This document shows, piece after piece, positions 1-53,781 of a DNA stretch of 53,781 bases. Each line of letters begins with the position of its first letter. The first letter of the stretch is position 1. The notes beneath the pieces were generated by a model, which saw only the letters and a program-made list of their open reading frames with translations, had not been told where the DNA came from and did no database searches. Position numbers and translations under genes: made by a program. The DNA is from Bacteroidales bacterium (lineage in GTDB: Bacteria > Bacteroidota > Bacteroidia > Bacteroidales > UBA932): NCBI GenBank assembly GCA_017554335.1, contig JAFZIO010000075.1, forward strand, positions 1 to 53,781, given 5' to 3'.

Positions 1-2403
1 GACAAAGACGGGGTGCTTCTGGGCGCCCGTATCTCCGCCGACGGGCAGTGGCACTTCCCTCCTGCCGACGCCGTTCCGGAGAAGTTCGCGAAGTGCATAG
101 TCACTTATGAAGACAAGCGTTTCTGGTGGCATCCGGGGGTAGATTTCCTGTCCATAGGGCGTGCCGTCCGGCAGAACATTTCCCGCAACGAGGTGGTAAG
201 CGGCGCCAGCACCATCACCATGCAGGTGATACGCCTGAGCCGGCCGGACGCGCCACGCAGCGTGCCCGAGAAGCTGCTTGAGGCGGTGATGGCGACGCGG
301 CTGGAGATGCGCTGCCGCAAGAAGGAGATACTGCTGCTGTATGCTTCCAATGCCCCGTTCGGAGGCAATGTGGTGGGAATCGAGGCTGCCGCCTGGCGCT
401 ATTTCGGAAGGCCGGCGGATGAGCTTTCGTGGGCGGAAAGCGCCATGCTGGCGGTGCTGCCCAACTCCCCCGCCCTGATACACCCGGGCCGCAACCGGCA
501 GCGTCTGCTGGAGAAGCGTAACTTCCTGCTGGACAAGTTGTGCGCCAACGGGACGATAGACGAAACGGAGTGCGAGCTGGCGAAGGACGAGCCGCTGCCG
601 GAGAGGCCGCTGCCCATGCCGGACAAGGCCTACCACCTGCTGGAGCGCCTGCGGGCTGAGGGAGGCGACAAGACGTACGTCTGCTCCGTGGATGCCGCCC
701 TGCAGGACAGGGTGAACGCCATCGCCCGTTCCTGGTTCCCCGTGTACCACAGCAACATGGTGGACAATATGGGCATCCTGGTGCGCAGCGTGAAAACCGG
801 CGAGGTGCTGGCATATTACGGCAACAACATGGGGCTTGCTGGCGGCCTGAGGGGCGCTTCGGTGGACATGATTCCGGCGGCACGTTCCAGCGGCAGTACG
901 CTTAAGCCGCTGCTTTACGCGGCGATGCTGCAGGACGGTTCCATACTCCCCGGCACGCTCATCAAGGATACGCCGTACAATTATAACAACTTTGCTCCGC
1001 ACAACTTCAACCGGACGTTCGACGGCGCCGTGCCGGCTTCGGAGGTAATTTCCCGGTCGCTGAATGTGCCGTCGGTGCGCATGCTGGAGCAGTACGGTGC
1101 GCCGCGGTTCCTGGAGCTGCTGCAGCAGATGGGGTTCCATACCATCACGCGCGATGCGGACCATTACGGCTTGTCGCTTATCCTCGGCGGTGCGGAAATC
1201 ACCCTGGAGGACCTAGTCGGCGCTTATTGCGACATGGCCCGCGAACTGACAGCGGACCCAGAGTCTGAAACGGCTGATGTTGCAGGTGACGAGGCTCCGG
1301 TCTGGTACGCCCCTTCGGGGCTATCCCTCCCATCTTCGATGGGCCCCTCCCGTTCACGTGGTCACGGGCGACCACGCCGTCCGGAGCCTCATCACCAGAC
1401 AACATCTGAACGCCGTTCATCCTCCGGTTTTACGGAGCGAAGCGACGAGGGGGGTGTCGGGGGGAACGCCCCCCGTCCCCTGGGGGTGCAGGGGGATAAT
1501 CTGTCAAACGCGAGAACGTCGCCATCGCTGCTCTCCAGAGCGGCGACATGGCTGACGTTCGAAGCGTTGGCGAAGGCCAACAGGCCCGAGGAGGAGGCAT
1601 CGTGGATGGGGCTGAGTTCCGGGCGGAAGGTAGCGTGGAAGACAGGGACGAGCTGGGGCAACCGTGACGCCTGGAGCGTCGGCGTAACGCCTGACTACGT
1701 GGTCGGCGTATGGGTAGGCAACAGCGACGGCGAGGGCCGCGCCCAGATGACCGGAGTCGGATATGCGGCGCCGGTGATGTTCGACGTATTCGCCGCCCTG
1801 CCTCCGACCCGCTGGTTCCGCATGCCTATGGAAGAAATGGTTCCGCTGGTGGTTTGCCGGCAGAGCGGCCTCCCCGCCTCACGAATCTGCCCCGACCGCG
1901 ACACCGTGTGGGTCCCCGATATCGAGAGGCGACCGGACGAATGCCGCTACCATCGCGTCGTACACCTTGACGCCAGCGGCAGCATGCAGGTCAACAGCAG
2001 CTGCTACCCCGTGGAGAAGATGGTGGAGAAGGTCTGGTTCGTGCTTCCGCCGGCCATGGAGTGGTACTACATGAAGAACCATCTGGACTACAGGCCGCTG
2101 CCGCCAAAGCACCCCGACTTCGACTCAGCTTCGGAGAACGGCAACCCCATCGAGATTATCTATCCCCAGCAGGGCATCACAGTCGTTACGACGATAGGTC
2201 TTGACGGACGCGAGCAGGGGGTTGTGGTGCGGGCCGCCCACAGGGACCCGTCGGCCCTGCTCTACTGGCATCTGGACGACGAATATCTCGGCACCACCCG
2301 GGGCGAGCATGACCTGCTGGTGCATCCGGAGCCGGGCAAGCACGTGCTGGTGGCTATGGATGCGAACGGCTCCTCAAGGGCCGTGCAATTTATTGTAAAA
2401 TAA
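1..2403 (+). CDS. pbpC: Penicillin-binding protein 1C (5' end outside window)
   Basis: Bifunctional class A PBP that polymerises glycan strands and cross-links peptides at the outer face of the inner membrane. The frame is open from base 1, so the membrane anchor and true start lie upstream. The glycosyltransferase (GT51) module comes first, with its catalytic Glu in YEDKRFWWHPGVD (about nt 106-144). The transpeptidase follows with SxxK (STLK, 895-906), SLN (1057-1065) and KTGTS (1639-1653), then a PBP1C-type C-terminal domain (about 2110-2400). Between the SLN and KTGTS boxes, nt 1270-1510 encode Arg/Ser/Pro-rich sequence unlike any PBP. This is a palindromic repeat that inserted in frame into a loop that normally varies in length. 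The reading frame is intact, so the enzyme is probably functional. Confidence 0.92.
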   Translation, partial: DKDGVLLGARISADGQWHFPPADAVPEKFAKCIVTYEDKRFWWHPGVDFLSIGRAVRQNISRNEVVSGASTITMQVIRLSRPDAPRSVPEKLLEAVMATRLEMRCRKKEILLLYASNAPFGGNVVGIEAAAWRYFGRPADELSWAESAMLAVLPNSPALIHPGRNRQRLLEKRNFLLDKLCANGTIDETECELAKDEPLPERPLPMPDKAYHLLERLRAEGGDKTYVCSVDAALQDRVNAIARSWFPVYHSNMVDNMGILVRSVKTGEVLAYYGNNMGLAGGLRGASVDMIPAARSSGSTLKPLLYAAMLQDGSILPGTLIKDTPYNYNNFAPHNFNRTFDGAVPASEVISRSLNVPSVRMLEQYGAPRFLELLQQMGFHTITRDADHYGLSLILGGAEITLEDLVGAYCDMARELTADPESETADVAGDEAPVWYAPSGLSLPSSMGPSRSRGHGRPRRPEPHHQTTSERRSSSGFTERSDEGGVGGNAPRPLGVQGDNLSNARTSPSLLSRAATWLTFEALAKANRPEEEASWMGLSSGRKVAWKTGTSWGNRDAWSVGVTPDYVVGVWVGNSDGEGRAQMTGVGYAAPVMFDVFAALPPTRWFRMPMEEMVPLVVCRQSGLPASRICPDRDTVWVPDIERRPDECRYHRVVHLDASGSMQVNSSCYPVEKMVEKVWFVLPPAMEWYYMKNHLDYRPLPPKHPDFDSASENGNPIEIIYPQQGITVVTTIGLDGREQGVVVRAAHRDPSALLYWHLDDEYLGTTRGEHDLLVHPEPGKHVLVAMDANGSSRAVQFIVK
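1269..1417. repeat. Palindromic element A (inside pbpC)
   Basis: Imperfect inverted arms at 1276-1300 and 1381-1406 (GATGTTG, GGTGA and GAGGCTCCGG blocks pair; the pairing resumes at 1269-1274 with 1412-1417) enclose a core at 1322-1376. The core has two hairpins: CCCATC-TTC-GATGGG (1329-1343) and CGTGGTC-ACGGGC-GACCACG (1357-1376), joined by CCCCTCCCGTTCA. A further small hairpin, GCCCC-TTCG-GGGC, lies at 1309-1321. The core matches element B at 33198-33253, but the arms do not. Because the arms are inverted copies, the peptide GDEAP is encoded on the plus strand by the left arm and on the minus strand by the right arm. Confidence 0.8.
1458..1475. repeat. Perfect GC hairpin in pbpC insert
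   Basis: CGGGGGG-AACG-CCCCCCG is a perfect 7-bp stem with a 4-base loop. It lies just right of element A, inside the same non-PBP stretch, and is followed by more C/G runs (1477-1496) including GCAGGGGGA, a word also present beside elements B and C. It is probably part of the same inserted DNA. Confidence 0.6.
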
Positions 2404-2404
2404 T

Positions 2405-2412
2405 TATATTTG
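2405..2412 (+). promoter_or_regulatory. -7 box TATATTTG for the deaminase gene
   Basis: Matches the Bacteroidota -7 consensus TAnnTTTG exactly. The box ends only 4 bases before the ATG at 2417, so transcription would start at or next to the start codon and the mRNA would be essentially leaderless. I see no clear -33 box. Confidence 0.55.
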
Positions 2413-2416
2413 CAAT

Positions 2417-2875
2417 ATGAACAAATACATGGAACTCGCCATCCGCGAAGCGCGTGAGGGCATAGAAAACGGCCACGGAGGCCCCTTCGGCACCATTATC
2501 GTCAAGGACGGAGAGATTGTAGGCCGTGGCCACAACTGCGTGCTGCGCGACAACGACGCCACCTGCCACGGCGAGGTGGCCGCCATACGCGACGCCGGCA
2601 AGCGCCTGGGCACCTTCGATCTGAGCGGATGCGAACTATACACTACCGGCGAGCCCTGCCATATGTGCCTCTGCGCTTGTATGTGGGCAAATATCAGCAA
2701 GATTTATTACGGTTGCAACATCGAGGACAACGGCCTCATCGGCTTCCGCGACGACAAGTTCGACCGCATTTTCGGCGGCCGTGACAAACTGGAAGGCTAC
2801 ATGACGGAAGTTGACCGTGAGGCCTGCCAGCAGCTATTCAAGGATTATCTGGCGCTGAATCCCCAGAAGTACTAG
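2417..2875 (+). CDS. Nucleoside/guanine deaminase-like protein
   Basis: Cytosolic zinc deaminase of the cytidine/deoxycytidylate deaminase fold, closest in pattern to guanine deaminase (GuaD), which converts guanine to xanthine in purine salvage. At 152 aa it is the usual length. Zinc ligands and catalytic Glu are visible: H51-x-E53 and the PCxxC box with C81 and C84. The HxE box reads HGE rather than the common HAE, a mild substitution. The ATG at 2417 sits directly after a promoter box. The stop codon is shared with the convergent U32 gene: both stops lie in the palindrome CTAG at 2872-2875. A tRNA adenosine deaminase (TadA) is less likely because the GGPFG N-terminal pattern is GuaD-like. 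Confidence 0.8.
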   Translation: MNKYMELAIREAREGIENGHGGPFGTIIVKDGEIVGRGHNCVLRDNDATCHGEVAAIRDAGKRLGTFDLSGCELYTTGEPCHMCLCACMWANISKIYYGCNIEDNGLIGFRDDKFDRIFGGRDKLEGYMTEVDREACQQLFKDYLALNPQKY

Positions 2876-4131
2876 ACCTCCGATTCCACCCAAAGGAATA
2901 CTTTGTCGCCGCGGCGCACGTGCTCTGTGCCGGGGGCGACGGGGATGGCGACGGAGCAGCGTTCGCCTTTCTCCGCCCTTTGGCAGGGTGTAAGGTTTAC
3001 CCTCATATCGCTGACGGTGAGTTGGGTAACTCCGCTGGTGGCTCCGATAATCATTATCTCGTCTCCAACGCACAGGGGCGTAGCCTCTACTGTGATTTCT
3101 GCAACGTTGATCTTGTCGAACCAGTTGCTCACCCTGCCGCAGTAAACCTTGCGCCTGGTGGCATGGGAGCCGTAAATCTCGCTCCACTGGCCGAGATATG
3201 CACCCTGGTAATATCCGTCCCAGAAGCCTCGGTTGAACACCTCGGCAAGGGATTCTTTAAGGGATGCGGCCATTTCCGGAGTATAGCTGCCGTCGCAGAT
3301 GGCGTCGGCGGCCTTGCGGTAGCATTCAGTAGTGCGTTTGACATACTCCGCACTGCGGGCACGCCCTTCAATCTTGAACACCCTTACTCCGCTGTCCACT
3401 ATCCGTTGCATGAACTCAATGGTACAGAGGTCCTTGGGTGACATGATATACTTATTGTCGATATCCAGCGTGTAGCCCGTCTCCAGGTCTTTCACCTCGT
3501 ATCCCCTGCGGCATATCTGCATGCAGGCGCCACGGTTGGCCGATGCCCCGTAGGCATGCAGGCTGAGGTAGCATTTGCCGCTTACCGCCATGCACAGAGC
3601 CCCGTGGGCGAACATTTCTATCCTCACCGGCTTTCCGGAAGGGCCGCAAATGCCTTCGCGTTCCACGGCTTCGTATATGTCTTTGACCTGATCCAGGTTG
3701 AGTTCGCGCGCAAGCACAACCACGTCTGCCCAGCGGGAGTAAAACCGCAGGGCCTCGACATTGGAAATATTGAGCTGGGTGGATATATGCACCTCGATGC
3801 CTATGCTCCGGGCGTACTCGATTGCCGCAATATCGGATGCTATTACGGCATCCACTCCGGCTGAGTGTGCGGCATCCAGGGCCTCGCGCATGGGTTGCAG
3901 GTCCTCGGGATACAGAACTATATTCAGCGTCAGGTATGCGCGGACGCCTGCCTCATGACAGATGCGCACCACCTCTGCGAGGTCTTCAGGGGCGAAGTTG
4001 TTGGCACTGTGGGAGCGCATGTTAAGGCGGCCCACCCCGAAATATACGGAGTCAGCCCCACCCTGTATGGCTGCTTGCAGGCACTCAAAATTGCCTGCGG
4101 GGGACATTATCTCGAGAGATTTATAATCCAT
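2872..4131 (-). CDS. Peptidase U32 family protein (TrhP/RlhA-like RNA hydroxylase)
   Basis: About 419 aa from the ATG at 4131. The upstream 26 codons have no family similarity and overlap the previous gene, so I use the internal Met that starts MDYKSLEIMSPAGN. U32 proteins once called collagenases are now known in several bacteria to be tRNA (TrhP) or 23S rRNA (RlhA) hydroxylation factors. The N-terminal barrel has the typical MSPAGNFECLQAA opening, and the cysteine cluster C180, C187, C203 and C207 fits the family's iron-sulfur site. KIEGRARSAEYV is also a family hallmark. The start overlaps the S41 protease stop by 11 bases, so the two are translationally coupled. Which RNA is modified cannot be told from sequence. 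Confidence 0.8.
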   Translation of the reverse strand: MDYKSLEIMSPAGNFECLQAAIQGGADSVYFGVGRLNMRSHSANNFAPEDLAEVVRICHEAGVRAYLTLNIVLYPEDLQPMREALDAAHSAGVDAVIASDIAAIEYARSIGIEVHISTQLNISNVEALRFYSRWADVVVLARELNLDQVKDIYEAVEREGICGPSGKPVRIEMFAHGALCMAVSGKCYLSLHAYGASANRGACMQICRRGYEVKDLETGYTLDIDNKYIMSPKDLCTIEFMQRIVDSGVRVFKIEGRARSAEYVKRTTECYRKAADAICDGSYTPEMAASLKESLAEVFNRGFWDGYYQGAYLGQWSEIYGSHATRRKVYCGRVSNWFDKINVAEITVEATPLCVGDEIMIIGATSGVTQLTVSDMRVNLTPCQRAEKGERCSVAIPVAPGTEHVRRGDKVFLWVESEV

Positions 4132-5752
4132 CTTCAAATCTGAAATCCTTGGCCTTGCGAAGGGCTTCGCGAAGCTGTTCGTCGTAGCGCACGCGGAGCT
4201 TGATGCCATCCGGCTGGAAGTAGTAACGAACCACTATTTCCTCTTCTATGAAAGGAATAATCTCGTCTTTCTTAAGCCTCAGGAAGTCTTCCTTTTCCAT
4301 CTCCAGGGCCTTCCCGAGGGCGTCCAGCTCGTCTTTCATCGCCTCCTCGAGGCCGTCCCGCTGAAGCTCCTTGCGTACGAAGTCGAAGTAGGTGCGGGCG
4401 CTGGAACGGTAGTCGAAGGTCTTGCCCTTGGCGAACTCGATAAAGTCCTCATAATCAGCGTCGCTAAGGTGGAACTCTTCGGTCGGTGCTATGCTTTCGT
4501 GTGCCTTGACGTACTCCAGGACGTATTGCTCCACCACTCCGTTGACCACAAGCGAATAGGTAAGGCGGCTGTACTCGCGCGCCTTCACCTCGATGTCCGG
4601 AGTGATGCCGCCGCCGTCACGAACGGTACGGCCCATCGCGGTCTTGAACTCATGGGTCAGGGAATCGGGGATGTGCCCCACGGAGCCGTCTTCGTTGCGG
4701 TGCGAGTAATCGATGGCCTGCACGCAGCGGCCGCTGGGGGTGTAATACTTGGCAGTCGTGAGCTTCAGCTGGCCGCCGTAGGGCAGCGGACGTATGCTCT
4801 GCACCAGTCCTTTGCCGAAGGTACGGGTGCCGGCAATAACGGCGCGGTCCATGTCCTGCAACGCCCCGGATACGATTTCGGAAGCGGAAGCGGAGCCGGA
4901 ATCGACCAGCACCACCAGCGGTATCTTGGTGTCCAACGGCGCCTTGACGGTGCTGCTGGAGTAGCCGGAGCCTTCAGCACGTCCCTTGGCCGATACGACC
5001 AGGGAGCCTTTGGGTACGAAGATGGAAACTATTTCCGTGGCCTCCGACATCAGTCCGCCGCCGTTGCCGCGGAGGTCGAGAACCAGCGTGTCCAGCTGGC
5101 CCTGGGAGCGGAGATCCTTGATGGCTGCGCGCATCTGCTCGCCCACGCCCTCGGTGAAGCCGGTCTGGCAGATGTAGCCGGTGTGAGGAGCCACGTAGCC
5201 GTAATACTCGATGTCCGGCAGATGTATGGTCTGGCGGGTTATCTTGATGTTCTTGATTTCGCCGGTGTGGACTTTCTTCACCTTGAAGAGCACCTTGGTG
5301 CCGGGGGTGCCGCGCATTTTCTCGCTGCACTCGGCGCTGGTCAGACCGGCTACGCTCTGTCCGTCTATGGTAAGTATCTCGTCTCCGCAACGCAGGCCAT
5401 TCTGCCATGCCGGGGAGTCCTTGTACGGCTCGTTGATGATTACATTCCCCTGGATATCAGGCTTGTAGATAACTGCGCCTATGCCTCCGTAGGATTTGTT
5501 GATCATCATCTTGAGGTCGTCGTTCTCCTCTTCCGGAACGTAAATGGTATATGGGTCGAGGTTGGAGAGCATGGCGTCAACGCCGGCCCTTTCTATACGG
5601 TCTACAGGCAGGGAATCCACATAGGAGCGGTTAAGCTCTTTGAGAATGGAGCTCTGTATTTCGGTCCATTTGCCCAGCTTGAAACTCTTGGACTGTGCGG
5701 ATGCGGCCACGCATAACACGCACAGGGCCACGGAAATCAGTATCTTCTTCAT
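4121..5752 (-). CDS. S41 C-terminal processing protease
   Basis: Periplasmic tail-specific serine protease of the CtpA/Prc family, 543 aa. The start is taken at MKKILISVALC (5752), which gives a clean Sec signal peptide ending near residue 20; an upstream in-frame Met only adds charged residues. A PDZ domain lies at about 85-170. The protease core has the LDLRGNGGG motif (226-233), the nucleophile region SASASE (287-292) and the general-base Lys in GTRTFGKG (K314). It is the fourth gene of the polyprenyl synthase - rsgA - rdgB - ctp - U32 run, starting 5 bases after rdgB. The substrates are unknown. Confidence 0.88.
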   Translation of the reverse strand: MKKILISVALCVLCVAASAQSKSFKLGKWTEIQSSILKELNRSYVDSLPVDRIERAGVDAMLSNLDPYTIYVPEEENDDLKMMINKSYGGIGAVIYKPDIQGNVIINEPYKDSPAWQNGLRCGDEILTIDGQSVAGLTSAECSEKMRGTPGTKVLFKVKKVHTGEIKNIKITRQTIHLPDIEYYGYVAPHTGYICQTGFTEGVGEQMRAAIKDLRSQGQLDTLVLDLRGNGGGLMSEATEIVSIFVPKGSLVVSAKGRAEGSGYSSSTVKAPLDTKIPLVVLVDSGSASASEIVSGALQDMDRAVIAGTRTFGKGLVQSIRPLPYGGQLKLTTAKYYTPSGRCVQAIDYSHRNEDGSVGHIPDSLTHEFKTAMGRTVRDGGGITPDIEVKAREYSRLTYSLVVNGVVEQYVLEYVKAHESIAPTEEFHLSDADYEDFIEFAKGKTFDYRSSARTYFDFVRKELQRDGLEEAMKDELDALGKALEMEKEDFLRLKKDEIIPFIEEEIVVRYYFQPDGIKLRVRYDEQLREALRKAKDFRFEDGL

Positions 5753-5757
5753 ACAAG

Positions 5758-6387
5758 TCATTTTTCGTATCCGTTCTCTTGCAACCACAGTGCCATGGCG
5801 CGAAGGGCCTTTCCTCTGTGGGAGATCGCGTTTTTGGTCTCTTCCGGCAGTTCCGCCACACTGCGGTCGGGGTAATCGTCGGCTATGAAAACCGGATCGT
5901 ACCCGAAGCCTCCGGAGCCGCTGCGTTCCATCGCGATGCGGCCCTCCAGCGTGCCCTCGAAGAAGAGACGGCGGTCTCCGAGCAGGAGGGTGACGACGCT
6001 GCGGAAGCGGGCGGTGCGGGGAGCGTCCGGATGTTTGGCCAGCTCACGCAGGAGCGTGTCGATATTGGCGGAGAAATCATGGTCCGGGGGCAGCGGGAGG
6101 CCGTCACGGCGCGCCACATCCTGGGCAAAGCGGGCAGCGTGGGCTCCCGGCGCGCCGCCAAGGGCATCCACCTCCAGCCCGGTGTCGTCCGCGAAGCAGT
6201 CCATGCCGCAGAGGGCCCTAAGGGCCTCCGCCTTCTGTATGGAGTTCTCCTTCAGGGTCATGGCCGTTTCCGGCAGCTCCTCCGTTATTTCGAGGTCTGC
6301 AGGCGTCAGCAACTGGTAGCCGGGGCCGAGTATTTCGGCCGCCTCGCGCAGCTTGCCGCGGTTTCCGGTAGCGAATACTATTTTCAT
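5758..6387 (-). CDS. rdgB: Non-canonical purine NTP pyrophosphatase (RdgB/HAM1)
   Basis: House-cleaning enzyme that hydrolyses dITP, ITP and XTP to monophosphates, keeping deaminated purines out of nucleic acids. About 209 aa, the normal length. It begins KIVFATGNRGKLREA (substrate loop) and has FADDTGLEVDALGG and the C-terminal SHRGKALRAM motif of the family. I use the ATG at 6387 rather than the TTG one codon earlier. The ATG overlaps the rsgA stop as TGATG, a one-base overlap that implies translational coupling. Confidence 0.93.
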   Translation of the reverse strand: MKIVFATGNRGKLREAAEILGPGYQLLTPADLEITEELPETAMTLKENSIQKAEALRALCGMDCFADDTGLEVDALGGAPGAHAARFAQDVARRDGLPLPPDHDFSANIDTLLRELAKHPDAPRTARFRSVVTLLLGDRRLFFEGTLEGRIAMERSGSGGFGYDPVFIADDYPDRSVAELPEETKNAISHRGKALRAMALWLQENGYEK

Positions 6388-7322
6388 CAACGGAACTTTT
6401 TGTCTTCCTCGAGCATGCCGAGGTAGGAATTATAGCGTTCGGGACTAATGAGTCCGTCTTCGAGTGCCTGCTTTACGGCGCACCCCGGCTCATGGGTATG
6501 CGTGCAGGGGACGAAGCGGCAGTTGTCCGCAACCCTCAGCATCTCCGGGAAGTATTTGGATATCTCCTCCTTCTCCAGGTCTACAAGACCAAAACCGCGC
6601 AGGCCGGGGGTATCCACTATGAATCCTCCGCTCGCCAGAGGATACATCTCGTATAGCGAAGTGGTGTGCATACCCTGAAGGTGGGCTATGCTTATGCGTC
6701 CTATCTTCGGGTCCAGGGAAGGATCCAGCGCCTTTATAACCGAAGATTTCCCGACGCCGGATTCCCCGCTTACAAGGCTGGTGCGGCCACTGCAAAGCGA
6801 GCGCAGTTCGTCTATGCCCTCTCCCGTAAGCGCCGAACACTCAAGGACCTTGTATCCGGCTCCGCGGTATATGCCGCAGAATTCCTCCACTTGCTCCGGA
6901 GCGAGCTTACGGTAGAGGTCGAGTTTGTTCAGGACTATCACAGCCGGCACTCCGTAAACTTCGCAGGTTACCAGCAGGCGGTCCAGGAAAGGCAACTTTA
7001 TCTCCGGGAAATAAAGGGTCACGACCAAAAGTGCCTGGTCCAGATTGGCTGCAATGATGTGGGACTGCCTGGACAGGTTGGTGCTGCGGCGTATGACGTA
7101 ATTGCTGCGGGGCAATACTTCTTTAATTACTGCAGGATGAAGGGCATCGGCTGCGTCGCCGTCCAGCTCGTAACGTACCCTGTCGCCTACCGCCACAGGA
7201 TTTGTAGCACCGGAACGTTCAAGACGCACCTTGCCGCGCAGGACAGCGGGAAAGGGCTTCCAGTCGGGCAACTCGCTCAGAAGAAAATGGCTTCCGGCAT
7301 TCTTGACGACTGTGGCTTCCAT
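6387..7322 (-). CDS. rsgA: Ribosome small-subunit GTPase RsgA
   Basis: Circularly permuted GTPase that checks the maturing 30S subunit. 311 aa with an N-terminal OB-fold (about 1-70), then the permuted GTPase: NKLD (G4), GESGVGKSS (G1 P-loop) and DTPGLRGFG (G3). A C-terminal zinc-finger region reads CRFVPCTHTHEPGC. The start overlaps the polyprenyl synthase stop as TAATG. Confidence 0.94.
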   Translation of the reverse strand: MEATVVKNAGSHFLLSELPDWKPFPAVLRGKVRLERSGATNPVAVGDRVRYELDGDAADALHPAVIKEVLPRSNYVIRRSTNLSRQSHIIAANLDQALLVVTLYFPEIKLPFLDRLLVTCEVYGVPAVIVLNKLDLYRKLAPEQVEEFCGIYRGAGYKVLECSALTGEGIDELRSLCSGRTSLVSGESGVGKSSVIKALDPSLDPKIGRISIAHLQGMHTTSLYEMYPLASGGFIVDTPGLRGFGLVDLEKEEISKYFPEMLRVADNCRFVPCTHTHEPGCAVKQALEDGLISPERYNSYLGMLEEDKKFR

Positions 7323-8293
7323 TATTTTGCCCGTCCTATGAGTTTCTCAGAAAAGTCCCGCAGCGGCGTGATGTCGCAAGGCAGGTCTTTCACTGCATCG
7401 ATTGCCAGGTCTGAATAACGGCGTATCTCAGCACGGGCGTCGGACGGAATGTCAAGTGCGTCGTATATGCGCTTCACCTTGAGTATCTTATCCTTACATT
7501 GCTCCGGTGTAGCCGCTTCCATGTTGAACGCATCCATAAAGACATCCTTGTCCGGGGTTTTCTGCAATGCGCGTATAGTGAGCCAGCTCTTCTTGCCGTT
7601 TATGATGTCGCCTCCTATGGGCTTGCCGAATACTTTCTCGTCCCCGTAGGCATCCAGATAATCGTCAGCCACCTGGAAAGCCATGCCAAGCTGATATCCA
7701 TAGCGGTACAAGGCTTCGCAGGACTTCGGGTCCGCATCCGCCACAAGGGCGCCTATTTCTGCGCTGCAGGCAATAAGCACGGCTGTCTTGAGGCCTATCA
7801 TCTTCTCGTATTCCTGCATCGTCACGTCCGAGCGGAGTTCAAATTCCATATCGTACTGCTGGCCCTCACAAACCTCGGCCGCAGTTCTGGAGAAAAGGGA
7901 CATCACCTCGGAGTGGCACTTGGAGGGTGCTTTTGCAATCCGCGTGTAGGCGTCTATGAGCATTACGTCGCCGCTCAGTATGGCGGTGTCTTCGTTCCAT
8001 TTCTTCCATACCGTGGGCACTCCACGCCTCAGGGGAGAGCGGTCCATAATATCGTCGTGTATCAAGGTGAAGGTGTGGAAGACCTCCAGGGCCGCAGCGC
8101 AGTCATGGATTTCCCGGGGCAGTTCGTCCCGGAAGAGCCCGCAGGCCGTAAGGCACAACGTAGGGCGTATCCGCTTGCCGCCTATGCCAATCATATAGCG
8201 GAGCGGGTCGTACAGCCCGGCAGGTTCGCTTGTAAACTCAATGGAGGCGAAAAGCTTTTCCACCTCGGCGGATATCAGTTTTGCGTCAATCAT
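7322..8293 (-). CDS. Trans-polyprenyl diphosphate synthase
   Basis: Condenses isopentenyl diphosphate onto allylic diphosphates for quinone or other prenyl lipids. 323 aa, all helical, with both Asp-rich motifs: D80-D81-x-x-D84 followed by RRG, and D210-D211-x-x-D214. F75, five residues before the first motif, is the kind of bulky residue that limits chain length in short-chain synthases, so FPP or GGPP is possible, but the chain length cannot be settled. It is the first gene of a five-gene minus-strand operon and starts 4 bases after a TATATTTG promoter box. Confidence 0.88.
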   Translation of the reverse strand: MIDAKLISAEVEKLFASIEFTSEPAGLYDPLRYMIGIGGKRIRPTLCLTACGLFRDELPREIHDCAAALEVFHTFTLIHDDIMDRSPLRRGVPTVWKKWNEDTAILSGDVMLIDAYTRIAKAPSKCHSEVMSLFSRTAAEVCEGQQYDMEFELRSDVTMQEYEKMIGLKTAVLIACSAEIGALVADADPKSCEALYRYGYQLGMAFQVADDYLDAYGDEKVFGKPIGGDIINGKKSWLTIRALQKTPDKDVFMDAFNMEAATPEQCKDKILKVKRIYDALDIPSDARAEIRRYSDLAIDAVKDLPCDITPLRDFSEKLIGRAK

Positions 8294-8297
8294 CCTT

Positions 8298-8305
8298 CAA
8301 ATATA
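8298..8305 (-). promoter_or_regulatory. -7 box TATATTTG for the polyprenyl synthase operon
   Basis: Read on the minus strand. It ends 4 bases before the ATG at 8293, the same spacing as at 2405-2412, which predicts a leaderless transcript. It sits just after the dapF stop, so this operon has its own promoter. Confidence 0.55.
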
Positions 8306-8319
8306 GCAAAAAAATACCG

Positions 8320-9120
8320 CTAAATCTCCACCACCCCGTCGAACGCTATGCGGGCGGTGCCTTTCATTTGTATAGAGCCGTCTGTGCATGCGATCTGAAG
8401 TTCGCCGCCGTCCATTACTATGGTACAAGGACTGGAGACTATGCCTGCCGTGACGGCTGCTGCTGCGGTGGCACAGGCGCCGGTGCCGCAGGCAAGGGTG
8501 ATGCCGCTCCCCCGCTCCCAGACTCGCATGCGGAGGCGGGCCGGACCTGCGACAGATACAAACTCTACGTTGATACGGTCGGGGAACATAGGGTGGTTTT
8601 CAATTGCAGGACCTGCGGCCGGCAAATCCACGGCCTCGGCATCGTCGCAAAACACCACAAAGTGAGGATTGCCTACGTTTACCACGGTTCCGCGGAAGCG
8701 CTTACCTGCGGCCTCCAGGGCAAGGTCTTTCTGCTCGATTACAAAGCCGCCCATGCCAACGGTAACGCTCTCCACTCCCCCGTCGGGGCTCGGATGCAAC
8801 GTCAGTTGCTTTAACCCGGAGAGTGTCTCCAGAGTCAGTTCGCGCTTATCCGTCAATCCCCTCTCGTACACATACTTGCCTATGCAGCGCACGGCATTTC
8901 CGCACATACGGCCCTCGGAGCCGTCGGCATTGAACATGCGCATGGAGAAATCGGCACAGGAAGACGGACCGATTAGTACCAACCCGTCTCCTCCTATTCC
9001 GAAATGCCTGTCGCTTAACCGGATGGACAAGGAGGCAGGATCAGATATCTGAAAGCGCCCGGCATCGACATAAATGTAGTCGTTGCCGAGCCCTTCCATT
9101 TTGGTGAATTCCAATTTCAT
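8320..9120 (-). CDS. dapF: Diaminopimelate epimerase
   Basis: Cytosolic cofactor-independent racemase converting LL- to meso-diaminopimelate for lysine and peptidoglycan. 266 aa. Both catalytic cysteines are seen: C73 in GRMCGNAVRC and C211 in LACGTGACAT. The N-terminal GLGNDYIY motif is intact. It starts one base after the stop of the M28 peptidase gene, last in the manA - rnr - M28 - dapF operon. Confidence 0.95.
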   Translation of the reverse strand: MKLEFTKMEGLGNDYIYVDAGRFQISDPASLSIRLSDRHFGIGGDGLVLIGPSSCADFSMRMFNADGSEGRMCGNAVRCIGKYVYERGLTDKRELTLETLSGLKQLTLHPSPDGGVESVTVGMGGFVIEQKDLALEAAGKRFRGTVVNVGNPHFVVFCDDAEAVDLPAAGPAIENHPMFPDRINVEFVSVAGPARLRMRVWERGSGITLACGTGACATAAAAVTAGIVSSPCTIVMDGGELQIACTDGSIQMKGTARIAFDGVVEI

Positions 9121-9121
9121 A

Positions 9122-10576
9122 CTAAAATACCCAGCCGAGGGTAATGTAGCTGCCGTAGTTCAGGCGGGCGTTGTCCTGACCTGCGAACAGGCGGCTGAGC
9201 TGCCAGCGGAAGCTCCACTCCATGAGCACGGGGCCGAGCTGGAAGCCGAAGACGGCGGCCATACCTCCCTGGTGAGGATTGACGGTCCACACAGGATCGG
9301 TGTCGCTGAACTTATGCTGGAAAGCGTAGCTATAGTAACCGCCGGCACCCACGTAAGCGGAGTTGCCGCCTTCTCCATTGCGGAGTATCAGGTACGCCGG
9401 AACGGTAACCGCCTGCTGGTAATACTTCTGAGCTACTCCGAGCGTCTCGTTGACATTGGGGAAATAGCTGCTTGCATAGTCATACAAAACGTTGAACTGC
9501 AATCCGCCCTTGCCGAAGTTGAAACGGCCCATAAGGCCGGCGTTCAGGCTGTTGGATCCGTCGGTAGTCATCCTGGCATCCGGGAAGCGCATGCTGGTTC
9601 CGCCGGTTCCCAATACCACACCGCATTCGAACAGCGGATCCTTGCCTTCATGCTTGCGGGCCACTTTGCCGCTTGCAGAGAATTCGGCATCGGAAGCCGT
9701 AGTCTCCGCCAGGTCGGCCAGGTAGCCGGTCACCTTGTCGAGGCCGTCATAGTCAATCAGTTCAGCCTTGTCGCCGGGCTTGTGGTACGGGGATTTGAGG
9801 CCTGTGGTCACTGCGAGCGTCGGCACATGCCTCTCTGCGAAGCCCTGGGTATCGGTGGCCGTGAACGGGGAGTTCTCGAAACTCTTGGACTGCACGTTGA
9901 TGGAATGGCGTTCGGCAACCTCCTTCACGAGCTTCTTGCCGTCGCGGATAGTGGCGGTGCCGTCCATGACGAGCTTGCCGCTCTGTCCGTACCAGCCGAC
10001 CATATCAACGCTCATCATCAGCTTGATTTTGTCTATGCCTATGGTGGCGTCGAGGAATTCCGCCAGGGCGTTGGAACCGTAGAGGCCAAGCTCCTCGGCG
10101 TCGAATGCCGCTATAATAACACTGCGTTCCAGCTGGTCGCGGTGGGCAACGAGTTCACGGGCTATCTCGATAAGGGCGGCGCTGCCGGAGGCGTTATCGT
10201 CCGCTCCGGGGTATATCTCACCCTTCTTCACACCCAGGTGATCGAAGTGGGCTCCGAGCACTATGTATTCGTCTTTCAGGGAGTTACCCTCGATGAGACC
10301 TACCACGTTGGCATATTGGACGCCAGCCTTGGTAAAAGGCACCACGAAATCGTTGTTCAAGTAAGGCTTGAGACCAGCCTCCTTGTAGCGCGCCACTATA
10401 TAGTAACGTGCCTTCTCTGCATCGGGAGTGCCGGCCTTCCTGCCCCTGAGGGAATCGGAAGCAAAATAGTAAACGTACTCAGTGAGTCTTTCTTTTCTTG
10501 TCTGTGCGTTTGCGTCCAGCAGGGACAGCAGGAGCACGCCGCTCATCAGTATGAGCGCGAGGGTCAGTTTCTTCAT
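9122..10576 (-). CDS. M28 aminopeptidase with C-terminal beta-barrel-like domain
   Basis: Secreted zinc metallopeptidase, 484 aa, signal peptide to about residue 24 (ANAQ). The M28 catalytic domain covers about 30-295 with the two-zinc ligand set H110 (GAHFDH), D126/D127 (GADDNASG), E161/E162 (AEELGL), D191 (SVDMVG) and H265. Unusually, residues 315-484 look like an outer-membrane barrel: alternating hydrophobic and polar strands, GLMGRFNFGKGGLQFNVLYD, and a terminal Phe in YITLGWVF. This would anchor the protease in the outer membrane. The gene starts 98 bases inside the 3' end of rnr in another frame; the MKK signal peptide makes that start convincing. Confidence 0.82.
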   Translation of the reverse strand: MKKLTLALILMSGVLLLSLLDANAQTRKERLTEYVYYFASDSLRGRKAGTPDAEKARYYIVARYKEAGLKPYLNNDFVVPFTKAGVQYANVVGLIEGNSLKDEYIVLGAHFDHLGVKKGEIYPGADDNASGSAALIEIARELVAHRDQLERSVIIAAFDAEELGLYGSNALAEFLDATIGIDKIKLMMSVDMVGWYGQSGKLVMDGTATIRDGKKLVKEVAERHSINVQSKSFENSPFTATDTQGFAERHVPTLAVTTGLKSPYHKPGDKAELIDYDGLDKVTGYLADLAETTASDAEFSASGKVARKHEGKDPLFECGVVLGTGGTSMRFPDARMTTDGSNSLNAGLMGRFNFGKGGLQFNVLYDYASSYFPNVNETLGVAQKYYQQAVTVPAYLILRNGEGGNSAYVGAGGYYSYAFQHKFSDTDPVWTVNPHQGGMAAVFGFQLGPVLMEWSFRWQLSRLFAGQDNARLNYGSYITLGWVF

Positions 10577-12581
10577 GTTCTATAAGTTCAAAATCCAGTT
10601 GCCTTTGTTCGAGGTTGGCGCCTGCCACCTTGATGCGTACCCTGTCGCCCAGACGGTATTCCCTGCCGGTGCGGCGGCCGCGGAGCCGGTAATGCCCCTC
10701 GTCAAATTCATAAAAGTCGGAACGCATCTCGCGAAGGGGCACCATGCCCTCGATATGCGTCTCGTCGAGTTCCACGTACATGCCCCATTCGGTTATTCCC
10801 GAAACGGCGCCGTCGAATTCCATGCCCACCTTGTCCTGCATGAACTCCACGAGCTTGTATTTCACGCTCGTACGTTCTGCATCGGCGGCCACCAGCTCCC
10901 GCTCGGAAGCATGGACGCACTCCTTTTCGAAGCGGGCCTTGTCTGCCGAGTCGCCGCCACGCAAGTAGCTGCTGAGCAGACGGTGTACCATGAGGTCGGG
11001 GAAACGGCGTATCGGAGAGGTGAAGTGCGTGTAGAAGGGGAACGCCAGGCCGTAGTGGCCGATGTTGTCGGTGCTGTAGACGGCCTTGGCCATGGATCGC
11101 AGGGCCAGGTTCTCGAAAGGTTCGTATTCCGGCTTGCCCTGGGCGGCAGCCAGCAGCTCCCGGAGAGACTCGGCGGCATTCTTGCCGTTCGTGGTTTCCG
11201 CCATCTTGTATCCGAAGTTGGAGGCGAAGCCGCGCAGGCCCTCCAGTTTCTCGTAGTTCGGCTCTCCGTGGACGCGGTACACGAAGGTCTTGGCGTTCTT
11301 CATCGCCACACCGTTCATCTTGCCGCCGGTGGCCACATACTCCGCCACGCTGCGGTTGGCCAGCAGCATGAACTCCTCGATGAGGTTGTTGGACTCCCGG
11401 GCGATCTTCTGGTACACGCGTACCGGCTTGCCCTGGTCGTCCACCTCCACCTTCATCTCCGGACGGTCGAAATTGATGGCGCCGGCACGGAAGCGCGCCT
11501 CGCGGAGGCATTTCGCCAGGCGGTTGAGGGTCAGGATGGCCTCGTCCAGCTGCGTACGCTCCCCTTCTGCGGGCGGATTCTCAATTATCTGCTGCGCCTG
11601 GTCGTAGTCCATGCGGCGGTTGGAGCGGATGACGGTGCGTCCGAACCAGCGGGACTTGACCGCCCCCTTCGGGCCGATTTCGAAGACCACGGAGAAGGTA
11701 AGTTTGTCCTCATCCTGACGGAGTGAGCACAACTTGTTGGAGAGCTTCTCCGGCAGCATGGGGACGGTACGGTCGACCAGATACACGGAGGTTCCGCGCT
11801 CGCGCGCCTCGGCATTCACGGCTCCCGACGGGCGCACGTAATAGGAGACGTCGGCGATATGCACGCCCACCTCGAAATTGCCGTTCTGCAGCTTGCGGAA
11901 CGAAAGGGCGTCGTCGAAGTCCTTGGCGTCCGTGGGGTCTATGGTGAATGTGAAGGTGTCCCTGAAGTCCTTGCGGCCCTTGAGGTCCTCCTCCGTAATT
12001 TCTTCGGAAATCTTGTCGGCGGCGTTTTCCACCTCGGTGCTGAACCGGTACGGCAGGTTAAATTCCGCCAGGATGGCGTGCATCTCGGTGTCGTTGTCGC
12101 CGGGTGTGCCGAGCACGTCGCTCACGTGGCCGTAGGGACAGGGCTCGCCGCGGTTCCAGCCGTCGACCACAGCCGCCACCTTCATGCCGGCCTGGGCACC
12201 TGCCTGACGGGCCTGTTCAGCGTCCACTTCTATATCGTAAGGCATGTTCTTGCTCTGCATGAGCACCCATGCCTGTGCACCCACGTAATGCATGTAACCC
12301 ACGAACGGCGCCTTGCTGTGTTCGAGAATCTCCACAACCTCGCCTTCCCTGCGCTTGCCTTTCTCGCCGTGGCCGGTGACAGCCACCCTGACTATATCGC
12401 CGTTGAGGGCGCGGCGGGTCTTTGCCGCCTTCACGTATATATCGTCGTCCTGGCCCTCAACCATCACGAAGATGAATCCCTCGCGGGACATCTGGACCTT
12501 TCCGACGAATTGCTGTGCCGGTTTGCGTATTTTCCTGTGACCGTGCGGTTCCTGCCGCCTCTTGCTGCTTCTTCTTTTCAT
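10479..12581 (-). CDS. rnr: Ribonuclease R
   Basis: Processive 3'-5' exoribonuclease of the RNB family acting in rRNA quality control and, with SmpB-tmRNA, in decay of non-stop mRNAs. 700 aa. A Lys/Arg-rich N-terminus is followed by cold-shock OB domains (about 25-200), the RNB domain with DPTDAKDFDDALS (metal-binding aspartates) and a C-terminal S1 domain with GAVSGITEWGMYVELD. The last 33 codons give a basic tail (PAGRKRTDKKRKTH) that overlaps the signal peptide of the downstream M28 gene. It starts 6 bases after manA. Confidence 0.94.
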   Translation of the reverse strand: MKRRSSKRRQEPHGHRKIRKPAQQFVGKVQMSREGFIFVMVEGQDDDIYVKAAKTRRALNGDIVRVAVTGHGEKGKRREGEVVEILEHSKAPFVGYMHYVGAQAWVLMQSKNMPYDIEVDAEQARQAGAQAGMKVAAVVDGWNRGEPCPYGHVSDVLGTPGDNDTEMHAILAEFNLPYRFSTEVENAADKISEEITEEDLKGRKDFRDTFTFTIDPTDAKDFDDALSFRKLQNGNFEVGVHIADVSYYVRPSGAVNAEARERGTSVYLVDRTVPMLPEKLSNKLCSLRQDEDKLTFSVVFEIGPKGAVKSRWFGRTVIRSNRRMDYDQAQQIIENPPAEGERTQLDEAILTLNRLAKCLREARFRAGAINFDRPEMKVEVDDQGKPVRVYQKIARESNNLIEEFMLLANRSVAEYVATGGKMNGVAMKNAKTFVYRVHGEPNYEKLEGLRGFASNFGYKMAETTNGKNAAESLRELLAAAQGKPEYEPFENLALRSMAKAVYSTDNIGHYGLAFPFYTHFTSPIRRFPDLMVHRLLSSYLRGGDSADKARFEKECVHASERELVAADAERTSVKYKLVEFMQDKVGMEFDGAVSGITEWGMYVELDETHIEGMVPLREMRSDFYEFDEGHYRLRGRRTGREYRLGDRVRIKVAGANLEQRQLDFELIEHEETDPRAHTDERRAPAVPAGRKRTDKKRKTH

Positions 12582-12587
12582 TTCTGG

Positions 12588-13514
12588 CTATACGTGGCTT
12601 AGCAGGGCCTTGAAGCCTGCCGGGCCGGGGGTGAAGTCTATTGCTGATGCGCTGGCCGGGACGAGTATGCACTCGTCGGCAGCAATCTCCGCTGTATCGT
12701 CAGCTGTACGGAGTGTTCCGGAGCCTTCCAGGCACATTACTATGAGGAAACTGTCCAGGGCACTCAAGTCCTTTGAGAAGGGTTTATCCAGATCTATTAC
12801 TGAAGTTGTGAAATACTTGCAGCTGACAAGATCCACATCTGCATTCTTGCGGGGCTCGTAGCTGGTTTTGTAATCGGGATATACCTTGTAGTCCAGGGCC
12901 TCCTTGGCCAGGTCTGTATGCAGGGGACGGAGCTTGCCGTCCAGGCCGGGACGGTTGTAGTCCCAGATACGGTAAGTGGAATCGGAGGTCTGCTGTATTT
13001 CAGCTATATAGCTGCCTGCCAGCAGAGCATGCACGCGCCCGGTGGGAATAAAGAAAACGTCTCCCGCTGCGATTTTGTGATGCGCAATTACATCTGTAAT
13101 GGTGCCGTCCGCCACACGCTTTTCGTACTCTTCCGGCGTTATCTCTTCAGAAAAACCGGCCATCAGTTCAGTACCCTCTTCCGCCTTTATCACATACCAC
13201 ATCTCAGTCTTGCCATGCAGGCCCTGACGGGACATTGCAAACTCTTCTGAAGGGTGAACTTGTATGCTCAGCGGGGCGTGGACGTCCAGGAATTTGACCA
13301 GCAGCGGGAACTCGTCTCCGAACTCACGATATACCTTGGAGCCCACCAGACGTTCTTTCTCTCGGGCAACCAGTTCATTTATTGTAAGTCCTTTGCCGGG
13401 CCCGTCCGCGACTACGGAAATCCTTTCCGGATAGCCGGAAAGGACCCACAATTCACTGCCCCAGACCATGGGGCGCAATATCGGTTCGAGCTTGTACATT
13501 ACTGTTTTATACAT
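12588..13514 (-). CDS. manA: Mannose-6-phosphate isomerase, class I
   Basis: Zinc cupin interconverting fructose-6-phosphate and mannose-6-phosphate, feeding GDP-sugar and polysaccharide synthesis. 308 aa, the short form common in Firmicutes and Bacteroidota. Metal site pieces are visible: IQVHPSEEFA, GKTEMWYVI and PTGRVHALLAG. The start may be 13514 or a Met five codons later at 13499 (MYKLEPIL); I keep the longer form. It is the first gene of the manA - rnr - M28 - dapF operon, with a -7 box 8 bases upstream. Confidence 0.9.
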   Translation of the reverse strand: MYKTVMYKLEPILRPMVWGSELWVLSGYPERISVVADGPGKGLTINELVAREKERLVGSKVYREFGDEFPLLVKFLDVHAPLSIQVHPSEEFAMSRQGLHGKTEMWYVIKAEEGTELMAGFSEEITPEEYEKRVADGTITDVIAHHKIAAGDVFFIPTGRVHALLAGSYIAEIQQTSDSTYRIWDYNRPGLDGKLRPLHTDLAKEALDYKVYPDYKTSYEPRKNADVDLVSCKYFTTSVIDLDKPFSKDLSALDSFLIVMCLEGSGTLRTADDTAEIAADECILVPASASAIDFTPGPAGFKALLSHV

Positions 13515-13522
13515 CCATCTTA

Positions 13523-13530
13523 CAAATGTA
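13523..13530 (-). promoter_or_regulatory. -7 box TACATTTG for manA
   Basis: TAnnTTTG on the minus strand, 8 bases before the manA start at 13514. A TTG about 17 bases further upstream could be the -33 element. Confidence 0.5.
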
Positions 13531-13615
13531 CTGCAAAAGAATTACAATTGCTAAACCTAAAACGAAAATTACCTGCGAAAGGTTGGAGGAAAATGAGCTT
13601 TTGGCTATTTTTTGC

Positions 13616-13623
13616 TATCTTTG
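13616..13623 (+). promoter_or_regulatory. -7 box TATCTTTG for gpmI
   Basis: Exact TAnnTTTG on the plus strand, 27 bases upstream of the gpmI ATG, in the divergent manA/gpmI intergenic region. Confidence 0.55.
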
Positions 13624-13650
13624 CGACCGGATATTAAAAGCTGACAATAT

Positions 13651-15171
13651 ATGGCAAAGAAAGTTCTCCTTATGATACTTGACGGCTGGGGCGAAGGCCG
13701 CCACGACCACAGCAATGCTATTTACACCCAGGGCGCACCTTTCATCGACAGTCTGCGCGCAAAATATCCCATGGCACACCTCCACGCCTGCGGCGAATAT
13801 GTAGGCCTTCCCGACGGCCAGATGGGCAATTCCGAGGTCGGACACATGAACCTCGGCGCAGGACGCGTAGTCTATCAGGACCTCGTCAAGGTCAACATGG
13901 CCTGCCGCAAGCACGCCCTCCTGGAGAACAAGGAGATCAAGGCCGCTTACGACTACGTGAAGCAGACCGGCAAGAAGCTGCACTTCTTCGGCCTCTGCTC
14001 CCACGGCGGCGTACACTCCTCCCTGGAGCACCTCTACGAGTTCCTCGCCGTCGCCAAGAACGAGGGCCTGGAGAATGTTTTCGTACACTGCTTCATGGAC
14101 GGCCGCGACACCGATCCCCGCAGCGGATACGGATTCGTAAAGGAGCTTGAAGAGAAGATGGCTGAGACCACCGGCCGCGTGGCCACTGTCTGCGGCCGCT
14201 TCTATGCTATGGACCGCGACAAGCGCTGGGGCCGCGTAAAAGAGGCCTACGACATGCTTGTCGAGGGCAAGGGCGCACAGTTCACCAGCGCACTCGAGGG
14301 CATCCAGGCATCCTACGACGCCGAAGTGACCGACGAGTTCATCAAGCCCATCGTTATTACCGAGGGCGGCAAGCCTCTCGCAACGGTTGAGGAAGGCGAC
14401 TGCGTCATCTTCTACAACTTCCGTAACGACCGCGCCCGCGAGCTCACCAACGTGCTCACTCAGAACGACATGCCGGAGGAAGGCATGCACACCGTCCCCC
14501 TGTACTACTGCACACTCACACCCTACGACGCTTCCTTCACCGGCCTGCACATCCTCTTCCCCAAGGAGGAGGTGACCGACACCCTCGGAGAGACCATCTC
14601 CAAAGCCGGCCTGAAGCAGCTCCGTATAGCTGAGACCGAGAAGTACGCACACGTGACCTTCTTCTTCAACGGCGGCCGCGAGACCCCGTTCGAGGGTGAG
14701 GACCGTATCCTCGTCAACTCTCCCAAGGTAGCCACCTACGACCTGCAGCCGGAAATGAGCGCCGTCGAGGTTACCGACCGCCTCTGCGAAGCCATTCGCA
14801 GCGAGCGCAACGACCTTATCATCCTCAATTACGCCAATGGCGACATGGTCGGCCATACCGGAGTCTACAAGGCCATCTGCAATGCAGTCGGATGCATAGA
14901 CGGATGCGTGGAGACCACCATTACCTGCGCCCTCAACCACGGATACACCGTTCTGCTTACCGCTGACCACGGCAACGCAGACTATGCGGTAAACGAGGAC
15001 GGCAGCCCCAACACTGCCCACTCCCTCAACCTTGTACAGTTCATCGTAATCGGTGCCGGAGACGAGGTCAAGACAGTTAAGGACGGCGCCCTTTGCAACG
15101 TCGCTCCTACCATACTCAAGTTGATGGGAATTCCGCAGCCCGCCGCGATGACCGCAGAGCCGCTGATCTAA
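13651..15171 (+). CDS. gpmI: 2,3-bisphosphoglycerate-independent phosphoglycerate mutase
   Basis: Glycolytic enzyme converting 3- to 2-phosphoglycerate with two manganese ions and a phosphoserine intermediate. 506 aa, normal length. D11 (LMILDGWG) and the nucleophile S61 ([10 protein letters not shown]) are in place, as is the LTADHGNAD metal motif near the C-terminus. It is a single-gene unit between its own promoter and a strong terminator. Codon use is strongly biased, as expected for a highly expressed gene, and this creates a long meaningless open frame on the opposite strand. Confidence 0.96.
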
Positions 15172-15180
15172 TAATACCAT

Positions 15181-15219
15181 ATAAGAAAAGCGCCGGATTA
15201 AGTCCGGCGCTTTTCTTAT
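15181..15219. terminator. Bidirectional terminator between gpmI and the M3 peptidase
   Basis: Perfect 17-bp stem: ATAAGAAAAGCGCCGGA (15181-15197) pairs with 15203-15219 around the loop TTAAG. The A/T base of the stem supplies a U-tract in both directions. It contains the stop codon of the convergent M3 peptidase gene (15216-15218) and begins 10 bases after the gpmI stop. Confidence 0.9.
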
Positions 15220-17213
15220 TTAAGACCGCGTGCGCGAAGGAGGGCGCCGGGATCGGGATCCTGACCACGGAAGTTGCGGTAGAGCGTCATGGGCTCCTCG
15301 CTGCCGCCCTTCTCCAGAACGTTGCGGCGCAGGCTCATGGCAGTCTCAGGATCGAAGATACCCTTCTGCTTGAAGAGCTCGAAGGCGTCTTTGTCGAGCA
15401 CCTCGGCCCAGAGATAGCTGTAATAGCCGGCGCTGTAGCCGCTGGAACCGAAGATGTGGTTGAAATAGGTGCTGCGGTAACGGGGAATTATCTCGTCAAT
15501 CAGGCCCATTTCCTTGCAAGCCTTGGCTTCAAATTCCTCAACGTCAATACCTTCCACGCTGCTCAGCTCATACCACTTCATGTCCAGGATGCTGGCTGCC
15601 GTAAGTTCTCCGGTAGTGAAGCCCTGATTGAAGTTGGCAGCAGCCTGAACCTTCGCCACCAGCTCGGCGGGAATCACCTCGCCGGTCTTGTAATGGAAGG
15701 CGTAGGTGGCGAGCACTTCAGGCTCGAAAGCCCAGTTTTCGTTGACCTGCGAAGGGAATTCAACGAAGTCACGCTTGACGGCAGTGCCGCTGGTTCCGAG
15801 ATACTTGCACTGGCTGAGCAGTCCGTGGAGTGCATGTCCGAACTCGTGGAACATGGTTTCTACCTGGTCTATGGTAAGCAGGGCCGGAGTGTCCTCAGTA
15901 GGCTTGTTGAAATTGCCTACGTTGATGATCACGGGACGGACGCCCTCGCACTGCTCCACGAAATTGGTCATCCAGGCACCGCCTCGCTTGCTGTCGCGGG
16001 GATAATAGTCGGTGATGATGACGCCGATGAGGGAACCGTCGGAGTCTACCACCTTGAAGGCCTCCGCCTCAGGATTATAGAGAGTGATGCCCTCAAGCGG
16101 CTCGAAGCTTATGCCGTATAGGCGGGATGCATTGCCGAACACTCCGGCACGCACGTTCTCCATCTTGAAATACTCGGACACTTCCGCTTCATCGAGGTCG
16201 TAACGGGCCTTACGCACACGCTCGGCGTAATAGAGGTAATCCCATGGCTCAATTTTGGACCAGGCAGGCAGCAGGCCCGCGGCAATATCCTCATTCATGA
16301 GCTTCTGCATATCGTACACCTCTTCGCGTGCGCGCTTCATGGCAGCATCCATTATTCCGGCAAGGAAAGCATCCACCGTAGCAGGGTCATGTGCCATCTT
16401 GGAGCTCAGGATGAATTCTGCCGGGGAATTGTAACCCAACAGCTTAGCCTTCTCTATATTCAGTTCCAGCTCACGAAGCAGGACGGCCTTGTTGTCATAC
16501 TCGTTGCCGTTGTTGGCTCGGTTGGAATAGAGCCTGAAAATCTTCTCCCTCTGGGCGCGGTCCGGCTCGGAGGCCATCTTGTCATAATAAGCAGATGCCG
16601 GGAAACCCAGGGCCTCCTTGAAAGCGCCGTTCTCCTTGAGCAGATTGTTTGCAAAGGTGAGGTTGAGAGTGGAGAGCTCGGAATTGATTTCGCGCATGCG
16701 GGCCTGCCCGGCCTCGTCAAGGCCTATGCCGTTGCGCTCAAAACGCTCGTAATAGTTCTTCAGCAGCATCTGCTGCTCGCGCGTAAGTCCGCTCTGGTCC
16801 GCCTCATATACTGCCTTCACGCGGGCAAAAAGCCCGGTGTTCATGAAGATATTGTCGCTGTGGGCAGAAACCATGGGAGTGGCCTCTTCTACCACCTTGT
16901 TCAGTTCCTCGCTGTAGTCAGACTCTATCAGGTTGAAGAGTACGTTGGACACTTTTGAGAGCACCGCGCCGCTGCGGTCGAACGCAGCGATAGTGTTCTC
17001 GAAATCCGGGGCCTCCGGATTATCCACTATGGCCTGGATTTCAGCCTCCTGCAATTTGATGCCTTCCTTTACGGCAGGCATGTAGTCGGCCACTTTTATC
17101 TTCTCGAACGGAGGGATTCCGTACGGCGTATCCCAGTCCTGAAGGAAAATATTTGTATTGTTGCACGACGCCATCGCAATGGAGGCCAAAATCAGCAGAA
17201 CGGTTCTTCTCAT
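15216..17213 (-). CDS. M3 family peptidase (Dcp-like), lipoprotein
   Basis: Zinc peptidase of the oligopeptidase / peptidyl-dipeptidase family, 665 aa. A lipobox (IAMASC, C17) suggests it is membrane-anchored in the periplasm or on the outer membrane. The zinc motif HEFGH is present in TMFHEFGHALHGLLSQ, and the C-terminal motif EVLDKDAFELFKQKG fits Dcp-type enzymes. It is the last gene of the operon that begins at 25489; its ATG overlaps the upstream stop by 4 bases (ATGA). It probably trims peptides taken from the environment. Confidence 0.88.
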   Translation of the reverse strand: MRRTVLLILASIAMASCNNTNIFLQDWDTPYGIPPFEKIKVADYMPAVKEGIKLQEAEIQAIVDNPEAPDFENTIAAFDRSGAVLSKVSNVLFNLIESDYSEELNKVVEEATPMVSAHSDNIFMNTGLFARVKAVYEADQSGLTREQQMLLKNYYERFERNGIGLDEAGQARMREINSELSTLNLTFANNLLKENGAFKEALGFPASAYYDKMASEPDRAQREKIFRLYSNRANNGNEYDNKAVLLRELELNIEKAKLLGYNSPAEFILSSKMAHDPATVDAFLAGIMDAAMKRAREEVYDMQKLMNEDIAAGLLPAWSKIEPWDYLYYAERVRKARYDLDEAEVSEYFKMENVRAGVFGNASRLYGISFEPLEGITLYNPEAEAFKVVDSDGSLIGVIITDYYPRDSKRGGAWMTNFVEQCEGVRPVIINVGNFNKPTEDTPALLTIDQVETMFHEFGHALHGLLSQCKYLGTSGTAVKRDFVEFPSQVNENWAFEPEVLATYAFHYKTGEVIPAELVAKVQAAANFNQGFTTGELTAASILDMKWYELSSVEGIDVEEFEAKACKEMGLIDEIIPRYRSTYFNHIFGSSGYSAGYYSYLWAEVLDKDAFELFKQKGIFDPETAMSLRRNVLEKGGSEEPMTLYRNFRGQDPDPGALLRARGLK

Positions 17214-18418
17214 TTTATAATACTTTCAGTTGTGCCGGCATAATAGACATCAAGCAGCGTAAACTGGGCACTGCCCTGATAACGGGAAAGTATGCCCACC
17301 ATATCGACTTTCTTGTTGCCGTTGCGCACATCGGCGGGAATCTCCACGTCGGCGAAGCGGGCGAAGCCGCTTGTACGGACCTGGACCTCAACACCGTCGT
17401 ACATGAAATAGTGGCTCACGCTCTGGGCGTTGGGATGGGAGATGATTACGTCCTTATACAACTCCTCATAACCGAAGTTGTCGTAGGAAGTATATGCCGA
17501 TCCTATGACGCCGCTGCCGTCGCCAATCTCCACATTATCCCATATACCCGACTGGGCCAGCTGGAGGAAACGGTTCTTGGTAAGCGACCAGGTATTGATG
17601 CCGAAGGTGTAGTCTGCACCTTTAGCACGGGTGTTGGGAGAGGAAAGGAACACGCGGTTCCAAGACTCATATTTGCTGTGGTTGAGGTTGGGATCCGGAT
17701 AGAACAGGCAGAACACCTCTTTGCCGTTATCGGAATTACCGTAGCTCATACCGCTCAGCTTGGTGAGCATGCTCACGACGGGGCTCTGGGTTGCATCTTT
17801 CATGGCAGTAAGCTCCGCTCCGGTGAAAGATGCCGGCTTCACGCGCTCCGCCTCGGGAAGTATGGCCCCGCGGAAAACGTGCTGGTTGATTATCGGCATC
17901 AAGTCCAGGTAGGATGTCTCATACTCTGGCTCCTTGTCAGTAAGGCCGTTCAGGTATTCCTCCCAGCCGTCGCCCAAAAGGCCAAGCTGAAGGAGACCTG
18001 CGCCGCCGTAATTGCCGCTCTTGTATCCGTACTCGCCGACAACGAGGCCGCGGCACTTAACATAGAGAATCTGGCCCACCTTGTAATCGTCATACGAAGA
18101 ACTGCGCCCGAGCTTCAGGCAGATGGCGCCGGTGGCATCCTGGATGTATATTTCGCGATAGACGTTGCCGTCTTCGTCGGAAGTGGTTACTTCTCCCTTG
18201 ATGACTATGTTGTCGATAATCTCGACCGGAGCACCGTGGGAGGTATACAGGGCCTTGACTTCTGCGATTGTGGCATTTACCTCACTGTCCATGTTTACTG
18301 GAGTGAAGGCCTCGCCGTCTTCATACGAGAAAGTGAAAACGGGCTGCCATTCCTCTTTCAGACTCTGGCAGGAAACGAGGACTGCAAATGCGGATATTGC
18401 GTATAATATCTTTTTCAT
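17210..18418 (-). CDS. DUF5689-like OB-fold lipoprotein
   Basis: 402-aa surface or periplasmic lipoprotein (MKKILYAISAFAVLVSC, lipobox Cys17). Residues about 45-160 show the DUF5689/OB-fold pattern (VIKGEVTTSDEDGNVYREIYIQD, then GQILYVKCRGLVVG), the fold found next to TonB receptors in Bacteroidota. The rest has no domain I recognise. Its TonB receptor is the gene immediately upstream, 5 bases away. This suggests a substrate-binding partner, filling the place a SusD protein holds elsewhere. The ligand is unknown. Confidence 0.72.
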   Translation of the reverse strand: MKKILYAISAFAVLVSCQSLKEEWQPVFTFSYEDGEAFTPVNMDSEVNATIAEVKALYTSHGAPVEIIDNIVIKGEVTTSDEDGNVYREIYIQDATGAICLKLGRSSSYDDYKVGQILYVKCRGLVVGEYGYKSGNYGGAGLLQLGLLGDGWEEYLNGLTDKEPEYETSYLDLMPIINQHVFRGAILPEAERVKPASFTGAELTAMKDATQSPVVSMLTKLSGMSYGNSDNGKEVFCLFYPDPNLNHSKYESWNRVFLSSPNTRAKGADYTFGINTWSLTKNRFLQLAQSGIWDNVEIGDGSGVIGSAYTSYDNFGYEELYKDVIISHPNAQSVSHYFMYDGVEVQVRTSGFARFADVEIPADVRNGNKKVDMVGILSRYQGSAQFTLLDVYYAGTTESIIK

Positions 18419-18423
18419 GGCGC

Positions 18424-21360
18424 TTAGAATCTGAAGTAAACGTTAAGCATATAGTTGAATCCGGACATGTAGAAGTACTTGGAGTCGAAGCGGTAGTAAC
18501 GGCTCTTGCTGTCTGTGTTGTCCACGATACGGGTCTGCTCATAACCGCCGGTCTTTACGTCACGGTTGTTGAGAATGTTCTGTGCGTTGAGGGAGAAGCC
18601 CAGCTGGTACTTGTATTTTATGTACCAGGACTTGCCCACCGAGAAGTTTACAAGGACAGCCGGAGCGAATTTCTCCTGGGAGGCCATGTACTCGATTTCT
18701 TCCGGGGTAGCCTTGTAATCAGGACCCATAACCGCAAAATCGGTGCGGTAGAGAGGGTTCATGTCGAGGTATGCGCGGTCGAAGTACTCCACGTCTGCAT
18801 CCACGAACCAGTAATTGTGGTTCCACGCCAGGCCGAGGCTCATAGCGGTCTGGGGCGTTGAAGGGACGTAGTGCTTCTGCAGCTTGGTGTAGTCGTTCAG
18901 AGTTGTGCCTTCAGGAATGTTGCCGTATACGTCGCGGGGGTATACCGGATGGTATTTCCAGAAGGAAACGTTCATGACCTCCGTGCCGTTGTAGCTGACC
19001 AGTGACGCGCTGTTGTCCAGAGTCTGAACCATGGTAGGATTGGATGTGTATACAGCCTCTCCAAAAGCAACCACGCCTTGTACGCTCAAGTCGGGAATGA
19101 CGTATGTCGGCATCTTGAAACCGAACTCCACGCCCATGTGACGCTGGTCTATACCGCTCAGTGCGAAGTTGGAGAAAGCGTTCTGCACATCATCGTATGC
19201 GCTCATTATTTTGCTCTGGTCCTTGATGGTGGTGTAGTATGCGGTAGCACGTACGTTGATTCCGTTGCCGCTGTACTGCCAGTTAAGGTCGGAAGCGAAA
19301 GTCTTTACGGTAGTAAGGTTGTCCACCATGCTGTTGCGGGTACGGGGGCTGAGGAACACCTGGTTGAAGTTGGGTGCATCGTTGAAGTAACCCACATTTC
19401 CGTATACGCGCATGTTGCCTCCTATCACATAGTTGACGCCCATCTTGGCGGCATAGGTAAGGAAATTGGCCTTCTTGGAATTGCCGGCGGAAGTAATGAC
19501 TTCACCGTTCTTGTCCTTGACGGGGTCTACGGTATTTCCGGTAGCGGGATCCACGAAAGTTTTGCTGGGGAAGAGACCCTTGTCCAGAAGGCCCTCACGC
19601 CAGAAGCTCTGGTATCCGAGCTTGGCACCTACGTTTACTCCCAGGTTGCCGAAGTCGAATTCACCGTTGGCCCAGCCGTTGTAATTGATTACGTGGGCGT
19701 AATAGTCGTATCCGTACTTGTCGCCCACATGCAGGGTGCGGGACTTACCGCCGTTGTTGAGGTAATAGTCAAGGTCGTTCTGAGCCATGTACGGCGTGGA
19801 AGCGTAATCCCGGTCTGCGAAATTATCCACGTCTACGAAATATTTGGCGCCCAAAAGGTCGGCCACAATCTTATAGTACTCGGTCCTGTTCCACTTTGCG
19901 TTCAAGCCGCCGGTGACGGTAATCCAGCTCAACGGACGATACTTGAAGTTGGAGGCCAGGTTCAGGTCCTGCTGGTCAGTACGGCGCTCTTCCTGCACAT
20001 ATTTGGCACGGCCGTCAGTTGCCAGGGAGTTTACCTGATAGATGCGGTCCCAATTCAGGTGGACCACATCAGGATCTTCATTATACCAGGACTTGAAAGC
20101 CTCGACAGCCTTGGCCTGGTTGTTCCTCTTGTAGTCCGGATTCTCGTTATAGAAGTAGGACGGAAGATTGCGGTAGTAGTCGGGGCGGGGATCCTGTGCG
20201 TTATACCAGTCAAGTGCGGTATAACCGTTCTTTCCGAAACGGTAAAGGACGGTGGCGCTGCCCTGGAATTTGTCTGAAGGCTTGAAATCCCACTTCAGGT
20301 AGGTGACAGGCTCGTGTGTCTTACGCACGCGGGCGTTGCGGACGACTCCGTTCTGATAACCCCAGTTGGCGTTGTACATATTGTCGTACATGAGGTCGTA
20401 CACCTCCTGGGTGGAAGCCATCTGCGCACCGCGCTCGCCGGGAGTGCCGAAAAAGGCGAAATGCAGGGTGTGCACATCGTTGATCACCTTGTCTGCGGCA
20501 AGATAGTAGGCAAAGGAGCGGTAGTAAACACCGTCTATCCAGTCGTTGCCGCCGAGGCGGGCGCTCACGTTGGCAGCGAAAGCCCAGCCGTTGTCCATCT
20601 GGCCTGTAGCGTAAGATGCCATGAGACGCATTCTGTACAAAGCGCTGTTGGTGAGCACGCTGCCGCGCAGGCCCTTGCGGACGCTGCCGGCCGTACCGAA
20701 TACATTGGTAACGCCGTTGTAACCGCCCAATGCGACATCTGCGGTCTCTACACCGTTCACGGTTTCCTTCGAGCGCATGGCTTCGTTAAGGCCGCTCCAC
20801 AAAGAGAAAGGACCGTAGCCGGTAATGGCATCGTTCATCTTGACTCCGGCCAGGTAGACCTCCTGGGTCTCGGAATTGTACCCGCGGGCGCGGAAACGTA
20901 CGGACGAGAACTTGTATCCGGCGATGTTGTTGAACACATCGTTACTGCCGAAAAGGATGGTAGGGTTGTCGTTGAATCCGGAGTCATCCATATCGAAAGC
21001 CGCGAAGGAATCATCGTCCACTTCGGCCACCCGTTCCATACCGGTGAGCGAAACGTTGAAGACATTCTTCACATAGCCGTCGACAACGGATACCTCCACT
21101 TTGTTCTCCAGGAACTCGGGAGCCTGGATAACGAGGGTGTACATTCCGTTGTCCAGATTGAGGATCTGGAATGTACCGTCCTCGGCAGTCTCTACGGTAG
21201 CCAGCTCGGCGGCACCCTGGTACAGGACGAGCTTTGCCTTCTCTATCGGCTGCCGGCCGTTGCGGTTCACCACGGTACCCTTTACGCCTCCGGAGTATTC
21301 CTGCGCGGAGAGGCTGAGGCACGCGGCAAGCGCAACGAGTGCTAGTAGTATTCTCTTCAT
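18424..21360 (-). CDS. TonB-dependent outer-membrane receptor
   Basis: 978 aa: signal peptide (ends LSLSAQ, about residue 20), a carboxypeptidase-regulatory-like domain (about 25-105, GGVKGTVVNRNGRQPIEKA), a plug-like segment (about 125-250), then a 22-strand-type barrel ending in Phe (MLNVYFRF). It imports a bulky substrate across the outer membrane using TonB energy. It is flanked by an EEP nuclease/phosphatase (1 base upstream) and a DUF5689-like lipoprotein (5 bases downstream), so the cargo may be nucleotides or nucleic-acid fragments; that is inference from context only. Confidence 0.85.
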   Translation of the reverse strand: MKRILLALVALAACLSLSAQEYSGGVKGTVVNRNGRQPIEKAKLVLYQGAAELATVETAEDGTFQILNLDNGMYTLVIQAPEFLENKVEVSVVDGYVKNVFNVSLTGMERVAEVDDDSFAAFDMDDSGFNDNPTILFGSNDVFNNIAGYKFSSVRFRARGYNSETQEVYLAGVKMNDAITGYGPFSLWSGLNEAMRSKETVNGVETADVALGGYNGVTNVFGTAGSVRKGLRGSVLTNSALYRMRLMASYATGQMDNGWAFAANVSARLGGNDWIDGVYYRSFAYYLAADKVINDVHTLHFAFFGTPGERGAQMASTQEVYDLMYDNMYNANWGYQNGVVRNARVRKTHEPVTYLKWDFKPSDKFQGSATVLYRFGKNGYTALDWYNAQDPRPDYYRNLPSYFYNENPDYKRNNQAKAVEAFKSWYNEDPDVVHLNWDRIYQVNSLATDGRAKYVQEERRTDQQDLNLASNFKYRPLSWITVTGGLNAKWNRTEYYKIVADLLGAKYFVDVDNFADRDYASTPYMAQNDLDYYLNNGGKSRTLHVGDKYGYDYYAHVINYNGWANGEFDFGNLGVNVGAKLGYQSFWREGLLDKGLFPSKTFVDPATGNTVDPVKDKNGEVITSAGNSKKANFLTYAAKMGVNYVIGGNMRVYGNVGYFNDAPNFNQVFLSPRTRNSMVDNLTTVKTFASDLNWQYSGNGINVRATAYYTTIKDQSKIMSAYDDVQNAFSNFALSGIDQRHMGVEFGFKMPTYVIPDLSVQGVVAFGEAVYTSNPTMVQTLDNSASLVSYNGTEVMNVSFWKYHPVYPRDVYGNIPEGTTLNDYTKLQKHYVPSTPQTAMSLGLAWNHNYWFVDADVEYFDRAYLDMNPLYRTDFAVMGPDYKATPEEIEYMASQEKFAPAVLVNFSVGKSWYIKYKYQLGFSLNAQNILNNRDVKTGGYEQTRIVDNTDSKSRYYRFDSKYFYMSGFNYMLNVYFRF

Positions 21361-21361
21361 A

Positions 21362-22453
21362 TTATTTAGCTATTACAATATACGTGGGATAGTGGTCTGA
21401 GAATCCGCCGATGAAGGCGCCACCGGAGAATGTACGGAAGGGCGTACCCTTGTACTGTCCGCTCTGGTTGGTCATGAAGGGCTTGTTGAAGATACGACCG
21501 TAGTATTTCTGCTTCACTATGGGCTGTATCTGGAATGTACCCTGTTTGGCGTTCGCCAGGGCGTTGTTGCACATTATGATATCAAAAATGTTGTTGCCGC
21601 CCTGATAGTACAGGGATGCATAACCGTCCTTGATCATGCTGAGGAAAGGATCGAAGAATTCCTCGTCGGAAAGGCCCTCGCGGAACTCCTTTCCCATAAG
21701 GTAGTCGGTCATACTTACATCCTGGGGATTATCGTTCATATCGCCCATTACCACGATCTTGATACCGGGGAATTCTTTCTGCAGCTCCATGGCACGCTGG
21801 TACACTATCTCGGCGCCGCGGGGACGGAGGTCTGCGCCCTTGCCGCCCAGACGGGAAGGAAGATGGCACACGAAGATTCCGAACATCTCTCCGTCGATGG
21901 TTCCGCGGCAGAGCAGGACGTCACGGGTCTTGAAGTTGTCCATCTCTTCCTGGGTCCATTCGCTCCAGTCTATACGGGAAGGTGTAAACGTGAAAGGAAT
22001 GGCCTCGGTGGCTATGAGCTTGAAGATTTCGGGACGATAGAACATAGCGCAGTCGACGCCACGGCGGTCGGGGCTGTCGTAATGCACTATCTGGTAGTTA
22101 GCCTCCGCAATGGCGGGCTCCATCACCAGGTCTTCGAGCACGTGGCGGTTCTCCACTTCGGAAACCCCAAGGACAGCATGCCATGCGCCATTGTCTTTCT
22201 TCATTTCGGCAATGACCTTGGCCATATTCTGGAGTTTCTTGGCATATTTGGCCTCCGTCCAGTTATTGTCGCCGTCCGGGAGGTACTGATAATCGTTCTT
22301 TCCCTCGTCGTGGAAGGTATCGAACAGGTTCTCCAGGTTATAAAAACCAATCACATAGGACTTTCCATTCTTGTTGCCCTGGCTTACCTGGGCCTGGGAG
22401 CCGCAGGATAAGAGCATGAAGAGAAGGGATAAGGAGAATAAAATACTTCTCAT
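21362..22453 (-). CDS. Secreted endonuclease/exonuclease/phosphatase (EEP) family lipoprotein
   Basis: 363 aa with a lipoprotein signal (LFMLLSC, Cys17). Metal-dependent DNase I-like fold: FYNLENLFD (N39/E41), SEVENRHVL (E99/E101), MGDMNDNP and the C-terminal GGFSDHYPTYIVI histidine motif. Members cleave nucleic acids or phosphate esters; the exact substrate is not readable. It sits between a NucA-type nuclease (6 bases upstream) and a TonB receptor (1 base downstream), consistent with extracellular nucleic-acid processing. Confidence 0.85.
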   Translation of the reverse strand: MRSILFSLSLLFMLLSCGSQAQVSQGNKNGKSYVIGFYNLENLFDTFHDEGKNDYQYLPDGDNNWTEAKYAKKLQNMAKVIAEMKKDNGAWHAVLGVSEVENRHVLEDLVMEPAIAEANYQIVHYDSPDRRGVDCAMFYRPEIFKLIATEAIPFTFTPSRIDWSEWTQEEMDNFKTRDVLLCRGTIDGEMFGIFVCHLPSRLGGKGADLRPRGAEIVYQRAMELQKEFPGIKIVVMGDMNDNPQDVSMTDYLMGKEFREGLSDEEFFDPFLSMIKDGYASLYYQGGNNIFDIIMCNNALANAKQGTFQIQPIVKQKYYGRIFNKPFMTNQSGQYKGTPFRTFSGGAFIGGFSDHYPTYIVIAK

Positions 22454-22459
22454 ATTAGG

Positions 22460-23596
22460 TTACCAATTGTTTAGTGTAGAATTAGGATCGGCCTTTTCTA
22501 TGGCCGCAGCTTTGTCTTTCCCGAGGAAAGCAGGCAGATTCGCAAAGAAATCCACTCCGGTCTTCTTTTCAAGAGCCTCGATGGACATGGAGTACAGCTG
22601 AAAATCGCTGGCGGATATCTCTGCTGAATGCGGAAGATAATAACCGACCGCCGACCAGTCGTTCCCCTTGCGGCGGAGAAGGGCCTTGTAGTATGCGGAA
22701 GGAATGACCACAGACACGCCGGACTTGTTTCCGGTATATCCGAGAGGGTTGCGGATATCGCATCCTGTACACACATAGAGAGTGTCGCAGTTCCTTGCAT
22801 AAACACGCACCTTCGATTCCAGCTTTGCCCATATCTCACAGTTGAAATCGTACTGCTGGGGAGTCATGTTGGTGGCGTAGAAAGTGGATTTGTTGGAGTC
22901 TGCCTTCTGCCTGTCTGCCGACGGAATCTGGTGGCCGCGTGTCCAGCCGCCGCCGTACGAAGCCGGGGTCAGGTAAGGCTGCGTCATTCCGAGTTCATCC
23001 AGGAGAGGATCGTTGATGAAGGTGTCGTAACGGCCGTAGTTGCCTTCCAGCAAACCGGCGTTAAGCGGATAAGCCACCCAATGTGACACATAATTGTTTG
23101 TGTCCCAGTAGAACGACCAGTTGCGAGTGCCGCTGACGGAGTTGCTCACATACTGCCCTCCCTTCATGTCGTGGGTGAAGAAGCACAAATCCGGATTATC
23201 CTGGGGTACCGGGAGCTCCATCCATACCGGCATGCTGTGAAGTGCGCTGGCCGCCTGGGTCAACTCCAGGCCGATGGAATGGGAGCGGGTGTCCAGACGG
23301 AGCGCCGCACTGCGGGGAGAATCCGAATCGTTGGCAGCTACGGTAAGGGTAACGCTTTCGAAACCGCTTCCCGATACCGCACTTGTGGTAATCCACCCGG
23401 TCTGATTGTCATGGTAGACCACGCTGAGCGTCCACGGACTCTCTGCAGCAACGGAAAGCGTCTGCGTCCCGCCAGCCGCAGTAATCATGGTGTTAGGCAA
23501 CGTGAGCACGGGTACACGCTCCTCTTCCTGACATGAGAAGAGAAGCGTTCCCGCAACTGCCAGGGCAGCACTCAGTATGAGCAGCCGTCTAATCAT
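22460..23596 (-). CDS. DNA/RNA non-specific endonuclease with BACON domain, lipoprotein
   Basis: 378 aa. Lipobox Cys22 (TLLFSC), a BACON domain at about 28-115 (AAGGTQTLSVAAESPWTLSV, a domain thought to bind glycans, mucin or protein), then a NUC1/NucA-type beta-beta-alpha-metal nuclease at about 125-370. The catalytic box reads TRGHQIPSADRQ with H222 as general base, a variant of DRGHxxPxxD common in Bacteroidota, and the Mg-binding Asn is N252 after ATNMTPQ. It would digest extracellular DNA or RNA at the cell surface. Confidence 0.87.
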   Translation of the reverse strand: MIRRLLILSAALAVAGTLLFSCQEEERVPVLTLPNTMITAAGGTQTLSVAAESPWTLSVVYHDNQTGWITTSAVSGSGFESVTLTVAANDSDSPRSAALRLDTRSHSIGLELTQAASALHSMPVWMELPVPQDNPDLCFFTHDMKGGQYVSNSVSGTRNWSFYWDTNNYVSHWVAYPLNAGLLEGNYGRYDTFINDPLLDELGMTQPYLTPASYGGGWTRGHQIPSADRQKADSNKSTFYATNMTPQQYDFNCEIWAKLESKVRVYARNCDTLYVCTGCDIRNPLGYTGNKSGVSVVIPSAYYKALLRRKGNDWSAVGYYLPHSAEISASDFQLYSMSIEALEKKTGVDFFANLPAFLGKDKAAAIEKADPNSTLNNW

Positions 23597-23605
23597 AAAT
23601 GTCTA

Positions 23606-25489
23606 CTATTCGTAATAAAGCGCGAGATACTGGAACTGAGCGTTATATGCGTTAGTGACGACGAAACGGTAGGCCACACCGGCCTCGCCGCTTACGTTCC
23701 ACACATACTCGGTCCCCTTCTTCATCTTTGCATCATTGACTTTCAGGCGGGTTCCGTCGGGCTTGGCAATGTCGCCGATAACATTCTCGGATGCAGCCGC
23801 TCCGGTGAGGAACTTAACTGCGACCAGCTTCTTGCCGCTTATTGCAGGGAACTGGATATAAGAGTTGGCCTTGCCGATAAGCAGATAGTACTGATCATTG
23901 GACTTGGCCTGATAGAACTTGTCTGCAGCATGGAAAATGAATTCATAGCCGGAGAAGGTATAAGTACCGTCCTGCTTGCCGGCGCTGCTACCCTGGGGCA
24001 GTGCATCCATCACTGTTGTGAAGTCCACCTTTACAGTAGGTTCGCCGCCGGGGTCTTCCCCGCTGCCGCTGCCACTGCCACTGCCGCCGCCAGTATTGTC
24101 GGAACCGCCCTCGCAGGAGAGAATGTATGCATCTACGGCTTCAGGCTTTTCGTTGTACATCTTGAATTTGGCGGCAAGGGTAACCGCGCTGCCGTCCTTC
24201 ACCTTGTCTTTCCAGTCACTCCAGTTTGCCGTGCCGTAAACATAGATAGTACCGCTGTCGTCGGTGATGTCGTAATTACCGTAAGTGGTATTGATGCTGC
24301 CGCCCACCTTGCCGGAGAGTTTGTAATAGTTCTCTGTATCGGCGAGGGCGATGAACTCAGCAACCGTCTTGGCAGGAGCCTGGGAGTAATCAGTCTGGCC
24401 GCCTCCGCCGCCCTGGCCTTCTTCAAAAGAAAGGATGGCTGCGTTTACAACCTCATGCTGGGTCTTCTTCTCATAATAATCGTACTTGCCTGCAATGGTG
24501 ATGGTGCCGCCGTTCTTAATCTTGGAAGCCCATTCGGCCTTATAGGAATCAAGTACGCTGTATACGTAAATCTTGCCGGTGGCATCCTCGAGGTCGAAGC
24601 TGCAGTAATTGGCACTGAAGCCGGAGACTGTGCCGGTAAGCTTGTAGTATGTATTCTTGTCGGCCGCTGCGATGAACTCGGCAACGGTCTTGGCTTCTGC
24701 CTTGCTGTAGTCGGTATCGCCGCTGCCGCCGCTGCCACCTCCAGAAGGAGCTTCGCCGTTGCGCAGGTGGCTGTAGATGTAAGCCGCACCCTTTCCGGAA
24801 GTTTCAGCAGTAGAACCGTAGAGCGTGACCGGGCCATAGATAATGACCTCGTCACCGACCTCGACGTCAGGCTGTCCGCTCTTCCACTGCTTGCCGTCCA
24901 GATAATACACCTGGAATGCCTCGAAATCGTCAGAAGCGGCCTGACCGTCATCTGAGATGAAGAATACTGCGTTTCCATACGTGCCGCTGGCGGCAAAGGT
25001 CGTCTGGACCTTGTGGATTATGCCCTTGATGTAGTACTTCTCGGAGGTTACCTGCTTATCCGCAAGGTTGGCCTTGATCCAAGCGTTGGCCTCGCTGGCG
25101 CTCCATGCCGTGGCGGCTGTGAGGCCATCACCGGGTTTGACGGCGCCGGGCTGGGATGCGGTAACGGACACATAGCCCGCCATTCCGGCATTTATCTTCA
25201 GGCCCGTCTTGCGGTCCTTGCCTGCATTGGCGGCAGCAGTGAAAGTAATGGTAGCGCTGCCGGTTCCGCTGGCCGGGTCTGCGGTAAGCCAGTCCTGGGC
25301 GTTGGAAGGAATTTTTACCGTCCATGACTGGGCCGTTGTCACCTGTACCTGGGCAGTTCCGCCGCCCTGAGGGAATTCGATGACATCCTGGTCTGCAGAA
25401 ATGCCAAAGACGGGTTTTTCCTGCTCGCAAGACACAGCAAGCGCACCTGCAGCAAGAATAATTCCGATAAACAATTTCTTGAGATTCAT
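23606..25489 (-). CDS. BACON / tandem OB-fold lipoprotein
   Basis: 627 aa, lipobox Cys21 (GALAVSC). A BACON domain (about 28-112) is followed by three OB-fold-like repeats (about 130-250, 272-365, 378-470), each with the pattern YYKLTGTVSG...GKIYVYS. They are separated by Gly/Ser-rich linkers such as SGGGSGGSG, and a beta-rich C-terminal domain occupies about 495-627. The linkers are encoded by short CCGCTGCCACTG-type repeats (about 24059-24094). OB folds of this kind occur beside secreted nucleases in this phylum and may bind nucleic acid, though that is not shown. First gene of the six-gene operon reaching 15216, with its own promoter. Confidence 0.75.
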   Translation of the reverse strand: MNLKKLFIGIILAAGALAVSCEQEKPVFGISADQDVIEFPQGGGTAQVQVTTAQSWTVKIPSNAQDWLTADPASGTGSATITFTAAANAGKDRKTGLKINAGMAGYVSVTASQPGAVKPGDGLTAATAWSASEANAWIKANLADKQVTSEKYYIKGIIHKVQTTFAASGTYGNAVFFISDDGQAASDDFEAFQVYYLDGKQWKSGQPDVEVGDEVIIYGPVTLYGSTAETSGKGAAYIYSHLRNGEAPSGGGSGGSGDTDYSKAEAKTVAEFIAAADKNTYYKLTGTVSGFSANYCSFDLEDATGKIYVYSVLDSYKAEWASKIKNGGTITIAGKYDYYEKKTQHEVVNAAILSFEEGQGGGGGQTDYSQAPAKTVAEFIALADTENYYKLSGKVGGSINTTYGNYDITDDSGTIYVYGTANWSDWKDKVKDGSAVTLAAKFKMYNEKPEAVDAYILSCEGGSDNTGGGSGSGSGSGEDPGGEPTVKVDFTTVMDALPQGSSAGKQDGTYTFSGYEFIFHAADKFYQAKSNDQYYLLIGKANSYIQFPAISGKKLVAVKFLTGAAASENVIGDIAKPDGTRLKVNDAKMKKGTEYVWNVSGEAGVAYRFVVTNAYNAQFQYLALYYE

Positions 25490-25530
25490 AATTTGGTGTT
25501 ATTTGAAATTATATGCAGTTTAATCATTTT

Positions 25531-25538
25531 CAAAGATA
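25531..25538 (-). promoter_or_regulatory. -7 box TATCTTTG for the nuclease/TonB operon
   Basis: Exact TAnnTTTG on the minus strand, about 42 bases before the start at 25489 and just past the terminator of the preceding operon. Confidence 0.55.
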
Positions 25539-25568
25539 AAAAATATTATTAGAAAGACAAAAATAAAT

Positions 25569-25600
25569 AATGAAGGCCCCGGCAATCCGGAGCCTTCATT
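25569..25600. terminator. Terminator between the two lipoprotein/TonB operons
   Basis: AATGAAGGCCCCGG (25569-25582), loop CAAT, CCGGAGCCTTCATT (25587-25600): a 14-bp stem with one mismatch. On the minus strand it is followed by a T-rich run, so it would stop transcription from the gene ending at 25623. Confidence 0.8.
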
Positions 25601-25622
25601 AATAAAAGTTTTTAAGAACGCT

Positions 25623-27950
25623 TTACTCGGTCTTTCCGTTGAGGGAATAGAGCCAGGCCTTCTTGCTGGAGGTCTCGTAAGTGCCCTTGTAAACGGTGAG
25701 CTGGCCCTTCACGACCACATCGTCACCGGCAGCAATCTGCTTGTTGCCTTCAGCCCAGGGCTGGTTGTTGAAGTAGTAAAGGCTGTAGGCCTCGAAATCC
25801 TTTCCGCTGCCGCTGTCGGACATCCAGAATGTGCAAGTACCGTACTGGGCGCTGTAGGTATAAACCACCTCGGAAATCTTGCCCTTCACGCAAACGTCAG
25901 GGAATACAGGTGCGGTAGCACCGGCCTCCTTGGCGGCAGCCTCGGCTGCGGCCTTGGCGTCGATGAAAGCCTTTGCGCCTGCGATGTTGAACGGGAAGCT
26001 TGCATTACCCACGCCGTTGGCGTCGGAGGTGGCTCCGTTCACGCTGTAAACCCATGCCTTCTTGCTGGAGGTCTCTGCAATGCCGTTGTAAACGGTAGTC
26101 TTGCCGCAGATGACAACCTCGTCACCTACCTCGACCTGTGCGTTACCGTCGGCCCAAGGGGTGTTGTTGAACCAAACTACGCTGTAGCACTCGAAGTCCT
26201 TGGTAGGCTCGGTGGTCTTCTTCTTGTCGGAAGATACGCCATAGGCGGTGCCGTCGTCGGAAATCCAGAATGTAGCGGTGCCGTACTGGGCGCTGAAGGT
26301 GTAGAGGATAGCGGAAACCTTACCCTTGATGTACACATCCTCGCTGAAGGTGGTGCCGCTGGTGAGCAGCTGGGCAATCTCGGAAGCGCTGTAAGGGTTG
26401 GTGGCGGTTCCCTTGGGGTTGTCCACGTACTCCACTATCTTGGTGGCGATGATGTTGATGAACTTATCCTTGCTGGACAAGCCGTTGAAGTAACCGGTAA
26501 CGGTAATCTTCTTGCCGTCGAAGCTCTTTGCGTTGAGCTCGTCAACAGGGAATACGATGGAGCCCTGCTTGGAGCCGTCGGCGAAGGCATCCAGAGTGAG
26601 GTTGTAGTAGTTGCCGGAGATGGCGAGGGTACCGGAGAGCTTTACGAACTCGGCCTTGGAAGCCTTGTAGGTGCCGGCCTCGGCGGTGATGTCCTTGGCC
26701 TCGGGGTACTCGACCGCATTGCCCTTGCTGTCAACGAAAACGTCGGTCAGGTCGGTAAGCTCGGGAACACCGTTGTAGGTGGTCTTCTTGCCGCTGATGC
26801 GCACGTTGTCGCCAATGACTGCGTCTGCAACCTTGTCGCCATACACATAGATGGAGTTGGTGCCGTCGGATACTACAACGCCCTTGGTGGTCTTGGCAAC
26901 GACGGTGGTCTTGTCGGCAAGAGTCTGAACCTGGTCGTTGTCTGCTGCAGCTATAATCTCGGTGACTGTGGAACCGGTGGCCTCAACACCCTTCTGGGTG
27001 ATGGCGACGCTCTTGCGGGCGGTAGGTCCGGAGATGGAGATGACGGCGCTGCGCTCTGCGGTACGGGGGTTCTCGTCGGCGTGGAGCTTGTAGCTGCCAT
27101 CGGAGTTGACGTCTACGACCTGGAGCCACCCGGAGTCGCTGGAGATGAGAAGCGGGCTCTCCTTGGCGGTGACGACCATGTTGAAGGTGGTGTCAATTGC
27201 AGGAAGCTTATCGAATGTGAAGTCTTCCACGGAGATGAGGGACTTCTTTATGTCTACCACATATGCGGTGTTCTGGACGGTCTCGGGAGTGCCCTTGTAG
27301 CTCATGAGGGAACCAATGATGGTAAGCTCGTCGCCCACGGAGAACTCATCACCCTTGGTGAACTTCTCGCTGTTGAACCAGTAGCCCCTGTAGACCTCGA
27401 GCCACTTGCCGGACTCGAACTTGCCGTCGTCGGAAAGATAATATGTGGCGTTGCCGTAAGAGACGCTGATTTCGTCGATCTTGCAGACGATACCCTTGAC
27501 GCAGTACTCGCCGTCCACGTTGTAAGACTGGCCGTCACCCTTGTCGACAGTCTTGATGACGGCAAGGGCCTCAGCGACAGACAAAACCACAGGTTCAGCC
27601 TTGGCGGCGTACTGTATCACGTTGATATACTGGGTCTCATTGAGGCAGTTCAGTTTGACTTCGGCATTGTTGGTGGCTGTTGTCGCGCCTGCAGAGAAAG
27701 TCAAAACTGATTCACCGGAGCCGCCGGACATAGGGGTAATGGTGAGCCATTCGGGAACGGTAGCCGCGTCGATGGCCCATGCATCGTTGGCCCTGAGATT
27801 GATAGTAGTCGAACCTCCGCTTGCGGGAAGGGCCACATAGGATTCGGTAACCTGGATATTATTGAGTTCCAGAGGTTTCAACTCCTCCTGGCAGGCGGTA
27901 GCGAGACCGAGACCGAGCAGGAGTGTTCCAATAATATATCTGAGTTTCAT
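25623..27950 (-). CDS. BACON / multi-OB-fold lipoprotein
   Basis: 775 aa, lipobox Cys20 (GLATAC). A BACON-like domain at about 30-115, an OB-fold-like domain (about 120-235), a second BACON-like segment (about 240-325), further OB-type domains (about 335-515), then two very similar C-terminal OB domains (about 530-645 and 675-770). The last two share near-identical blocks: SAQYGTATFWISDDG against SAQYGTCTFWMSDSG, and SSKKAWVYSVNG against SSKKAWLYSLNG. This shows an internal duplication. It begins 17 bases after the Oar-like receptor, so the two form a receptor-lipoprotein pair. Confidence 0.75.
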   Translation of the reverse strand: MKLRYIIGTLLLGLGLATACQEELKPLELNNIQVTESYVALPASGGSTTINLRANDAWAIDAATVPEWLTITPMSGGSGESVLTFSAGATTATNNAEVKLNCLNETQYINVIQYAAKAEPVVLSVAEALAVIKTVDKGDGQSYNVDGEYCVKGIVCKIDEISVSYGNATYYLSDDGKFESGKWLEVYRGYWFNSEKFTKGDEFSVGDELTIIGSLMSYKGTPETVQNTAYVVDIKKSLISVEDFTFDKLPAIDTTFNMVVTAKESPLLISSDSGWLQVVDVNSDGSYKLHADENPRTAERSAVISISGPTARKSVAITQKGVEATGSTVTEIIAAADNDQVQTLADKTTVVAKTTKGVVVSDGTNSIYVYGDKVADAVIGDNVRISGKKTTYNGVPELTDLTDVFVDSKGNAVEYPEAKDITAEAGTYKASKAEFVKLSGTLAISGNYYNLTLDAFADGSKQGSIVFPVDELNAKSFDGKKITVTGYFNGLSSKDKFINIIATKIVEYVDNPKGTATNPYSASEIAQLLTSGTTFSEDVYIKGKVSAILYTFSAQYGTATFWISDDGTAYGVSSDKKKTTEPTKDFECYSVVWFNNTPWADGNAQVEVGDEVVICGKTTVYNGIAETSSKKAWVYSVNGATSDANGVGNASFPFNIAGAKAFIDAKAAAEAAAKEAGATAPVFPDVCVKGKISEVVYTYSAQYGTCTFWMSDSGSGKDFEAYSLYYFNNQPWAEGNKQIAAGDDVVVKGQLTVYKGTYETSSKKAWLYSLNGKTE

Positions 27951-27967
27951 AATGCTACGATTTCGGA

Positions 27968-30900
27968 TTAGTTGAACATATACTTAATACCAATGGAAGC
28001 GTACCAGCACTGGCCGACTGAGGTATTGTTACCCCAAACCTGGGTGTCGCCGCTGACAACTTCGGGAGTGGAGAAGGTAGGATAGCCTTCTGCATCCACA
28101 CCCTCATACTGGAGAATACGTCCGGAGTTGAGCGAAGGATTCATGTACTTGCTCACGCCCCAGTTGTTGTTGAAGAGGTTCAGGACATTCTTGATGTCCA
28201 GATTGAGCTGAAGGGTGTTGGTGGTACTGCCGATCTTCACCTTGAAGTCGTGCTTGTAACCGAAGTCCACGCGGTGTACCCAAGGGGAATACACGGCATA
28301 ACCCTCGGCATACTCACCCTGATGCTTGCTCAGATACTCATCCTTGTGCACGAAGTCCATGAAGCGGTTGCGGTCGTCGTCGGAGACGAAGCGGAACTCG
28401 TTGTTGGCGACCTGCTCGTCTGTAGGGATGTACAGGGAGTCGTACTTGTAGTTGTCGCCGTTCATGTCGTTGGTGAGCATGTAGGAATAGTTGTAACCGC
28501 CTCTCCATGCCTCATAGATGAAGCTGTAGTGGTTGCCGCTCCTGTCGCTGTGGGTAAGGGCTGAGACTACACGGTCAGGAGTGTTGTTCTGGGAAAGGTG
28601 AACAGTAGTGTAGTTGGGACCGCAAACGGTAGGAACATAGTTGAAGATGGACGCCGGGTCGGAACCGGGGAGGGAGGTGAGCTCCTTGGCGACTACATGG
28701 GTGTAGGCCGCCATGATGCTGAGACCCTCGACAGGCTTCGCGTTCACGGTGATGTTGCCGGACCAGGTGTAACCCTTGCTGGTATTGGTCAGGACATATG
28801 CAGGAGAGTTGGTGTACTTGTAATCAGTCGGGTAGATGGGACGGTCGTCTGCTCCCTTGAAGGTGGCGAAACCGCCTACCGGCTTCATGTTCCAGTCTTC
28901 CATTGTGGAAGCGTTCACATTCTTGTTGTACATTCCTTCAAGGGTAACCGTGAGAGGGAAAGAAGTCGGGAACGCATAGTCGATGGCGAGGGAGGTCTTC
29001 CAGACCTGAGGCATCTTGAAGTTGGGATCGACGGCAGCCAGCTTGGAAGGAATCTTACCGTCTTCCTCGGAGATGGTCTGGGGATAACCCAGGTCATACC
29101 ACTTCTGACGCATCTTCTCGCGGTCGGTGATAAGGTCGCCGGCGAAAGCCTCCAGGTTCGGGTCGGCCTTGACAACCTTGCCGTCCTTGTAGGTCGTGGT
29201 TATGATACCGTTGTACTGGTTCATGGAAGAGTTGGAAGGCATGTTGGTGAGGAACACCAGAGGGATACGGCCGGTGAAGATACCGGTACCGCCGCGGACC
29301 TTCAGACTCTTGTCACCAAACACATCCCAGATAAAGCCTAAACGGGGAGATACCAGAGGGACGGGGTTGGGCCATTTGCCGGTGTCGATATGGCGGATAT
29401 TGCCATTGGCGTCAGGATACTCGAGCTCGTAAACTGCGTTGTTGCGGATAAGGTTGCTGTTATCGAAGAAGAAGTCGTCGATACGGACACCTGCGGTAAC
29501 CTTCAGTTTCTCGGTCACATCCCAGTCGTCCTGTGCATAGAGACTCACCTTGTGGTAAGTGACACGGCTTGCGGGATTGTCACGCATGAGGTTCTCGTAA
29601 CCGTAAGTGAAGTTCACGGTCTCGGGAGTGGCACCGGTGAGGAAATCCTGGAGGGAATTGTAACGGTAATATCCTGTACCGTTGCGGAGGTAGGCGTTGT
29701 CGGCCATCTGGTACTCATATGCGGCACCTGTGGTGATCTTGTGGTCGCCGAGGTACATGGTGAAGTCATCCTTCACGTTCACAACGTCGTTGTGGTAACC
29801 GTTCTGCCAGGTGAAGAGCTCGTAACCTACGGACATATACGGAGTGATGGTTCCGGTTCCGTCGAGGATATCGATGAACGGGAAGTACTCGGACGGGGTG
29901 TCGCGGGTGGTGTCGAGCTTGGAATAGGTTGCCAGGAACTGGTTCTCCATAGTGGTGGAAATCCTGCTGTTGAGGTCCAGGGAGAAGGAGTGCACCAGGT
30001 TGTTCATGTTGTAGAACGCATTGGCAAAAGACATGGAGTACTGGGAAAGACGGGCCTCGGTGGTACGCTGTCCGCAGTCTGAAGAGGATGCGTTGGTGTA
30101 GTTGCACTCACGGGAATTGGTGTAGTTGTAACGGAGTGCAAGCTTGTGCATATCGTTGATGTTCCAGTCGATACGGGCGAGTGCCTTCACGTTGCTCTCG
30201 TTTCCGTTGAAATCCTTGTATGCACCGGTATCATATCCGTACTTGTCCCACAGGTAATCCTTGACCCTCTGCATATCAGTCTCGGTAACGCGGGAGATGT
30301 TCAGGGCAGGATTTGCCACGCCGTCGGTGGAAGGCTTCCAGTAGGAGGTCACCTCGGGATGGGGAATGTACTCGAAGTTCACGAAGAAGAACAACTTGTT
30401 CTTGATGATGGGGCCGCCGAGGGTCATACCGTAGGTGGTGGTGCGGTCTTCGGCACGGTCGCCGAGTTCAAGGCCTGCTACAGTGTTACCGCGGAGCATT
30501 TCGTTGCGGTGATAGACATAAGCGCTGCCCTTGAAGGTGTTGGTACCGGACTTGGTGATAGCGTTCACGCCGCCGCCGATGAAGTTGGTCTGACGTACAT
30601 CGTAGGGGCTGATCACGACCTGCATTTCCTCAATTGCGTCGATGGAAACAGGGTTGCCGCCGCCGGGGAGGTTGCCGCTAAGACCGAAGTTGTTGTTGAA
30701 GTTTGCACCGTCGATGGTGAAGTTCGAAGAACGGTCGTCAGCACCCATGAAGGTCATTCCGTTACCGCCGTAAGGGGAAAGGCGGGTTACGTCGGTCAGG
30801 TTACGGCTGACGGTAGGCAGGTTGACGATCTGCTGGTTGTTGATGTTGGTTGCAGCACCGGTCTTTTCCGTAGCGAACTTGGTAGTGGCGGTGGAAATCA

Positions 30901-31264
30901 CGACCGCCTCGTTCAGCAGTTCGGCATCGTCGGGAAGAATGGCGCTGAGTGAATAAGCCTCAGCAAGTTTAAGCGTAACGTCGGTGTAGCTGACCTTGCG
31001 GTAGCCAAGGCAGGAAACCTCTACGGTGTAAGGACCGCCGGAGCGCATACCGCTGATGTTGTAACGGCCTTCCCCGTTGGTAAGTCCGTAGTACTGTGAA
31101 CCCGAAGGGGTATGCACAGCCACGACGGTGGCTCCGGGGATGGCCTCACCGCTGGCATCGACTACCTTGCCGGCGAGAGACGATGTCGTGACCTGCGCAT
31201 AAGCAGACACGACAAAGAGCATTGCTGAGAGACTCAGCAAAAGTGCTTTGAATGATTTTTTCAT
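27968..31264 (-). CDS. Oar-like TonB-dependent receptor
   Basis: 1098 aa. Signal peptide to about residue 23 (SAYAQ), carboxypeptidase-regulatory-like domain (about 30-110, LAGKVVDASGEAIPGATVV), plug (about 130-270, with FTIDGANFNNNFGL and GGGVNAITKSGTN), then a large barrel ending in IGIKYMFN. The architecture matches Oar, a TonB-type transporter known from Myxococcus xanthus and Porphyromonas gingivalis and linked in Myxococcus to protein secretion. It is paired with the OB-fold lipoprotein downstream. The substrate is unknown. Confidence 0.85.
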   Translation of the reverse strand: MKKSFKALLLSLSAMLFVVSAYAQVTTSSLAGKVVDASGEAIPGATVVAVHTPSGSQYYGLTNGEGRYNISGMRSGGPYTVEVSCLGYRKVSYTDVTLKLAEAYSLSAILPDDAELLNEAVVISTATTKFATEKTGAATNINNQQIVNLPTVSRNLTDVTRLSPYGGNGMTFMGADDRSSNFTIDGANFNNNFGLSGNLPGGGNPVSIDAIEEMQVVISPYDVRQTNFIGGGVNAITKSGTNTFKGSAYVYHRNEMLRGNTVAGLELGDRAEDRTTTYGMTLGGPIIKNKLFFFVNFEYIPHPEVTSYWKPSTDGVANPALNISRVTETDMQRVKDYLWDKYGYDTGAYKDFNGNESNVKALARIDWNINDMHKLALRYNYTNSRECNYTNASSSDCGQRTTEARLSQYSMSFANAFYNMNNLVHSFSLDLNSRISTTMENQFLATYSKLDTTRDTPSEYFPFIDILDGTGTITPYMSVGYELFTWQNGYHNDVVNVKDDFTMYLGDHKITTGAAYEYQMADNAYLRNGTGYYRYNSLQDFLTGATPETVNFTYGYENLMRDNPASRVTYHKVSLYAQDDWDVTEKLKVTAGVRIDDFFFDNSNLIRNNAVYELEYPDANGNIRHIDTGKWPNPVPLVSPRLGFIWDVFGDKSLKVRGGTGIFTGRIPLVFLTNMPSNSSMNQYNGIITTTYKDGKVVKADPNLEAFAGDLITDREKMRQKWYDLGYPQTISEEDGKIPSKLAAVDPNFKMPQVWKTSLAIDYAFPTSFPLTVTLEGMYNKNVNASTMEDWNMKPVGGFATFKGADDRPIYPTDYKYTNSPAYVLTNTSKGYTWSGNITVNAKPVEGLSIMAAYTHVVAKELTSLPGSDPASIFNYVPTVCGPNYTTVHLSQNNTPDRVVSALTHSDRSGNHYSFIYEAWRGGYNYSYMLTNDMNGDNYKYDSLYIPTDEQVANNEFRFVSDDDRNRFMDFVHKDEYLSKHQGEYAEGYAVYSPWVHRVDFGYKHDFKVKIGSTTNTLQLNLDIKNVLNLFNNNWGVSKYMNPSLNSGRILQYEGVDAEGYPTFSTPEVVSGDTQVWGNNTSVGQCWYASIGIKYMFN

Positions 31265-31305
31265 AAACGTTAAAATAACTATTCTAATTTTGTATTTTGC
31301 TGGTG

Positions 31306-31313
31306 CAAAGTTA
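31306..31313 (-). promoter_or_regulatory. -7 box TAACTTTG for the Oar-like receptor
   Basis: TAnnTTTG on the minus strand, giving a 5' leader of about 40 bases before the ATG at 31264. It is divergent from the metK promoter. Confidence 0.5.
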
Positions 31314-31370
31314 CTTTAAGAAATTATCATGCGAAAATAAGATATTAACATTTTATTAACATTTTTTGAG

Positions 31371-31378
31371 TATCTTTG
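31371..31378 (+). promoter_or_regulatory. -7 box TATCTTTG for metK-smpB
   Basis: Exact TAnnTTTG on the plus strand. The predicted start site (about 31383) falls immediately before the riboswitch, so the mRNA leader would consist of little else. Confidence 0.6.
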
Positions 31379-31387
31379 CACCCAAAA

Positions 31388-31440
31388 ACCCGCGAGGAAA
31401 GATTTGCCTGATTGCAACCTCGCCATAAAAAAATGCTAAA
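31388..31440 (+). promoter_or_regulatory. Probable SAM-II riboswitch upstream of metK
   Basis: The 50-odd bases between promoter and metK ATG match the compact SAM-II (metA/SAM_alpha) aptamer. P1 stem GCGAGG (31392-31397) pairs with CCTCGC (31418-31423). The loop has the conserved GATTTG (31401-31406) and ATTGCAA (31411-31417). Downstream is the A-rich linker and the conserved GCTAAA (31435-31440), which forms the pseudoknot and directly abuts the ATG. Established SAM-II RNAs repress methionine and SAM genes by hiding the translation start when SAM is bound; the position here fits that. The match is by eye, without a covariance search. Confidence 0.78.
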
Positions 31441-32685
31441 ATGAATTATCTCTTTTCATCGGAGTCAGTCTCCGAAGGTCATCCCGACAAAGTCGCCGAC
31501 CAGATTTCAGATGCAATTCTGGATGAATTCCTTTCACAGGACCCCGAATCCAAGGTAGCCTGCGAGACATTCTGCACCGCCGGACTGGTGGTCGTGGGCG
31601 GAGAAGTCCGCTCGGAGAACGCCTACGTGGACATTCACGCAACCGTCCGCAACACCATCCGCCGCATTGGCTACACCAAGGCTGAGTATCAGTTCGATGC
31701 TGCGTCCTGCGGCATCATTTCCACCATTCACGAGCAGAGTGCGGACATCAACCGGGGCGTGGTTCGCGCCACGGAAGACGAGCAGGGTGCGGGCGACCAG
31801 GGCATGATGTTCGGTTACGCCTGCCGCGACACCGAGGAGTACATGCCGCTGGCACTTTCCCTGTCGCACGCGCTGCTTCGCGAGCTTGCAGACATACGCC
31901 ACAACGAGCCTGAGCTCATGCCTTACCTGAGGCCGGACGCCAAGGCCCAGTTCACAGTGGAGTTCTCCTCTCACCATCATCCCGTACGCGTACACACTAT
32001 AGTTCTGAGTACGCAGCACGACGAATTCGGCACTGACGAGGAAATGCACGACCGCATCGAGCGCGACGTACGTGAAATCCTGATTCCCAGGATGATAGCC
32101 AAGCTCCCCGAGCGCACCGCATCGCTCTTCAAGGGTGACTGGATACTGCACGTGAACCCCACCGGCAAGTTCGTAATCGGCGGCCCTGCCGGCGACACCG
32201 GCCTTACCGGACGCAAGATAGTAGTCGACACTTACGGCGGACGCGGAGCCCACGGCGGCGGTGCCTTCTCCGGGAAGGACTCGTCCAAGGTGGACCGCAG
32301 CGCCGCTTATGCCGCACGCCATATCGCCAAGAACCTCGTAGCCGCCGGCGTGTGCGACGAGGCACTGGTGCAGCTTGCCTACGCCATCGGTGTGGCCGAA
32401 CCCGTCAGCGTGTTCGTGGAGACCTACGGCAGCGCCCATGTGGAGGGCGGCGACGCATACATCGCCTCCCGCGTCCGGGAGCTGTTCGACCTCAGGCCGG
32501 CCGCCATCGTGCGCCGCTTCGGCCTTAAGAACCCCATCTTCTCCCCTACCGCCGCCTACGGGCATGTGGGCCGCAAACCCTATCGTGCCGTCGTAAAGGT
32601 GCAGGGAGAGGAGCGCGAGGTGCAGTTCTTCGGCTGGGAGCTGCTGGATATGGTTGACGAAATCAAGAAGGCGTTCGGTCTATGA
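31441..32685 (+). CDS. metK: S-adenosylmethionine synthetase
   Basis: Makes SAM from methionine and ATP. 414 aa. The ATP-binding start [20 protein letters not shown], the Gly-rich [25 protein letters not shown] loop region (about residues 270-290) and [13 protein letters not shown] are all intact. It is preceded by a probable SAM-II riboswitch, so the product would feed back on its own synthesis. The stop overlaps the smpB start by 4 bases (ATGA). Confidence 0.96.
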
Positions 32686-33146
32686 GTGCAGCCGGCAAGA
32701 AAAAGTCACCGCGGGTGCAGATCAGCAACAAGCGGGCGTCGTTCGACTACGAGTTTCTCGAGCAGTACGACGCCGGCATAGTGCTGGTGGGCACGGAGAT
32801 CAAGTCGCTGCGGGCCGGAAAGGCTTCGCTGGCTGATGCGTGGTGCTATTTTTCCGGCGGCGAGCTCTACGTCAAAGGGATGAACATCTCCACCTATTTC
32901 TGGGCCTCCAAATGGGGCAGCCACGAGCCCGCCCGCGACCGCAAGCTCCTGCTGACCAGGCGCGAGTTGCGCCATCTGGAGCAGGCCACCAAGACCAAGG
33001 GCCTCACCATCGTGGCCGTGCGCGCCTACATCGCAGACAACGGCTTCGCCAAGCTCCATATCGCCCTTGCCAGGGGCAAGAAGGAATTCGACAAGCGCGC
33101 CACCATCCGCGAGAAAGACATCCGCCGCGAGCTGGAGCGCGGATAG
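32682..33146 (+). CDS. smpB: SsrA-binding protein SmpB
   Basis: Binds tmRNA and delivers it to stalled ribosomes for trans-translation. 154 aa with the usual small OB-fold core ([31 protein letters not shown]) and a basic C-terminal tail ([19 protein letters not shown]). It is coupled to metK by an ATGA overlap and so probably shares the riboswitch-controlled transcript. The rnr gene of this window acts in the same mRNA rescue pathway. Confidence 0.95.
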
Positions 33147-33163
33147 TCGCGGCTCCGCTTGCA

Positions 33164-33273
33164 GGGGGACTGTCGCGGCAGAACCTTCGCTTCGCTCATC
33201 CCTCCCAGCCTGCGGCTGGGCCCCTCCCGTTCACGTGGCCACGGGCGGCCACGGGTTGCCGCAACAGTCCCCC
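33164..33273. repeat. Palindromic element B (downstream of smpB)
   Basis: Outer arms GGGGGACTGTCGCGGCA (33164-33180) and 33257-33273 pair at 16 of 17 positions. The core has hairpin 1, CCCAGCC-TGC-GGCTGGG (33204-33220), and hairpin 2, CGTGGCC-ACGGGC-GGCCACG (33234-33253), joined by CCCCTCCCGTTCA. The linker and hairpin 2 loop are identical to element A. The stems differ from A at paired positions on both sides (GGTC/GACC became GGCC/GGCC), which is compensatory. The arms are unrelated in sequence to those of A. Confidence 0.8.
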
Positions 33274-33284
33274 TGGCCCGCTTC

Positions 33285-33427
33285 GCCGCGGCTTCGGAAG
33301 TACCTGGGCAGGAAAAGAAGCCGCGGCTGGGGCAGGTCCGATTTTTCCCGGGGGACCTGCAGCACTGAATTGCGTGAGATAACGATTTGCGGGGCAGGTG
33401 TCGGCACTTCTTTCGGACCTGCCCCGC
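33285..33427. repeat. Cluster of inverted repeats, smpB-serpin intergenic region
   Basis: The roughly 400-base gap 33147-33548 has no gene. Right of element B it holds GCCGCGGCTTC (33285-33295) paired with 33317-33327; GCAGGTCC (33332-33339) with 33353-33360; GCGGGGCAGGT (33389-33399) with 33417-33427; and a longer-range perfect 13-bp pair, GGGGCAGGTCCGA (33329-33341) with 33413-33425. The last three compete for the same bases. No T-run follows, so ordinary terminators are not obvious. Confidence 0.65.
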
Positions 33428-33488
33428 TTTCCGTCTTGCGCCGCCATTATCGGCTCGCAAATCTGTTAGGTTTTTCCCTCAAATATTG

Positions 33489-33496
33489 TAATTTTG
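33489..33496 (+). promoter_or_regulatory. -7 box TAATTTTG for the serpin gene
   Basis: TAnnTTTG on the plus strand, 52 bases before the ATG at 33549. Confidence 0.5.
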
Positions 33497-33548
33497 CATG
33501 CAAGAATGTGGCGACAGGAGGATTTATTGAGTGTAAACTGTATCCATT

Positions 33549-34850
33549 ATGAAACGTCTTTTCATAGTTTTGGCAACTGCTGCGGCAATGACGGCATGTG
33601 ACTACGTTATTATTCCGGATGTTAAGGATCCTATCGATATTACTACGCCAGATCCTTCCGGGGATCTGACCAAAGTGACCTTGACCAAGGAGCAGCAGGC
33701 CTATATGAACGCCGGCAACGCTTTTTCGTTCAATTGTCTGGCACAACTGTATAACGACCAGACAATTATCTTCTCGCCCCTCAGTCTTCAGTTCGCACTG
33801 GCGATGGCGGTGAACGGCGCGTCCGGAGATACTGCCGCGGAGATTACCAAGACCCTTGGCTATGGCACGGACGTGAAGGCTCTCAATACCTATTGCAACC
33901 TGCTGCTCAACCAGTTGCCCGCTCTTGACAAAGACGTGACGCTCAAGCTGACGGACGCCATGATGGTCCTGCAGGATTTCCCCTGCCAGAAGGATTTCAC
34001 CAAGGTCCTGAACGAGCAGTATTATGCTCCCATCGAGTATTTCTCTCCGGCCAACAAGCAGGAAATAGTCGCCAGGATCAACGAGTGGGCGAGCCGTAAC
34101 ACGAACGGCCTCATCAAGCCGTTCCTGGGAGTCAATGACATTACCGACGATTTTGTAGCCGCTATACTTAACGCCTTGTATTTCAAGGCACAATGGTCTG
34201 GCGGCGAAAGTGACCCCATGTTCAGGGAAGAGTCTACCGCGAAGAATGAGGAGTTTGTCCTTGACAACAATAAAGGCAAGAAGAAAGTAGATATGATGCG
34301 CACTTACCGGTGTCTCCCATATGCAAAGCGCAACGGTTACAGTGTAGTTTCTGTTCCATATTCGAACGGCAGCTATGCAATGTATTTGCTTCTTCCTGGC
34401 CAAAAGGGAAAGAACGGTGCGGCAGATCTGGTCAAGAAGCTTAAGAGCGAGAAGTGGGAAGACATTACAGCGTCTCTCCAAACGGATTATATGGTAAGAC
34501 TCTGGATGCCCAAGTTTGAAGCGGAAAGCAGATTCGAACTCGTGGAGGCAATGCAGGCACTCGGAATCAAGCGTGCCTTCGTCGGCGGCGCAGCCCAGTT
34601 TGACTCCATGTTCGACGTCACCGGCTGGGATTTCTTCATCAGCAACATAATCCAGAAGGCCAAGATTTCCGTGGCCGAATGGGGCACCGAGGCCGCTGCA
34701 GTAACTGCTGTAATCATGGACAAGGCCACCTCAGTCGGCCCTGGCCAAATCAAGGAAGTCGACTTTATTGCCGACCACCCGTTCGTTTACGTTATTGCTG
34801 AGAAGTCGTCCGGCGCTATCCTCTTCGAGGGCGTTTACGACGGCCGGTAA
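33549..34850 (+). CDS. Serpin-family protease inhibitor, lipoprotein
   Basis: 433 aa, lipobox Cys17 (AAAMTAC), so it is anchored at the cell surface or in the periplasm. The rest is a full serpin fold: NAFSFNCLAQLY, IIFSPLSLQFALAMAVNGA, AAILNALYFKAQW and the C-terminal DHPFVYVIAEKSSGAILFEG. The reactive-centre hinge reads EWGTEAAAVTAV (about 34677-34712), an inhibitory-type hinge rich in small residues. Counting from the conserved Glu, P1 falls on Ala in IMDKATS, with Lys just before it, suggesting elastase- or trypsin-like targets. Bacterial serpins such as miropin of Tannerella are known suicide inhibitors of serine and cysteine proteases. It is convergent with the C69 gene, 4 bases apart. 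Confidence 0.9.
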   Translation: MKRLFIVLATAAAMTACDYVIIPDVKDPIDITTPDPSGDLTKVTLTKEQQAYMNAGNAFSFNCLAQLYNDQTIIFSPLSLQFALAMAVNGASGDTAAEITKTLGYGTDVKALNTYCNLLLNQLPALDKDVTLKLTDAMMVLQDFPCQKDFTKVLNEQYYAPIEYFSPANKQEIVARINEWASRNTNGLIKPFLGVNDITDDFVAAILNALYFKAQWSGGESDPMFREESTAKNEEFVLDNNKGKKKVDMMRTYRCLPYAKRNGYSVVSVPYSNGSYAMYLLLPGQKGKNGAADLVKKLKSEKWEDITASLQTDYMVRLWMPKFEAESRFELVEAMQALGIKRAFVGGAAQFDSMFDVTGWDFFISNIIQKAKISVAEWGTEAAAVTAVIMDKATSVGPGQIKEVDFIADHPFVYVIAEKSSGAILFEGVYDGR

Positions 34851-34854
34851 GCAA

Positions 34855-36396
34855 TCAGAATCCCATTCCGAAATAGCTCCAGAGCGAGCCTTCCAGTTTC
34901 TGCCAGCGGCGGACGGATTCGTCGTAGATGTATTCGGTATATGCGTTCAGAGCCACCGAAGGCACTTCGGCCTGCGGTATCCCGTTGACAGCCAGCTCTT
35001 CAACCGCCAATACTTCTTTGTTGAAACGCTCTTTGGTGCTCTGCCAGGCAACGGTCGCAAGCTTGTTGGCGCGGCGGAACTGCCACAGGGCGCAGTCGGG
35101 GATGTACTCCTTCTGCCCGCAGTGCCCGTAGGCCGCCGGCAGCTCGGTCGTACCGCAGAATACAGGGATGCGGGGGCTCTGGGCCGGGTTGTCCACCGAC
35201 AGCCAGCAGATGCCGCCTACGCTATCCGGCAGCCAGTTGCGTAATTGGGTCACATGAGAATAGGCACACCACGCCACCGCCACCGTGCGACGGAACTCCA
35301 CCGTCCCCGGGGCCAGGGTGTTGAGGGTATTACGCATGGTTGTCGTCAGCCAGGGGTTGGCTACCGGGCTCACGATGGTGTCGGCGGGATGCTTCTTGGT
35401 CTCGGGGCGTGCCATCAGCACCTTGCGGGTCATGTCGAAATCGGTCCCCTCATAGGTTTCACGGAAGAGGGCCATTACCTCCCGAATATCTACCGGCTTC
35501 TCCGGCTTGACGGAGAACGGCAGCTCGTCCATGTCGTAAGTTAGCCCGAGCGACGGGGCAAAATGGTTGAGTATGAAGTACTCACGGTCGTGGAAATTAC
35601 GCCCGTTGCTGTAGTCGCAATTGTACACCTTCCAAAAGACGAACTCGCCCTTTCCGTCCCACAGGCCGTTGTCGCGCGCCACCTGCTCCACGTTGGCGGA
35701 GAACAGCACGTCTTTGTCCTTGCGGCTCTTCCAGGAGATGCGGGGGACGTTGGCGGAAACCGCAACATGGTCGTCCGGGATGCGCCTGGCCGCCCATACG
35801 GCGCCAATTTTATCTTTGCCGACGCCCAGTATTTCGAACTGCCAGATTTCGTTCTTGTCGGCTACCGTCAGGCACTCGCCGCTGTCACCGTAGCCGTATT
35901 GCTCGGCCAGAGAGCCCATCAGCAACACAGCTTCACGGGCACCGGTGCACCGCTGGAGCGCAATGCGTTCAAGCTCCTCGATGGTAAACAACCCGGCGGG
36001 ATTCTCCAGCTCCTCGGGGCCGCCGAAAGTGGTCTCTCCTATTGCCAGCTGCTTCTCGTTCAGGCACGGGTAGGCCGTGTTGAGGTACGCGTATGTGTGT
36101 GGCACCTCGGGGATTTCGCCAACCAGCTTGACGCCGGTGGTGTCGTCCGGAGATGCCGTGTTCATGGTTCCGCGGAGGACGGCGTGCATGGCGCCGGGCT
36201 CATGGTCGGCGGCAGGTTCCATTTTAACCCAGGTACGGTAGCGGCCGTCGCAAGTATGGGACGTGATGACAGATCCGTCGGTGCTGGCCAGGCGGCCCAC
36301 CATGATGCTGGTGCAACTCTGCCCGTCGGATTCCTGCGCCCCGGTGCGGAATACGCACAGCAGGAGCGCTGCTGCAAGGAAGATTGTTCGTTTCAT
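34855..36396 (-). CDS. C69 family dipeptidase
   Basis: Secreted N-terminal-nucleophile peptidase of the PepD type, 513 aa. The signal peptide (to about FRTGAQ) precedes the sequence GQSCTSIMVG; the Cys is exposed after processing and is the catalytic residue. Family blocks STDGSVITSHTCDG, AIGETTFGG and ECLTVADKNEIWQFEI are present. It probably hydrolyses dipeptides for nutrition. The start lies 4 bases after a TATCTTTA box. Confidence 0.88.
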   Translation of the reverse strand: MKRTIFLAAALLLCVFRTGAQESDGQSCTSIMVGRLASTDGSVITSHTCDGRYRTWVKMEPAADHEPGAMHAVLRGTMNTASPDDTTGVKLVGEIPEVPHTYAYLNTAYPCLNEKQLAIGETTFGGPEELENPAGLFTIEELERIALQRCTGAREAVLLMGSLAEQYGYGDSGECLTVADKNEIWQFEILGVGKDKIGAVWAARRIPDDHVAVSANVPRISWKSRKDKDVLFSANVEQVARDNGLWDGKGEFVFWKVYNCDYSNGRNFHDREYFILNHFAPSLGLTYDMDELPFSVKPEKPVDIREVMALFRETYEGTDFDMTRKVLMARPETKKHPADTIVSPVANPWLTTTMRNTLNTLAPGTVEFRRTVAVAWCAYSHVTQLRNWLPDSVGGICWLSVDNPAQSPRIPVFCGTTELPAAYGHCGQKEYIPDCALWQFRRANKLATVAWQSTKERFNKEVLAVEELAVNGIPQAEVPSVALNAYTEYIYDESVRRWQKLEGSLWSYFGMGF

Positions 36397-36400
36397 GTTG

Positions 36401-36408
36401 TAAAGATA
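36401..36408 (-). promoter_or_regulatory. -7-like box TATCTTTA for the C69 peptidase gene
   Basis: One mismatch to TAnnTTTG (final G is A). It sits exactly 4 bases from the ATG at 36396, the same spacing as at 2417 and 8293. Confidence 0.4.
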
Positions 36409-36448
36409 GCGTTTTTCCGGAGACCTGCACCAGCCGCGGCGAAAGCCC

Positions 36449-37966
36449 TTACGGCTCCTTCGCGAGGCTTACAATTATTTCGTCCAGGATGGAGCCGACC
36501 GCGTAGGAGGGGGCGGTGACGTTGTTGGTGAGGATGGAGAAGACGATGGTCTTGGAGCGGTCACCGTCGGGCGAGAGAATGTAGCCGCTGAAGCAGAGCA
36601 CGCCGTTCATGGAGCCGCTCTTCATCTTGACACGGGACTTGATGCCTGCGGGAACTTTTCCCATGCGATACTGCAAGGTGCTCTTGCTGCCGGGCGAAGG
36701 CAGAGATTCCAGGAAGTAATCCCTCACCGGCCCGGAATACATTTTCTTCAAGAATCGCACGAAAAACTCCGGCGATACATAGTTCTTGCGTGACAAACCG
36801 CTGCCGTCTATCTGCCTGTAGGAGTTACTGGTATTGAGCCCCATGTCCTCAAGTATCTTAGACGCGGCAAGGACGGAACTGTCCCTGTCAACATGCCCGA
36901 AGCAACTATGGGACAACATGTTGAATATAGTCTCGGCGTAGAAGTTGTCGCTGTCGTAGTTGGTATCCTTCACTATGCGCCACAGCTCCGGAGACTGGCA
37001 GCGCCCGAGTTCAACAAGATTACCCCAGGAGGCCGCAGACTCACCCACATTGGAGAAAAGCAGGTCGCTGCGAACGTTACCATGCGGCGAAACATCCGCA
37101 AAACCGCCCTCGGCAACAATGCCCGCGGCCATCAGGAAGGTGTAGAAAAAGTAGGCGCAGGTATATGCCCCGAAGGGGTTGGAACAATCCATCTTGTATT
37201 CCTTGCGGTTAACCGGGAAACTTCCCTGGAACTCCCCGAAAGGGCCGAACTCCGTATTGATGTAATTAAGCGTATTGGAACTACCTGCAGGTCCGGTATA
37301 CGCAGAATTGACATAATTCATCCACGGCGTATCGGGATAAAGCGGGGTGATTACAGGCGCCTCGCCGAGTGCCCCCGGGCGCACGGAAAAGCTCTGGGAA
37401 TTCTCTAAGAAATTCAGTCCCGAGGAACCTGCCCCGTAGTAAAAACCGAGGTCCTCAAACTGCCAGGAGAGCCCCTGGGCGGGACGTTTGAAAAAACGCG
37501 GGTCGCCTATCACCCGTCCCTTGATGGTCTTGACGCCCCCGGCATCGAGCACCTCCTTCCAGAGGGAGAAGGTACGCTCCAGCGAATCGGCGCAGGAGGA
37601 ACCGGATGCGATGGTGGGGTCTCCCCCGCCTACGATGTAAAGGTCGCCATCAAGCACACCGTCGCTAAGCGTCCCGCTGTAGGCCAGAGTGGTCTCGAAA
37701 CGCATCTCCGGTCCCAGGCGGGTAAGAGCCATTCCGGTCGTCAGCAGTTTCATGTTGGACGCAGGGACCATCTTCAGCGTACGGTTGTACTGGGCAAGGG
37801 TGTCGACGCCACGAATTGCGAGCACCCCCAATATACCAGAACGCAGGGGCTCCTTCCGGGCATAACCGGATACGAGCCTCTGCGTCTCGGTGTCTCGTGC
37901 CGCCGTACCTACACTCGCCAAAAGGAGCAGGACGACGGGGACAATTATCTTGACTACTGCTTTCAA
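36449..37966 (-). CDS. dacB: D-alanyl-D-alanine carboxypeptidase/endopeptidase (PBP4 family)
   Basis: Periplasmic class C penicillin-binding protein (peptidase S13) that trims and cleaves peptidoglycan cross-links. 505 aa with a signal peptide of about 22 residues. The SxxK motif is PASNMKLLTTGMAL, the SxN region is DGSGLSRKNY, and the KTG box is MKSGSMNGV (KSG). The PBP4-specific insertion between SxxK and SxN accounts for the length. Its start overlaps the stop of the small helical gene by 4 bases (ATGA), so the two are co-translated. Confidence 0.92.
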   Translation of the reverse strand: MKAVVKIIVPVVLLLLASVGTAARDTETQRLVSGYARKEPLRSGILGVLAIRGVDTLAQYNRTLKMVPASNMKLLTTGMALTRLGPEMRFETTLAYSGTLSDGVLDGDLYIVGGGDPTIASGSSCADSLERTFSLWKEVLDAGGVKTIKGRVIGDPRFFKRPAQGLSWQFEDLGFYYGAGSSGLNFLENSQSFSVRPGALGEAPVITPLYPDTPWMNYVNSAYTGPAGSSNTLNYINTEFGPFGEFQGSFPVNRKEYKMDCSNPFGAYTCAYFFYTFLMAAGIVAEGGFADVSPHGNVRSDLLFSNVGESAASWGNLVELGRCQSPELWRIVKDTNYDSDNFYAETIFNMLSHSCFGHVDRDSSVLAASKILEDMGLNTSNSYRQIDGSGLSRKNYVSPEFFVRFLKKMYSGPVRDYFLESLPSPGSKSTLQYRMGKVPAGIKSRVKMKSGSMNGVLCFSGYILSPDGDRSKTIVFSILTNNVTAPSYAVGSILDEIIVSLAKEP

Positions 37967-38235
37967 GCCTTTTTGACGGCTGCAGAAAGCTTCTCGTACA
38001 GAGCGTCGGTCTTCTCAAGGAGTTCCTTGCGGAGATCGGTATAATACTGACGGGCGTTGCCTTCTACCTTGCCAACCTTGTCGCGGAGCTCATTGTAGAG
38101 ATCCACAGCCTCTTCCATAAGCTCGGAAGCCTTATCCTCGGAAACCTTGGAATTCACGGCTGCCACAAGGGAGCAATCCTCGATAAAAGCGCTCAGGATG
38201 TAATCAATGTCCTTCTTGATGTCTCTAAGATTCAT
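37963..38235 (-). CDS. Small helical protein of unknown function
   Basis: 90 aa, predicted almost entirely alpha-helical with heptad-like spacing (SELMEEAVDLYNELRDKVGKVEG), no signal peptide and a basic C-terminus (SAAVKKA). Conserved-looking small proteins of this type occur in Bacteroidales, but I cannot name a function. It is co-transcribed with dacB (ATGA overlap) from a TATCTTTG promoter 24 bases upstream. Confidence 0.75.
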   Translation of the reverse strand: MNLRDIKKDIDYILSAFIEDCSLVAAVNSKVSEDKASELMEEAVDLYNELRDKVGKVEGNARQYYTDLRKELLEKTDALYEKLSAAVKKA

Positions 38236-38258
38236 ATATTCTTGAATTATTGCAAGTG

Positions 38259-38266
38259 CAAAGATA
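38259..38266 (-). promoter_or_regulatory. -7 box TATCTTTG for the small-protein/dacB operon
   Basis: Exact TAnnTTTG on the minus strand, 24 bases from the ATG at 38235. Confidence 0.55.
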
Positions 38267-38280
38267 CAAAAATATTTTTA

Positions 38281-39888
38281 CTACCACCAGCAGGTGAGGT
38301 ACTTGCCGTCCACATCCTCGATGTACCACTGGGGATGGCTTGCTCCGTTGGAATCTACCCATTCCTTATAATGGGGATATGCACGGCCGAAGCCCAGCTT
38401 GTTCCAGACATGCTTGGTAAGGGTAGGGCACTTGAAACCCCAGACTTCACCGTTCTTGCCCTCATAGTAATTGGAGGCTGACAAGTTATCCTTGTTTGCA
38501 TTGAAGACCGACTGGTACTTGGCGGAATAGTCGGCATAGTGCTTGACGGAGAAATCATAAGGAGCATAGCCCTTAAGTCCCACGGGGGTGTAATCAGTCT
38601 TGACAATGTAGAAATTCTGGTGGGTTGTATTCACCACGGCGTCTATCATATTCTGCTTAACCGCAGCGCTCTGCTCAGCAGTCATCGCGGTCCTGGGCTT
38701 CATAATGTAGATGACCGTATAGGTGTACAAGCCGCCGGCCACATTCACATAACCGGGTACCACATTGTAGTACTTGGTGTTCTGAGCCTTCTTAAGTACA
38801 TCGGCAGGAAGCTCCGGACTGTACTGCTCCTTGTGCTCATCACCCCATGCGGAATACTGACGGAGTGCCGGATTCATAACATGTTCTACATCACCCTCAT
38901 TGTTGTGGTAGATGTAGGTTTCACTACCGGCACCACGGCTGGGATTATTGAGAATGTCAATCTTTCCAATTTCTATAGCAGGACGATCCCATGCATCGCA
39001 CGGATATTCCGTAGCGAGGGGATCATAGTGAAGAGAGTTCTCCTGAAGGGTAACGTTAGTCCATCCGGGGAGCTCGCCGTGACCGCTGGCGAAGCTGTCA
39101 AGGGTCTTGTATTCAATCACCTGCTCAACGTTGCGCATGTCAAAACCTTCCAGGACCATACCCACGCGGTGAGGCTGGTCGCCGCTGACTGCCCTGACGT
39201 GAAGCACGACCTTCAGCTGCTCAGTTTTGGCACGGGCAAAACTGTCGGAGACGACTTCTGCAGTGACGTCATAGTCAACCACAACGTCGTTGTAATCATC
39301 GTCATTGATATTGCCGCTGAGATTGGGCCAGCTGTCTTCGAACATCACCACGCCGCTGGACTGGTAAACTGTCTGAACAATATCAGCAGTTTCATACTTG
39401 GCAGGTTCCGGAAGATAAACGGGAACGATCTCACCTGCCTTGGTTGTAACGCCCTTGCCAGGCTGGTCGACAGGGAGCCTGTCCACAACATACTGGGCAA
39501 GGTGGGTACGGTCCTCATTAGCTGCGCTCTTTACTTCCGCAACCGTTCCGCTCACGGTGTAATACACCGAGACCAGTGTTTTGTTGGGAGCCGTCAGAAG
39601 AAGAGTAACCTCTCCGAAAGGCTCAACATCCTTTCCTCCCACCGGGGTTTCCACATTGGGAGTAACGGGAACGCTCTGATAGGCTACGCCAGCCTTGTTC
39701 CCCTTGGAGTCCAGAGTGTAGGACTCAACCATGACCTCACGGGTACCGCAGGGAACAGACATTCTTGCAATGGCGTGATAGCCATCCTCAACTGCAGGAA
39801 CATCCTCGGGAACATCGTTCCGGTTGCAGGATATGGCAAGCACCATAAACGCAACAACACTGAAAATCAACAATAAATAGTTCTTCAT
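38281..39888 (-). CDS. LruC domain-containing lipoprotein
   Basis: About 535 aa from the Met at 39888, which gives a lipoprotein signal (VVAFMVLAISC, Cys21); the nine codons before it are not signal-like. The middle region carries the LruC signature VMFEDSWPNLSGNINDDDYN, an Asp-rich calcium-type loop named after a Leptospira surface lipoprotein. The C-terminal half (LruC domain) ends with Trp-Trp. Probably displayed on the surface; role unknown. It has its own promoter and no operon partner. Confidence 0.82.
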   Translation of the reverse strand: MKNYLLLIFSVVAFMVLAISCNRNDVPEDVPAVEDGYHAIARMSVPCGTREVMVESYTLDSKGNKAGVAYQSVPVTPNVETPVGGKDVEPFGEVTLLLTAPNKTLVSVYYTVSGTVAEVKSAANEDRTHLAQYVVDRLPVDQPGKGVTTKAGEIVPVYLPEPAKYETADIVQTVYQSSGVVMFEDSWPNLSGNINDDDYNDVVVDYDVTAEVVSDSFARAKTEQLKVVLHVRAVSGDQPHRVGMVLEGFDMRNVEQVIEYKTLDSFASGHGELPGWTNVTLQENSLHYDPLATEYPCDAWDRPAIEIGKIDILNNPSRGAGSETYIYHNNEGDVEHVMNPALRQYSAWGDEHKEQYSPELPADVLKKAQNTKYYNVVPGYVNVAGGLYTYTVIYIMKPRTAMTAEQSAAVKQNMIDAVVNTTHQNFYIVKTDYTPVGLKGYAPYDFSVKHYADYSAKYQSVFNANKDNLSASNYYEGKNGEVWGFKCPTLTKHVWNKLGFGRAYPHYKEWVDSNGASHPQWYIEDVDGKYLTCWW

Positions 39889-39926
39889 AAATTTAAAGCA
39901 CCTCATTGTTCTCACAAATCATCCTG

Positions 39927-39934
39927 CAAATTTA
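39927..39934 (-). promoter_or_regulatory. -7 box TAAATTTG for the LruC lipoprotein gene
   Basis: TAnnTTTG on the minus strand, about 38 bases before the start at 39888, in the gap after radA. Confidence 0.5.
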
Positions 39935-39973
39935 CGCTTTTTCGTCTATTGTTGTTCTTAAAACGGAGAATTG

Positions 39974-41338
39974 CTACTTAAAAAGTGTTTTGACCAGTTC
40001 CGGAACGTCGGCAACTTTCACCACACGGATACCGGCAGGAGTCTTGGAATCCAGTGCGCTGTAGGAGCTTACGAAGATGCGTTTGAAGCCGAGTCGGGCG
40101 GCCTCCCCGATGCGGCGGTCGGTCTGGCCGACGGGGCGGATCTCCCCGCTCAGGCCGACTTCCCCGGCGAAGCAGCAATCGCCCGGAAGGGCATAGTCGA
40201 AGTTGGACGACAGCACTGCCGCAATGACCGCCAGGTCGCAGGCCGGGTCGTTCACCTTGAGTCCGCCGGCCATGTTCAGGAAGACGTCCTTCGCGCTCAG
40301 GTGGAAGCCGGCGCGCTTCTCCAGCACCGCCAGCAGCATATTGAGGCGACGGCCGTCGAACCCTGTAGCCGAACGCTGTGCCGTACCGTAGGCGGCCGAC
40401 GACACCAGGGCCTGCACTTCGAAGAGCAGGGGGCGGGTGCCGTCCAGCATGGCGGCAATGGCCGTGCCGCTCAGCCCCTCTTCATGCATGGGGATGAGCA
40501 TTTCGGAAGGATTGTCCACCTCCCTCAGGCCCGTCCCGGTCATCTCGAATACCGCCAGTTCGGAGGTGCTGCCGAATCGGTTCTTGATGCTCCGCAGGAT
40601 GCGGTAGGAGCCGCGGTTCTCCCCTTCGAACTGCAGTACGACGTCTACTATATGCTCAAGTATTTTGGGTCCGGCGATATAGCCGTCCTTGGTAATATGG
40701 CCGATCAGAATCACAGGCACGCCGCTCTCCTTGGCGAAGCGCAGCAGGGCCGCCGCCACCTCCTTGATCTGGCTGACGGAGCCGGGAGTGGACTCGACGG
40801 AATCGGTGAACATAGTCTGCACGGAGTCCACAATCATGAGGTCCGGCTGTATGGCTCGGGCCTGCTCCAGAATGTCCTCTATGCGGGTTTCGCAGAAGAT
40901 AAGGCACTCGTCGGCCGCATCCCCGGCAAGCCGTTCCGCGCGCATCTTAACCTGCTTCTCGCTCTCCTCGCCCGTGACGTATAGCGTGCGCAGCGACGGG
41001 CAGCCGAGGGGTATCTGCAGGCTGAGCGTGGACTTCCCTATTCCGGGCTCGCCTCCGATCAGTATCAGCGACCCGGGCACCATACCGCCGCCGAGCAGGC
41101 GGTCGAGTTCCTTCATGCCGAGGCTGATGCGAGCCTCAGCCGAATAATCTATCTCCTTGAGCCTCCGGGGCTTGCGGTCGTCGGTACGGGCCTTGGAAGG
41201 GGCCGCGGACTTCTTGGACTCCGAAGGAGCCTCAACCATGGTGTTCCACTCGCCGCACGCCGGGCAGCGCCCCATCCATTTGGGACTTTCGTTACCGCAG
41301 TTCGTACAGAACCAGACTGTTTTGCTCTTACTCGCCAT
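39974..41338 (-). CDS. radA: DNA repair protein RadA
   Basis: RecA-like branch-migration helicase used in recombination. About 454 aa from the Met at 41338 (MASKSKTVWFCTNCG); earlier in-frame codons lie inside the NlpC gene and lack similarity. N-terminal C4 zinc finger (CTNCG...CPACG), Walker A GGEPGIGKSTLS, the RadA hallmark IKNRFGS, and a C-terminal Lon-like domain. It overlaps the NlpC/P60 gene by 11 bases and is the last gene of the TIR-PEGA-RyR-NlpC-radA run. Its presence there may only reflect chromosomal order. Confidence 0.94.
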   Translation of the reverse strand: MASKSKTVWFCTNCGNESPKWMGRCPACGEWNTMVEAPSESKKSAAPSKARTDDRKPRRLKEIDYSAEARISLGMKELDRLLGGGMVPGSLILIGGEPGIGKSTLSLQIPLGCPSLRTLYVTGEESEKQVKMRAERLAGDAADECLIFCETRIEDILEQARAIQPDLMIVDSVQTMFTDSVESTPGSVSQIKEVAAALLRFAKESGVPVILIGHITKDGYIAGPKILEHIVDVVLQFEGENRGSYRILRSIKNRFGSTSELAVFEMTGTGLREVDNPSEMLIPMHEEGLSGTAIAAMLDGTRPLLFEVQALVSSAAYGTAQRSATGFDGRRLNMLLAVLEKRAGFHLSAKDVFLNMAGGLKVNDPACDLAVIAAVLSSNFDYALPGDCCFAGEVGLSGEIRPVGQTDRRIGEAARLGFKRIFVSSYSALDSKTPAGIRVVKVADVPELVKTLFK

Positions 41339-42212
41339 CTTGCTTGAAATAGTATGGACTGCGAAGGACGGAAATTGCGCCCTTGCCGTTATCGATATTG
41401 CCGAGAATGCGTGTGGCAGCCACCACTTCCCTCTCATATTCATCCAGCCGCACCACATAAACCAGCTGGGAAGCATGGACCATACGCCCGTCTCCTATAT
41501 AAATGCCCACATGGGTAACTTTGAGAGGCTTTTTGGAGCCGAAGAACAGCAGGTCGCCGCGCTCGTATCGGCCGTCTGTGACCGGCACGCCGCATCTCTG
41601 CTGCTGGCTGGCGTTGCGCGGCAGCAGTATTCCGTTCATGAAAAAGCAGAACTTGACCAGGCCGCTGCAGTCGAAATACTTTATCGTGTTGCCTCCCCAC
41701 ATGTACGGGGTGCCGGCGAAGCTGCAGGCAAGGCCGCTTATCTCACGGGCGAGGTTATTCCCGCTGCGGGTTTCAGCCCAAAGGCGGAAGTCCATGAGTT
41801 CGTGGGAGAGCACCCAGCCGCTGCGTCCGTCGGGCAGAAGTACCCTGGTCCATCCGCCGCTGCTCTTGCCCGTCTGCCGGAGTATGTTGCCCATAGTGAT
41901 GACGGAAATCGGCTCCGACGTCTCCGACGGGGCTTCCCTCACCCGGGAAAATTCGGCCACGCAAATCCACTTCGGAGCCGCCAGATAAGTATCTTTTTCC
42001 GAATCGGAGAGACGCGTGATGGCTTTTTCCGTTACCCAGCCCGTATAATCTTCGGCGGTCACTTTTACCCAGTAACGGTTGCTTTCCGCCGTCTCTACAA
42101 GTGCTCCCATCATGAGTTGGTTGTCCAGCGGGGCCTCGTAATCGGGTCCCGAACGCATGAAGGCCGAGGAAAGGCTCACTACGGCCCAGCTCAAAAGGGT
42201 GGCTAGCAGCAT
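41328..42212 (-). CDS. NlpC/P60 (C40) cell-wall peptidase with SH3 domains
   Basis: 294 aa with a signal peptide (VVSLSSA). Two bacterial SH3-like segments (about 25-70 and 80-140, YWVKVTAEDYTGWVTE, GWTRVLLPDGRSGWV) precede the NlpC/P60 domain (about 150-290). Catalytic Cys is in KYFDCSGLVKF and His in VTHVGIYIGDG. It cleaves peptidoglycan stem peptides (gamma-D-Glu-Dap type in the family). The start overlaps the RyR-channel stop by 10 bases and its stop overlaps radA, so it is tightly coupled to both. Confidence 0.9.
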   Translation of the reverse strand: MLLATLLSWAVVSLSSAFMRSGPDYEAPLDNQLMMGALVETAESNRYWVKVTAEDYTGWVTEKAITRLSDSEKDTYLAAPKWICVAEFSRVREAPSETSEPISVITMGNILRQTGKSSGGWTRVLLPDGRSGWVLSHELMDFRLWAETRSGNNLAREISGLACSFAGTPYMWGGNTIKYFDCSGLVKFCFFMNGILLPRNASQQQRCGVPVTDGRYERGDLLFFGSKKPLKVTHVGIYIGDGRMVHASQLVYVVRLDEYEREVVAATRILGNIDNGKGAISVLRSPYYFKQDGE

Positions 42213-44176
42213 TCTATGTGATTTATTGAGTCTACCATGTTGTAGTCGTAAACAACGACTCCGGGGTCAATTTCTTCCATACGCTCCCATGAGCAGATGT
42301 CCAGGTGGGCCATCTTCTCGCGCTTCAGCTTGCCCTTGCGTTCAGGGTCAACGGAGCCCGATTCCAGCACCCACTTCTGCTCCGCGTCCGTCAGGGCACG
42401 GAACTGCATGAGCAGCTGCTCGGTGTTCCAGCGGTTATGCTCCGTCCACGCCAGGGCGTCACGCATATCCTCCGGGATATTGCCGTCCCGAGACGCGGCG
42501 CTGCGGAGTTTAGTCCATATGTTGCTGGCATTGTAGATGTTGGACCACATGTTCGCAGAATCGGACTTGGAGGCAAGTATCTCAAGCGATGTCTTGCCGG
42601 GATCCTTCTCCAGAGAGCCGGCCGCTTTGAGCAGAACGTCAACCAGCGACAGGTCGAAGCTCTCGGCCCCCATACCGAAGGGACGCAGCTTGCGGTAAGG
42701 CGAGACGCTCACCGTGGTACCGGTAGCCAGCGCATCCACAACGGAGCCGCGTTCCGGCTGATACACAAGTATTTGAACCGCCGAGTCACATACCTCCCGG
42801 GGGAGAGCCATGGCGGCGGCAACGGAGGCGTCGGGGTCCTGAAGGCACACTGCCACAGTGAGCCTGGCATTTTCGTCAGATGCGACGTCCCTGAGGTAAG
42901 ATCGCACCTCCGGGCTATCCGTGCTGCCCTTTATAAACTCCCATTCGATGTCCATAAAGTCACCGCCGAGGTGCTTGGTGCCATGCGGCAGCATCCAGGG
43001 AGCCGACTGTACAGCTCCGTCGGAATAGCGCCAGCGGCAGAGCCGGAACATGCTCTCCAGGCGTGCCTGAAGGGCCTGCATCCCCTGCTCCACGTTGCTG
43101 TCGATAAAGGTGACTCGGGTACGGGCGTCAGCATGCTTGCGGAAGTTGGGATAGTGGCCGAGCAGTGCGGCCTCCAGACCCATCGCCACTCCCATGGGCG
43201 ACATGCCGGCTACCACCAGATGTACGTGGTCCTTGGAATCGGGGCCTATGCCTCTGGTGCCCTCCAGCGGGAGCCACCCGTCGGCGGAAGGGTTCAACGA
43301 CCTGTTGATGAGCACCTTGTGCGCCCACATCTCGTAACGGTTGAAGGGGAAGAACGCCAGCTTGCCGCCTATCTTGCGGCCGATGTCGGCAAACTGGAAG
43401 ACGGCGAATGCGCTGCGTTCCTCGAACATTACGTAACAGGGGATGCGTTTGGACGGCTCGGCTTCGGGAAGCATAGCGGCAATCTCCTGCACGCACTTCA
43501 TCAGCTCCGTATCTCCTCCGGCATCGCCGAAAATATGGATTTCCTGCGCCTTGTCCACCATCATCCGCTTTATGCCTTCCGGAGAAGCCATGTCGCCGTT
43601 AAGCACTATAACGCGGCGGCGCTGCCTGCTGTCCAGCACGGCTGCGAGCCTGGAGTAGGCGTCCTGCACGCTCCCGGACGTGAGTATCAGGAAATAGCAG
43701 GATGCATACCTGCCGTCGAGCATCTGCTTGAGCAGATCGGGGACGGTGTGGTCGAAGCCGAAGAACGCAATATGGTCCTTAAGCTTGTAGTCCGAAGTGC
43801 CGTCTTTGTAATCCTGGGATACGCTGGCGAAGAAATTGGTAAAAATGGACGTAAAGAGAGCCACAAGGGCGATACCCAGCACGGTATTTATCCAGCCCGC
43901 CCCCCGGGGAATAACATCTACACCGCCGGTAGTGAAAAGGTGGTAGAACGCTATGCCGAACAAGTTCTTGTCTTTAAGGTCCAAGCGGAGGCTGCTAAGC
44001 GTGTCCAGATCGGTCTGGCCTATGGCAAGCAGCAAAGCCAGAACTGCGGTGAACAGCAGCCACATCAGCACCAGGAAAGAGACCGGCACAAGGAGCTGCA
44101 CCCAGCCGCCGCGGGAAAGGGAGCGCTGGATGGCAAGCTTGAGGCCGGACATCCTGGTAATATACGAAGGTCTCAT
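42203..44176 (-). CDS. Two-TM channel-like protein with TrkA-N folds and RyR domain
   Basis: 657 aa inner-membrane protein. TM1 is at about 27-53 and TM2 at about 96-119, with a possible pore loop between (FYHLFTTGGVDVIP). The cytosolic part contains two Rossmann/RCK-like units, starting near 136 (HIAFFGFDHTVPDLLKQML) and about 330 (VHLVVAGMSPMGVAMGLEA), the layout of CASTOR/POLLUX-type channels. The C-terminus (about 565-655) has the RyR-domain pattern: AWTEHNRWNTEQLL, KREKMAHLDICSWERM and YDYNMVDSI. Pore selectivity and ligand are unknown. It begins 2 bases after the PEGA gene, within the TIR-led operon. A non-channel NAD-binding sensor is the alternative. Confidence 0.75.
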   Translation of the reverse strand: MRPSYITRMSGLKLAIQRSLSRGGWVQLLVPVSFLVLMWLLFTAVLALLLAIGQTDLDTLSSLRLDLKDKNLFGIAFYHLFTTGGVDVIPRGAGWINTVLGIALVALFTSIFTNFFASVSQDYKDGTSDYKLKDHIAFFGFDHTVPDLLKQMLDGRYASCYFLILTSGSVQDAYSRLAAVLDSRQRRRVIVLNGDMASPEGIKRMMVDKAQEIHIFGDAGGDTELMKCVQEIAAMLPEAEPSKRIPCYVMFEERSAFAVFQFADIGRKIGGKLAFFPFNRYEMWAHKVLINRSLNPSADGWLPLEGTRGIGPDSKDHVHLVVAGMSPMGVAMGLEAALLGHYPNFRKHADARTRVTFIDSNVEQGMQALQARLESMFRLCRWRYSDGAVQSAPWMLPHGTKHLGGDFMDIEWEFIKGSTDSPEVRSYLRDVASDENARLTVAVCLQDPDASVAAAMALPREVCDSAVQILVYQPERGSVVDALATGTTVSVSPYRKLRPFGMGAESFDLSLVDVLLKAAGSLEKDPGKTSLEILASKSDSANMWSNIYNASNIWTKLRSAASRDGNIPEDMRDALAWTEHNRWNTEQLLMQFRALTDAEQKWVLESGSVDPERKGKLKREKMAHLDICSWERMEEIDPGVVVYDYNMVDSINHIECC

Positions 44177-44178
44177 AA

Positions 44179-46482
44179 TCAGAATACCCTAAGTATGTTC
44201 TGGCCGCGACAATTACCTCCGCCCAGGGTAAAACCGGCAGTCACGACAAACTGCAGGGGCTGGGAATAAGGTTCGATGTGATATGCACCGTCAACACCTG
44301 TAGCGCCGGGACGGCAGATGTTGGCCTTGCCGTCGAACAGGCCCTGCATACCGGCCTTTACATTCACGTTGAATACCTTCATACGGGAACTGACTTCCAC
44401 TCCGAAAAACACATCATGGCCGGACATATGGGTGAACGGAAGAATCTTGGTAAGGCTGGGATACCATGCATATGTAGCAAGGAAATCCACATCCACAAAA
44501 GGCAGCACGGCACCGCCCACACGGAATTCCTCGTTGATCAGCAGGATTGAGAAAGCCGGAATCAACATGGTGTCATTATAACCGGCATCGCCGGATTTCA
44601 AGTCCTCTTTGAACTTGCTTGTGGCAGGATAAGTAATATGTGAATCCGGGTCCGTCTGCATGAACAGGCCGGCCTTTACCAGGCTGGTTGTCAGGCCGGG
44701 GAAGAGTCTCATGCTCGACAGGGTTGCATCCGCCACCCTCTGGAAATCCTTGCCGAGAGCTGTTGATTGAAGGTAAGCGTTCGGCCTGATAATGAATCCG
44801 TTGGCGGTAATGAACGGACTTCCGTCCGCCCATGTGAGGATCTTCAAATTATTGGCGGACTGCTTGGAGAAGAGGAAGTTGCCCTTATAGGCAAGTTTCT
44901 TGTCGCTGCGGACCAACTCCACATGATAAGGAGTCTTGCTGAGCGGAATCAGAACCGTGGCGGGAGTCTTGACGCCCTCGGCATAAACGACTTTGGATTT
45001 TCCCGAGCCTTTGCTGATGACCACTTCGATGCTGTCCTTGTCGCAGGAGACAACCAGAGGATAAGCGTTTTCGAGCTCAAGGCGCATTTCCTCAACGCCA
45101 CCTTCGAAAGCGGGAGTCACATAACGGTCTATGGGATAATATCCGTTCTTCTCTATATGGATTTTGTGGTCGCCTTCCCTCAGCCGCAGTTGCAGAGGGG
45201 TCGTTCCGGCATATTCTCCGTCCACGTAAATCTTGCAGTATGCAGGATCAGAAGTCAGGGAATACTCGCCATAGCGCTGCATGACAGCCTTGAACTCGGT
45301 GTTCTTGTCTTCGAGTACCACAACTTCATATTCCTCGTAGTCGGTCATATGGCCGGGCTTGGCCAGGCGCAGCAGATGGGTACCGGTCTTAAGTGTAACA
45401 TCGTCCAGAGGGACGGTTCCCACTTCCTTGTTGTCTACGAATACCACGGCACCGGCAGCATTCTCTTCGTCGCTAACGGAGAGTGTACCCGTAACTGGAG
45501 TAAGCTTGAACTCAAAATGCTGGTTTCCGCCCTTGACTGCCTCTATGCTCCGCTTTTCGGGCACGAAACCCTGGGCGCCCACCCTCAGCACATACTGGCC
45601 GGGGTGCAAAGGAATGACGTTGCCGTCGTACAGGCTGTAGTAGCTGATATCCTGGTCAACGTTGAAACGCTTGACGATGCTGGGATGCAGGTTGACCTCG
45701 TTTCCGCTGATGTCCAGGGTAGGGTCAACATCGAAGTAATAGCCGTCTGCGGGCTTTATATCCACGGAAATGGTGGCGAAGAGGGGCTTCAGGTTAAACT
45801 CGAACACGGCGCCGTCCTGGTTCTTCTGGTCAATAACCACAGTGGTGTCCTTGCGCTCGTAACCGCTCTTGTCTATACGGATACGGTGCTTGCCCTCGCC
45901 CAGGACGAAATCCTCCGAAAGCATGCCCTGGTTGCTGTCAATAGTAATCATGGCACGCTCCGGCCTGGTAAGTATGCGGACGGGGCAGTTGATGTCCAGG
46001 CGCTTCTCCTGGCTCACAAAGATATACGCCGTACGCTCCTTGCCCATGGACACCTCTATGATGCCTTTCTTGGGTGCGGCCTCCTTGTTGGGGAGCACCT
46101 CGATGAAGAGCACGTCGTCTTCTTTCCACGTCTCGCACCATGCGGGGCAGGAAGTGACCTCCCATGCCTTGCCGGCCGTAACATAGATGCTGTCTACCTG
46201 GCCAATGCCGGGGGCGAAAACAGACTCCTTAGAGAGGTTAAGATCGGACAGTTTCTGCTTGGAAGCCTGGCACTGGCTCTTCAGCCGGTTGGCCTTGGCT
46301 ATCTGGTCCTTGGTCACGCCGGGACTCTTCTTGGCGGCATCCAGCACCTTTATCGCCTTGTCATATTGCTTGGTAGTATAGTATTCGACAGCCTCGTTGT
46401 AGCGCATGTCGAAAGACTTCTGTGCATAGGCGGGTGCCGCTGCCAGTATAAAGACAAACAGCAGGAGAATCAGTTTCTTCAT
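44179..46482 (-). CDS. PEGA/BACON-domain envelope protein with possible C-terminal barrel
   Basis: 767 aa, signal peptide ending AYAQ (about residue 21). A TPR-like helical segment (24-80) is followed by a BACON-like domain (about 85-160, KAWEVTSCPAWCETW) and a series of PEGA-type repeats, clearest at about 405-450 (SDPAYCKIYVDGEYAGTTPL) with related units near 170 and 330. A C-terminal part (about 590-767) is rich in alternating strands and ends in Phe, suggesting an outer-membrane barrel. It would lie in the periplasm/outer membrane. Its ATG overlaps the TIR gene stop by 4 bases (ATGA). Function unknown; PEGA domains are thought to bind cell-wall or surface polymers. Confidence 0.75.
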   Translation of the reverse strand: MKKLILLLFVFILAAAPAYAQKSFDMRYNEAVEYYTTKQYDKAIKVLDAAKKSPGVTKDQIAKANRLKSQCQASKQKLSDLNLSKESVFAPGIGQVDSIYVTAGKAWEVTSCPAWCETWKEDDVLFIEVLPNKEAAPKKGIIEVSMGKERTAYIFVSQEKRLDINCPVRILTRPERAMITIDSNQGMLSEDFVLGEGKHRIRIDKSGYERKDTTVVIDQKNQDGAVFEFNLKPLFATISVDIKPADGYYFDVDPTLDISGNEVNLHPSIVKRFNVDQDISYYSLYDGNVIPLHPGQYVLRVGAQGFVPEKRSIEAVKGGNQHFEFKLTPVTGTLSVSDEENAAGAVVFVDNKEVGTVPLDDVTLKTGTHLLRLAKPGHMTDYEEYEVVVLEDKNTEFKAVMQRYGEYSLTSDPAYCKIYVDGEYAGTTPLQLRLREGDHKIHIEKNGYYPIDRYVTPAFEGGVEEMRLELENAYPLVVSCDKDSIEVVISKGSGKSKVVYAEGVKTPATVLIPLSKTPYHVELVRSDKKLAYKGNFLFSKQSANNLKILTWADGSPFITANGFIIRPNAYLQSTALGKDFQRVADATLSSMRLFPGLTTSLVKAGLFMQTDPDSHITYPATSKFKEDLKSGDAGYNDTMLIPAFSILLINEEFRVGGAVLPFVDVDFLATYAWYPSLTKILPFTHMSGHDVFFGVEVSSRMKVFNVNVKAGMQGLFDGKANICRPGATGVDGAYHIEPYSQPLQFVVTAGFTLGGGNCRGQNILRVF

Positions 46483-47435
46483 TTGGATAGTAGTCTGCTT
46501 TTAATGTATTCCAATTCGTTATTGGGCTTAATCGAAAGTGCGTGGTCAATGCAGTCCAGCGTATTCTGGGCCTCGGACTTACTGTTGGTGATTTTGTACA
46601 AATCCCATGAGTCAAGGGCATACTGGGTCCACGCAAGGTGCATGGAGTCCAGCTTGGAGTCTATCTTCTCATACAAATCATCATTGCTGCGGCTGAACAA
46701 GCCTATATGCTCGTCAAGCGCATGAATTGCCCGTATGCTGTCCGAGCGCTCGAGCGCAGCTTCCGCAGCATGAAGAGTAGCTATCTGCTCGGAAGTGGTC
46801 TCTATGGTGTTATCAGCCCTGCTCATCCTGCCCGCTTCACTGATAAGCGAATCGGCCTCATACAGGCACTGTTCGTAACGCTGGCGGTCAAGGAGGGCCT
46901 CAGCTTTACGGGCATCGGCGTTCCTGTTGTCGATAACCACCTTGGCCACACCTGCCGCGGCAGCAATCACGATGGGAGCCAGCAGCCAGAGGTACCACTT
47001 CCTGCGCACCTTGCGGCCGGCGATGGTCCCGCTGTCCGGGTTGTCAAGGGCCTTGCGCACCTCCGCCGGCAGATCGGTAACGGGGCAGTTCTTGCTGTAC
47101 AGCCAGTTCACGTTGCCCAGCAGGAACTCCAGGTCGGAGGGCATGGGGCAGTCGTCGATAAGGTATGGCAGTATGCAGCCGCTGCGTTTATGGTTGAACG
47201 CATAGAGTATCTCCGCCTTGGTAAACTTGGACTTGTATGCATTCTCGCTGGCGACCAGCAGGAATACCGTAGCCGAATCTATCGTACGTGCAAGCACCTC
47301 GGGGAAATTGGCCCCTGCGGCTATACCTTCCTTGTCTATGAAAAAACTTATTCCCGCCTGCAAAAGCGCATCACAAATGGCCTCTGCCATCTTCGTATCC
47401 CTACGGGAATAACTGATAAAAACGTCGTACTGCAT
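46479..47435 (-). CDS. TIR-domain membrane protein
   Basis: 318 aa. The start is taken at MQYDVFISYSRRD (47435), because the earlier in-frame ATG (47453) lies upstream of the promoter box. TIR domain at 1-135: DVFISYSRRD, FIDKEGIAAGANF, FLLVASENAY and E75 in SKFTKAEILYAF, which aligns with the catalytic Glu of NAD-cleaving TIR domains. One transmembrane helix at about 146-166 (WLLAPIVIAAAAGVAKVV) follows an Arg/Lys-rich stretch. The rest is helical (TPR/coiled-coil-like) and presumably periplasmic. It is first in the operon TIR-PEGA-RyR-NlpC-radA. Whether it is an NADase or a scaffold cannot be told. Confidence 0.85.
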   Translation of the reverse strand: MQYDVFISYSRRDTKMAEAICDALLQAGISFFIDKEGIAAGANFPEVLARTIDSATVFLLVASENAYKSKFTKAEILYAFNHKRSGCILPYLIDDCPMPSDLEFLLGNVNWLYSKNCPVTDLPAEVRKALDNPDSGTIAGRKVRRKWYLWLLAPIVIAAAAGVAKVVIDNRNADARKAEALLDRQRYEQCLYEADSLISEAGRMSRADNTIETTSEQIATLHAAEAALERSDSIRAIHALDEHIGLFSRSNDDLYEKIDSKLDSMHLAWTQYALDSWDLYKITNSKSEAQNTLDCIDHALSIKPNNELEYIKSRLLSK

Positions 47436-47441
47436 ATTTCG

Positions 47442-47449
47442 CAAATATA
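47442..47449 (-). promoter_or_regulatory. -7 box TATATTTG for the TIR operon
   Basis: Exact TAnnTTTG on the minus strand, 6 bases before the ATG at 47435. It excludes the upstream ATG as a start and predicts a very short or absent leader. Divergent from rsmE copy 1, whose weaker CATATTTG box lies at 47471-47478. Confidence 0.55.
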
Positions 47450-47486
47450 GCATTTTTACTCTAAAATTCCCATATTTGCAGACGGT

Positions 47487-48266
47487 ATGGAACTATTCTA
47501 CAGTTGCGATATAGAAGACGGGATGCTGAGGCTGGACGCCGAAGAATCCGGGCACTGCGTGAGGGTGCTTAGGCACCGGGCAGGAGATGAGATTTCCGTC
47601 ATCGACGGGCGCGGCACGCTGCTGCGATGCGTGCTCACGGATGCCGACCCCAAAGGCGCCACGGCGCAAATAGTCGAACGCGTGAGCGGCTTCGGAAGCC
47701 ACCCCTACCGCCTCACCATGGCGGTCTGCCCCACCAAGAACATCGACCGTTACGAATGGTTTGCCGAAAAGGCCACCGAGATAGGCCTGGACGTGCTCGC
47801 GCCGGTCATAGGCGACCGCTCCGAGCGCAAGGTCCTCAAGACCGAGAGACTCGAACGACTGGTGAAATCCGCCGCCAAGCAGTCCCTCAAAGGGGCCATC
47901 CCGGAGGTTCGCGAGCCCGTGAGCGTGAAGGAGTTTATCGCCTCCGTTCCGGAGGACGCCGTGAAGATGATCTGCTACTGCTTCGAGGGAGAGAAGAAGT
48001 CTGTACAGGAGGCGCTGTCCGAGGCTGCCGGCAGTGGCCTCCTGCCTCATGTTCGTAAGGGCCAAAATCGGCAGGAGATCCCTGCCGCGCAGCCCTGCAC
48101 CTCCCCTGACATCTATATTTTAATCGGGCCGGAAGGCGATTTTTCGCCGGAGGAAGCAGCCCTGGCGCTTGCCCGCGGCTGGATCCCCGTCACCCTAGGC
48201 AACAGCCGTCTCCGCACAGAAACCGCCGCCCTTGTCGCCGCCACGATGGTGTACTCGGAGTTTTAA
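47487..48266 (+). CDS. rsmE: 16S rRNA m3U1498 methyltransferase RsmE, copy 1
   Basis: SPOUT-family methyltransferase modifying U1498 of 16S rRNA. 259 aa: N-terminal PUA-like domain (1-75) and a C-terminal trefoil-knot domain with LIGPEGDFSPEEAALA and LGNSRLRTETAALVA. Second complete copy at 50507-51286; the proteins differ at only about 11 of 259 positions. DNA similarity begins at the start codon and ends at the stop, so the flanks were not duplicated. The normal genome state is one copy. Confidence 0.94.
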   Translation: MELFYSCDIEDGMLRLDAEESGHCVRVLRHRAGDEISVIDGRGTLLRCVLTDADPKGATAQIVERVSGFGSHPYRLTMAVCPTKNIDRYEWFAEKATEIGLDVLAPVIGDRSERKVLKTERLERLVKSAAKQSLKGAIPEVREPVSVKEFIASVPEDAVKMICYCFEGEKKSVQEALSEAAGSGLLPHVRKGQNRQEIPAAQPCTSPDIYILIGPEGDFSPEEAALALARGWIPVTLGNSRLRTETAALVAATMVYSEF

Positions 48267-48280
48267 ATACCGTGTTTATT

Positions 48281-48805
48281 CTAGAACGTCCAGCCAATTG
48301 TTATTGTTGCTGGCCAATAATACGCAGATAATAGCGTTAAGTCAACCCCGACAGCCAATCTTAGACGACTATAGAAATCAATACCTATACGAGGGTTAAG
48401 GCAACAATATACAGTTGTTTTAAAAGGAAACGGCTGAAACTGAATTCCAGGGCCTAAACCAACATTCAAGAAAGCACAAATTTTTGACTCATCAGTGCGT
48501 CCATAATTCAACGTTGCCAGCATCGTACAAAGATGAGTCATATCATTATATGCCACAACCCGTCCGGTTTTATAGTCGAATCTGGCACCAAGAGAAAAAC
48601 TTCTGCTCACATAATGTCGCCATTCGGCATAGGCATTGATATCGTATTTCTTATAAAAGCCGTCACTCATCTGAGATAGAAAGAAAGGAGAGTATCCAAC
48701 GCCCACCTCATATCTATTAGCCCCTTTCTCTTGAGCAGAAAGGTTCATTGCACATTGAAGGCAGAGAAGAATTAGAAGAATTCGATACTTTATAGAATTA
48801 TCCAT
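48281..48805 (-). CDS. Small outer-membrane beta-barrel protein, AT-rich
   Basis: 174 aa. Signal peptide to about NLSAQ (residue 25), then alternating strands (YEVGVGYSPFF, FSLGARFDYKTGR, LRLAVGVDLTLL) and a C-terminal ATITIGWTF, the Phe-terminated signature of barrel proteins. About eight strands would fit. No specific family recognised. It lies 21 bases after the HExxH lipoprotein gene and shares its AT-rich composition, unlike the GC-rich rsmE copies on each side, which suggests transfer. Confidence 0.7.
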   Translation of the reverse strand: MDNSIKYRILLILLCLQCAMNLSAQEKGANRYEVGVGYSPFFLSQMSDGFYKKYDINAYAEWRHYVSRSFSLGARFDYKTGRVVAYNDMTHLCTMLATLNYGRTDESKICAFLNVGLGPGIQFQPFPFKTTVYCCLNPRIGIDFYSRLRLAVGVDLTLLSAYYWPATITIGWTF

Positions 48806-48826
48806 AATAACATTTGTGTAGAATTG

Positions 48827-50410
48827 TTAGTTTGCATTGGAAGAAAAATATTCATCGTATGGAGCAATATAAGAAGCAAATGTGGTTGAAGGAGTAATTA
48901 CACTTTGTAAATAACTCCTTAAATCTTCCCAGGAACTTATATTTGAAATCATATAAGTAATATCATCGAAAGTAAAGCCTGTAACAATATCGTAATTGTA
49001 ACTATTGTCAATGACTCTCTGATTATAGTCGTCTACTAAATCAACAAATAAAGGTGAATAGTATAAAAAGGGCTCCTCTAAACCATTATGCCAAGACTGG
49101 GCGCCAACAATTAAAGCGAACTCCCAAGATGAGTCATATACTCCATTATTATTGGAAATATAATATTCAGGACTTAGAATCCATTTAATATATTCAGCAT
49201 ATGACTCTCTAATAAACAATGGCACATTCAAATAATTCATGGCCGTTGTGTGCTTATAATGGTTAAAATGACCAAATTCATGCATGAGTACTTTAAAATA
49301 CTGGTGGTCATCAAAATAGCTTACTAATTCAATCTCTATCCATGGATTGGTTAATAGATTAGCATTAAAGTTGCCTTCGTTAATAACAGTCATGAGAATC
49401 TGAAGGCTATAATTACTAGATGGTGTTGTCACCTCGTGATTGCCGTTGAAAAAGTACTCTGCAGCACGGTGAATTAATTGGGCTTCTGTATTCGTTCTTA
49501 TTACTTTGTTTGAGCCTGTTGATCCCCACATAGAGGCCACAGTTCCTAAAGAAACCACATATGTTATTAAAGGAATTTCAGTTATTTGCCATTGGCTATT
49601 CTGATATACGATACTTACCGTGGCATTATCATTTATAACTCCAGATATAGAAAAATGACCAGCATGATTAGTATATGTCTCTATACTGCTCAAACCATAT
49701 GATACCCGAATTCGCAAGTTTTTCATAGGTAGATATTTATCTAGAAGCCCGTCATAATCCAAAACAAAACCGGATATTGTTCTATAGCTGGAACCACGCA
49801 CATTATTGGCAATTCTTATTCCATCATTATCAACACTATCATCTAATAAACTGGGCAAGCATGCAGAATATAATAATTCATAATCATATCCATCAGGAAT
49901 AGTCTTGTTTACTGGCCACGAGACATACAATACAGGCAATGGAATAGCATTATCGCCATCACCATTAATGTAATACTTGACATTTTCGGTATATTGCCGA
50001 CAATGAATAGTCTTATTATTATTTAGTTCAGATACAACTTCGTCTGGGACAAATATATATCCAAATGGAATAAATGACACAACAATGTCATTCGTAGAAA
50101 CTAATTCATTTAACTCAGCCTCATCTCTAGGATATATTTTTATGGCATAATGAGTAGGAACAATATTAACACTGTCAATCTTATCTTCCGCGAGTGTACG
50201 TATGTTTGATAATTCAAAAGGATCTTTCTCCTCCTGCATCCACGAATGTGTTGATGTATTGAATATGTATTTAGATTCATTTATACTGGATTTTGTATCT
50301 TCCTCTGAAACAAAGAAGGAATAAGAAGGATAACTATCTTTTTGACAAGACTCCACAAATGGTAATACAAACAGAATAACTGCGCAAGAAAAAACTAATT
50401 TAGGGCACAT
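48827..50410 (-). CDS. Putative HExxH zinc metalloprotease lipoprotein, AT-rich
   Basis: 527 aa. Lipoprotein-type signal (PFVESC, Cys22). The N-terminal half has no domain I recognise; about 215-290 looks like a carboxypeptidase-regulatory-like beta-sandwich (ISGFVLDYDG, TYTNHAGHFSISGV). The C-terminal half has HEFGHFNHYKH followed by RESYAEYIKW, which fits a zinc HExxH site with a downstream Glu (gluzincin pattern). AT-rich codons differ strongly from the neighbours. First gene of a two-gene unit with its own promoter, between the two rsmE copies. Protease activity is inferred from the motif alone. Confidence 0.68.
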   Translation of the reverse strand: MCPKLVFSCAVILFVLPFVESCQKDSYPSYSFFVSEEDTKSSINESKYIFNTSTHSWMQEEKDPFELSNIRTLAEDKIDSVNIVPTHYAIKIYPRDEAELNELVSTNDIVVSFIPFGYIFVPDEVVSELNNNKTIHCRQYTENVKYYINGDGDNAIPLPVLYVSWPVNKTIPDGYDYELLYSACLPSLLDDSVDNDGIRIANNVRGSSYRTISGFVLDYDGLLDKYLPMKNLRIRVSYGLSSIETYTNHAGHFSISGVINDNATVSIVYQNSQWQITEIPLITYVVSLGTVASMWGSTGSNKVIRTNTEAQLIHRAAEYFFNGNHEVTTPSSNYSLQILMTVINEGNFNANLLTNPWIEIELVSYFDDHQYFKVLMHEFGHFNHYKHTTAMNYLNVPLFIRESYAEYIKWILSPEYYISNNNGVYDSSWEFALIVGAQSWHNGLEEPFLYYSPLFVDLVDDYNQRVIDNSYNYDIVTGFTFDDITYMISNISSWEDLRSYLQSVITPSTTFASYIAPYDEYFSSNAN

Positions 50411-50435
50411 ACAGACGATGTTTTTGATTCAAATA

Positions 50436-50443
50436 CAAATATA
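50436..50443 (-). promoter_or_regulatory. -7 box TATATTTG for the AT-rich gene pair
   Basis: Exact TAnnTTTG on the minus strand, 25 bases before the ATG at 50410. Confidence 0.5.
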
Positions 50444-50506
50444 ATAATTATAATCCATTATTTGCAGGCAGTGTAACCTTCACAAAAAGGGGAAGTTCAC
50501 AGCAGT

Positions 50507-51286
50507 ATGGAACTATTCTACAGTTGCGATATAGAAGACGGGGTGCTGAGGCTGGATGCCGAGGAGTCCGGGCACTGCGTGAGGGTGCTGAGGCACCGGG
50601 CAGGAGATGAAATTTGCGTCATCGACGGATGCGGGACGCTGCTGCGATGCGTGCTCACGGATGCCGACCCCAAAGGCGCTACCGCGCAGATCATCGGGCG
50701 CGAGAGCGGCTTCGGAAGCCACCCCTACCGCCTTACCATGGCGGTCTGCCCCACCAAGAACATCGACCGCTACGAATGGTTTGCCGAAAAGGCCACCGAG
50801 ATAGGTCTGGACGTGCTCGCGCCGGTCATAGGCGACCGCTCCGAGCGCAAGGTCCTCAAGACCGAACGCCTCGAGCGGCTCGTAAAATCCGCCGCCAAAC
50901 AGTCCCTCAAAGGGGCCATCCCGGAGGTCCGCGAACCCGTGAGCGTGAAGGAGTTTATCGCCTCCGTTCCGGATGATGCCGTGAAGATGATTTGCTACTG
51001 CTTCGAGGGAGAAAAGAAGTCTGTACGGGAGGCGCTGTCCGAGGCTGCCGGCAGTGGCCTCCTGCCTCATGTTCGTAAGGGCCAAAATCGGCAGGAGGTC
51101 CCTGCCGCGCAGCCCTGCGCCTCCCCTGATATTTATATCCTGATCGGGCCGGAAGGCGATTTTTCGCCAGAAGAGGCCGCCCTGGCGCTGTCCCGCGGCT
51201 GGATCCCCGTCACCCTAGGCAACAGCCGCCTCCGCACAGAAACCGCCGCCCTCGTCGCAGCCACGATGGTGTATTCGGAATTCTAA
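50507..51286 (+). CDS. rsmE: 16S rRNA m3U1498 methyltransferase RsmE, copy 2
   Basis: Full-length 259-aa duplicate of the gene at 47487, in the same direction, with the trefoil-knot motifs LIGPEGDFSPEE and LGNSRLRTETA intact. Differences from copy 1 include C37 for S, C42 for R and E48/G/E-region changes near the end of the PUA-like domain; most DNA changes are silent. Both copies look functional. The sequence upstream differs from that of copy 1, so the two probably have different expression. No clear TAnnTTTG box precedes it. Confidence 0.93.
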   Translation: MELFYSCDIEDGVLRLDAEESGHCVRVLRHRAGDEICVIDGCGTLLRCVLTDADPKGATAQIIGRESGFGSHPYRLTMAVCPTKNIDRYEWFAEKATEIGLDVLAPVIGDRSERKVLKTERLERLVKSAAKQSLKGAIPEVREPVSVKEFIASVPDDAVKMICYCFEGEKKSVREALSEAAGSGLLPHVRKGQNRQEVPAAQPCASPDIYILIGPEGDFSPEEAALALSRGWIPVTLGNSRLRTETAALVAATMVYSEF

Positions 51287-51327
51287 AAAGGTCTTTAAAA
51301 AAGTCTTTATTCCCATTTTTGTTCAGC

Positions 51328-51384
51328 GACGTGATTCTCAGGTATCTCAGAGTCACGTCACAAGCCTTTTTTACCCCAAAAGGC
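51328..51384 (+). terminator. Candidate terminator hairpins after rsmE copy 2
   Basis: GACGTGATTCT (51328-51338) pairs with AGAGTCACGTC (51349-51359), 11 bp with one G-U pair. A run of six T (51367-51372) follows after 7 bases. A second hairpin, GCCTTTT/AAAAGGC, spans 51364-51384. GACGTGA recurs at 51400-51406. The T-run is further from the stem than in a classical terminator. Confidence 0.5.
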
Positions 51385-51470
51385 CGAAAAACCGTTTGCG
51401 ACGTGACAAAATGGGGTGCAGGAGTCACTTCACTCCGGTGTGCTGTGTGCAGCGGCAATCGACCTAATTA

Positions 51471-51711
51471 ACAAGCTTCAGCCGCCTACGGAGCGGAAAG
51501 GTTGGAGGCAGAGAGGCTGGCGGACGTGCCCACCCCCGGGCACGGGCAGGGGGACGGGGCCCGCCGGAGACAAGTTCTCGCGCAGCGAGGACGCAGGAAA
51601 CGGTGGGAGGGGCCGGAGTGCAGCCGCGTTTCAACGCGGCGAACGAAGTTCCGCCAGCCTCCCTGCCTCCAGCCTCCGCGACGAAAGGCGGCGAATCCTG
51701 AAAGCTGTTTA
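51471..51711. repeat. Palindromic element C
   Basis: Inverted arms at 51499-51524 and 51650-51675 pair at 24 of 26 positions; weaker pairing extends out to about 51471 and 51711, reaching the stop codon of the adjacent truncated gene. Inside are CGTGCCC-ACCCCC-GGGCACG (51525-51544), CTCGC-GCA-GCGAG (51577-51589) and GCCGCG-TTTCAA-CGCGGC (51623-51640). Read on the minus strand, it has GGCCCCTCCC and then a 7-bp/6-base hairpin beginning CGTG directly beside the arm, the same order as elements A and B. It is more diverged than those two. The 422-base gap 51287-51708 holds this, the hairpins above, and no convincing gene. Confidence 0.7.
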
Positions 51712-52252
51712 AGTGACCTCATCAGGTTCCTTTTTGCAAAGAGGTATTAAATCGGAAGCAAACAATTCAAAACGAGTAACATGATAAGCCACTCTGCGGC
51801 GGGGATGATTTTGGTCTTGTAGATACTCATCCTGATAGCCAACGATACAATCAGCTAACGGTATGGTTCCGATTTCCTCATCTTCAACATAAGAACCTTT
51901 CTCATATCTTATTTTTATTGACAAACTGGGGTTTGGAAACAGTTTTGATAAACTATCAACAAACTCCTCATATGAAGAAACAGGAGCCTCCATGGAAATT
52001 GTTTCCATAAACAAGGGAGTCTCAGACAATCCTTCTGGTCGTGGATTCCCTTTATTTCGTTTCTTGAACGAATACGAATAATGCCCCGGCTCAATCTCGT
52101 ACTTCTCGGGTTCCAGAACTAAAAAATTCTTATATGCAACAGGAAAATTACATGTAACAATCAAATTTGAATCTGTATAATTGCGGATTTCAAGACGAAC
52201 GACATAACCATACACCGGAGTGTATAGATCCTCATTAAAAAACAAGTGACAG
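51709..52252 (-). pseudogene. Hypothetical gene truncated at its 5' end by the IS
   Basis: About 181 codons remain, ending EPDEVT-stop at 51709. The open frame runs on into the terminal repeat of the IS at 52253 and beyond it only to a TTG, so the original N-terminus has been cut off and lies past the IS, outside the window. The remaining protein (LRLEIRNYTDSNLIV-like strands, then EIEPGHYSYSF and PNPSLSIKIRYEKGSY) is mixed alpha/beta with no signal or family I recognise. Composition is more AT-rich than the core genes. Its stop codon sits on the outer edge of palindrome C. Confidence 0.7.
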
Positions 52253-52295
52253 TGTCTTATCCTGAAAAAAGTTGACTCACAACAAAGAGTTAACA

Positions 52296-52670
52296 ATGTA
52301 TCAATTACACACGGCAAAACAGCGCCAGTACTTTGACGAGGTCATTCGTCTGCATTACGAGGAGGGGTATGGTGAGAATCGGATATCGCAACTTTTACCC
52401 ATTGGCCATACCACAGCTTCAAGATGGATTGCTATCTTTGCAAAGGAGAAAGGAAAGATCTCCGGAACCAACGATATGCGAAAGCCTCAAGCAAACACCT
52501 CTTCGCAGGTTACAAATGACGAGGTGGCCAAACTCCAAGAGCGAGTTAAGGAACTAGAGGCGCAGCTTCTTCGAGCTGAAATCAAAGCCGAAGCCTACGA
52601 TGAGATGATTAACGTAGCGGAGGCCAAGTTCAGGATCCCGATACGAAAAAAAGCTGGCGCCAAACAGTAG
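52296..52670 (+). CDS. IS3-family transposase OrfA
   Basis: About 124 aa from the ATG at 52296; an upstream TTG lies inside the terminal repeat. It begins with a helix-turn-helix of the transposase_8/HTH_29 type (YFDEVIRLHYEEGYGENRISQLLPIGHTT region) and ends in a leucine-zipper-like coiled coil (EVAKLQERVKELEAQLL). OrfA binds the IS ends. Its last codons contain seven A residues (52646-52652) where the ribosome can slip to make OrfAB. Confidence 0.88.
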   Translation: MYQLHTAKQRQYFDEVIRLHYEEGYGENRISQLLPIGHTTASRWIAIFAKEKGKISGTNDMRKPQANTSSQVTNDEVAKLQERVKELEAQLLRAEIKAEAYDEMINVAEAKFRIPIRKKAGAKQ

Positions 52671-53680
52671 GAAACCTGCACGCAAAGGATCATGGACGCT
52701 ATTGCATCCAGTTCCTTTGTGAGCTGTTTGGCGTAAGCAAGCAGGCTTATTATCAATACGATGAGGATGCTGCTCTTGCTAAAGCGGCAAGAGAAGAGTT
52801 TGCCTTACAATACATCAAAGACATACGCAAACTTGATCCTGGCATAGGCGGTCCTAAACTCTGGCATATGTACAAAACAGAGTTTGGATGCGACTATCCA
52901 ATAGGCCGGGATCGCTTCTGCCGGATAATCGATGAAAACAATCTGAAAGTCAGGCTTAGGATACGCAAACCCAGAACAACCGACTCCACACATGGCCTTC
53001 CTACATATCCAAACCTAATCAAGGACTATATACCAATCGCAGCCAATCAGTTATGGGTAAGCGATATAACATACGTAGTCATAATGGAAGATGCGTCTCA
53101 TTACCACTTCTGTTATCTGTCTTTAATTCTAGATGCTTATACCGAGGAGATAGTAGGTTGGAGTGTTGGACCAACGCTTGATACAACATATCCTATGGAA
53201 TCTCTAAGGATGGCGCTAAAACGCATAGACGGCAAAGTTGTTAATCTGATACATCACTCAGATCGCGGTTGTCAGTATGCAAGTCGAGAGTATGTGAATA
53301 CTCTAAGAGAGCATGGTATACAAATCAGCATGACTGAGTCTGGCAATCCCAAAGACAATGCTCAGGCAGAACGAATCAACAATACAATGAAGAATGAACT
53401 GCTTAAAGATAAAGTGTTCACAAACATCAGTGATGTCATCGCAGCTGTAGCCGTCGCTGTTGACTTTTACAATAACCGAAGACCACACATGAGCATTGGG
53501 ATGGCCGTGCCGGCTGATATGGCCGAAGTCGTCGGCGACAGGGACATGAGATGGACCAGTTACAGGCTGATGGCAATAAAATCCAGGGATAACTTGGATA
53601 TCACTGAAAAATCTTTACCTTTGAATCCGTGTCTGGGGTCTCCTTCCGGCCTACGGCCTCCAGTCAACCCCAGACAGTGA
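52652..53680 (+). CDS. IS3-family transposase OrfB (made by -1 frameshift)
   Basis: Catalytic rve/DDE domain. The frame opens after a stop at 52610-52612 and has no ATG, GTG or TTG before 52868, yet the sequence before 52868 is clearly OrfB (QFLCELFGVSKQAYYQY). It must therefore be read by -1 slippage at A-AAA-AAA (52646-52652), entering this frame at AGC (52652). DDE residues: D in LWVSDITYV, D in IHHSDRGCQY, E in NAQAERINNT. About 342 aa after the shift, giving an OrfAB of about 460 aa. The last codons overlap a hairpin (53631-53675). Confidence 0.85.
   Translation, partial: SWRQTVGNLHAKDHGRYCIQFLCELFGVSKQAYYQYDEDAALAKAAREEFALQYIKDIRKLDPGIGGPKLWHMYKTEFGCDYPIGRDRFCRIIDENNLKVRLRIRKPRTTDSTHGLPTYPNLIKDYIPIAANQLWVSDITYVVIMEDASHYHFCYLSLILDAYTEEIVGWSVGPTLDTTYPMESLRMALKRIDGKVVNLIHHSDRGCQYASREYVNTLREHGIQISMTESGNPKDNAQAERINNTMKNELLKDKVFTNISDVIAAVAVAVDFYNNRRPHMSIGMAVPADMAEVVGDRDMRWTSYRLMAIKSRDNLDITEKSLPLNPCLGSPSGLRPPVNPRQ
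53631..53675. repeat. Hairpin at the 3' end of OrfB
   Basis: GTCTGGGGT (53631-53639) pairs with ACCCCAGAC (53667-53675). Inside is GGCC-TAC-GGCC (53648-53658) with CCTTCC and CCTCC flanks, reminiscent of the hairpin 1 region of element B. It could end the IS transcript, or be a small relative of the palindromic elements. Confidence 0.5.
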
Positions 53681-53781
53681 TAAGACTCGGATGGTAAACT
53701 CATCTCAGGGATAACGACTAATAGTCAACTTTTACCAGTAATAATCTATTAACACGAGTCAACCTAAATCAGGAAACGACA

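Follow-up and report, generated by a model that had tools for sequence, protein, structure and literature searches.

Gene content of the locus

The window, by which we mean the whole 53,781-nt stretch of Bacteroidales DNA analyzed here, carries on its minus strand adjoining genes for a TIR domain protein with a transmembrane (TM) helix, a PEGA protein and a channel-like protein with a C-terminal RyR-like domain:

41328..42212, minus strand: NlpC/P60-SH3 gene, sharing 10 nt with the channel gene
42203..44176, minus strand: RyR-bearing channel-like protein, 657 aa, with two TM helices, a P-loop, an RCK region and a RyR-like domain
44179..46482, minus strand: PEGA protein, 767 aa
46479..47435, minus strand: TIR protein, 318 aa counted from M7, with a TIR domain, one TM helix and a C-terminal domain
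47442..47449, minus strand: TATATTTG, a promoter −7-type box 5′ of the TIR gene, identical in the related locus L031

The TIR and PEGA genes overlap by 4 nt (spacing −4) and the channel gene follows at +2, which bears out the gene order and spacings given in the preliminary description; to judge from this spacing the three genes are likely co-transcribed as one operon. Sigma-70-like promoters and terminators inside it occur near shuffle level. The promoter box noted earlier is likewise present. The window contains 26 copies of the element TANNTTTG as against 17.9 expected, and 2 of 100 shuffles reach as many, so that the box alone is weak evidence. Of the 17 TIR–PEGA loci examined (a set that includes the window but not L097 and L103), 13 have it within 75 nt 5′ of the TIR gene; for mechanically called ORFs, which include numerous non-first genes, the figure is 127 of 880. 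Among loci L031–L058, a relative of the NlpC/P60 gene adjoins the channel only in L031, and this gene is probably a host gene.

The TIR and PEGA proteins

47211..47213, minus strand: codon of E75, aligned with a Glu of tir-1
46932..46988, minus strand: TM helix of the TIR protein, residues 150–168, from hydropathy and charge count
46482..46931, minus strand: C-terminal domain of the TIR protein; in locus L102 it follows a kinase instead (profile PERI, E 1.5e-10)

The TIR ORF is open from 47453 (46479–47453), and the start at M7 (47435), from which E75 is numbered, fits relatives such as that of L053, which begins MAYDVFIS. The domain is recovered by the TIR_2 model (E 2.8e-20), and among solved structures the family profile fits the tir-1/SARM1 NAD hydrolases best (E 3e-15). 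E75, the Glu position already described as kept, is indeed invariant in 20/20 aligned TIR proteins and aligns with a glutamate of tir-1 that we take to be catalytic. With the TIR fold and this residue, the protein displays the sequence hallmarks of TIR-domain NADases and is probably an NAD-cutting signal enzyme. The TM helix is flanked by a net charge of +5 on its N side and −1 on its C side, predicting a TIR domain inside the cell and a C-terminal domain outside, in the periplasm. By charge count the N side is also the more positive one in 16 of 18 TIR–PEGA proteins; the topology of the two exceptions, L100 and L101, is unclear.

The middle gene had been described as coding for a signal-peptide PEGA/BACON protein. 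The PEGA assignment stands (Pfam E 5.6e-27, three PEGA stretches), as does the signal-peptide-like N-terminus, while BACON finds no Pfam match. The protein ends in LRVF, and a C-terminal Phe is seen in 19 of 21 related PEGA proteins; perhaps it is exported and ends in an outer-membrane barrel.

A channel-like protein with a C-terminal RyR-like domain

43826..44077, minus strand: pore module with TM1 (34–52), P-loop HLFTTGGVDVI (79–89) and TM2 (99–117)
42557..43819, minus strand: RCK-type gating region, about residues 120–540, from family-profile matches to solved RCK channels
42233..42463, minus strand: RyR/R12-like domain, about residues 572–648, from hhalign against canonical RyR proteins
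42437..42439, minus strand: codon of H580, equivalent to RyDEP H75 (55/57 sequences)
42428..42430, minus strand: codon of W583, equivalent to RyDEP W78, adenine (57/57)
42305..42307, minus strand: codon of H624, equivalent to RyDEP H100, phosphates (54/57)
42245..42247, minus strand: codon of D644, equivalent to RyDEP D117 (56/57; all counts include the window)

The family profile of the third protein matches CASTOR (E 7e-7), BK (2e-6), the "TrkA domain protein" 4gx5 (5e-6) and MthK (2e-3). The similarity reaches only to about profile position 228, covering the pore and the first RCK, and the channel presumably possesses a second. With two TM helices and an RCK region it belongs at the sequence level, through the first RCK only, with the RCK-gated two-TM channels. 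In contrast to those with a TVGYG-type K+ selectivity filter, its filter region reads TTGGVD, and that of many relatives is DPGN-like. The earlier designation as a two-TM TrkA-N/RyR protein is therefore upheld for the two-TM/P-loop/RCK architecture but not for TrkA-N, which, like RyR (PF02026), gives no Pfam match to the channel at E ≤ 1.

The RyR label itself is sustained by profile–profile comparison rather than by the Pfam model: hhalign relates the domain to canonical RyR proteins at 97.7% (E 2e-12, score 76), with 30 column-shuffled profiles scoring at most 19, and other alignments give 90.7% (E 1.3e-6). Across the whole genome PF02026 finds nothing, as was also the case in every control genome. 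The window-type C-terminal profile reaches solved RyR chains (3nrt/4n05) only at E 0.2, and these chains match the C-terminal domain only, setting the protein apart from animal-type ryanodine receptors. Small bacterial RyR partners match R12 strongly (E about 1e-87), whereas the window domain does not.

All four ligand residues (H, W, H and D) of RyDEP, a phage RyR enzyme for which a 2026 preprint (PMC13232231) gives the residue roles listed above, are present in the window domain. According to the same preprint, phage RyR-domain proteins bind or cleave 2′/3′cADPR through these residues, two phage relatives binding it at nanomolar levels. These data, obtained on phage domains, bear on the caution voiced earlier about whether a RyR domain itself binds cyclic ADP-ribose. 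In crystals, human R12 holds ADP or AMP-PCP together with dantrolene; by ITC, neither nucleotide alone showed detectable binding (PMC12627627).

Linkage of TIR and RyR genes

A search of genome contigs for related loci yielded three relatives. Seventeen family genomes have TIR–PEGA genes, and 14 of these carry a RyR gene no more than 156 nt from one of the two, as against 0/3 PEGA genomes lacking TIR (p 0.018, uncorrected for kinship). The RyR gene runs in the direction of the TIR operon in nine of the 14, while in five (G193, G134, G225, G113 and G194) the nearest one is opposite; in the remaining three TIR–PEGA genomes (G351, G350 and G185) none was found in the stretch read. An order-level search with PEGA added one further clear case (G415, L151); five more loci read there have distant PEGA proteins and no own-profile TIR or RyR match.

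Starting from RyR genes, our own TIR profile places a TIR within 5 kb in 17/36 order-level loci read, and Pfam TIR_2 in 16/36 (15 over its cut-off; the own-profile call in L136 has no TIR_2 confirmation). By either model the count is 0/23 for RyR-less RCK channels of the order (p 7e-5, kinship ignored), which were matched for channel type and order but not for island residence and of whose genomes 13/22 have TIR_2 elsewhere. Of 37 TIR_2 matches in 28 genomes with a RyR/channel gene, 19 lie within 5 kb of such a gene, where uniform placement predicts 0.22. Close same-direction TIR–RyR pairs recur (L125 −3, L128 −58, L147 10 and L127 12 nt), and all five channel-type RyR loci read outside the order have a TIR within 5 kb.

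The linkage is far from universal. No TIR lies within 5 kb in 19/36 order-level RyR loci or in 29/49 full-length RyR channels, so that by the test proposed in the preliminary description the channel's relatives lack a TIR more often than they have one, and 16/22 RyR genomes in a phylum survey, all of one genus, lack a TIR_2 match on the RyR contig. On the supported branches of a quick tree, TIR linkage was gained or lost at least nine times. The proposed neighborhood survey upheld the pairing as recurrent but not as obligate. In L102 a kinase replaces the TIR domain in front of the same C-terminal domain, beside an FHA protein and a second kinase, and the 14 kb read hold no RyR gene. Membrane proteins recur among the RyR partners, namely 2TM-RCK, proteins with 3–5 TM helices and, in L054, an MscS-like neighbor. 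Elsewhere, relatives are linked with SIR2-TIR, nSTAND, DUF4062 and caspase proteins.

An annotated adenylate/guanylate cyclase gene on a Priestia plasmid is followed after 16 nt by a RyR gene, with a TIR gene 1.4 kb away. Among phage records the channel has one match, MT836850, which, like MT837259, looks like Bacteroidales chromosome. Against plasmids, the TIR protein gave one distant match and the L125 RyR channel none.

A predicted trans-envelope signaling module

The recurrent TIR–channel pairing suggests a signal-gated bacterial channel. We posit, with a probability of about 0.57, a trans-envelope signaling module in which the RyR-bearing channel is gated by a cyclic-ADPR-type signal made by a membrane-bound TIR NADase. 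The PEGA protein would sense an envelope event together with the TIR protein's periplasmic domain; the cytoplasmic TIR domain would then turn NAD into a signal of the ADP-ribose type, 2′ or 3′ cADPR being the likeliest, which the C-terminal RyR/R12-like domain would bind. The RCK region would relay binding to the pore, whose opening would alter the ion content of the cell or its membrane potential, probably in an abortive or stress response from which the bacterium may benefit. The TIR-to-RyR circuit proposed in the preliminary description gains strong comparative support from adjacency, the RyR-less control, and the kept Glu and RyR pocket, but only in part, because 29/49 full-length channels are without a nearby TIR and the TrkA-N and BACON labels found no confirmation in Pfam.

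The same circuit might serve housekeeping of the envelope or of osmotic balance instead of phage defense, a version compatible with the module above and the most serious of the alternatives, albeit one we would not favor. The PEGA protein and the periplasmic domain suggest envelope sensing, the kinase–FHA variant resembles general signaling, and no NCBIfam defense model scores over its cut-off, PADLOC matches being weak (best E 4e-10, cut-offs not given). However, the patchy distribution, the swapped output/effector modules and the company kept by relatives elsewhere resemble conflict systems. That several loci hold other defense-like genes, that about half of the RyR loci are TIR-less and that the controls leave island residence unmatched might instead mean that TIR and RyR genes merely share defense islands; we judge this quite improbable in view of the overlapping or near-touching same-direction genes, the empty RyR-less control and the co-swap in L102, where kinase stands in for TIR, FHA lies beside it and RyR is missing from the 14 kb read.

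Two further alternatives, both unlikely in our estimation, concern the RyR-like domain. It might be an off-switch that, like RyDEP, hydrolyzes or soaks up the TIR signal to limit toxicity, with the channel part answering another cue. H75 and D117, the catalytic dyad of RyDEP (PMC13232231), correspond to the conserved H580 and D644, making signal degradation possible, and small stand-alone RyR genes lie within 1 kb of 17/48 channels. Yet of eight phage relatives tested in that preprint six bind and none cleaves, so that the conserved residues are no proof of cleavage, and a domain fused to a pore and its gating region reads more easily as a receptor. The domain might also respond to another nucleotide, such as a cyclic mononucleotide, ATP, ADP or ADPR, in place of a cyclic ADPR isomer, sensing for instance NAD depletion or a cyclase product. 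TIR-less RyR loci and the Priestia arrangement, despite its TIR gene, would fit this, as would the ADP and AMP-PCP in the human R12 crystals (PMC12627627). TIR is, however, the commonest partner enzyme among those looked for, and the nanomolar binding in the phage relatives points to 2′/3′cADPR.

Relationship to known systems and implications

As in the anti-phage system Thoeris, a TIR with an intact Glu has as its neighbor a candidate membrane effector, one domain of which belongs to a nucleotide-binding family. In contrast to Thoeris, the putative reader is RyR/R12-like and part of an RCK channel, and the TIR is anchored in the membrane, has a periplasmic domain and is accompanied by a PEGA protein. 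The TIR protein falls short of the curated ThsB-type model, scoring 43.9 bits where NCBIfam ThcB4 demands 220; PADLOC ThsB models reach E 7e-7 at best (cut-offs not given), and the families PF18185 and PF20016, taken to represent ThsA effectors (SIR2-SLOG or TM-Macro), have no match in the genome, nor in the positive controls. The phage RyR-domain (PF02026) proteins share a related domain and its ligand residues, but are described in the preprint (PMC13232231) as anti-Thoeris hydrolases or sponges, whereas the window's version forms the C-terminal end of a channel-like protein encoded in a likely bacterial operon. Ryanodine receptors of animals likewise carry an R12 domain on a channel, with nucleotide seen in the human R12 cleft (PMC12627627), but differ in pore and size. 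CASTOR/DMI1, BK, MthK and 4gx5 share the two-TM pore and first RCK region (CASTOR being described as a Ca2+-selective RCK channel in PMC6697748) and differ from the window channel by its extra RyR-like domain. TIR NADases of gut Bacteroides, probably of the same order, make cADPR or v-cADPR-x, the effects of the latter being called undefined (PMC9092222).

Our literature search, which did not include the 2015 survey of nucleotide-centred conflict systems by Burroughs et al., found no published description of a TIR–RyR channel pairing; RyR domains may already be mentioned in that survey.

More tentatively, and with the balance somewhat against it, one may envisage a Bacteroidota-wide code in which TIR-made cyclic ADPR isomers gate channels via RyR/R12 domains, a counterpart and perhaps the source of the animal cADPR–RyR connection, with a sensor whose output is swappable (TIR with RyR, kinase with FHA). 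If the proposed module is real, it would provide a host-side function for bacterial RyR domains, a candidate receptor for the TIR-made cyclic ADPR isomers of Bacteroidales and a reason for phage RyR-domain sponges and hydrolases, and the old question of cADPR action on RyR via R12 would become testable in a small bacterial channel.

The probable operon and its relatives

The three genes lie in a probable operon on the minus strand, in the order TIR, PEGA and channel:

46479–47435, minus strand, TIR protein (the ORF starts at 47453; the second Met is favoured by relatives)
44179–46482, minus strand, PEGA protein (ORF)
42203–44176, minus strand, channel-like protein of 657 aa (ORF)

The ORF coordinates confirm the genes and the spacings of −4 and +2 reported for them in the preliminary description, the TIR and PEGA genes overlapping by 4 nt and the PEGA and channel genes being separated by 2 nt. 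Next after the channel gene, with a 10-nt overlap, comes an NlpC/P60 gene. L031, a locus of an uncultured Bacteroidales whose channel is 86% identical to that of the window, retains the promoter box and the complete set of four genes, and L098 and L099 keep the order TIR, PEGA, channel. The clear Pfam matches in the operon are TIR_2, PEGA and NlpC/P60; the channel matches no Pfam family significantly, RyR included, and the TrkA-N and BACON labels formerly given to the channel and the PEGA protein are not borne out by Pfam, even if 4gx5, a solved "TrkA domain protein", is among the matches of the channel family profile despite this silence. The operon's TIR gene is the single TIR_2 match in the window's genome (87.6% complete). 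The two genes adjoining the operon are bracketed by two copies of a 259-aa gene, presumably rsmE-like (47487–48266 and 50507–51286, plus strand; 3020 nt apart), with 93% identity across their first 300 nt.

The channel and its RyR-like domain

The channel comprises two TM helices, a P-loop from which TVGYG is absent, a first RCK region and a C-terminal RyR-like domain. On the family profile the first RCK region is related to CASTOR, BK, 4gx5 and MthK (E 7e-7 to 2e-3), with the matches ending near profile position 228. The RyR domain previously ascribed to the channel is missed by single-sequence Pfam searches and recovered by profile–profile comparison: a profile of 57 channel C-termini matches one of 31 small canonical RyR proteins (97.7%, E 2e-12, score 76), as against a score of 19 at most in 30 column-shuffled controls, and other alignments (33 and 31 sequences) give 90.7% and E 1.3e-6. 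The small RyR proteins in turn find the R12 domains of animal ryanodine receptors at an E value near 1e-87, and also 3nrt, a Bacteroides structure; for the channel C-termini, the profile gets to 3nrt/4n05 at no better than E 0.2. PMC13232231 lists H75, W78, H100 and D117 as the residues used by RyDEP, a phage RyR-domain enzyme; these align with H580 (55/57 sequences), W583 (57/57), H624 (54/57) and D644 (56/57), with the window included in every case. A set of multi-TM RyR proteins is related to the channel family through the RCK/RyR half (97.5%, E 6e-12, from five sequences), with 3–5 predicted TM helices as compared to two in the window-type channel.

PMC13232231 also describes RyDEP as a homodimer and animal R12 as a tandem pair. 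Among 48 bacterial channels, 17 have a small RyR gene less than 1 kb away and five have tandem RyR repeats, which points to a pair of RyR repeats as the unit. The window channel has one RyR-like domain, and PF02026 (RyR) is not matched elsewhere in its 87.6% complete genome, nor was it matched in the genomes used as controls for that search; hence, RyR pairing would take place between channel subunits.

The TIR and PEGA proteins

The best solved-structure matches of the TIR family profile are the NAD hydrolases tir-1 and SARM1 (E 3e-15), with E75 aligning with their conserved Glu, which we take to be the catalytic residue. The second-Met start favoured by relatives makes the original numbering of this Glu correct, and it is kept in 20/20 aligned TIR proteins (18 of the TIR-PEGA type and two others near RyR genes). 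A single TM helix (residues 150–168) is flanked by a net charge of +5 before and −1 after, which places the TIR domain inside and the C-terminal domain outside; 16 of the 18 TIR-PEGA proteins show the same bias, the exceptions being L100 and L101. The PEGA protein has a signal-peptide-like N-terminus, and 19 of 21 related PEGA proteins end in Phe, pointing to a possible outer-membrane barrel end.

Linkage of TIR and RyR genes

In the family, the PEGA profile finds matches in 92/398 genomes, mostly to parts only. Our count takes in the 20 genomes whose match is complete or almost complete in length (E 1e-77 or below), including G103, whose match is split across two contigs; a 21st, G340, with a partial match and an RyR gene 4 kb away, was left uncounted. 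A TIR gene is present in 17 of the 20, and in 14 of these 17 an RyR gene lies no more than 156 nt from TIR or PEGA (nine in the direction of the TIR operon, five otherwise), G351, G350 and G185 having none at that distance. The TIR-less PEGA genomes (G289, G312 and G038) have no RyR gene in the stretch examined (0/3; Fisher 0.018 with kinship ignored). PF02026 is rare in the family (23/198 genomes). TIR_2 matches fall within 5 kb of an RyR/channel match in 19/37 cases versus 0.22 expected under uniform placement, an expectation that ignores defence islands; the 37 come from 28 of the 30 genomes with an RyR or channel match, and six from G041 alone. Conversely, TIR is found at 10 kb or less from 16/32 RyR/channel clusters. 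Contig C16 of G041 (L047, L107) carries six TIR_2 matches, one below cut-off, and two PF02026 matches.

Across the order, the channel profile matches 65/393 genomes, and 36 of 40 loci examined have an RyR-like protein. With our own profile, TIR is found within 5 kb in 17/36 of these RyR loci (within 1 kb in 10), and with Pfam TIR_2 in 16/36 (15 above cut-off); L136 was called TIR-linked by our own profile and is unconfirmed by TIR_2. RCK channels from the channel-profile search that have no RyR domain served as controls and show TIR in 0/23 by either model (24 loci, several on short contigs, L145 being dropped for an RyR-like match; p 7e-5 versus the RyR loci, kinship ignored), TIR_2 being present in 13/22 control genomes on contigs other than the RCK channel's.

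In the phylum, PF02026 occurs in 22/296 genomes of six genera, and 10 loci from nine genomes were examined. All five channel-type loci (G802, G813, G834, G889 and G1016) have a TIR gene nearby, four overlapping or within 25 nt and one at 3.6 kb; that of G834 has a stop inside the TIR match. In 16 genomes of one genus (L166–L169, family f129), RyR repeats occur mostly in open frames of about 900 aa, with two repeats in tandem in the loci examined; TIR_2 was not found on the contig carrying the repeats in these 16 genomes, and no RCK part was seen in the three examined. The RyR locus of G896, at a contig end, was left unjudged.

A quickly built tree covers 49 channels of full length (complete, >560 aa, RCK and RyR-like matches; some long branches). 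Of these, 20 have TIR within 5 kb, supported branches force at least nine changes in TIR linkage, and the window's own clade is TIR-linked in 4/4. The neighbourhoods support the pairing posited at the outset; against it stand 29 of these 49 channels, which lack a TIR gene within 5 kb.

Gene arrangements and a kinase variant

Arrangements of TIR, PEGA and RyR genes
Collinear TIR-PEGA-channel: window, L031, L098, L099
TIR-PEGA, then a multi-TM RyR protein of another kind and an RCK-RyR half lacking TM helices: L048
Multi-TM RyR protein upstream of TIR: L090, L092, L097
Multi-TM RyR protein behind PEGA: L104
Small RyR gene upstream: L091 (divergent); L100, L104 (collinear)
RyR genes head-on to PEGA: L052, L054 (with an MscS-like gene in the locus), L089, L053, L100

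Elsewhere, the genes after an RyR channel encode a SIR2-TIR fusion and an nSTAND1-WD40 protein (L034 6097–13401, by Pfam; L036 1053–8360 is similar by sequence), and a tandem-RyR membrane protein is followed by a TIR protein, one more gene and a caspase-domain protein (L106 3840–9874). Module swapping of this sort is typical of nucleotide-signal systems.

In L102 (4716–9742), genes for a kinase, an FHA protein, a kinase-TM-periplasmic-domain protein and PEGA occur together, a TIR-PEGA sensor in kinase form. Here, PEGA is partnered by a Ser/Thr kinase that continues into a TM helix and the C-terminal domain of the TIR protein (profile E 1.5e-10), and no RyR gene was found in the 14 kb examined. 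FHA is a phospho-reader; enzyme and reader seem to be exchanged as a pair, TIR going with RyR and kinase with FHA. Although a single case, this is an argument for RyR reading the TIR product. In L156 (4025–9262) a PEGA-type protein lies between two genes that look protein-kinase-like by eye, possibly another kinase variant of the sensor.

On a Priestia aryabhattai plasmid (L157, NZ_CP128553.1), a cyclase, an RyR gene and a TIR gene in convergent orientation lie close to a gene whose annotation is Pycsar effector family. L158 (MT836850.1) and L159 (MT837259.1), filed as unverified bacteriophage, resemble pieces of a Bacteroidales chromosome; both carry an RyR gene and L158 also a channel gene.

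Proposed mechanism

Judging by titles and abstract openings of the papers listed, we found no published description of a bacterial TIR–RyR channel operon, and an earlier mention of the architecture is possible; related literature includes PMC13232231, PMC7016017, PMC8195603, PMC6697748, PMC12627627 and PMC9092222, the last of which names BXY_39700 and Btheta7330_RS03065 as assayed TIR genes of Bacteroides. The hypothesis of a TIR-to-RyR circuit is well supported by comparative genomics, and is weakened very slightly by the genus whose RyR proteins lack TIR and by the unconfirmed call at L136. We propose that an envelope trigger would be sensed by the PEGA protein together with the periplasmic domain of the TIR protein, upon which the TIR domain would produce a cyclic ADPR isomer; this would be bound by the RyR domain of the channel, and the pore would be opened via the RCK region.
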